Below are positions 1-32,270 of a stretch of DNA of 32,270 nucleotides, one piece after another. The position numbers and the translations under genes were made by a program. Source of the DNA: Deltaproteobacteria bacterium (lineage in GTDB: Bacteria > Desulfobacterota > Desulfomonilia > Desulfomonilales > Desulfomonilaceae); assembly GCA_016875095.1 (NCBI GenBank), contig VGSG01000049.1, positions 1-32,270 of the forward strand. The letters are read 5' to 3'. Each line of letters opens with the position of its first letter. Position 1 is the first letter of the stretch. The notes below the pieces were generated by a model, which worked only from the letters and a program-made list of their open reading frames with translations, was not told the origin of the DNA and made no database searches.

Positions 1-89
1 TTCAATCCTGAGAGTACCTCTCGACCATTCGAAACGTCAATTGCAAGCGCAACAGTCCCGCGCATGTCAGGTCACCCTCGAAGGACGGT

Positions 90-119
90 TTGAGGGCGGA
101 CCCACGGGTAAGTTATTCT
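90..119 (+). promoter_or_regulatory. Possible sigma70-type promoter for the radical SAM gene
   Basis: A TTGAGG hexamer at 90-95 and a TATTCT hexamer at 114-119 are separated by 18 bases, and lie about 30 bases before the ATG at 150. Both hexamers are imperfect, so this is only a plausible promoter. Confidence 0.3.
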
Positions 120-149
120 TAGATATTGAGTGTATTTGAAGGTGTAGCC

Positions 150-1427
150 ATGAGAGCGCTCATTATCTCGGTCAACCGAGAAGAGATCAATATGCGGACT
201 TGGCCCTTGGGCGCGGCATGTGTGGCGGCGGCCGCGGAACAATCGGGTCATGATATTTTCTTTCTCGACTTGATGGAGGTTCAAAACCCCCATGCAGAGG
301 TGTCGAGAATAATAAGGGAGTTTGATCCGCAGGTTATCGGCCTCTCAATAAGAAATGTGGACGACCAGAGCATGGCGGACACGAAATTCTTCCTGGGCGA
401 AGTGAAAGACCTGACCTCACTTCTTGGACGGCTCACAAAAGCTCCCATCGTGCTGGGAGGCGCGGGGTACAGCATATTCCCGTCAGCCATGTTGAAATAC
501 CTGGACGCGGACATGGGGATTCAAGGCGAGGGGGAAACCGCGTTTGTCGAGCTTCTCGACAGGCTGGAAAGGGGGGACCGATTAGTGGGGCTTCCGGGGC
601 TCTACTTGCCCGGCGCGGGGCTTCAAGGTGAAAGGCTATTCGATAAGGATCTCGACTCTCTGCCTCTGCCCGGCGCGCGGTTTCTACCCGACAGCTATTT
701 CCAAGACAATGAGGAATTCTGGCTTCCGGTTCAAACTCGTCGAGGATGCCCATTCAGGTGCAGCTATTGCTCGACCGCCACCATAGAAGGCTGCCTCTTT
801 CGCAAACGAACACCTGAGAAACTTGTTCGGTGGCTTGGTCAGTGGGCGGACCGGGGAGCGCATCGTTACCACTTTGTTGACAACACGTTCAACATCCCGC
901 CTTCTTACTCAAAGGAGCTGTGTCGGCAACTTGTTCAAGCCCGGCTGAACGGAAAATGGCGCTGCATCGTGTATCCGTTTCGTGTTGATGAGGAGCTGGC
1001 TCGACTCATGGCCGAGGCGGGATGCGCAGAGGTCTCCGTTGGATTCGAAAGCGGGTCCGCTCAGGTGTTGTCAGGGATGAACAAACGATTCCGCGCCGAA
1101 GACGTTCGCAACGTGTGCGAAACCCTGGGGATGTGCGGCATATCCAGGATGGGTTTCTTGATGCTCGGGGGCCCTGATGAAACCAAAGAGTCCGCGCTGG
1201 AAAGCCTCGAATTCGCGGATTCGCTGAATCTGGAATGCGTGAAAGTGACGGTCGGTATCAGGATCTACCCTTTCACCGCGCTGGCAAGAACCGCGGTTGA
1301 TCAAGGGATGGTTAGTCCGGAGGACGATCTTCTTTTCCCCCGTTTTTACATGGCGCGCGGGCTCGGGGATTGGCTGCGGGAAACCGTGGATCGGTGGATC
1401 TCCACTCGCCCCAACTGGACCCGATGA
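150..1427 (+). CDS. Radical SAM protein with B12-binding-like N-terminal domain
   Basis: The protein has 425 residues when started at the ATG at 150. A TTG eight codons upstream stays in frame, but GAAGGTG just before the ATG is a good ribosome binding site, so I prefer the ATG. The N-terminal ~140 residues resemble the Rossmann-like B12-binding domain of the COG1032 family, but I see no DxHxxG cobalamin-ligand motif. The radical SAM core carries the cluster motif CPFRCSYC, with Cys200, Cys204 and Cys207 (CX3CX2C). Later segments GFESGS and GFLMLGGP match the strand ends of the radical SAM barrel. The family includes methyltransferases, cyclases and methylthiotransferases; nothing here fixes the substrate. 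It stands alone, and lexA downstream has its own promoter. Confidence 0.85.
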   Translation: MRALIISVNREEINMRTWPLGAACVAAAAEQSGHDIFFLDLMEVQNPHAEVSRIIREFDPQVIGLSIRNVDDQSMADTKFFLGEVKDLTSLLGRLTKAPIVLGGAGYSIFPSAMLKYLDADMGIQGEGETAFVELLDRLERGDRLVGLPGLYLPGAGLQGERLFDKDLDSLPLPGARFLPDSYFQDNEEFWLPVQTRRGCPFRCSYCSTATIEGCLFRKRTPEKLVRWLGQWADRGAHRYHFVDNTFNIPPSYSKELCRQLVQARLNGKWRCIVYPFRVDEELARLMAEAGCAEVSVGFESGSAQVLSGMNKRFRAEDVRNVCETLGMCGISRMGFLMLGGPDETKESALESLEFADSLNLECVKVTVGIRIYPFTALARTAVDQGMVSPEDDLLFPRFYMARGLGDWLRETVDRWISTRPNWTR

Positions 1428-1620
1428 ATAATCCGTTTTTCCGGCGATTTGAGGCGCGCCGTTCCCGTGTGTGGTATGACGTTTCAGGTCCGGGAATTTC
1501 GCGCGATCCCGGGAAACACCACAGCGGTCCCAAAATCATGCCCCCCGCTTCACGCGCCGGCCTGAATCTTCCAAAAGGGCAAGACTATAGGTTAACAGAA
1601 CAGGTGCGATGATTTTTTTC

Positions 1621-1649
1621 TTGCCAGGAGAACATATGTTCTATATATT
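1621..1649 (+). promoter_or_regulatory. lexA promoter (TTGCCA-17-TATATT)
   Basis: TTGCCA at 1621-1626 and TATATT at 1644-1649 are separated by exactly 17 bases, close to the sigma70 consensus. The predicted transcription start, six to eight bases past the -10 box, falls on or next to the lexA ATG at 1656. The message would therefore be leaderless, which fits the lack of a properly spaced ribosome binding site. Confidence 0.65.
1629..1642 (+). promoter_or_regulatory. SOS box (LexA operator)
   Basis: AGAACATATGTTCT is a perfect 14-base palindrome containing GAAC-N4-GTTC, the operator type first described for Gram-positive LexA/DinR. It lies wholly in the spacer between the -35 and -10 hexamers of the lexA promoter, so LexA binding would block RNA polymerase. 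This indicates autoregulation. I found no second copy before the dnaE2-like gene. Confidence 0.8.
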
Positions 1650-1655
1650 AGGGAT

Positions 1656-2321
1656 ATGGGAATCACGGACAGACAAAAAGAAATTGTGGAGTTCATCGGG
1701 ACCTTCCAGAGCAGCCAGGGGTTCCCCCCTTCGGTGCGGGAAGTCTGTCGAGGCTTGGGGCTGGTCTCGCCCGGGAGTCTGCACAAGCATTTACGAGCCC
1801 TGGAAAAGGAAGGCTTCCTGGAAGGCGCTCCCGGCAAGAAGCGGGCCTGGAAGCTCACCCGGGAAGGCTGGAACCTCATCGGAGGCCAAGGAGCGCCGTC
1901 TATCCCGTTGATCGGGCAAATTGCCGCAGGCACGCCGATTCTGGCGGAAGAGAACAGAGAAAACGAGCTTCCCATTGACCCCGCGCTCTTTGGATCTTCG
2001 GACGCGTTCGCCCTGCGCGTGCAGGGAGACTCGATGGAAGAAGCGAAAATCCTCCACGGAGATCTGGCGATCATCCAGCCGCAGCGTGAAGCGGAAAACG
2101 GCCAGATCGTCGCAGTCCTGGTACAAGGATTGGAGCCTGAAGCGACGCTCAAGATCTTTCGACGCCACAACGGGACCGTGGAATTACACGCGGCAAATCG
2201 GAATTACGAGCCGTTGATATTTACCGGAAAGGAGCTGTCACGAATAAGGATCCTGGGAAAACTCATCGGCGTCATCCGCGTCCGCCCTGAGAAGCCGCCG
2301 CAAGACCAGAGAAGTCCTTGA
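1656..2321 (+). CDS. lexA: LexA repressor
   Basis: This 221-residue protein is the SOS-response repressor. Residues 1-70 form the winged helix DNA-binding domain, beginning with a segment like the usual LxxRQxEIxxFI. The C-terminal half is the S24 autoprotease: the cleavage bond is Ala91-Gly92 (IAAGTP), the nucleophile Ser126 lies in GDSMEEA, and the general base Lys166 lies in ATLKIF. All parts needed for RecA-stimulated self-cleavage are present. The length is slightly above the usual 200-210, from the C-terminal tail. No other in-frame start exists between the promoter and this ATG. A palindromic operator sits in its own promoter, and the error-prone polymerase gene lies 405 bases downstream on the same strand, consistent with a lexA-dnaE2 damage module. 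Confidence 0.95.
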   Translation: MGITDRQKEIVEFIGTFQSSQGFPPSVREVCRGLGLVSPGSLHKHLRALEKEGFLEGAPGKKRAWKLTREGWNLIGGQGAPSIPLIGQIAAGTPILAEENRENELPIDPALFGSSDAFALRVQGDSMEEAKILHGDLAIIQPQREAENGQIVAVLVQGLEPEATLKIFRRHNGTVELHAANRNYEPLIFTGKELSRIRILGKLIGVIRVRPEKPPQDQRSP

Positions 2322-2327
2322 AGATTT

Positions 2328-2362
2328 GCCGGGGAAACTTCTTGCAAGAAGTTTCCCCCGGC
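2328..2362 (+). terminator. Strong hairpin after lexA
   Basis: An almost perfect inverted repeat of about 17 bases per arm (GCCGGGGAAACTTCTTG and its complement, with one extra C) starts seven bases after the lexA stop. It has essentially no loop and no clear U-tract, so it could be a terminator or an mRNA-stabilising hairpin. It would at least reduce read-through towards dnaE2. Confidence 0.55.
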
Positions 2363-2414
2363 GCCCTATTGGCGCTAGCTTATGACCTTCGCAGTTAGTG
2401 ATTTCGGTCTGTTA

Positions 2415-2497
2415 TCACCCTCCCCCTTCCCCCTCCCATCGAGGGAGGGGGTTCTGAAAACCCTCTCCCCTGGTGGGAGAGGGAAGGGGGAGGGGGT
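2415..2497. repeat. REP-like palindromic repeat, copy 1
   Basis: An approximately 83-base C-rich/G-rich element begins TCACCCTCCCCCTTCCCCCT and ends GGGAGAGGGAAGGGGGAGGG, so it can fold into a long hairpin with inner stems. A near-identical copy lies at 8683-8762 between unrelated genes. Such elements are dispersed non-coding repeats; no protein is encoded. Confidence 0.8.
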
Positions 2498-2726
2498 CGT
2501 CAGGGACCAAAGACCCGAGCCAAAGTTAGCGCTTATGCCCCGGTACCCCCTTCAAGAACTCCCAGGTTCTTGCGAGCGCTTCCAGCGCTTGCTTGCGCGA
2601 GGCAAGGCGTATTGTGTTTGACTCGTCTGCCACCCGCTCATTTCCTCTCCCATCAATAGAGAGGGATAAGTAAATTTAAGAAGTTACGTTGCAAATAAGA
2701 GGGTCTCTGGAAGTGGTGAGAAGCGG

Positions 2727-5348
2727 ATGGACAGGTTTGTACATCTGGAAGTTCATAGCGCCTTTTCTTTCCTGTGGGGGACGTTTACCCCGGAGGATCT
2801 GGTTGAGAGTGTGCGTTCTCTGGGGCAGAGGGCCGTCGCGTTGACGGATTACGGTCTTCACGGGGCGCCCAGGTTTTACAAAGCTGCGGAAAGCGCAGGC
2901 ATTCAGCCCATCGTGGGCGCACGGCTCAGCATCTGGGACGGTTCGCTCATAACTCTGCTCGCCACAAGCTTCGACGCGTATGGCAACCTGTGCCGCCTCA
3001 TCTCCATCGCGCTCGGCGATAGCATGGCTCCTCGGGTTTCACTCACCAAACAAGACCTGAAGCATTGGTCAAAAGGACTGGTCTGCTTGGCAGCCGAACG
3101 AGAATTCCGAACCGGCCGCCGGAGAACACGGAAGAACAGGGACGCTGTCAGGTTCAACCTGAAGGAATTGAAGGAAGTTCTCCACCATCCGGAATGGCTC
3201 TTCGTGACGCTACACAACCATGAGGCTGCAGAAGGCGGCGAAGATAGAGCCGTTTTCGAGGAAAACGTCAGCATTGCCGCTGAGTTAGGGCTTCCTATAG
3301 TGGCAACGAACCTGGTTACGTTCCTCAAGCCCGAGGATTACCTGATTCACCAGACCTTGGTGGGTATTCAGCGGGGACATCACCACAGGGATATTCATCC
3401 GCTTCCGAACGACCGCTTCTTTCTCGCTTCCGGTAAAGAGATGGCGCGGCGCATCCCTTATGCTCAGGCCCTTGCAAATACAGCATTTATAGCCGATCTG
3501 TGCCGATCTTTTTCTCTGCCGGTTGGGCGCCTGCATCCGCCCACTTTGCAGGAATCTCGTGAAGCATCAAAAAAGCTGGCTGTGGTCTGCTTCAAGGAAC
3601 TTGGTAAACTGCATCGATCTGTTCCTGCGGTCTATTTGAAGCAGCTCGACCAGGAACTGGCGAGCATCAATCGAATCAATCTGGCGGATTTTTTCCTTCT
3701 GGTGCGTCGGGTGGTCAACTTCGCCCGCTCCGGAGGCATACGTCACAGCGTGCGAGGATCGGCCGCGGGGAGTCTGGCGGTTTATCTCCTGCTGGGAGGT
3801 GTGGACCCGATGGCTCATGGCCTGCTCTTTGAGCGTTTCATCAACGAGGGGCGGGGCGATCTGCCCGACATAGACGTGGATTTCGACTCTGAGCGCCGTG
3901 ATGAGGTGATTCATTATCTCATGGATCTCCTCCCTCGACAGACCACTATGGTTGCCACTATTCACAGCTTCCGAGTCCGCAGCGCGGTGCGTCTTGCAGC
4001 CCGTGCTTTGGGTTATCCTTTGCATGAGATCAAACGGCTCTCCACCTGCCTCCCCTGGTCGTTGCGAGGCCGAGATCTCCTCGAAGCGCTGGAGAACCTT
4101 CCTGAGCTTCAGGATGCCCCGATTAGCAAAGAAACACGTCTCATCGAGGTTGCGGCGAATTTGACCGGGCTCCCATCCCAGGCATCGGTTCATCTGGGCG
4201 GGGTGCTCATCACTCCCGGTGAAGTCAAGGACTGGACGCCGGTGGGTATTTCACCGAAGGGGTTGCCGGTAGGGCAACTGGATAAGGACGATGCGGAAGC
4301 GCTCGGACTGCTCAAGCTGGATCTCCTGGGGCTGCGGATGCACACCGCTATTCGCAAGTCATTGGAAGTACTCGAGGAGAAGGGGATAGCCCTTGAGTTG
4401 GAACGACTCCCTCTCGACGATCGCAGGACCTATGCGCTCCTCCAAAGCACGGAGAGCCTAGGGGTTTTCCAATTGGAGTCCCCTGGACAACGAGGCCTCC
4501 TGGGCCATCTTCTGCCGAGGCGTTTCAGCGACCTGATCGCTCAGATCTCCCTCTTTCGGCCTGGGCCGGTGGAAGGCGACATGGTCCAGGTATATGTGCG
4601 GAGACGCAACAAAGAAGAACCGGCGCAGATACCTCATCCCGATCTGCTCCCCATCCTTGAGGAGACATACGGAGTGATTGTTTTCCAGGAGCAGGTCTTG
4701 CGCATTGCTCATGTGTTCGCGGGGCTCTCGTACGCGGAAGCTGATGCGTTCCGTCGAGCCATGACCAAAGATCGCAGGTCAAAGAAGATGGTTCGCCTCA
4801 GGAGCCGATTCGTGGAAGGCGCCCTGGCACGTGGCCACAGCCTCTCCATGATCGAAGACGTCTTCGAAAAGGTGGCCGCGTTTGCCGCATACGGTTTCTG
4901 TAAGGCTCATGCAGCTTCTTTTGCGCATATCACGTATCAGAGCGCTTTCCTCAAGGCCCACCACCCCCAGGCTTTTTATCTGGGGCTCTTGAATGCGGGC
5001 CATGTGGGCTCGTACCCACCCTCGACCATCCTGAACGAAGCCCGGCGACGCGGCATCCCGATCTTTCCTCCTCACGTGAATGCGTCAAGCCTGGAATACG
5101 AGGCGGAAGGGTCGGGTATCCGAGCGCCGCTCGTAGTGGTGAATGGGGTAGGGCCAGCGGTCGCGCGGCGAATCCTGGCTGAACGAAAAAGGAGAGGCGC
5201 GTTTCGTGACGAGACCGACTTTCTGACACGCCTCCCTCTGCCCGACAGTATCGTGGAGGCGCTCACCCTGGCCGGCGCGCTCGAAGCGCTCGAAGATACG
5301 GAATGGCATTTGGCGCCGGAAGTCTGGAGAAGCGCTTCACAAGCTTGA
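2727..5348 (+). CDS. dnaE2: Error-prone DNA polymerase III alpha subunit, DnaE2 type, lacking C-terminal OB domain
   Basis: This 873-residue protein is a C-family DNA polymerase. Residues 1-70 are the PHP domain (HLEVHSAFSF at 6-15), and GARLSIW follows. The catalytic palm has PDIDVDF at 380-386, giving Asp383 and Asp385, and the third aspartate Asp532 in KLDLLGL. The finger region and AYGFCKAHAASFA follow, then a helix-hairpin-helix region (VNGVGPAVARRIL) near 800-815. The protein stops about residue 873, whereas full-length DnaE2 is usually over 1,000 and continues into an OB fold. That OB fold is encoded by the next gene. The likely role is DNA-damage tolerance, given lexA upstream, but no imuA or imuB is in the window. 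The ATG at 2727 preserves the N-terminal PHP strand; its ribosome binding site is weak (GTGAG). Confidence 0.9.
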   Translation: MDRFVHLEVHSAFSFLWGTFTPEDLVESVRSLGQRAVALTDYGLHGAPRFYKAAESAGIQPIVGARLSIWDGSLITLLATSFDAYGNLCRLISIALGDSMAPRVSLTKQDLKHWSKGLVCLAAEREFRTGRRRTRKNRDAVRFNLKELKEVLHHPEWLFVTLHNHEAAEGGEDRAVFEENVSIAAELGLPIVATNLVTFLKPEDYLIHQTLVGIQRGHHHRDIHPLPNDRFFLASGKEMARRIPYAQALANTAFIADLCRSFSLPVGRLHPPTLQESREASKKLAVVCFKELGKLHRSVPAVYLKQLDQELASINRINLADFFLLVRRVVNFARSGGIRHSVRGSAAGSLAVYLLLGGVDPMAHGLLFERFINEGRGDLPDIDVDFDSERRDEVIHYLMDLLPRQTTMVATIHSFRVRSAVRLAARALGYPLHEIKRLSTCLPWSLRGRDLLEALENLPELQDAPISKETRLIEVAANLTGLPSQASVHLGGVLITPGEVKDWTPVGISPKGLPVGQLDKDDAEALGLLKLDLLGLRMHTAIRKSLEVLEEKGIALELERLPLDDRRTYALLQSTESLGVFQLESPGQRGLLGHLLPRRFSDLIAQISLFRPGPVEGDMVQVYVRRRNKEEPAQIPHPDLLPILEETYGVIVFQEQVLRIAHVFAGLSYAEADAFRRAMTKDRRSKKMVRLRSRFVEGALARGHSLSMIEDVFEKVAAFAAYGFCKAHAASFAHITYQSAFLKAHHPQAFYLGLLNAGHVGSYPPSTILNEARRRGIPIFPPHVNASSLEYEAEGSGIRAPLVVVNGVGPAVARRILAERKRRGAFRDETDFLTRLPLPDSIVEALTLAGALEALEDTEWHLAPEVWRSASQA

Positions 5349-5430
5349 GAGCCTGGGAAGAGTGGCGGAGGAGGTCCTTGGATCTCCTAACCCCCATAGG
5401 CGTTAACTCAAGGCTACGTCGTTCCTTCGT

Positions 5431-5527
5431 CCGTCATTCCGGCGGAAGCCGGAATCCAGTCTTTTTAATTTGATCTGGGCCCCGGGGCCTGCTCCGGACA
5501 ACGATCCGGGGTTCGCCGGGGTGACGG
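5431..5527. repeat. MITE/REP-like element between dnaE2 and its OB-fold partner
   Basis: A 97-base stretch has inverted ends CCGTCATTCC (5431-5440) and GGGGTGACGG (5518-5527). Inside the left end is a perfect hairpin ATTCCGGC-GGAA-GCCGGAAT (5436-5455) followed by TCTTTTT, which could also act as a terminator for dnaE2. The right half has CCCCGGGG and CCGGGG palindromes. The end structure resembles CGTCATTCC-type repeats common in deltaproteobacterial genomes. Confidence 0.6.
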
Positions 5528-5629
5528 GACACTGCTTGACGCAACTAACTGAAATCACTTGGGACGATCTTGTAAGTTAGCGTCTATGCTCCCAGCCCCT
5601 TCCATCTGAAAACGAGAAGACGAGTTCGT

Positions 5630-6133
5630 ATGAAAAATCCTGATACAACCACCATCGCAACCACCACCCAAAACGAAGCCCGGTCCATGACCGTCTTCTG
5701 TCGGGCTCATCCTCTGGAAGCTTTGCGTCCTCGACTAGCCGCGGAAGGAATTGTGACCGCCAAAGAGCTTCGACGCCTCCCCTCAGGCAAGAGAGTCCGC
5801 ATCACCGGAGTTCTGGTGATTATTCACATGCCGCCGACCAAGTCCGGCAAACGAGTTATCTTCATAACTCTTGAAGACGAAACCGGCCTGATCGACCTGG
5901 TGGTTTTCCCCAAGGCCCAAGTGAAATACGCCAAAGTTCTCCTAACCAGCGAAATCCAGACCGTCGAAGGCAAGCTCTACCGGGCCGGCAAAGACGGCCG
6001 CGCCATCTCCATCGTGGTCGAAAGCGTCATCCCCCACCTAACCGGCTCCCTGGAGAAGGCGCTGCAACTAGGGCATCCCGAGAACACCTCACCTGATTCT
6101 CGTGCCGAGGTGACAAAATCCTATCGTCAATAA
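5630..6133 (+). CDS. OB-fold protein equivalent to the DnaE2 C-terminal domain
   Basis: This 167-residue protein has a low-complexity N-terminus rich in Thr and Asn, then HPLEALRPRLAAEGIVTA, which matches the linker before the OB domain of full-length DnaE2. The OB fold follows at about 52-135: KRVRITGVLV, then FITLEDETGLIDLVVFP, the signature strand-turn-strand of the tRNA_anti/OB family in polymerase III alpha subunits. It probably binds single-stranded DNA and works in trans with the preceding polymerase. The two reading frames are separated by 281 bases containing a repeat element and several stops, so they are not joined by a single frameshift. The ATG at 5630 has GAGAAGACGAG before it. 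A shorter start at MTVFCRAHP (residue 20) is possible. Confidence 0.8.
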   Translation: MKNPDTTTIATTTQNEARSMTVFCRAHPLEALRPRLAAEGIVTAKELRRLPSGKRVRITGVLVIIHMPPTKSGKRVIFITLEDETGLIDLVVFPKAQVKYAKVLLTSEIQTVEGKLYRAGKDGRAISIVVESVIPHLTGSLEKALQLGHPENTSPDSRAEVTKSYRQ

Positions 6134-6168
6134 GCGAGGCCCGGACACCGGCCCGCCGCGAACAGCGT

Positions 6169-7506
6169 CTATTTCAACTTCTGCTCCCAGCTATTCTTGC
6201 CGTCCGGGTCGCTCCAACCCTGGAAACGAAGCGCGTTGGGGACTTCACGAGCCTTCCAGTAAGCGCTGTTTGCGCTGACGTACTTCCTTAACGATTCCAG
6301 GATGGTGGTGTAGTCCTTCCGGTCTTGTTCGCTGAGTTTTGGATCCGAAACCTGAGCGTTCAAAAACTGAATGGTGGCGTCCCTGAGTAGCCCTAGGTCT
6401 TTCTCAGGCCACTGCACCAGCACCAGGTCGTTTTCGACATTCGCATCCGCGTCGTTGGCCGTGAGGATCTGTTTGAGCTTCGCGCCCTGCTGCCTCAGGT
6501 TTTCGCCGTACGACGATATCACGTGATCGCGGCCCACGCTCAGAACAAGCGTCTGCTGAGCCGGGGTCAACTTGTTCCACACGTTCTTGTTGATGATCAT
6601 ATACGTGATCAGGAATTGCTGGTGCCAGCCAGGGAAGTGCACGTACCGAGTTCCCACGGCGCCGGGATTGCCCTCGGGAAGGCCGAAGAGCTGGGACACA
6701 TCGTCGAGCGGAGTGGCGAATTCGAACGCCTGTATGTGGCCGTCCTTTACAGCTTGGACCAGCGATCCTCCCCCGGCGATTGCGGCTACGAACTTGATGT
6801 TCTTCTTGGGGATCGCGCCTGCCGCTACCAGGTTGTCACAGGCTCGTTCAAGAACGAACTGGGCCGGCGGCAAGTACCGGAACGTCCAGGTCTGTTGGCA
6901 CAATCCGGCCAGTCCGATGCCCTCTTTTGATCCAACCTTGCCGACCGGGTGCATGAAGTACCCGGAGCCTTGCTGACTGCTTCCCACAATGGGTACGGCA
7001 ACGATGTTCTTGTTTCCCCCGTCGAGTATTTTTTCGAGAAGATCAAGGCCGGTTGTTTTGCCCTCGTCGATGGACTTTCCGTACAGAAATCCAATAAATT
7101 CATCGAAGTTAGGCCCGAAGGGAACTCCTGAATTGTAGATAAATCCCCATGCCGAGTTGAGGTCGGACCCGGATATGTACGCCGCGTCAAAACCGGCCCC
7201 GCCTGTCAGCGGGCCGCCCGCGGCCACCGCAGCCGCGATGTTCTTGAAGTCCTTGGGAATCGCCGGGGTCGGCTTGATCTTGGTGAACTTCACCTCGTTC
7301 TCTTTACCCAGGACAGTTGCGGAAATGTTCGCGAGCTTCGCGGCATAGTCGTCCGCAGGCGGGCCGATTGCCGCGGAACCGCTGAAGCTGCGAAAAGAAA
7401 TCTCCACCGCGGGCGCCATCTGCGCGGTCGACAAAATCGCGCAAACAAACACCGCAATCATGACGCCGACTTGTGACAGCCATCGTGACTGAGACATCCT
7501 AGCCAT
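6169..7506 (-). CDS. TRAP transporter substrate-binding protein, DctP family
   Basis: This 445-residue protein begins with a signal peptide (hydrophobic stretch about 14-28, likely cleavage near AQMAPA, residue 33), so it should be periplasmic. The segment IAGGGSLVQAVKDGHIQAFEFATPLDD, about residues 240-270, and the later FPGWHQQFLITYMIINKNVWNKLTPAQQ block match the DctP family, especially the branch binding alpha-keto and other organic acids. It is longer than typical members (330-370). GAGGGGG in front of the ATG is a strong ribosome binding site and favours the first Met over MSQ three codons later. No DctQ or DctM membrane gene is within the window, so the partner permease must lie elsewhere, or the protein is an orphan binding protein. 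The ligand cannot be read from the sequence. Confidence 0.85.
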   Translation of the reverse strand: MARMSQSRWLSQVGVMIAVFVCAILSTAQMAPAVEISFRSFSGSAAIGPPADDYAAKLANISATVLGKENEVKFTKIKPTPAIPKDFKNIAAAVAAGGPLTGGAGFDAAYISGSDLNSAWGFIYNSGVPFGPNFDEFIGFLYGKSIDEGKTTGLDLLEKILDGGNKNIVAVPIVGSSQQGSGYFMHPVGKVGSKEGIGLAGLCQQTWTFRYLPPAQFVLERACDNLVAAGAIPKKNIKFVAAIAGGGSLVQAVKDGHIQAFEFATPLDDVSQLFGLPEGNPGAVGTRYVHFPGWHQQFLITYMIINKNVWNKLTPAQQTLVLSVGRDHVISSYGENLRQQGAKLKQILTANDADANVENDLVLVQWPEKDLGLLRDATIQFLNAQVSDPKLSEQDRKDYTTILESLRKYVSANSAYWKAREVPNALRFQGWSDPDGKNSWEQKLK

Positions 7507-7579
7507 GTTGACCCCCTCTGATTTGCATGAGCCATGTTTTACGTAACTTGTGAGAGAATCGTTTGCAGCATTTCGCGTT

Positions 7580-7876
7580 TCAAGGTCGGTCCTCTCCGAC
7601 CGGTTCGGACGAATGCGCCTTGTATATGAGTGGATAGCTATCCGGATGCCTAATCGAATCCAGAGTCAGATCAACGTCTAGATCCGGCCAGTGAAGCTGT
7701 TCGCGGCCTTGTAGTTGCACACTCAGTATGGCTTGTAAGGGCGCGTTCTTGAACCAAGGAAACTCGTCGAACGAAAGAAATAGCTCTTCCTCGCCAAACA
7801 ATATCCAGAGACCATGCCGCGAGATATTGGTGACCTCAACCTCCGAAGTGCCTTTGCCAAGCGGTTCTGATTTCAT
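7580..7876 (-). CDS. DUF2442 domain protein
   Basis: This 98-residue protein contains the DUF2442 pattern: VEVTNISRHGLWILFGEEELFL at 13-34, FDEFPWFKNAPLQAI, and HWPDLDVDLTLDSI at about 62-75. The fold is small and beta-rich; the function is not established. It overlaps the end of an upstream DUF4160 frame by 41 bases (7836-7876), the usual tandem arrangement for these two families, which has prompted toxin-antitoxin-like proposals. Here the partner is interrupted by an amber codon, so this gene may be an orphaned half. Confidence 0.8.
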   Translation of the reverse strand: MKSEPLGKGTSEVEVTNISRHGLWILFGEEELFLSFDEFPWFKNAPLQAILSVQLQGREQLHWPDLDVDLTLDSIRHPDSYPLIYKAHSSEPVGEDRP

Positions 7877-8075
7877 GTTCTCGTTCCCTTATGATTCTTT
7901 GAACTACCCGCAGATCGGCGGCCGATAATCCTTGATTCCTTGCAAGGGTAATAGATGGTTCAATCCAAAACTTGGCCTCACCGTGGGCGCACTGCACATA
8001 AATATGTATACGCGGCTCTTCGCGAGAGAAGAAAAGAAAACGCTAGCCGCGTTCACGGAAGACCGTGGGACTCAT
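7836..8075 (-). pseudogene. DUF4160 domain protein interrupted by an in-frame amber codon
   Basis: Translating the minus strand from the ATG at 8075 gives MSPTVFRERG, then TAG at 8045-8043 (codon 11), then RFLFFSREEPRIHIYV, HGEAKFWIEP, a helical stretch, and a stop at 7838-7836. The HxxV and EAKFW(I/L)EP blocks are diagnostic of DUF4160. The family usually has a Tyr before RFFFYS or RFLFFS, so the TAG most simply reflects a Tyr codon (TAC or TAT) changed at its third base. The rest of the 79-codon frame is intact and includes the overlap with the DUF2442 gene. GAGGG about ten bases before the ATG can serve as a ribosome binding site. It may be a recent pseudogene, or be read through; no start-to-stop frame longer than ten codons exists otherwise. 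Confidence 0.7.
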
Positions 8076-8201
8076 AAATCACTTACCCTCGTCCCTCCGT
8101 CCTTGCGCCAAGCATCCAGGACCATTGGCCTTCGTCCCGGCCGGGCTCTGTGAACCATTTAGCGAGGCGAGCTCCACGAACATTCTAGTGGAGATTCGGT
8201 C

Positions 8202-8600
8202 TCAATCAAAGTAGCTTTGGTACTCGACCGGGAGTTTATCCTTCCGCACCTCAAAGAGCTCGATGAGCACGTCATCAGGCGCAGGCGCCATCACGTACTT
8301 CCATACGCCAAGATCGGCGACCTCTTTCCTCAACGGAACTCCCTTGAGTTTGAGACGCTCCACAACTCCGGCTATGTCGTCCGTCTGAATCCCAAAGTGA
8401 TGGATGCTTCCGCGTCCCGGGTTTTTCGGCGGCTGATCGTAAAGGTGAAGTCGGCCGCTGCCGATGCGAATGAACACGTTCCTTGCGCCGGCCATTTCCG
8501 TGTCCAAGACGACTTTGCCGTCGAAGATCTCTTGATAGAAGCGGATGGTTTCTTGAACGTCAGAAGCGAAGATGTGCACGTGGTGAAGATGATGGTGCAT
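8202..8600 (-). CDS. VOC family (glyoxalase/dioxygenase-fold) protein
   Basis: This 132-residue protein has the two paired beta-alpha-beta-beta-beta modules of the vicinal oxygen chelate superfamily. Module one is HHVHIFASDVQETIRFYQEIF, near residues 6-26; module two starts SIHHFGIQTDDIAGVVERL, near residue 65, and ends VLIELFEV. Candidate metal ligands are a His in the HHVHIF strand, His67/68 in IHHFG and Glu in LIELFE. Members isomerise, epimerise or cleave small molecules; the substrate is not evident. AAAGGA eight bases before the ATG supports this start. It faces the same way as the amidohydrolase and DUF362 genes but is separated from them by a repeat element. Confidence 0.8.
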   Translation of the reverse strand: MHHHLHHVHIFASDVQETIRFYQEIFDGKVVLDTEMAGARNVFIRIGSGRLHLYDQPPKNPGRGSIHHFGIQTDDIAGVVERLKLKGVPLRKEVADLGVWKYVMAPAPDDVLIELFEVRKDKLPVEYQSYFD

Positions 8601-8682
8601 CGTCCGGTCCTTTCAGATGCCACGCTCCAATCGTATGGCAGGTGGATACTATAGTGAACGGCATTGAGATTTACGCGAAAGG

Positions 8683-8762
8683 TCACCCTCCCCCTTCCCC
8701 CTCCCATCAAGGGAGGGGTCATAAAACCCTCTCCCCTGGCGGGAGAGGGAAGGGAGAGGGGG
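8683..8762. repeat. REP-like palindromic repeat, copy 2
   Basis: This copy begins with the same 20 bases as the one at 2415, TCACCCTCCCCCTTCCCCCT, and carries the inner hairpin CCCTCTCCCCTGGCGGGAGAGGG. It differs from copy 1 by a handful of substitutions and a few deleted bases. It lies in the gap between the VOC and amidohydrolase genes. Confidence 0.8.
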
Positions 8763-8852
8763 ATTCCAGCCTTAGCCAAAGGCGCAGACCTCAACGCAGC
8801 CTTCTATAGTTATGATCGACTGAGGACGCGAGTCTGCGGACTCTATCCCACT

Positions 8853-9674
8853 TTAGGATTCCAATTCGAGTCTAAAGACCTCGGCCGCGTTCGTGCAAAG
8901 GAACAATGCCTTGGCTTCATCGTTCAGACCAAGCTCGTCCAGTCCTTCGAGGCACGCGGCCGGCGTGAGCATGGGGTAGTTGGTGCCGAACATCACCTTT
9001 TTGATGCCTCGCCCGCGCATGAACTCGACGAATTCGCCCGGAAACCGGGTGGCCTTGTACGCTGATGTGTCTATGTAGATATTGGGGAATTTCCTCGCCA
9101 GGAGAATCATCTCCTGTATCCAGGGCGCGCCTATGTGACCCGCGACCACGCGAAGCTCGGGGAATTCCAACGCAACATGCTCAAGGTACGGGATAGGGCG
9201 GCCAGGCTCAGAGGTCATAAGAGGCCCTGTATGCCCCACTTGCAGGCAGAACGGGATGTCGAGCTCGATGCATTCCGCGTATAAAGGATAATAGCGCCGA
9301 TCGTCAGGGGGCAAACCCCAGAGCCAAGGAACAATGCGAAGGCCGCGAAACCCGAGCTGTTTCACGCAGCGCCGAAGCTCCCGGACAGCCTCCATCGGCC
9401 TCGCGAGATTAACCGATGCGATTCCACACAGCCGCTGAGGATGCTCACGAACGAAGGAAGCTACTTCATCGTTGTGAATCAAGGCACCCTGAGGCCCCCA
9501 CCACGCGGCCACCAGCCCAATCCGGACACCGGCCTGATCCATCGCGCCGATCGTTGCGGCCAACGGGATGTCAGGAATGAAGTCCTGTCCCGCCCAGCGT
9601 CGCAGAGAATCAAACATCGGCTGCCGGAGAAAGACGCCGGTGGGGTGCTGCATCCAAACGTCAATTATGTTCAT
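8853..9674 (-). CDS. Amidohydrolase-2 family protein of the DVWMQHP subgroup
   Basis: With the start at 9674 the protein has 273 residues. The Met eight codons upstream is also in frame, but AAAGGA lies about 11 bases before the chosen ATG and the family begins at IIDVWMQHP. It belongs to the COG2159 TIM-barrel amidohydrolases. The usual metal-binding HxH after strand 1 is replaced by Trp7 and Gln9 (IIDVWMQHP), and the usual C-terminal Asp in GSDYP is Asn in FGTNYPM. The His residues in QVGHTG and AGHIGA are kept. I recall these substitutions from a conserved subgroup, so they are probably not damage. The reaction is unknown; decarboxylation or hydrolysis of a ring or amide would be the family guess. 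Confidence 0.8.
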   Translation of the reverse strand: MNIIDVWMQHPTGVFLRQPMFDSLRRWAGQDFIPDIPLAATIGAMDQAGVRIGLVAAWWGPQGALIHNDEVASFVREHPQRLCGIASVNLARPMEAVRELRRCVKQLGFRGLRIVPWLWGLPPDDRRYYPLYAECIELDIPFCLQVGHTGPLMTSEPGRPIPYLEHVALEFPELRVVAGHIGAPWIQEMILLARKFPNIYIDTSAYKATRFPGEFVEFMRGRGIKKVMFGTNYPMLTPAACLEGLDELGLNDEAKALFLCTNAAEVFRLELES

Positions 9675-9741
9675 GCGGGCATGATTCCTTTCACGCATCG
9701 GAAAAGCCCGGCAGGCTAACGGATTCGCGCGCTCTCAGCGC

Positions 9742-11067
9742 TCAATGAGCTTCGATCCTAAAGAACGATTCGTCGAATTCGGGCTTTCCCTCGTACTTTC
9801 TCATGAAGAAGCCGGGCGCGGTTTCCAGATTCAGGAGAATCTGAGGGCTTATATCGACGCCCAGATCGTGGAGCGCTGTAATGATTGCTTCGGGCGCGGG
9901 AGGGCAGGTCTTGATCACTTTCATCTCCGCGATGTCAGGGTGCTTCTTGTGGACCTGGTACAGACATTTCCCGACGAGGACGGACCTCTTCCCCGGAGTG
10001 GGTTTCATCCTCTTGCCGGTGAGGATTTCAACGTCACTCCACGGCTCACCTTTCCACGCAAACGCGATGGAGGTGAGGATCGCGCCTGTGAGCCCAGAAC
10101 AGTATGTGCACAAGCTGTTATCGTACTTCGGGTACGAGAGTCCTTTGATTCCCATCTTTTCCATGGGAACCGGAAGTGTGGCGGATTCGTTGTAAGGGAA
10201 CGTGTACGCGTGCAAGGATGCCAAATCCTCGATCTTTGCGCCCAGCGCCTCCACGTCCGAGAGATCCATCGGCCGGTTTCGGTTCTTGGCTGCGTGGACC
10301 AAGTGGGGAACCTGATTCGGTTCGTACCCGAGGACCTTGGCGCCGACCATGTCTGCGGACAGGACGTCCGCCGAGCCGATAAGTATGTTGCTCCGGCGCG
10401 CCTTGCCGTCGGGTCCCGGCCCACGTTCGATGGTATATATGCCGTCAAGGATGGTGAATGAAGGTGGGATTTTATCGGCAAGCCTCGCGATCCAAAAATC
10501 CAGGTCTTTGACCGCATCCGCCGAGTGGCATTTCTTGCGCGAGTTGACGTCCAGCATCCCTTTGATGTTCTTGATGCCGAGGCTGACTACAGCCTGAGCG
10601 TGAGTCTTCAATACCGGTATGTTCACCACGAAGTCACTCTCGAGGATTTCCGTGCTGAACTTCAAGACTATCCCGTCACCGAGATCGAGCTTCTGGAAGG
10701 GCCGCTCAAACACGTTGACGTTTTTCACGCCATAGCGGTCTCTTAGCACGTTGTATCCGAGGTACTCGAACGCGTGGGCTGCGGTTGCCTTATCTTTCGG
10801 GTCAAAGACCACGGTGCCTTCACCGATGGTTATCCGGCTTACCCCTCGTTCCTTGAGCAGGACCACCATGTCCTCAATGACGCGAGACGTGGTGACAACC
10901 CCCCATTTGGGAAACTGCGCCTTGCGCGTCCAGAAGACGATGTTAGGTTTAATAAAGACCTTGGCCGAGGGGGGGAGGTGATCCAGGCCTTGAGAAAGGT
11001 CTACGGTCTTGCGAACCGATTCCAGGGGCCTTTCGTACTGTGTCAGCGCAACACGGAATCTCTGCAT
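9742..11067 (-). CDS. DUF362 domain-containing protein
   Basis: This 441-residue protein matches the DUF362 (COG2006) family. Visible blocks are KVFIKPNIVF near 35-44, TTSRVIEDMVVLLKERGVSRITIGEG at about 58-84, VLKTHAQAVVSLGIKNIKGML near 154-173, and the Asn-Arg-Asp-type segment around ILDGIYTIERGPGPDGK. A C-terminal CTYCSGL could hold two Cys, but no full ferredoxin cluster motif (CxxCxxCxxxC) is present, unlike many DUF362 proteins. No signal peptide is visible. The family's biochemical function is not established; it is common in anaerobes. It lies 67 bases upstream of the amidohydrolase on the same strand, so co-transcription is likely. Confidence 0.85.
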   Translation of the reverse strand: MQRFRVALTQYERPLESVRKTVDLSQGLDHLPPSAKVFIKPNIVFWTRKAQFPKWGVVTTSRVIEDMVVLLKERGVSRITIGEGTVVFDPKDKATAAHAFEYLGYNVLRDRYGVKNVNVFERPFQKLDLGDGIVLKFSTEILESDFVVNIPVLKTHAQAVVSLGIKNIKGMLDVNSRKKCHSADAVKDLDFWIARLADKIPPSFTILDGIYTIERGPGPDGKARRSNILIGSADVLSADMVGAKVLGYEPNQVPHLVHAAKNRNRPMDLSDVEALGAKIEDLASLHAYTFPYNESATLPVPMEKMGIKGLSYPKYDNSLCTYCSGLTGAILTSIAFAWKGEPWSDVEILTGKRMKPTPGKRSVLVGKCLYQVHKKHPDIAEMKVIKTCPPAPEAIITALHDLGVDISPQILLNLETAPGFFMRKYEGKPEFDESFFRIEAH

Positions 11068-11317
11068 TCGGTCTCCTTCTCATCTCTCTGTGTCGGTTAG
11101 TCGAAGGCCGGCGTCGCTTCTCCGGAATAGAGCATCGCCGGCGGGTCAGGGTCCAGCCGCGTAATTGATTCGCATTCCATTATGCGTCAAGACCAACATG
11201 ATTTCCAAGAGGGATTCATCAATTGGAAGTGGCTCGTGAGATTCCTCAGCCCGGCGGCTAACTTCGCGATTCCGGGTCTGATGCGGGTTTGGGTGGTCAC
11301 GAATGGAGTTGTGGCGT

Positions 11318-13291
11318 CTAATTTCCGTTAGGTGGGGTACTCAGCGTCTCTCGCACGCTCGATGGAGCGCCTCTTGAGGCGCGGTTCTTGTAATCGAAGG
11401 CCATTCGTCGGATCGTTTCAGCCACTTTCTCGACATCCAAAGGCTTTTCCAGCAGGATATCGACACCGCTTTCCCTCATTTTGACGGATTCGGTTGTCTG
11501 CCCGCCCCAACCCGTAAACAGCACAAAAGGTGTCTTAGGAGTGTTCCGGGCCTCGCAGATTTCCTTGATCCTTTTTCCTACCTCCCACCCGTTCATGCCC
11601 GGCATTCCCAGGTCGCAGATCACCACGTCCACCTGATGGTCGAGGAATAGGTCAATCCCCCTTTTTCCGTCTGGGGAAGCGAGCGTCGCGTATCCGCACA
11701 GATCACCTGTGCGCTGAAGCACTTCCAAGACGCGTTCATCATCATCTATGGCCAGGACTGTGATCTGCTCATCGAGAGGTAACGGATGAAGTTCGGTGAC
11801 AACATCAGGGGCTTGCTCCGCGGCGGGCAGAAAGACCGTAAACGTGGCGCCGACGCCCGGCCGGCTTTTCACTGTAAGCCGACCCTTGTGATTGTCCACG
11901 ATCCTTCGGCTCGCGGCCAAACTGAGACCTGATCCCAGAGCGGCTTTTGTCGTGAAGAACGGGTTGAATATTCGGGCAAGGTCTTTTTCCGGAATCCCCG
12001 GGCCGGTATCCCCGACACTAACCACCGCCTCGCCTTCTTGAACGGCGCACGTCACATTGATCTCTCCGCCTCCTGCGTTCGTTACAGCTTCCGCGGCATT
12101 TCTGATCAGATTAACAATCACTTCCAAGAGGGCGTGGCGCTGGCCTCTGACAATGCACCCCCGCTCAAAATGTGATTTCAATGTCACGGTGACGCCTTCG
12201 ACTTCAGGCGCGATCTTCCACCATGATGTAGTCGCGTCCACTGCCTGTTGAAGGACAGGCCTTAAGTCAAAGACACTCCACGTCGTGGGCGCGTCGCCGT
12301 CCCTCAATCCCGCAAAGGTCTGGAGGCACCGGACCGTTTCACAAGCGGAAAGAGACGCATTCAGGAGGATTTGCAGGTCATCTCGCACGACGTGGGGCCT
12401 TCCCTCGGCCAGGTCGATCTTCATCAGCTCCAAGTGGCCGATGACGATCTGGAGGTAGTTGTTGAAATTGTGAGCCACGCCTCCCGCCAGATCCGCGACC
12501 GCTTTGTGCCGTTCCGCTTGTCGAAGGATCTCCTCGGATCGCTGGATCTGGGTAATATCCCGCACTGCAATTACCAGACCTACGCGCGTCCCTGTGGCGT
12601 CCCGGAGCACAGACATTGAATGCTCCACAGGAAAAATCGTCCCGTCTTTTCGTTTGGCTTGGGACCGGAACCTTACTGAATCGCCCTGAATCAATCCTTC
12701 CTCGATCTTCTGACCAATCTGCGCGTGACTCTCATCATCGACGTCAAACAGCTCAACAGATCGTCCCACCACCTCCCGTTCGGTGTAACCCAACATCTCT
12801 TCCCCGGCGGCATTGATGTCTCTTATGATTGCCTTTGAGTCCACTACCACCACGGCATCGTCTAACGAGTCGAGCACACTCTGGAGCCTGAGCTGCGATT
12901 CCTTCAATTGGCGGGTGCGTTCCTCCACCCGCAGCTCCAACTCGTCACGAATCTTCTGCAAGGCCCGTTCGCTCTCTATGAGCTGAGCCGCGCTGCCCGC
13001 CCACTCGCCCACTCCCTTCATGATGAAAAGGAAGCTCAGCGGGTAAACCACGGCATTTTTCAGCAAAAATTGATAAGGAGTGGGGCCGAGAACTAAGTAT
13101 TTGCTCAAAGAGGGGAAGTCGTCGGAAAGGCTCAAGCCGAGCCCGACCAGGATAAGCGAGAAGCCGGCAACCATGTACGACCAGCTTGGGGTGTGGGCCA
13201 AGCCCAGCCGAGCTACACGGTGCGTGAGATACGCGGTGAGCGCGGCAAATGCCACGATCCTGAGCATCTCCGACAGCGTGCCCCACATCAT
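11318..13291 (-). CDS. Membrane hybrid sensor histidine kinase (PAS, HisKA-like, HATPase, receiver)
   Basis: This 657-residue protein has three predicted membrane segments (about 8-26, 36-54 and 77-95) with only short loops, so signals may be sensed in the membrane. A coiled coil (about 105-135) leads to a PAS domain (about 135-255; DDAVVVVDSKAIIRDIN). The phosphoacceptor is His274 in LAGGVAHNFNNYLQ. The ATPase domain has NLIRNAAEA (N box), GDTGPGIP (G1), IFNPFFTTK (F box) and GSGLSLAAS (G2). A C-terminal receiver follows with IDDD and phosphoacceptor Asp560 in VICDLGMPGMNGW. No response regulator or output gene is adjacent, so it is an orphan hybrid kinase whose target cannot be inferred. 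The GGGG before the ATG at 13291 is a reasonable ribosome binding site. Confidence 0.9.
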   Translation of the reverse strand: MMWGTLSEMLRIVAFAALTAYLTHRVARLGLAHTPSWSYMVAGFSLILVGLGLSLSDDFPSLSKYLVLGPTPYQFLLKNAVVYPLSFLFIMKGVGEWAGSAAQLIESERALQKIRDELELRVEERTRQLKESQLRLQSVLDSLDDAVVVVDSKAIIRDINAAGEEMLGYTEREVVGRSVELFDVDDESHAQIGQKIEEGLIQGDSVRFRSQAKRKDGTIFPVEHSMSVLRDATGTRVGLVIAVRDITQIQRSEEILRQAERHKAVADLAGGVAHNFNNYLQIVIGHLELMKIDLAEGRPHVVRDDLQILLNASLSACETVRCLQTFAGLRDGDAPTTWSVFDLRPVLQQAVDATTSWWKIAPEVEGVTVTLKSHFERGCIVRGQRHALLEVIVNLIRNAAEAVTNAGGGEINVTCAVQEGEAVVSVGDTGPGIPEKDLARIFNPFFTTKAALGSGLSLAASRRIVDNHKGRLTVKSRPGVGATFTVFLPAAEQAPDVVTELHPLPLDEQITVLAIDDDERVLEVLQRTGDLCGYATLASPDGKRGIDLFLDHQVDVVICDLGMPGMNGWEVGKRIKEICEARNTPKTPFVLFTGWGGQTTESVKMRESGVDILLEKPLDVEKVAETIRRMAFDYKNRASRGAPSSVRETLSTPPNGN

Positions 13292-13794
13292 GGTCTGCCC
13301 CTAGCTGCCAAGGCGGTAGTCCGCGCCGGTGAAGCGCTGGTCGGTCTGGGGCCTGTTTGCGCCTCCGCCTGGGCACGGCCCCCCGGATCTTCGCGGGTGG
13401 CGTATGCTACGCGTCCCATTCTCCTGCAGAGATCCCCACGATATTTTGTGTAAGAGAGCGCTTTCGCCGGGAGCGCGATTATAGTCGCGCTCATAGGAAC
13501 GGTCAAAGCATTATTTCGGACCCGGGGAAAATCGCAAAAAAGGCGCCCCCTCCTTCCGTCGCACACAAGAACGCGCCTCAGTAGGTCGGGCCCACCGACG
13601 AGCGGCTTCAGACGACGTAACGACAATTAGGGGAAGGCTTGTCGCATTCAAGACCAATTCTTTTTTGTCATTTACAGGAACCTCTTAGCAAACGACAAGC
13701 CGGTGACCAATTTGTCGCGAGCCCATTGTCGGTGAGGGCTTTATCCCAGTAATTTCTTGTTGGAGCAATTAGACCGGAACAAGCTTCTCGTGCA
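13292..13794. other. Intergenic region upstream of the sensor kinase
   Basis: This 503-base stretch has no supported gene. It holds a perfect hairpin, GAGCGCGA-TTATAG-TCGCGCTC (13471-13492), about 180 bases upstream of the kinase start. It should contain the kinase promoter on the minus strand, but I cannot place it confidently. Several open frames here run through GC-rich palindromes and lack ribosome binding sites. Confidence 0.5.
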
Positions 13795-13998
13795 TCAATG
13801 AATCCCTGAACCGCAAAACGGGCTGCTTTCGAACTCCGGCGTCGAACACACCACCGCTCGCACCCTATCGTCATGGGAGGCTACCCAGAGATCGAAGTCG
13901 TCCGGGAGAAACTCCATGACCGGCCGAGTATCCTGTTCGGCGATCCTTTGATCCCGCGTGCTGATCAGATTTTGTTCAAACTCACTCTTCAGGCTCAT
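13795..13998 (-). CDS. Small hypothetical protein
   Basis: The 67-residue frame starts at an ATG preceded by GGAGGAACAAAT, an excellent ribosome binding site, which is the main reason to accept it. The protein is acidic and hydrophilic (MSLKSEFEQNLISTRDQRIA, then FLPDDFDLWVASHDDRVRAVV) with no membrane segment or signal peptide. I do not recognise the family. The end, FESSPFCGSGIH, looks unlike a natural C-terminus, so the gene may be a frameshifted remnant of a longer one. It is divergent from the frame at 14037. Confidence 0.5.
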   Translation of the reverse strand: MSLKSEFEQNLISTRDQRIAEQDTRPVMEFLPDDFDLWVASHDDRVRAVVCSTPEFESSPFCGSGIH

Positions 13999-14036
13999 AT
14001 TTGTTCCTCCATCTGTCTCTTTGTCTGGTGATTTAG

Positions 14037-14309
14037 ATGCAATGGCTTCACGAACGATTCACGCTCGAAACCGGGAAGATCCCATTTCCGTCGCCCCACC
14101 GCGCCGAAATTCCCTTACGCTTGCGCAACGATCTCATGTTGCTCTATGCTCAGCGCCGAGCGCGGGAACCGCGCCGCTTTCTTGGGCCGAGCTCACGATC
14201 GTGGCTCGAGATGATCTTGGCAGTGGGGCTTGTGAAGACGCGCATGCGACGGGAAGTTGAGGACAGAGAGCGCGTCTGCTTAGTGACTCGCCTGTCTTGC
14301 GGCGGGTGA
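14037..14309 (+). CDS. Possible small basic hypothetical protein upstream of cobU
   Basis: This 90-residue frame is Arg-rich (about one residue in five) with a helical middle section, RAEIPLRLRNDLMLLYAQRR. Third codon positions are mostly G or C (about two thirds by eye), as in neighbouring genes, which supports coding. There is no clear ribosome binding site and no recognised family. It ends 21 bases before the cobU start, so it could be the first gene of the operon or just part of its leader. Confidence 0.35.
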   Translation: MQWLHERFTLETGKIPFPSPHRAEIPLRLRNDLMLLYAQRRAREPRRFLGPSSRSWLEMILAVGLVKTRMRREVEDRERVCLVTRLSCGG

Positions 14310-14330
14310 TCGCATCGGAAGGGACTATCT

Positions 14331-14882
14331 ATGGTTTATGTTGTGCTCGTTACAGGCGGTTGCAGAAGTGGAAAGAGCGCTTATGCCCTTCGGTACGCCG
14401 AAGCTGTTGAAGGCCCTCGCGCATTTGTGGCCACCTGCTCGCCCAGTGACGAGGAGATGAAAGAACGCATTCGGAGACACCGGCAGGCCCGCGAAAGAGG
14501 GAATTGGGTGACGATTGAGGCGCCAATCCTCCTCGCGGAGGCGGTGCGAGGAGCAGGACGCTTCAAGGCCCTGGTGATCGATTGCCTCACGCTCTGGATT
14601 AACAATCTTCTTTTTGAAGCTTCCCAAAAGAGCCAGCCTCTGAGCGAAGACTCGGTGGCCGCGCTATGCGAGGAGCTAATTGAAGAGATCTCTCGATTCG
14701 ACGGAACCGTCATCCTGGTAAGCAATGAAGTAGGAATGGGCATCGTTCCCGCAGATGCGATGTCCCGCCTCTATCGGGACCTGGTGGGCTGCTGTAACAA
14801 GAAGATCGCGGACGCCGCGGATGAAGTGACCCTGGTTGTCAGTGGCCAACCGCTGACAATCAAGAAGAGGAGTCATTCATGA
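14331..14882 (+). CDS. cobU: Adenosylcobinamide kinase / adenosylcobinamide-phosphate guanylyltransferase
   Basis: This 183-residue protein phosphorylates adenosylcobinamide and then adds GMP to give adenosyl-GDP-cobinamide, activating it for nucleotide-loop assembly. The P-loop is TGGCRSGKS at 8-16. The guanylylated histidine of the family corresponds to His50 in RIRRHRQAR. The later segments VIDCLTLWINNLL and ILVSNEVGMGIVP are the Walker B-like and substrate-binding blocks of CobU. The ATG has AAGGG eight bases upstream, and the stop overlaps the cobT start as ATGA, so translation is coupled. It is the first recognisable gene of the cobalamin operon. Confidence 0.95.
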   Translation: MVYVVLVTGGCRSGKSAYALRYAEAVEGPRAFVATCSPSDEEMKERIRRHRQARERGNWVTIEAPILLAEAVRGAGRFKALVIDCLTLWINNLLFEASQKSQPLSEDSVAALCEELIEEISRFDGTVILVSNEVGMGIVPADAMSRLYRDLVGCCNKKIADAADEVTLVVSGQPLTIKKRSHS

Positions 14883-15946
14883 CATTGCTCGCCAAAACGA
14901 TCAAGAGAATCGAGCCGCTTGACGAAGAAGCCATGGCCAAAGCTCGAGAGCGCCTCGAGCAGCTCACCATGCCCTACTGGGCCCTTGGTAGACTCATGGA
15001 TCTCGCGCTGGAGCTGGCCGGCATGACCAGGTCAGTCAGGCCGGAAGTTGAAAACAGAACCGTGGTGATCATGGCGGGCGATCATGGAGTTGTCGACCAA
15101 GGTGTGAGCAAGTACCCCCGAGAAGTCACTGCGCAAATGGTTCGCAATTTCATCAATGGCGGAGCGGGTATCAGTGCGATGGCGCGGGTAGCGGACGCGG
15201 AAGTCGTTGTGGTGGATATGGGCGTTGCAAGTGATCTCGATCACCTTGTGGAGCAGGGCCTGCTGATTTCCAGGAAGGCTCGTCCAGGCACATTCGACAT
15301 GTCCGTGGGCCCGGCAATGACACGCGAGGAAGCGGCGCAGTCGGTAGAGGCAGGGATCGAGTTGGCTCTGGAGCTTGCGGATACCACCCAGATCTTTGGG
15401 ACAGGTGATATGGGCATAGGAAACACGACCCCGAGCAGCGCGATCGTGGCTTCAATTACGGGAAGCGACCCAAAGGAAGTCACGGGTCGGGGCACGGGAA
15501 TTGACGATGAGCAACTGACGCACAAAATAGAAGTCATTGAACGCTCACTCCACGTAAACAAACCCGATCCGAGAGACCCCTTGGATGTGCTGGCCAAGGT
15601 GGGCGGATTTGAGATCGGCGGAATCGCAGGGCTCATCCTGGGGGCCGCGTCCGCTCGGAGACCCGTGGTCATCGACGGATTCATTTCGACCGCGGGGGCT
15701 CTCATCGCTCATGGTTTGCATCCCATGGCCGCGGATTATATGATCGCGGCGCACCTGAGCGTTGAGCGCGGCCACCGAATTGCGCTGGACTACCTGGGGA
15801 AGAAGCCCTTGATGCAACTGGACCTTCGTCTAGGAGAGGGAACCGGCGCCGCGCTGGCTATGACTCTGGTGGAAGCCGCGTATCGGATACTCACAGAAGT
15901 GGCCACGTTCGAGGAGGCCGCAGTTTCCACCGCAGAGGGGAGCTAA
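14879..15946 (+). CDS. cobT: Nicotinate-nucleotide--dimethylbenzimidazole phosphoribosyltransferase
   Basis: This 355-residue enzyme makes alpha-ribazole phosphate, the lower-ligand nucleotide, from nicotinate mononucleotide and a benzimidazole-type base. The signature VIMAGDHGVVDQGVSKYPREVT lies near 63-84, GDMGIGNTTPSSAI near 179-192, and the catalytic base is Glu320 in LRLGEGTGAALAM (Glu317 in the Salmonella enzyme). The length matches the family (about 350). It overlaps cobU by four bases and is followed 42 bases later by the cobD-cobQ fusion. No bluB or bza genes for making the base are in the window, so the lower ligand is unknown. Confidence 0.95.
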   Translation: MTLLAKTIKRIEPLDEEAMAKARERLEQLTMPYWALGRLMDLALELAGMTRSVRPEVENRTVVIMAGDHGVVDQGVSKYPREVTAQMVRNFINGGAGISAMARVADAEVVVVDMGVASDLDHLVEQGLLISRKARPGTFDMSVGPAMTREEAAQSVEAGIELALELADTTQIFGTGDMGIGNTTPSSAIVASITGSDPKEVTGRGTGIDDEQLTHKIEVIERSLHVNKPDPRDPLDVLAKVGGFEIGGIAGLILGAASARRPVVIDGFISTAGALIAHGLHPMAADYMIAAHLSVERGHRIALDYLGKKPLMQLDLRLGEGTGAALAMTLVEAAYRILTEVATFEEAAVSTAEGS

Positions 15947-15988
15947 TCGCTTGCTCGCGCCGGCAACTTCACTTTATGGCTCGGATTG

Positions 15989-18559
15989 ATGAACCAATTT
16001 AAACATGGCGGCAACATAAGGAGAATCGCCGCCGCCTCGGGCCTCCCTGAAGCGGAGGTGCTCGATTTTTCAGCCAATATCAACCCATTAGGTCCCCCTG
16101 AGTGGCTGAGGCTGGTGGTGAGCTCCGCTCTCGAAATGGCGGTCCACTATCCCGACCCGGAGTGTATGGAGTTCAAGGTCGCTGCTGGGCAGCGTTTCGG
16201 GGTTTCCGCCGGGGAAGTGCTAGCCGGTAGCGGTTCGACGGAGCTTATCTTCTTGCTGACGAGAGCGGCTGGGAAGAAAAGGGCGGTTATTCCCGTTCCC
16301 TCGTACAGTGACTACGCCGCTTCCGCGGACCTGGCCGGGCTGCGTACAGAGCGGCCGCTGCTTCGCCAAGAAGCCGATTTTCGCCTTGATTACGAAGACC
16401 TGGATCGTCGCCTCTCCGCGGAAGACCTCGTCTTCTTGGGTCATCCCAACAATCCCACAGGACTGCCGCTGGACCGTGACGCGATTTTAGATCTTACCGC
16501 GCGTCATCCCCGCGCTCTCTTCGTGATCGATGAAGCCTTTGCCGACCTCGCAGATAACGTCCAAAGCTTTGTGGACACACGCCCCCCGAACATGGTCGTG
16601 CTCCTTTCTCTCACCAAAACCTACGCCATCCCCGGTTTGAGGTTGGGATGCGCGGTGGCAGACCCCACGCTGGTCCGGTCCGTCGAGGCTATGCAGCCCT
16701 CTTGGTCGGTGAATACCATTGCTCAGGCTGTAGGTTGCGCTGCCTTGAGAGATCGCGCATACGCGGAACAGAGCCGAAGATTCGTGAGCGAACAAAAGGT
16801 CGGCCTCCAAGCGCTCCTTGAGAACATAAGGGATCTGAAAGTCTATCCCGGCGCGGCGAATTTCTTACTTCTCAGGTTTGAACGACCGGGAACCAGCGGG
16901 ACCGGTGTTGCTGAACGAATGATGAGAGACGGGGTCGCCATTCGATGCTGCGGCAATTTTGAAGGGTTGGACGATCGCTACGTTCGCGTGGCGGTGAGAA
17001 CCGCGGAGGAGAACCTTCGCCTGGTGGATTCGCTCAAGCGGGCGCTGGGTAAACGTCCGCGAACAAGCAAGAGGTCCGGCCCGCGCTGCATCATGTTCCA
17101 GGGAACCTCCTCGAATGCGGGAAAGAGCGTGCTCACGGCGGCTCTGTGCCGGATCCTTCTCCAGGACGGCCATAGGGTTGCGCCGTTCAAATCCCAAAAC
17201 ATGTCCTTGAATTCGTTCGTCGCCCGGGGCGGTGGCGAGATGGGTCGCGCTCAGGTGGTTCAGGCCCAAGCGAGTCGGCTGGAACCTGACGTGCGGATGA
17301 ACCCGATTCTTCTCAAACCTAACAGCGACACAGGAAGCCAGGTTATTGTCCTGGGGAAACCCGTGGGCAACATGGACGTGCAGGAATACGTTGATTACAA
17401 ACCCACGGCGTTTGCGGCGGTTTCCGAAGCTTTTGACTCATTGGCCAGCGAATTTGAGGTCATAGTCATGGAGGGCGCGGGCAGCCCGGGCGAAGTAAAC
17501 CTGAAGGATCATGATATCGCAAACATGAGAATGGCCCGGTACGCAGAAGCGCCGGTCCTTCTCGCCGGGGATATCGACCGAGGCGGGGTCTTTGCATCGT
17601 TCGTAGGAACAATGGAGGTGCTTGCGGAGTGGGAGCGAAACCTGATCCGGGGGTTCGTGGCGAACCGTTTCCGAGGTGATCCCAGGATATTGACTTCGGC
17701 CCTGGAATATACCCGGCGTCACACCGGCAGACCTGTGATCGGTGTCGTTCCCTTTATTTCCGACCTGGGACTGCCTGAGGAAGATTCGGTCACATTCAAG
17801 AACGGTTTTTTCGACGATCGCATACCCACGGACCAGCACGTGGAGATAGCGGTGATCGACTTGCCGCATATCTCCAACTTCACGGACTTCGATGCGTTCC
17901 GTCGGGAGCCGGATGTGCGACTCAGAATCGTGAGGACGCCTCAAGACTTGAACCGGCCCGACGCGGTCATCCTACCGGGAAGCAAGAACGTCCCGGGAGA
18001 CCTGACCTTTTTGCGAGAGAAGGGTTTTGATCGGAAAATTCTTGATCTTTCGGATCGCTATGAGTGCGAATTGGTGGGCGTGTGCGGCGGATTCCAGATG
18101 CTGGGCGCGTCCATAGCCGATCCTCATGGGCTTGAATCCGACCGGAAGACGGTTCCGGGATTGGGACTGCTCGAAATTGAAACCGTGTTGGCTCCGGAGA
18201 AAACCCTGACGCGTGTGACTGCGACTCACCTGGAATCAGGTGAATCGATAGCGGGATACGAGATTCATCACGGCCAGACGGAGACCGCGGCTGCGCAACC
18301 CTGCATCAGGCGCGAGGACGGGGCGTTGGCCGGCGCTCGATCCTCCGATGGTCGGCTTTGGGGCACGTACCTGCACGGCGTTTTCGACGCGGACGGATTC
18401 CGGAGATGGTTCATCGACCGACTTAGAGTGAGGCGCGGTCTTCCGGCTGTGGGCAAAGTCGTCGCGCGCTACGATCTTGAGCCGTCCTTTGAGAGGCTTG
18501 CCGAAGTCGTCCGTCACAGCTTGGACATGAGCTTCATCTACAAGCTGTTGAGACTCTGA
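15989..18559 (+). CDS. Fusion of threonine-phosphate decarboxylase (CobD) and cobyric acid synthase (CobQ/CbiP)
   Basis: This 856-residue protein joins two cobalamin enzymes. Residues 1-350 are a class I/II aminotransferase-fold CobD: it starts [14 protein letters not shown], has [12 protein letters not shown], and the PLP lysine is Lys210 in [14 protein letters not shown]. It decarboxylates threonine phosphate to (R)-1-amino-2-propanol phosphate. After a basic linker (about 352-365), residues 366-856 are CobQ: P-loop [11 protein letters not shown] near 371, and a class I glutamine amidotransferase end with Cys699 in [10 protein letters not shown] and His796 in YLHGVF. It amidates cobyrinate a,c-diamide at four sites to give cobyric acid. 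Both halves look complete and the frame has no break. A TTG directly before the ATG is also possible. The stop overlaps the cbiB start (TGATG). Confidence 0.93.
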
Positions 18560-19512
18560 TGCCCACGGAATACCAGATCCTCCTCGCCTTCTTGCTGGAC
18601 CTGGCGCTGGGTGATCCGAGGTGGTTCCCGCATCCGGTTAGAATCATTGGGCGACTCGCCCTGTTCCTCGAATCGCGCGCCCGATATCTCCCGGTGAGTA
18701 AGCGACGAGCCGGAGCCTTCACCGCGCTCACGGTCGTTGGGGCGACCGCCATGACGACTTACGCGCTGGTGATGATGTCGGAAACACTCCATCCGTGGGC
18801 GGGTGAGGTTGTGGCCATCTTTCTGATCTACGCCGGAATCGCAACCAGAGATCTGCTTGCTCACAGCGCGTCGGTCTTGCGAAGTCTGGAATCAGGCGAT
18901 CTCGTCGAAGCGAGGCGCGCGGCGGGCCTCATGTGCGGCAGAGACACAGAGAATCTTGACGAAGAAGGCGTTGCCCGAGCGACTGTGGAGAGCGTGGCTG
19001 AAAATTTGGTCGATGGTGTAACCGCTCCGCTCTTTTTCGCGTTCCTGGCGGGACCGGTCGGGATCATGGCGTACAAGGCGGTGAGCACCCTTGATTCGAC
19101 ATTTGGATACAAGGACGAACGCTATCGGGAGTTTGGCTGGGTATCCGCCCGGTTGGACGATGTGGCCGCATTTATCCCGAGCCGGTTGACGGCTGTGTTG
19201 GTCCCCGTGGCGGCCGCGCTGGTTCGTCTCAGCCCGCTGAGATCGCTGGAGATTTTCCTTCGGGACAGGAGAAAGCATCCGAGTCCCAACGCGGGCCAGA
19301 CCGAGGCGGCCTTTGCCGGCGCGCTCGGAGTCAGGCTGGGCGGGCTCAACTATTACCAGGGGGTTGCCTCACACAAACCCACCCTTGGAGATCCTGTCGC
19401 GCCGCTTGACGCGCGCCGCATCGGGGAGGCAAACCGGCTGATGTTGACCGCTGCGGTTCTTGCGCTGATACTCTTCGGGGCCGTCCGCGTTGCCGTGGTC
19501 ACATACGGCTGA
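18559..19512 (+). CDS. cbiB: Adenosylcobinamide-phosphate synthase
   Basis: This 317-residue integral membrane protein joins aminopropanol phosphate, the product of the CobD half of the previous gene, to cobyric acid. Visible signatures are LLDLALGDPRWFPHPVRIIG at 13-31, then ENLVDGVTAPLFF near 147, AYKAVSTLDSTFGYKD near 170, and HPSPNAGQTEAAFAGALGV near 238. Hydrophobic segments lie around 51-72, 82-98, 153-172, 206-226 and 290-312. The ATG overlaps the previous stop by one base. The gene is named cobD in aerobic-pathway nomenclature. Confidence 0.95.
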   Translation: MPTEYQILLAFLLDLALGDPRWFPHPVRIIGRLALFLESRARYLPVSKRRAGAFTALTVVGATAMTTYALVMMSETLHPWAGEVVAIFLIYAGIATRDLLAHSASVLRSLESGDLVEARRAAGLMCGRDTENLDEEGVARATVESVAENLVDGVTAPLFFAFLAGPVGIMAYKAVSTLDSTFGYKDERYREFGWVSARLDDVAAFIPSRLTAVLVPVAAALVRLSPLRSLEIFLRDRRKHPSPNAGQTEAAFAGALGVRLGGLNYYQGVASHKPTLGDPVAPLDARRIGEANRLMLTAAVLALILFGAVRVAVVTYG

Positions 19513-19576
19513 TTGACGCGGCCGAATTGCCCCGCCGTGCAATGTGAACGCGCGCTGATAGACTGGAGATTTCTCA

Positions 19577-20992
19577 GTGATCTCGTCATGCCCCAGAATT
19601 GTCATCGCCGGCGCCAACAGCGGGGTGGGAAAGACTTCGCTGACCCTGGGGCTTGTAAGGGCGCTCGCGGCTAGAGGTCTGCGTGTCCAGACCTTTAAGG
19701 TGGGGCCTGATTACCTCGACCCGACCTATCTCTCGCTCGCATCCGGACGCCCATGCTACAACCTCGACGGCTGGATGCAAGGCAGGGAGTATGCGCGGTC
19801 GCTGTTCGTTCGTGCCGCAGCCGATGCGGATATCGCAATTATCGAAGGGGTAATGGGCCTCTTCGACGGCGCGGACCCGGGAGGAATCCAAGGAAGCACG
19901 GCAGAGATCGCTGTTCTCCTCGATGCGCCGGTCGTGCTTGTAGTGAACGCTCACGGTCTAGGTGGCAGTCTCGCCGCGCTGGTAAAAGGGTACCGCGAGT
20001 TTGAGCCTCAAGTCCAACTGATCGGTATCATTGCAAATCATTGCGGCTCCCCCAGGCACTCCGCGTGGCTGGGCGAATCGCTTCGAGCGGCCGGGCTCCC
20101 CGACCTGCTGGCCGGGATTCCTCGGGGCGCTTTTCCGCCTCTACCCAGCCGACACCTGGGACTGGTGACTGCCGACACCGAGATACTCACGCGCGGGGCG
20201 CTCGATCAGCTTGCCGGAGCCTTGGAAACTCACGGGTCGCTCGAAACCCTGATGGAGCGGTTGCGCGGCGTGTCCGCAATCGAGGAGCGGGGCCCGAACG
20301 TCGATCCGGTCAGCCGCGGAACCTCTGTTCGAATAGGGGTTGCTCGAGACAAAGCCTTCCATTTCTACTACCACGACAACCTGGAAGCGCTTGCAGCCCA
20401 AGGAGCGGAGCTAGCGCCATTTTCGCCATTGGTCGATGAAAGGCTTCCCGAAGACCTGGACGGACTGTACATCGGTGGGGGCTACCCGGAGGAGTATTCC
20501 GGAGAGCTGGCCGCGAACAAAACCATGCTGCGCGACATTCGCGATTTCTCACTCGCAGGCAAACCGGTGTACGCGGAATGCGGCGGCCTCATGTACCTCT
20601 CCCGAGGGATTGAGACTCTCGACGGCAAGCGGCATCCTCTGGTCGGCATAATCCAAGAGTGGGTCCGAATGCTGGACCGGCGGAAAACTCTCGGATATGT
20701 TGAAGTTTCTCTTACCCGCGATTCCTTGCTCGGAGTCGCTGGAAGCAGGCTCAGAGGGCACGAGTATCACTACTCGGAACTGCTCGCTGACCCGACCACC
20801 GATCGTCAGTGGACCACGACTTACTGCGTGAAACGGCGCTTCAGCGAGGCGGAGGAATTAGAAGGTTTTCAGTGCCGCAATTCGCTCGTCAGCTACATTC
20901 ATCTCCATTTCGCTTCTCGGCCCGAGTCCGCGGGGCGTTTCGCCGCAATGTGTCTGAGGAAAGCTAAGCGATCTCAGGGAACTCGCACATGA
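19577..20992 (+). CDS. cbiA: Cobyrinate a,c-diamide synthase
   Basis: This 471-residue enzyme amidates the a and c carboxylates of (cobalt-)cobyrinate with glutamine and ATP. The N-terminal P-loop is GANSGVGKTSLTLG at 12-25, followed by KVGPDYLDPTYLS. The C-terminal amidotransferase domain has the GGGYPEEY block and nucleophile Cys335 in AECGGLMYLS. The start is a GTG at 19577, chosen because GGAG lies eight bases before it; no ATG preserves the N-terminal strand. It follows cbiB after 64 bases, and its stop overlaps the cbiC start as ATGA. Confidence 0.95.
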   Translation: MISSCPRIVIAGANSGVGKTSLTLGLVRALAARGLRVQTFKVGPDYLDPTYLSLASGRPCYNLDGWMQGREYARSLFVRAAADADIAIIEGVMGLFDGADPGGIQGSTAEIAVLLDAPVVLVVNAHGLGGSLAALVKGYREFEPQVQLIGIIANHCGSPRHSAWLGESLRAAGLPDLLAGIPRGAFPPLPSRHLGLVTADTEILTRGALDQLAGALETHGSLETLMERLRGVSAIEERGPNVDPVSRGTSVRIGVARDKAFHFYYHDNLEALAAQGAELAPFSPLVDERLPEDLDGLYIGGGYPEEYSGELAANKTMLRDIRDFSLAGKPVYAECGGLMYLSRGIETLDGKRHPLVGIIQEWVRMLDRRKTLGYVEVSLTRDSLLGVAGSRLRGHEYHYSELLADPTTDRQWTTTYCVKRRFSEAEELEGFQCRNSLVSYIHLHFASRPESAGRFAAMCLRKAKRSQGTRT

Positions 20993-21669
20993 GAAACACC
21001 ATGACTTCAAAAGCATTCATCCATAATCTCTATGAGAATCCTTTGAACGGCGAGGCCATTGAGGCCCTTTCCTTTGACCTGATCGAACGTGAAGCAAAGG
21101 GTCACGGGTTCGGGGCGCCGGAGTGGGCGGTGGTGAGCAGAATGATCCATGCCAGCGCGGATTTCAGCCTCGTGGAATCCGTACGGTTCTCTTGGGACGC
21201 AATTGAATCCGCTCGGGTTGCCCTTTGTGAAGGCAGACCTATCTACGCGGATTCAAATATGATTCGATCGGGCCTCTCCCTGGCTCGGCTTCGACGGATG
21301 AACTCGAACTACTCTGACGAGAAGATCTCCTGCCATGTGGCGGACGAGGACGTCGCGGAAGCGGCCCGCTCCACCGGTCTGCCACGGTCGCTCTTTGCGA
21401 TTCGGAAAGCGCAGCCGACACTCCACAATGGCATTGCGGTAATCGGCAACGCGCCGGTGGCTCTGCTGGAACTGAACCGCATGATTATGGAACAAGGGAT
21501 TAAACCCGGTGTGGTTCTGGCCATGCCGGTTGGTTTCGTCCACGTGATCGAGAGCAAGGAAGAACTGATGAGCCTGGACGTGCCGTTTGTGGCGGTCGCG
21601 GGCCGACGCGGAGGCAGCGCCCTGGCAGTGAGCGCTCTGCACGCGCTTTGTTCACTGGCGGAGTCGTGA
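20989..21669 (+). CDS. cbiC: (Cobalt-)precorrin-8 methylmutase
   Basis: This 226-residue enzyme moves the C11 methyl group to C12, giving cobyrinate. The catalytic histidine is His54 in SRMIHASADF, and IYADSNMIRSGL near 84 plus IGNAPVALLEL near 151 are family blocks. The length is typical (210-230). It overlaps cbiA by four bases. The next gene begins 71-83 bases later, the widest gap in the ring-modifying part of the operon. Confidence 0.95.
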   Translation: MRNTMTSKAFIHNLYENPLNGEAIEALSFDLIEREAKGHGFGAPEWAVVSRMIHASADFSLVESVRFSWDAIESARVALCEGRPIYADSNMIRSGLSLARLRRMNSNYSDEKISCHVADEDVAEAARSTGLPRSLFAIRKAQPTLHNGIAVIGNAPVALLELNRMIMEQGIKPGVVLAMPVGFVHVIESKEELMSLDVPFVAVAGRRGGSALAVSALHALCSLAES

Positions 21670-21740
21670 CAAGATCTTTCGACCCTGAAGCCCACACGCC
21701 CGTGGATCTATGATACATTTCACTCCCGGCTTCCGGCCGG

Positions 21741-22823
21741 TTGGGAACGACATTGAGCAGGAAACTGAGGACCGGTTTTACCACCGGGACATGCGCGGCC
21801 GCGGCCGCCAAAGCGGCGAGCATGATTCTCGCAGGAGCTTTGGCGCCGGAAAAAGTCGAGGTGCGACTCCCTGACGGACAAACCGTGAAACTCCCGGTGG
21901 CTGAGAGCGGCAGAGAAGGCGAAACGGCCTGGGCATCGGTGCGCAAAGACGCGGGCGACGATCCTGACGTCACCGACGGTCTGATTGTGAAGGCTGCAGT
22001 CTCGTGGATGGCAGGAGACGATGTGTCTCTGAAAGCGGGCGAAGGGGTGGGAGTCGTTACAAAACCCGGATTGTCGGTTCCGCCAGGCGAGCCTGCGATC
22101 AACCCGGTCCCGCAAGAGATGATCCGTGAAGCGGTGCGAGAAGTCACGCGGCTGGGCGCGCTGGTGACCGTTTCCATACCAAACGGCGAGGAGCTGGCCA
22201 AGAAAACGTTTAATCCCCGGCTTGGGGTCCTGGGAGGACTATCGATCCTTGGAACATCCGGTCTCGTAAGGCCATTTAGCGCGCCTGCTCTCCGTGACGC
22301 TCTGAAGTGCGCCTTGAGTGTTGCTAATGCCTGCGCGATAGATGCTCCAGTCCTGGTTCCTGGACGTATCGGCGAGCGTGCGGCCAGGAGACATTTTCGA
22401 CTCGCCCCCGAGCAGGTGGTTGAAGTCAGTAACGAATGGGGCTTCATGCTCGACGAGGCCGCGCAATATGATTTCCGTAGCCTGCTGGCGCTGGGTCATC
22501 CCGGGAAACTGGCCAAGCTGGCTACGGGAGATTGGGATACGCATTCTTCGCGTTCGAGAAGCGCGGCGCCGATGGTGAGGCAGCTTGCAGAGGAACTCAT
22601 AGGCCGAAGTGTTGATACGGCGCCCACCGTGGAAGGGCTCTTCACGAGCCTTCCGCCAGTTGAGAGCAGACGTGTCGGCAATGAGCTTGCCGGCTTGGTT
22701 GCCGGAGCTGTGTTCGAGCGAGTGGGACGGCGATTCCCGACGCCGGTGGTTTTGGTGAACATGAAGGGCGAGGTGCTCGGCGCCAACGGAGACCTGAATC
22801 CATGGCGAATAGAATCACCATAG
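21741..22823 (+). CDS. cbiD: Cobalt-precorrin-5B C1-methyltransferase
   Basis: This protein of about 360 residues methylates C1 after CbiG opens the ring lactone. It is a marker of the anaerobic, early-cobalt pathway. The N-terminal signature RTGFTTGTCAAAAAKAA begins at residue 10; NPRLGVLGGLSILGTSGLV lies near 158, with GHPGKLAKLATG in the C-terminal part. No ATG is available: the start is TTG, either at 21741 or at 21753 (LSRKLRTG). The second has GGGA six bases upstream and may be the true start. Its 3' end overlaps cbiE by 22 bases. Confidence 0.92.
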   Translation: MGTTLSRKLRTGFTTGTCAAAAAKAASMILAGALAPEKVEVRLPDGQTVKLPVAESGREGETAWASVRKDAGDDPDVTDGLIVKAAVSWMAGDDVSLKAGEGVGVVTKPGLSVPPGEPAINPVPQEMIREAVREVTRLGALVTVSIPNGEELAKKTFNPRLGVLGGLSILGTSGLVRPFSAPALRDALKCALSVANACAIDAPVLVPGRIGERAARRHFRLAPEQVVEVSNEWGFMLDEAAQYDFRSLLALGHPGKLAKLATGDWDTHSSRSRSAAPMVRQLAEELIGRSVDTAPTVEGLFTSLPPVESRRVGNELAGLVAGAVFERVGRRFPTPVVLVNMKGEVLGANGDLNPWRIESP

Positions 22824-23440
22824 TGGGCTGCGGCCCGGGGTCGATTGACTACCTTACGCCCGCGGCTTTGCACGCGATTCACGCCGCGGATGTCCTCGTG
22901 GGAGCGGAGCGGCTTCTACGCCTATTTCCTGAGGCCGCGGCCAAGCACATCCCTTTGGCGGCGCGGACGGAGGAAACTCTCGACCGCATCGGAGAGCTCT
23001 TGGGCGCGAAATCGGTGGCAGTGCTCGTTACCGGAGACCCTGGGCTTTACAGTCTGTCAAGGCAGGTGATCAGACGGTTCGGTCGCGATTGCTGCAAGCT
23101 CATACCCGGGGTCAGCTCGGTTCAGACGGCTTTTGCTCGCATTGGACTCGATTGGGAAAACGCTCTTGTGCTCAGCGCTCATAGAGAAAACCCCAGCGGA
23201 GACAAGATCGACCTGGCGAGGGAGTTCGACTCCATCGCAGTGCTCACCGGCAGGAAGGAGTCTGCCTCTTGGATAGCGGAAATGATCAAGGAGTTGGGGG
23301 ACGATCGCAGGGTTTTCATTTGCGAAGATCTGACTCTTCCGGATGAACGGGTCAGGGAAGTAAACATCGAGGAACTGGCCCGCCTGGAGATTAGATCCAG
23401 GGCAGTCGTGATCATCGTGAAGGCGAGCCTTATGGCATGA
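22802..23440 (+). CDS. cbiE: Cobalt-precorrin-7 C5-methyltransferase
   Basis: This 212-residue SAM-dependent methylase of the tetrapyrrole methylase fold starts with VGCGPGSIDYLTPAALHAI near 8-26. It has LVTGDPGLYSL near 75 and LIPGVSSVQTAFARIGLDW near 99. It methylates C5 (with C15 methylation in the partner reaction). The length corresponds to CbiE alone: the CbiT domain, fused in CobL or encoded next door in many genomes, is absent here and from the rest of the window. It overlaps cbiD by 22 bases and cbiL by four (ATGA). Confidence 0.93.
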   Translation: MANRITIVGCGPGSIDYLTPAALHAIHAADVLVGAERLLRLFPEAAAKHIPLAARTEETLDRIGELLGAKSVAVLVTGDPGLYSLSRQVIRRFGRDCCKLIPGVSSVQTAFARIGLDWENALVLSAHRENPSGDKIDLAREFDSIAVLTGRKESASWIAEMIKELGDDRRVFICEDLTLPDERVREVNIEELARLEIRSRAVVIIVKASLMA

Positions 23441-24165
23441 AGACAGGAACCCTATACGGTATCGGCGTGGGCCCTGGAGATCCCGAGCTGATAACGCTCA
23501 AAGCCGCGAAGATCCTGTCTCAGTGCCACCATGTGTTTGCGCCGGCCTCCGAGCGAGCAAGGGAAAGCATTGCGCTCTCAATAGCCAGGCATCATCTCAG
23601 GCCGGACGCGAAAATTGTCTCGATCGAGTTCTCACTTACTGCCGATCGGAGCGATTTGAGCGCCCGATGGGCGAGAGCGGCTTCCCAGGTGGCGGCTGTT
23701 CTGCGTGCCGGCGCTGATGTTTGTTATCTCACGCTGGGCGACCCTCTGCTTTACTCCACCTACGCGTACCTACTGAGAGAGTTGCGGAAGCAAATCCCCG
23801 ATCTTGTGGCGGTCACGGTTCCCGGAGTGACCGCGTTCAGCGCGGCGGCGGCGCTCAGTGAGTTCCCGATGGGCGAAGGGAAGGGCGGGGTGACGATAGT
23901 GCCCACCTCGGATGACCTGCAAACTTTGGAGCAGGCGCTCGCCGGAAACGGAACAGTTGTCATCATGAAGATAGGCGGGAGATTCGAGCGCGTGCTGGAA
24001 ATTCTCGACCGCACCGGCCGCATTCAGCAGGCGGTCTTCGTTGGCAGAGCCGGGCTCCCCGGCCAGCGGGTGGAACCGGACCTCCACGGCATGGCCAAGC
24101 CGGAACCGGGAACCGGTGACTTGAGCGTGATTCTTGTCCACGGCGCAGGAGAAGCCGTTCCATGA
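23437..24165 (+). CDS. cbiL: Precorrin-2 / cobalt-factor II C20-methyltransferase
   Basis: This 242-residue tetrapyrrole methylase has YGIGVGPGDPELITLKAAKI at 8-27, LTLGDPLLYSTYAYL near 100, and VPGVTAFSAAAA near 126; the long first block with a VFAP segment is typical of CbiL/CobI. It catalyses the first ring methylation specific to corrins. It follows cbiE with an ATGA overlap and precedes cbiF with another. Confidence 0.94.
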   Translation: MKTGTLYGIGVGPGDPELITLKAAKILSQCHHVFAPASERARESIALSIARHHLRPDAKIVSIEFSLTADRSDLSARWARAASQVAAVLRAGADVCYLTLGDPLLYSTYAYLLRELRKQIPDLVAVTVPGVTAFSAAAALSEFPMGEGKGGVTIVPTSDDLQTLEQALAGNGTVVIMKIGGRFERVLEILDRTGRIQQAVFVGRAGLPGQRVEPDLHGMAKPEPGTGDLSVILVHGAGEAVP

Positions 24166-24917
24166 GAGTGTTCTTCGTAGGCGCAGGCCCGGGTGATCGG
24201 GAACTCCTCACAATAAAGGCGCACCGCCTGCTCACCACGTGTCGGATCTGCATATACGCGGGATCTCTGCTGAATCCCGACGTGCTCGAACTCATTCCGG
24301 AATCCGCGGAGAAACATGATTCCGCGCGACTCGACCTCGATGGGATCGCCGACTTGTTTCGAGAGGCGCGAGACCGTGACATAGACGTTGTTCGTCTGCA
24401 TTCGGGAGACCCTTCCCTGTACGGCGCGATCAGTGAGCAGATGGGTCGCCTGGACAGCCTGGGGATTGATTATGAAGTCGTTCCCGGGGTGAGCTCATTC
24501 CAGGCAGCCGCGGCGGCGCTCAAGACCGAACTTACCGCTCCGGAAATCGCGCAGACAGTCATCCTCACGAGGATGCCCGGCCGGACCCCTTTTCCCGAAG
24601 CGCAGAGTCTGGAGCGACTCGCGCAGAGCAAGTCCACTTTGTGCATCTTTCTCTCTGTGGACAAAGTGGCTCAAGCGGTTCGCGAAATAGAGGCTTATTA
24701 CGGCCGTGACTGCCCGGCCGCTGTGGTGTGCCGGGCCGCATGGCCGGACCAGGTCGTCGTTCGAGGCGCCCTGGAAGACATCGCAGAGAAGACCCGGGCT
24801 GCCGGCGTCACAAGGACCGCGGTCATTATCGTGGGACATGCGCTTGCGCGGCCGACGGCGGAATCGAAGCTCTACGACCCGGCCTTCTCCCACGGTTACC
24901 GCGAGGGGAAGCCGTAA
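24162..24917 (+). CDS. cbiF: (Cobalt-)precorrin-4 C11-methyltransferase
   Basis: This 251-residue enzyme has FFVGAGPGDRELLTIKAHRL at 4-23, CRICIYAGSLLNPDVL near 27-42, the GDPSLYGAISEQM block, VPGVSSFQAAAAAL and ILTRMPGRTPFPE, all typical of CbiF/CobM. The AGSLLNP and TRMPGRTP motifs separate it from the other methylases. The TAA stop shares its last A with the cbiG ATG. Confidence 0.95.
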   Translation: MRVFFVGAGPGDRELLTIKAHRLLTTCRICIYAGSLLNPDVLELIPESAEKHDSARLDLDGIADLFREARDRDIDVVRLHSGDPSLYGAISEQMGRLDSLGIDYEVVPGVSSFQAAAAALKTELTAPEIAQTVILTRMPGRTPFPEAQSLERLAQSKSTLCIFLSVDKVAQAVREIEAYYGRDCPAAVVCRAAWPDQVVVRGALEDIAEKTRAAGVTRTAVIIVGHALARPTAESKLYDPAFSHGYREGKP

Positions 24918-25693
24918 TGAAGATAGCCCTCGTTACGCTGTCGTCAGAGGGCGCACGAGTAGCCCGCCGCATCGTGGAGGGGTTTCCGGAGGCTCAGGTT
25001 TATCTCCACGCTTCTGTGGAAGGGGCGCTTCCCGGAGAGCGATTCGAGAGCATTCTCAGTTTGACCGAAGAGATATTCAGCAGGTTCCAGGGCCTGGTGT
25101 TCATCGCGCCCTGCGGAGTCGCGGTTCGAGCCGTTGCGCCTTTCCTGAAGGGCAAGACCGTGGATCCTGCCGTCGTCGTGGTGGATGTTTGCGGCAGGTT
25201 TGCCATCAGCCTTTTGAGCGGTCACGAAGGAGGAGCAAACGATCTGGCTTTCCGAGTGGCGAATCTGATAGATGCGGAACCGATTGTTACCACGACCACC
25301 GAAGCCGCAAAGGTCCTAGTGATCGGGGTGGGCTGTCGACGCGGAACCGCGGCTCAGCGTATTGTGGCAGCCATCAAGGCCGTGTTGTCGGAAGCAGACC
25401 TTGCAATAGACAAGGTGCGGTTGCTTGCATCCGCGGACATCAAGGCAAACGAGCCCGGACTGCTCGAAGCTGCTCGAGAGCTCGGTCTTCCGTTGCGGTT
25501 CATTTCGTCCGCAGAGATTCGCAAGTCTGCAAGGACATTTCAGTGTTCAGCCTTAGCGCAGCGAAAAGTGAACCTGCCCGCGGTGGCTGAACCTGCCGCT
25601 TTGCTGGCAGGTAGGAGGACAAGATTAGTCGTACCGAAGCAAAACCATCACGGGGTCACAATTGCGGTCGCGCGGGAAGACTGTTCCTGGTAG
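24917..25693 (+). CDS. cbiG: Cobalt-precorrin-5A hydrolase
   Basis: This 258-residue enzyme opens the delta-lactone of cobalt-precorrin-5A and releases acetaldehyde, extruding C20; it is specific to the anaerobic route. The N-terminal domain has FIAPCGVAVRAVAPFLKGKT near 60-80 and LLSGHEGGANDLA near 97-109; the C-terminal CbiG domain has IGVGCRRGTAAQRI near 136-149. The ATG overlaps the cbiF stop by one base. An upstream in-frame extension would overlap cbiF by about 190 bases and has no homology. The 3' end overlaps the cobJ coding sequence by 70 bases if cobJ starts at 25624. Confidence 0.94.
   Translation: MKIALVTLSSEGARVARRIVEGFPEAQVYLHASVEGALPGERFESILSLTEEIFSRFQGLVFIAPCGVAVRAVAPFLKGKTVDPAVVVVDVCGRFAISLLSGHEGGANDLAFRVANLIDAEPIVTTTTEAAKVLVIGVGCRRGTAAQRIVAAIKAVLSEADLAIDKVRLLASADIKANEPGLLEAARELGLPLRFISSAEIRKSARTFQCSALAQRKVNLPAVAEPAALLAGRRTRLVVPKQNHHGVTIAVAREDCSW
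25613..25618 (+). promoter_or_regulatory. Shine-Dalgarno site for cobJ
   Basis: AGGAGG is a perfect anti-16S complement, inside the cbiG coding sequence. It is five bases before an ATT codon (25624) in the cobJ frame. No ATG, GTG or TTG occurs in that frame until 25762, beyond the conserved SAM-binding loop. This site therefore decides the start. Confidence 0.75.
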
Positions 25694-26403
25694 GGATCGG
25701 CCCAGGCGACGCCCTGGACCGGACTCGCCGAGCGGAGGCCGCGATAGCCCGCGCTCAAGTCGTGGTCGGGTACAGTCGTTATCTGAAGCTGATACAGGAC
25801 CTGACTGAAGGCAAAGAGCTGCTTTCAACCGGAATGACCAAAGAGGTTGAGCGCTGCTTGTTGGCTCTGCGTCGTGCGGAGAGCGGCGAGACCGTGGCGC
25901 TGGTCTCTTCGGGAGATTCAGGAATCTACGGCATGGCGGGCCTTGCATTGGAACTGGCGCACAAGGAGCGTGTCACGGTTCCTATAGAGGTAATCCCCGG
26001 CGTGACATCCGCAACCGCGCTCGCTGCTCGGCTGGGCGCTCCGCTCATGCTCGATTTCGCAGCAATCAGCCTCAGTGATCTGCTCATTCCCTGGGAAGTG
26101 ATCAGGCGGCGGCTGGAGGCTGTGGCCGCGGCGGATCTTGTGGTGGCCTTGTACAATCCGAGGAGCCGCAAGCGGCGGAAACAACTGGACGAGGCCGCTG
26201 AGATCTTTAGGCGCCGGCGGCCGGGCGCCACTCCAGTGGGGATTGGGACCTCGGTCGGCGCTGATGAGGAAGAGATCATTGTGTCGGACCTGGACCACTT
26301 TCTGGAGTTTGACATCACCATGAGATCGGTTCTCATCATTGCAAACTCGGTCACCAAGTTGCTTAACGGATGGCTGGTGACCCCGCGCGGGTACCGGGTA
26401 TGA
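25624..26403 (+). CDS. cobJ: Precorrin-3B / cobalt-factor III C17-methyltransferase, probable ATT start
   Basis: The protein (CbiH in anaerobic nomenclature) has 259 residues when read from ATT at 25624, the usual CobJ length. It catalyses C17 methylation with ring contraction. Core blocks are LVGIGPGD at 22-29, VVVGYSRYLKLI, VSSGDSGIYGMA near 97, VIPGVTSATALAARLGAPLM, and LYNPRSRKR, a CobJ hallmark. The frame is closed upstream by TAG at 25612-25614, and contains no ATG, GTG or TTG before LVGIGPGD. GTG at 25762 would delete the first 46 residues, including the SAM-binding loop. The perfect AGGAGG five bases before the ATT makes it the best start; CTG at 25681 is a weaker alternative. It overlaps cbiG by 70 bases and cbiJ by four (ATGA). 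Confidence 0.88.
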   Translation: MSRTEAKPSRGHNCGRAGRLFLVGIGPGDALDRTRRAEAAIARAQVVVGYSRYLKLIQDLTEGKELLSTGMTKEVERCLLALRRAESGETVALVSSGDSGIYGMAGLALELAHKERVTVPIEVIPGVTSATALAARLGAPLMLDFAAISLSDLLIPWEVIRRRLEAVAAADLVVALYNPRSRKRRKQLDEAAEIFRRRRPGATPVGIGTSVGADEEEIIVSDLDHFLEFDITMRSVLIIANSVTKLLNGWLVTPRGYRV

Positions 26404-27167
26404 TTCTCCTGCTCGGAGGCACGAGCGAGACCGCGGACCTGGCTGAAGCGCTTGCAGCCGCGGACCTTTCTGTGATCGTTTCCACAGTGACGGACCTGCC
26501 GCTGAATACAGGCGCGTATCCACGTATCGAACGGGTGACCGGAGCGCTGGACGCGCCGAGCATGGAGAGGATGGTCCGCAATCGAGGGATCAAAGCTATT
26601 GTGGACGCGACCCACCCCTATGCGGCCGGGGCGCACGAGACCGCGCGGCGGGTTGCGGACAAGGTGGGATTGCCGTGCTTCACGTGGACCCGTGAGCCCA
26701 CCCGGTACGACGCCGGCGCCGTAGACATCGCTGATGACCATGAGCACGCGGCGGAGCTGGCAGCTTCGCACGGCCGTACGGTCCTGCTGACCACCGGCTC
26801 GAAGAATCTCAGCATCTATGCGGAATCATGCCGTAACAGCGGTGTTCCCTTAATAGCGCGTGTGCTGCCGGAACCCGAATCCATAGAAGCCTGTCTGGCC
26901 GCCGGAATCGAGCCTGATAAAATCGTCACAGGACGGGGGCCGTTTTCCCTTGAAGAGAACGTTTCGCTGATCAGGAAATTCGACATCGGTGTTCTGGTGA
27001 CTAAAGACAGCGGCCCCGCGGGTGGCGCGCCGGAAAAGCTCGAAGCCGCGGAGCGGTGTGGCTGTCGGGTGATTATGATCCGAAGACCGGTGGGAGAGCA
27101 TGACCACGGGTTTTCCGAAGTGGAGTCCCTGGTGCGCGCGGTGTGCGCGGCAGTGAGAACAGGATGA
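26400..27167 (+). CDS. cbiJ: (Cobalt-)precorrin-6A reductase
   Basis: This 255-residue protein is the CobK/CbiJ reductase, which reduces the macrocycle before methylation at C5 and C15. It starts MILLLGGTSETADLAEAL, has the conserved IVDATHPYAA near 72-81, FTWTREPTRY near 103, TTGSKNL near 135, and VTKDSGPAGGAPEKLEAA near 200-217. The ATG overlaps the cobJ stop. An upstream GTG in the same frame lies inside cobJ and is not needed. It is the last gene of the tight operon; the 400 bases that follow are non-coding. Confidence 0.94.
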   Translation: MILLLGGTSETADLAEALAAADLSVIVSTVTDLPLNTGAYPRIERVTGALDAPSMERMVRNRGIKAIVDATHPYAAGAHETARRVADKVGLPCFTWTREPTRYDAGAVDIADDHEHAAELAASHGRTVLLTTGSKNLSIYAESCRNSGVPLIARVLPEPESIEACLAAGIEPDKIVTGRGPFSLEENVSLIRKFDIGVLVTKDSGPAGGAPEKLEAAERCGCRVIMIRRPVGEHDHGFSEVESLVRAVCAAVRTG

Positions 27168-27570
27168 TTGCCGCTGAAAGGCTTGGAGAAGGCCGAGCGC
27201 ATTGAGAGGGGAGTCTGCGTTGAGGAGTCATTCGGAATCTTAAGGCAAGGGGCACCTCCTCTCTAGGGTCTCCGAGGGCCCACCTGGCCTCACGAACGGC
27301 ACCCGATTCCCTCCCGCGGTATGTCCAGTTGGCGACATCTTACCGGTCGGGGCACTTTGAAAAAATGAACCCCCAACGTCCACCAACTGCGGAGCCGTTC
27401 AGGGCCTCGCAAGAAATCGGCTGTAGTCCGCGCCCAATCTGTGGTAAGAAAAGAACGATTTTGGGAGGAGTTTGATGTAGGCGGGCTTCCGAAGCCATGT
27501 CTGGGCATGTGCCACAATTCCACCGATCCGGTGCCGGAATTCCCGGATTCGGGAAATACAGGTCAACGCG
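27168..27570. other. Intergenic region after the cobalamin operon
   Basis: This 403-base gap has no convincing gene. A short frame at 27441 with TTGGGAGGAG within it runs into the start of the next gene in another frame and shows no family. I see GC-rich inverted segments (for example around 27255-27295, GGTCTCCGAGGGCCC) but no textbook terminator with a U-tract. It marks the boundary between the cobalamin operon and accessory DNA. Confidence 0.45.
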
Positions 27571-28113
27571 ATGCAATCGCACCACCAACCTATCCTACTG
27601 CTGCACTCCCTGGGCGAAGGACATCCCGGTATTACTACCGCTATCGCAGCTTACTGCTCCGAGGCTGCCAGTCTCTGTTTGGAGGATCAAGGGCATCTGC
27701 CGGGAGTTAAGATGGAGGTCGCCGGAGCTCATACGCTTTCGTGCGTTCTTCAATGGGAGACCGGTGACGCGAGAAAGGTGGTGTCCTGGGATAAAGACGA
27801 TGCCACTGAATGTGGGGCGTCAGTCATTGCGATCCTTGTCGTCGATCATCTGACGGGCTTGAAGGTGATCGAGAGAGCGCAGAAGGGTGATCGAGTCGAT
27901 TACTGGCTGGGCAAGGCTGACAATGACGACGAGCCTCCGTTCCTGAGAGAGGGACGACTTGAAGTATCTGGCATCCGCCGAGGCGATGAATCCATCGTCA
28001 GGAATAGAGTTAGATCAAAAGTGCAACGACTGAAGCTGTCGTCCAGTAATATCAAGGCCTTTGTGGTCGTAGTGGAATTCGGGACACCTATGTCCCAGGT
28101 ACAGGAATCGTGA
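27571..28113 (+). CDS. Uncharacterised conserved protein, first gene of a two-gene module
   Basis: This 180-residue protein is predicted cytosolic: no signal peptide or membrane segment. The N-terminus has GHPGITTAIAAYCSEAASLC near 18-37, the middle has DDATECGASVIAILVVDHLTG near 75-95 and ERAQKGDRVDYWLG near 101-114, and the C-terminus LEVSGIRRGDESIVRNRVRS near 129-148. I recognise this pattern from hypothetical proteins that occur in front of homologues of the next gene, but I know of no described function. The repeated Cys/His spacing is not a clear metal site. The start codon is an ATG with a weak AGGT upstream. The stop overlaps the next start as GTGA, so the pair is translationally coupled. 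Confidence 0.75.
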   Translation: MQSHHQPILLLHSLGEGHPGITTAIAAYCSEAASLCLEDQGHLPGVKMEVAGAHTLSCVLQWETGDARKVVSWDKDDATECGASVIAILVVDHLTGLKVIERAQKGDRVDYWLGKADNDDEPPFLREGRLEVSGIRRGDESIVRNRVRSKVQRLKLSSSNIKAFVVVVEFGTPMSQVQES

Positions 28114-29225
28114 ACGCGGTCAAACAAATTCACCGGCAGGCAATGGAGTTCGCGGATCAGGCGTTCATAGCCAAACTGCGAGGAGAACTCGGCAAAGCTA
28201 CTGAACTAACGCGAAAAGCCTTTGAATTTGAGAGCAAGGCTGCGGACTTAGTAATCAACAATCTGGATCTAGAGCCTACCCGGTCCGTTCTCTATCGCAG
28301 CGCTGCTTCCTTTGCGATGAATTGTGGCGAGTTGCGAGAAGCGGAGCGTTTAGTCGCACAGGGGTTAGCGGGGAATCCGCCTGAGAACATCGCTGAGGAG
28401 TTGCGTGATCTGCTTGAGCAAGTTCATTTCTCGCGTCATATGAGCCTCCGTGGACTTACATTGGAACCTGAGGAGTTTCAGTTTTCGATAACAGGAGATG
28501 CGGTTGGACCGGGCATCGCTAACAGTGACCTGTTCTTGCAACGCTATCAGGATGTGGAGAAATTGGTATACCGAACTGGGGACCGGGTTCGAAAAGAGCC
28601 TTTCCGTGAACGTGGGCCGCGCAAGAAAGCTTCCGCAGGCGGATTAGATTTGTACGTTACAGTCCCTCGTGCTGCAAGCTTTGCTGTTTCTATTAGAATT
28701 GCAGTAGGGACAAACGCTTGGCTTGAGGGCATGAGTCCTGGTGCGGAGCTAATAGATGAACTTATGACCTGCTTGGAATTGTTCAGTACTTCAGATGAAG
28801 CGCACCTCAAAGAACGCATTCCTGAACCTGCCTATTTCCGTAACTTTGTCGGGTTAGCTCGTAAGATCGCCCCTGATGGCCAACGGGTCAAGGCCGTTGG
28901 ATTCACGGCCCTTCGAGAGCAAAAGGAACGGCGGGTGTTACTTACCAAGCCGGTGTCCGAGGCCATGACGGTGCCTGAGATTGCTTTGGAAGAGGAGCCT
29001 GAAGAAAGAGTTGTAATTAGGGGCACGTTGAAGTACGCAGACGCCCTTAAAGAAGAAGGAGAAATAAGATTGCTGGACGAAAAGGGTGGCATCCACAAAG
29101 TCGTGGTTCCAGAAGGGATGCTTGCGGATATAGTGAGACCGAGCTTTGAGAAGGTCGTGACCCTTACCGGTATGAAGAGGGGAGCCATAATTCGGCTTCT
29201 CGACATAGAAGAAGCCCAGGACTGA
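28110..29225 (+). CDS. Uncharacterised conserved protein, second gene of a two-gene module
   Basis: This 371-residue protein starts at a GTG overlapping the previous stop. Residues 1-110 look like a TPR-type helical region: AMEFADQAFIAKLRGELGKA, then EPTRSVLYRSAASFAMNCGELREAERLV, and GLAGNPPENIAEELRDLLEQV. Residues 110-300 are mixed, with FQFSITGDAVGPGIANSDLF near 128-147 and FRNFVGLARKIAPDGQRVKAVGF near 245-268. The C-terminal 70 residues form a small beta-rich domain (VVIRGTLKYADALKEEGEI, HKVVVPEGMLADIVRPSF). The pattern suggests a helical scaffold carrying a sensor or binding domain, but the function is unknown. G+C content is lower than in the cobalamin genes. Confidence 0.75.
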   Translation: MNAVKQIHRQAMEFADQAFIAKLRGELGKATELTRKAFEFESKAADLVINNLDLEPTRSVLYRSAASFAMNCGELREAERLVAQGLAGNPPENIAEELRDLLEQVHFSRHMSLRGLTLEPEEFQFSITGDAVGPGIANSDLFLQRYQDVEKLVYRTGDRVRKEPFRERGPRKKASAGGLDLYVTVPRAASFAVSIRIAVGTNAWLEGMSPGAELIDELMTCLELFSTSDEAHLKERIPEPAYFRNFVGLARKIAPDGQRVKAVGFTALREQKERRVLLTKPVSEAMTVPEIALEEEPEERVVIRGTLKYADALKEEGEIRLLDEKGGIHKVVVPEGMLADIVRPSFEKVVTLTGMKRGAIIRLLDIEEAQD

Positions 29226-29252
29226 TTGGGTACTGATTGTCAGGAGACCGCA

Positions 29253-29291
29253 AACCGCCTACTAGTGCGGTTAGTGGCTATCTTCTTCTTT
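29253..29291 (+). terminator. Possible terminator after the two-gene module
   Basis: The stem AACCGC (29253-29258) and GCGGTT (29267-29272) encloses an eight-base loop, and a T-rich tract TCTTCTTCTTTT follows at 29281-29292. The tract begins eight bases after the stem, further than ideal, so this is a tentative call. Confidence 0.35.
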
Positions 29292-29442
29292 TGCGCGTTG
29301 AAAGACACGGAATGTACGCGCCTTTTCCCCTTGGGGGTTGAGTCCCGCATGGGGTGGCCAGGTGACGGAGCCTTGGATTGAGGCGTCCTAATTTAGGAAA
29401 TGGAGGACCTGTTTTCACTTACACGGTCTTTGATTACTTCCC

Positions 29443-29470
29443 CATCTCGGAGATTTGGAATACCGAGATG
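29443..29470. terminator. Hairpin between convergent genes
   Basis: CATCTCGG (29443-29450) and CCGAGATG (29463-29470) form a perfect eight-base stem with a 12-base loop, between the + strand module and the - strand radical SAM gene. No U-tract is present on either side, so it is a weak bidirectional terminator candidate. Confidence 0.3.
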
Positions 29471-29505
29471 AGTACCAATGGCAGGGTAAGCTGGAGCCAG
29501 AGGCA

Positions 29506-30693
29506 TTACAGGAACTGTAATGGGTATCCCATCTCAAAACAGTTTGGTTTGTACAAAGAAATCCCGAGCTCTTTAATCAGTTGAATCACCTTATAGTAAT
29601 ACTCTATTCTCCATGCTTCCTGGTTCCTTAAACTTAATTGGTCAGCGAAAAAAGCGGCAAATATACTCAAGCCTATGGTATCGACTAGTCCAAGACGATG
29701 CAATCGTAGAAGCCCCTTTTCAAATGAGGTGAAGGAATCAATCCCAGCTATGTAGTTTAATTTTAGCTCATCAAAGCCCACGTTCCGTGCACGCTCTAGC
29801 AATGTTTCGATCGCGGTTAATGGTAGGGCCTTGTATTTGCTCATAATCTGCGTCCTGTTTGAAAACACCTCTAATGTGTACGAATAGCGTTTCTCATCTA
29901 CTATTTCATACAAATTTCTTAAACCTTCTTCCGAACGGACATCTTGAGCACAAGCACCAAATTTCATTTTTGATCCGACCCCCGCTCTTGCCAACAGTTC
30001 TTTTAGCCTTCCAAGGTATCGCAAAAAAGGCGCTTCACTGCCGAAAAGTTCTGTAATCACCGAAACATGCGACACACCTTTAAAAACATCTGTCCCATAA
30101 TCGCGGATAATTCTATCCACCACCTTTTCAGGTGACAACAAACGCTCAGTTTGCTGTGGTCTAAATCTGTGAGAAAATCCGCGATGGCAAAACAAGCATC
30201 TTCCAGGGCATGCTCCAGTATTTTTCGGATTAATTCGCAATTCGTAATAAGGGTATTTGGTTCCGAGAAATGGGAAACTATATCCTTTGAGATATCTAGG
30301 GGTTTCAGCTTCCGGTAATGGTACTTCAACAATAGAATTCCCGCCAAACACGGGTCTCCCATGATAGCAAATTTTATTTCCAACATATTCGTATGGGGAA
30401 GCCCCTTTTGGCATTATTGGTATCTTCTTTGGCACGGAGAAGTACCCATTAGCTTCATTTGATAGTAGTCTTAAATGAATCTCCTTGAAGTTGATGACGT
30501 CATCCTTCCTGAAATCAATGTCCTTTCTGTCCACACATACGCCTCTTAGTTGCAATTGGAGGCTGTGAAACGCGTCTTGGCTAATACCGAGGTTTTCACA
30601 GATTCCCAATTCTCTCTCCGTATTTGAAAAAGAAGTTGTGTGACGCATGTCTTCGCCAATCCCAGCCTGATGCTTTTGGAGTGGGTGATTCAC
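29506..30693 (-). CDS. Radical SAM family protein of unknown function
   Basis: This protein has 395 residues when started at the GTG at 30693, or 380 from an in-frame ATG at 30648; neither start has a strong ribosome binding site. The 4Fe-4S motif is CPGRCLFC, with Cys162, Cys166 and Cys169 (CX3CX2C). The N-terminal ~150 residues precede the barrel and contain IPIMPKGASPYEYVG and PRYLKGYSFPFLGTKYPYYELRI, which I do not recognise. The barrel continues through VSHVSVITELFGSE and FGACAQDVRSEEGL, with a long C-terminal segment. No SPASM-type Cys cluster is seen. The gene is AT-rich (about 37-45 % G+C in sampled lines) compared with about 60 % in the cobalamin operon, a sign of recent acquisition. 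It follows the membrane-anchored protein on the same strand after 75 bases. Confidence 0.75.
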   Translation of the reverse strand: MNHPLQKHQAGIGEDMRHTTSFSNTERELGICENLGISQDAFHSLQLQLRGVCVDRKDIDFRKDDVINFKEIHLRLLSNEANGYFSVPKKIPIMPKGASPYEYVGNKICYHGRPVFGGNSIVEVPLPEAETPRYLKGYSFPFLGTKYPYYELRINPKNTGACPGRCLFCHRGFSHRFRPQQTERLLSPEKVVDRIIRDYGTDVFKGVSHVSVITELFGSEAPFLRYLGRLKELLARAGVGSKMKFGACAQDVRSEEGLRNLYEIVDEKRYSYTLEVFSNRTQIMSKYKALPLTAIETLLERARNVGFDELKLNYIAGIDSFTSFEKGLLRLHRLGLVDTIGLSIFAAFFADQLSLRNQEAWRIEYYYKVIQLIKELGISLYKPNCFEMGYPLQFL

Positions 30694-30768
30694 AGTACCG
30701 TACCTTAAGTCTTGACTGTTAGTCGGAGCCGCTCCACCACGCTATCTTTCAGCGTAATCTTTCGATAT

Positions 30769-31431
30769 CTAAAGCTCAGCCTCGTCTGAGGCTTCCCAGA
30801 CTAGGTCAAAGAATCTATGGAGGTTATCATACATCTCGTCTTGCTTCCTAAATATATATACTTTGCAATCTCTAGCGTAGGCGTCATCTCTGTAGGGCGT
30901 AAATATGAGGCAACGATCAGTAACGATAATCCTACCTATGTCGGGGACATTGTATCTCTTGAGATTTATCGAAGCATGTTCTGCGTGTGATAACAGCAGA
31001 TCGCAATTTGTGTCAATCTGGCTTCGGAGTGAACCATCGCAATAGGAAGGATCAAAAGTGCATAATTCCTTTTCTCTTTGGGCGAGCCAATCATACCGCC
31101 CTCCTGGATTTCTTGTTTGAGGTAGCAGAATTTGGGCTGTGAATGTCTTGTCAAAAGAGTTCTTTCCGAAAATGGACTTAAAAGTGTCTCGCTGAAGTTC
31201 ATTTCCTCTACCAGTGAATACTTTTATCCATCTGGCCTTGTCGACTTCCTTTCGCACGTGTTCCTCAGACTCCTTTTTGTTCCTATAGACAGCATCAATG
31301 TCCACGTCCAAAATTCTCCCAAAGATGCCCATAAAAACCCCCCGAACTTTTCGGGACACAAATATCGTCACTAGGAGAAGGATCAATCCTCCGAGGACAG
31401 AAGCCAGGACACTGCTTACGAAGTCTCCCAT
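30769..31431 (-). CDS. Membrane-anchored protein with a possible PLD-like sensor domain
   Basis: The start is set at the ATG at 31431 (220 residues), preceded by GGGGAG at about 12 bases, because the first 35 residues of the longer frame look like untranslated DNA and the membrane segment follows at once: FVSSVLASVLGGLILLLVTIF. After a charged, possibly coiled segment (DAVYRNKKESEEHVRKEVDKA), the soluble part has VFTGRGNELQRDTFKSIF, LLPQTRNPGGRYDWLAQREKEL, and RYNVPDIGRIIVTDRCLIFTPY. This order (strand, YDWL helix, LSHAEHA, Arg-x-Tyr, RxIVTDR) recalls phospholipase D-like folds that lost the HxK motifs. That is my inference. The soluble domain should face the cytoplasm. It is AT-rich like its neighbour, and the two may form one module. 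Confidence 0.65.
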   Translation of the reverse strand: MGDFVSSVLASVLGGLILLLVTIFVSRKVRGVFMGIFGRILDVDIDAVYRNKKESEEHVRKEVDKARWIKVFTGRGNELQRDTFKSIFGKNSFDKTFTAQILLPQTRNPGGRYDWLAQREKELCTFDPSYCDGSLRSQIDTNCDLLLSHAEHASINLKRYNVPDIGRIIVTDRCLIFTPYRDDAYARDCKVYIFRKQDEMYDNLHRFFDLVWEASDEAEL

Positions 31432-31634
31432 AAGAAGTGCTCCCCTATTCGGGGGTCTTGGATCAGGTTCGTTGTCGATAGTGAGGTCGTTTTGCCGCGA
31501 AAACGGTGGATGTGGTTCACACAACGCCATCCGCACACAGTGAAGAGCAGCGTTACATGGTAGAGAAGTCCTGTTTCCCCAATGGCCTTAATACAGCGCA
31601 CATTGCCCAAGGTCAAGAAGAATCTTGCGCGTGG

Positions 31635-31664
31635 TTGAGCTGGACACGTGCCGCGTGTTATGAG
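31635..31664 (+). promoter_or_regulatory. Possible promoter of the riboswitch-cbiK transcript
   Basis: TTGAGC (31635-31640) and TATGAG (31659-31664) are separated by 18 bases and lie just before the riboswitch aptamer, which begins about 15 bases past the -10 hexamer. Both hexamers are imperfect. Confidence 0.35.
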
Positions 31665-31678
31665 AGGATGAGAAAAAG

Positions 31679-31845
31679 CTTTGCAGGTTCCGCGTACGCG
31701 GATGAAGAGGGAATCCTGTGCAAATCAGGAGTGGGCCCGCCGCTGTGAACGGGTACGAAAGCTGCTCTAAGCCACTGGGGGCGTAACAGCCCGGGAAGGC
31801 GCGGCGAGTAGGATGATCCGTAAGCCAGAAGACCTGCCTGCAAAG
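31679..31845 (+). ncRNA. Cobalamin (AdoCbl/B12) riboswitch aptamer
   Basis: The closing P1 stem pairs CTTTGCAGG (31679-31687) with CCTGCAAAG (31837-31845) perfectly. The B12 box (31822-31838) reads AAGCCAGAAGACCTGCC, with one mismatch to the classical pattern. Inside are the core GCCGCTGTGAACGGG (from about 31740), GCCACTGGGGG (near 31771) and GGGAAGGCGCGGCGA. All sequence blocks are in the expected order. It would bind cobalamin and lower expression of the downstream chelatase gene, through the terminator that follows. Confidence 0.92.
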
Positions 31846-31911
31846 ATTGGGTCTGGTACCATCGAGGGGAACTGGTAGAGACCAAAGGCTTTCCGAGGAG
31901 CAGAAAAGGGC

Positions 31912-31944
31912 AATCCCGGGGCTGTTGAAGCTCCGGGATTTTTT
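31912..31944 (+). terminator. Intrinsic terminator of the cobalamin riboswitch
   Basis: AATCCCGGGG (31912-31921) pairs with CTCCGGGATT (31931-31940), with one G-U pair, around the nine-base loop CTGTTGAAG. A run of six T follows directly. It lies about 66 bases past the aptamer, as expected for an expression platform acting by transcription termination when cobalamin is bound. Confidence 0.88.
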
Positions 31945-32110
31945 GTTTGTTGCGCATGATCCTGTCGTTCAGCCCTTCGGAGGATGTCTCGTTCGTCGTT
32001 CCTCTCGGTGGACTGTAGGTAGTTGCGGTCCATCGCGGCGTTGGACGTACTGCGTATAAGATCCAAAGCCGCGGTCACGGTTCAATTCACTGTGAGGAAA
32101 GGAGCGGCTG

Positions 32111-32270
32111 ATGGCAATCGAGAGGTCGGTATGGATGGTGGTCATCCTGGCGTGGGCTGCCTTGTTGCCCGCATGGGCCTTGGCCGGGGGGACAGCAAAG
32201 CAGGATCGTGGGAAAGCGCCGACTACCAAGGAGGCGATATTACTGGTGGCGTTCGGGACAAGCGTTCCCG
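32111..32270 (+). CDS. cbiK: Periplasmic-type sirohydrochlorin cobaltochelatase, CbiK, 5' part only
   Basis: Only 53 codons are in the window; the frame runs off the right edge. The ATG follows AGGAAAGGAG, a strong ribosome binding site, five to ten bases upstream. Residues 1-25 are a clear signal peptide (ERSVWMVVILAWAALLP, then AWALA), with likely cleavage after Ala25. The mature part begins with a short linker, then KEAILLVAFGTSVP, the first strand of CbiK/HemH-fold chelatases. A secreted CbiK is known from sulfate reducers such as Desulfovibrio. It inserts cobalt into sirohydrochlorin, the first step of the early-cobalt pathway. The riboswitch upstream links it to cobalamin supply. The call rests on a short N-terminus plus context. 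Confidence 0.75.
   Translation, partial: MAIERSVWMVVILAWAALLPAWALAGGTAKQDRGKAPTTKEAILLVAFGTSVP

Follow-up and report, generated by a model that had tools for sequence, protein, structure and literature searches.

Families of the PD-(D/E)XK superfamily that carry a lysine in motif IV (DUF506, DUF790 and DUF1626; PMC1913061) are among the closest known systems to the first gene of the pair described here. In such families motif III has the form (D/E)x followed by S, T or other residues, and the positively charged residue sits on the motif IV helix instead (PMC1913061). A related arrangement of effector and partner is found in the SPARDA short Argonaute systems, where the nuclease DREN is held until activation (PMC12205087). 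Like DREN, ORF1 is a candidate nuclease effector with a partner. DREN, however, uses D41, Q60 and K62 with the lysine on strand 3, where ORF1 has a serine, and no Argonaute or APAZ gene was recognised beside our pair. Type II toxin-antitoxin modules are similar in a different respect: the pair also consists of two short, overlapping, co-directional genes for a candidate nuclease and its partner, orphan partner genes (ORF2) are common, and the effector gene (ORF1) is hardly ever found alone. In contrast to these modules, ORF2 as the partner is of the TPR type, in many cases with an added OB-fold, instead of a DNA-binding antitoxin, and the toxicity of ORF1 as well as its neutralisation is presumed.

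The pair lies in a window, the whole stretch of 32,270 nt that was analysed, on contig VGSG01000049.1 of assembly GCA_016875095.1 (Desulfomonilaceae); coordinates given without a locus label are positions in this window. We propose that ORF1 and ORF2 form a mobile two-gene conflict module, in which a nuclease-type effector, ORF1, would be controlled by its TPR partner, ORF2. To this reading, including the presumed activity and toxicity of ORF1 and a role in defence, we give about even chances. Searches of an open-access literature library yielded no description of the pair.

Locus, gene junction and distribution

ORF1 (27571–28113, plus strand) encodes 180 residues and ORF2 (28110–29225, plus strand) 371 residues. 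According to the initial annotation, two frames are joined here by a GTGA overlap, and two sequence blocks were quoted from the first protein. Both frames were found by us, both blocks are present, and the junction could be read directly as ...GAATCGTGAACGCG... The GTG start of ORF2 (28110–28112) overlaps the TGA stop of ORF1 (28111–28113), and an AGGA-type ribosome-binding sequence is located a few bases 5' of this start. The shared tetranucleotide (28110–28113, plus strand) is a candidate site of translational coupling; exactly the same 4-base overlap is present in 42 of 58 distinct ORF1 homologues with their ORF2. The others come within a start-codon choice of it, except two at contig ends and one start artefact.

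When genome contigs were scanned with the single ORF2 sequence, nothing was returned, and an alignment of the ORF2 N-terminus was used instead. It gave 229 matching stretches, of which 80 were kept. Most ORF2 relatives are from Cyanobacteria, others from Nitrospirae, KSB1, Planctomycetes, Chloroflexi, Proteobacteria and Thermodesulfobacteriota. Complete pairs were seen in Cyanobacteria, Nitrospirae, Chloroflexi, Planctomycetes, Bacteroidota, Proteobacteria and Thermodesulfobacteriota, and most of them share the 4-base overlap. ORF2 relatives are also carried by plasmids of Leptolyngbya, Anabaena and Hymenobacter and by predicted viral contigs, in some of the latter as pairs. The source genome contains a single copy of the pair, and within a sample of 60 relatives (17 from the same family) ORF2 was found in none of the 59 other genomes. 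In the same phylum a clear ORF2 is present in 4 of 394 other genomes, ORF1 likewise in 4, and both, adjacent to each other, in 3. Presence in Cyanobacteria is sporadic as well (ORF2 in 10 of 193 sampled genomes), and ORF2 is often multicopy with decayed neighbours. The pairing of ORF1 and ORF2 is well supported, with Fisher p values of 1.6e-6 in the 394 same-phylum genomes and 1.8e-5 in the 193 cyanobacterial genomes.

Neither protein has a significant match in Pfam, NCBIfam, PADLOC or PHROGs or a sequence relative in the PDB, and against PADLOC-DB 2.0.0 there was no match with E up to 1. The expectation of a coupled pair that recurs without an assigned family is thus borne out by homologues across phyla, and the profile searches suggested as a check gave no characterised family for either protein.

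The genes before the pair are a cobalamin run ending with cbiJ (26370–27167); the pair is followed by a stretch of low G+C, in which a radical-SAM gene and a gene for a protein with a hydrophobic N-terminus lie on the other strand. The G+C content is 0.63 in the cobalamin gene ahead of the pair and drops to 0.54 in ORF1, 0.51 in ORF2 and 0.42 in the next gene, while sampled upstream genes range from 0.56 to 0.63. An accessory region of reduced G+C, as originally assumed, agrees with this drop and with the absence of ORF2 from the 59 sampled relatives. The edges of the accessory stretch carry short, imperfect repeats, which give no clear sign of an element boundary.

Several observations concern the neighbourhood and the width of the family. 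The radical-SAM gene adjoining the pair (29506–30693, minus strand; 395 residues, PF04055 with E 5e-7, G+C 0.42) encodes a weakly TYW1-like protein. It is itself adjoined by a gene for a 255-residue protein (30769–31536, minus strand) with an apparently membrane-spanning N-terminus and no family match in Pfam, NCBIfam, PADLOC or PHROGs; these two genes may form another accessory module. In another genome of the same phylum (locus L211, 573–13324) the pair is located near cobalamin/iron uptake-type genes and a thiC-like gene. That both pairs lie near cobalamin genes may be either coincidence or a shared insertion spot. A divergent second group of pairs, with GADYYIA and RLEVSG motifs and an overlapping TPR-like gene downstream, was seen in loci L148 (1489–2396), L146 (1118–2001) and L208 (3929–5604). 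These loci show that the family extends beyond what the present searches cover. Locus L207 (4962–7686) contains a distant ORF1 relative, whose hit in the ORF1 search is listed as L206 and which keeps the D, E and K residues (ADYWLG, LLEVSGQ). The gene directly downstream encodes a helical N-terminus followed by a ResIII/DEAD helicase, so that L207, judged from its sequence, appears to be a nuclease-helicase version of the pair.

Predicted fold and conserved residues of ORF1

The AlphaFold2 model of ORF1, built on 49 sequences, has a pLDDT of 89.4 and a pTM of 0.87. Its elements are a helix (residues 75–95), three strands (98–105, 108–114 and 128–135), a second helix (140–157) and two further strands (162–169 and 174–179). 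This order corresponds to the PD-(D/E)XK (restriction-endonuclease-like) core, a fold that is well supported and predicted with good confidence. The best structural neighbour is DREN (Z 6.3 over 104 residues, 3.9 Å, ORF1 residues 71–180), followed by an alkaline exonuclease (Z 6.1); these matches are weak, since a Z below 8 may reflect a mere common arrangement and Foldseek E values were never below 0.001. Most of the neighbours are nevertheless PD-(D/E)XK enzymes, including further exonucleases, Cas4-like proteins and viral cap-snatching endonucleases; tRNA splicing endonucleases and some unrelated rows also appear. The 48 aligned homologues of ORF1 were recognised by none of the profile libraries searched. 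In the sequence searches with the two proteins taken together, the best sub-threshold matches (bioD with E 0.18, a copper storage protein and a C-type lectin) were discarded as chance.

Fifteen positions are invariant in the 49 ORF1 homologues: T79, A83, D110, W112, F124, L130, E131, S133, G134, I135, R146, K150, E169, F170 and P173. Like the PD-(D/E)XK superfamily at large, ORF1 has acidic residues at motif II on strand 2 and at motif III on strand 3; it differs from it by having no significant Pfam sequence match, and its activity is a prediction. Putative motif II, GxDYWLG on the second core strand, contains D110 (codon 27898–27900, plus strand), and putative motif III, RLEVSGI on the third core strand, contains E131-V-S133 (27961–27969, plus strand); the SGIRR block quoted originally is part of this invariant core. 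Both D110 and E131 are also invariant in aligned divergent relatives. Putative motif I on the first core helix is represented by E80 (27808–27810, plus strand), which is conserved in 96% of the 49 homologues; within a divergent subgroup, two copies have R at this position. The canonical lysine of the (D/E)xK motif III is absent from ORF1, with serine at position 133 in 49 of 49 homologues. A candidate replacement is K150 (28018–28020, plus strand), the putative motif IV lysine on the second core helix, which is invariant in the 49 homologues and in the aligned divergent relatives. K150 fits the motif IV position of the variants described in PMC1913061. Hence, we claim a PD-(D/E)XK-like fold for ORF1, on the basis of its predicted structure and two canonical motifs, and not the canonical signature.

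Architecture of ORF2 and the one-way dependence of ORF1

The model of ORF2 (AlphaFold2, pLDDT 85.6) has a pTM of 0.59, so that its domain arrangement is uncertain. Residues 1–113 (28110–28448, plus strand) form TPR-type helical repeats with helices at 2–23, 27–47, 57–71, 75–87 and 92–113. TPR structures fill the neighbour list of this part with Z 11–14, values that helical repeats can reach by chance, and several homologues have sub-threshold TPR matches in Pfam. The most conserved stretch of the protein is the signature EPTRSVLYRSAA in the third helix. The repeats are followed by an alpha/beta domain at about residues 120–280 (28467–28949, plus strand), whose fold has no assignment, and by a small OB-fold-like beta barrel at residues 299–368 (29004–29213, plus strand). 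The barrel has five strands in the order E-E-E-helix-E-E, with the helix between strands 3 and 4 as in OB-folds, and Foldseek aligned it with IF1, eIF5A, SilF/CusF and SSB-type OB-folds (target TM 0.56–0.72). No antitoxin-type DNA-binding domain was recognised in ORF2 by profile and fold searches, with the middle domain left without a fold assignment.

The TPR-like N-terminus and the small beta-rich C-terminus named in the initial annotation are therefore both seen in the model. Its "variable middle", in contrast, has to be revised: the alpha/beta domain is conserved among long ORF2s and missing in most cyanobacterial ones. Structure prediction, which had been recommended, was informative for the PD-(D/E)XK-like ORF1 and for the two ends of ORF2 and gave no fold for the middle domain. 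Long forms like that of the window have about 366–400 residues, and short forms consisting of the TPR part only, usual in Cyanobacteria, have 115–136. Residues 1–113 are the only region kept in most cyanobacterial and phage homologues. On a Hymenobacter plasmid (locus L011, 7001–7906) the TPR half forms part of a fusion with an annotated sugar transferase, with ORF1 upstream.

The dependence between the two genes is one-way. In the ORF1 search the full-length ORF1s are immediately followed by a TPR-type gene if the contig extends far enough; the partners in L146 and L187 are divergent and were judged by eye, and the sole exception, L139, is a truncated ORF1. In the ORF2 search an intact ORF1 was present in 42 of 74 contigs with room for it and, in the cyanobacterial sample, at 5 of 15 loci. 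In these counts L046, which does contain the pair, is scored as without ORF1 owing to an upstream extension of its ORF. Several ORF2 loci retain ORF1 reduced to its 3' end. Among discordant loci of the cyanobacterial sample, leaving aside the centre genome, 10 are ORF2-only versus 0 ORF1-only (one-sided p about 0.001, and 0.005 when weighted by gene length). A harmful effector with its keeper would be expected to produce such a pattern; an independent role of ORF2 is compatible with it too.

In three loci ORF1's position next to the TPR gene is held by other toxin genes, directly 5' of orphan TPR genes: MazF/PemK (L045, 7386–8416), ParE of the ParE/RelE type (L014, 9503–10570) and PIN (L023, 9326–10375). 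Each of these modules has its own upstream candidate antitoxin. Thus, they were probably inserted beside ORF1 or took its place, without using ORF2. The TPR gene as antitoxin of ParE, PIN and MazF was rejected for the same reason; ORF1 remnants beside the MazF case and several other orphan ORF2s also speak against it.

Phage copies, defence context and alternative readings

Stand-alone TPR halves without ORF1 occur in phage contigs from IMG/VR, with 32–56% identity to the query in the best segment. They are located beside a DnaB-type helicase (L105, 8001–8351), a RecE-type exonuclease (L106, 1247–1606), a terminase (L107, 7618–7944, and L109, 5895–6560) and portal and head genes (L116, 3286–3603). 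The copy in L116 is embedded in the head gene cluster, with a head morphogenesis gene on one side and the next gene of the structural region on the other. Among INPHARED phages no relative of ORF1 or ORF2 was found. A phage-encoded antitoxin mimic has been described for DarTG (PMC11481870), and by analogy counter-defence is a reasonable reading of the phage TPR halves.

The conflict module is favoured by the nuclease fold, the one-way dependence of ORF1, the decay of ORF1 and these phage-borne TPR halves. In such a module ORF1 would cut nucleic acid by means of E80, D110 and E131 together with K150, the lysine moved to the second core helix. ORF1 would be made in step with ORF2 through the GTG start that overlaps its stop codon, and the TPR repeats of ORF2 would bind ORF1 and hold it inactive. 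The alpha/beta domain and the OB-fold of long ORF2s may contribute sensing or targeting, probably via nucleic acid. A trigger such as phage infection, or the loss of ORF2, would then free ORF1 and lead to nucleic acid damage. A narrower version is a tentative and, as it stands, rather improbable proposal: an undescribed anti-phage or addiction module, in which the TPR partner restrains a PD-(D/E)XK-like nuclease whose lysine is relocated, and from which phages took the TPR half as an antidote, with the EPTRSVLYRSAA surface silencing the host nuclease.

Alternatively, the control could run the other way. In this anti-phage system ORF2, with its TPR and OB-fold, would sense a phage product or an unusual nucleic acid and actively switch on ORF1, in a restriction- or abortive-infection-like manner. 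The OB-fold and extra domain of long ORF2s, the absence of ORF1 without ORF2, the ResIII helicase beside the distant ORF1 relative, the pairs in predicted viral contigs and the sporadic distribution would all agree with it, but most cyanobacterial ORF2s consist of the TPR part only and have no sensor domain. In addition, the neighbourhood signal is weak: 128 PADLOC families were matched by proteins within 2.5 kb of pairs versus 91 by proteins 6.5–10 kb away. The matches near pairs include AbiEi, Csx1, caspase-like and HEAT proteins, and PADLOC revealed no recurring partner defence system among neighbours within 2.5 kb. Activation by a sensing ORF2 therefore seems rather unlikely to us. The same counts bear on the original suggestion of a defence or stress role, of which the accessory location holds and the defence role does not gain from them or from any PADLOC model; of the neighbourhood statistics called for, the pairing across genomes is clear and the enrichment of known defence genes weak. 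As a side observation, DUF488 is the commonest Pfam family among the near neighbours (4 of 140 proteins). In two Nostoc genomes (L056 and L065, 10823–12911) a DUF488 gene, shown for L065, adjoins an orphan ORF2 (L056) or a pair (L065).

Since the motif III lysine is absent, ORF1 could also be inactive. The serine found throughout in place of this lysine would be accounted for if ORF1, though PD-(D/E)XK-like, had no catalytic activity and bound nucleic acid or ORF2 in a structural or regulatory role. The acidic residues and K150, however, are invariant, and the same rearrangement occurs in families that are proposed to be active (PMC1913061), so that we consider a dead ORF1 unlikely.

In a further reading, which we regard as quite unlikely, ORF2 would be the main gene of the two, an adaptor or chaperone of the TPR type that serves the cell in its own right and carries ORF1 as a dispensable accessory. 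Three genomes (G504, G478 and G563) contain a conserved orphan ORF2 with no ORF1 detected in the genome, which suggests a separate role for ORF2. Orphan ORF2s are intact and, like paired ones, under purifying selection, with median dN/dS values of 0.10 (orphan) and 0.12 (paired), of which the pairwise values for orphans also cover the time before ORF1 loss. Its varied C-terminal parts, including the sugar transferase fusion in Hymenobacter, point in the same direction. A core function, on the other hand, would hardly be so sporadic, in Cyanobacteria as in the same phylum, and so often multicopy with decayed neighbours, and the conserved catalytic-type residues of ORF1 would still need explaining. 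Chance or misread open reading frames, suggested only by the lack of a named family, are a practically negligible explanation and refuted by homologues in several phyla, where both frames stay open at 30–50% identity and overlap, residues and folds are conserved.

Two widespread sets of hypothetical proteins are thereby joined into one module. A fold and catalytic residues are newly proposed for ORF1, and an architecture for ORF2, and their dependence pattern is typical of effector and keeper genes. If the preferred conflict module is correct, it would add a nuclease family and a TPR-based mode of control to the bacterial conflict systems, and it would offer an explanation for the TPR halves that phages carry on their own.
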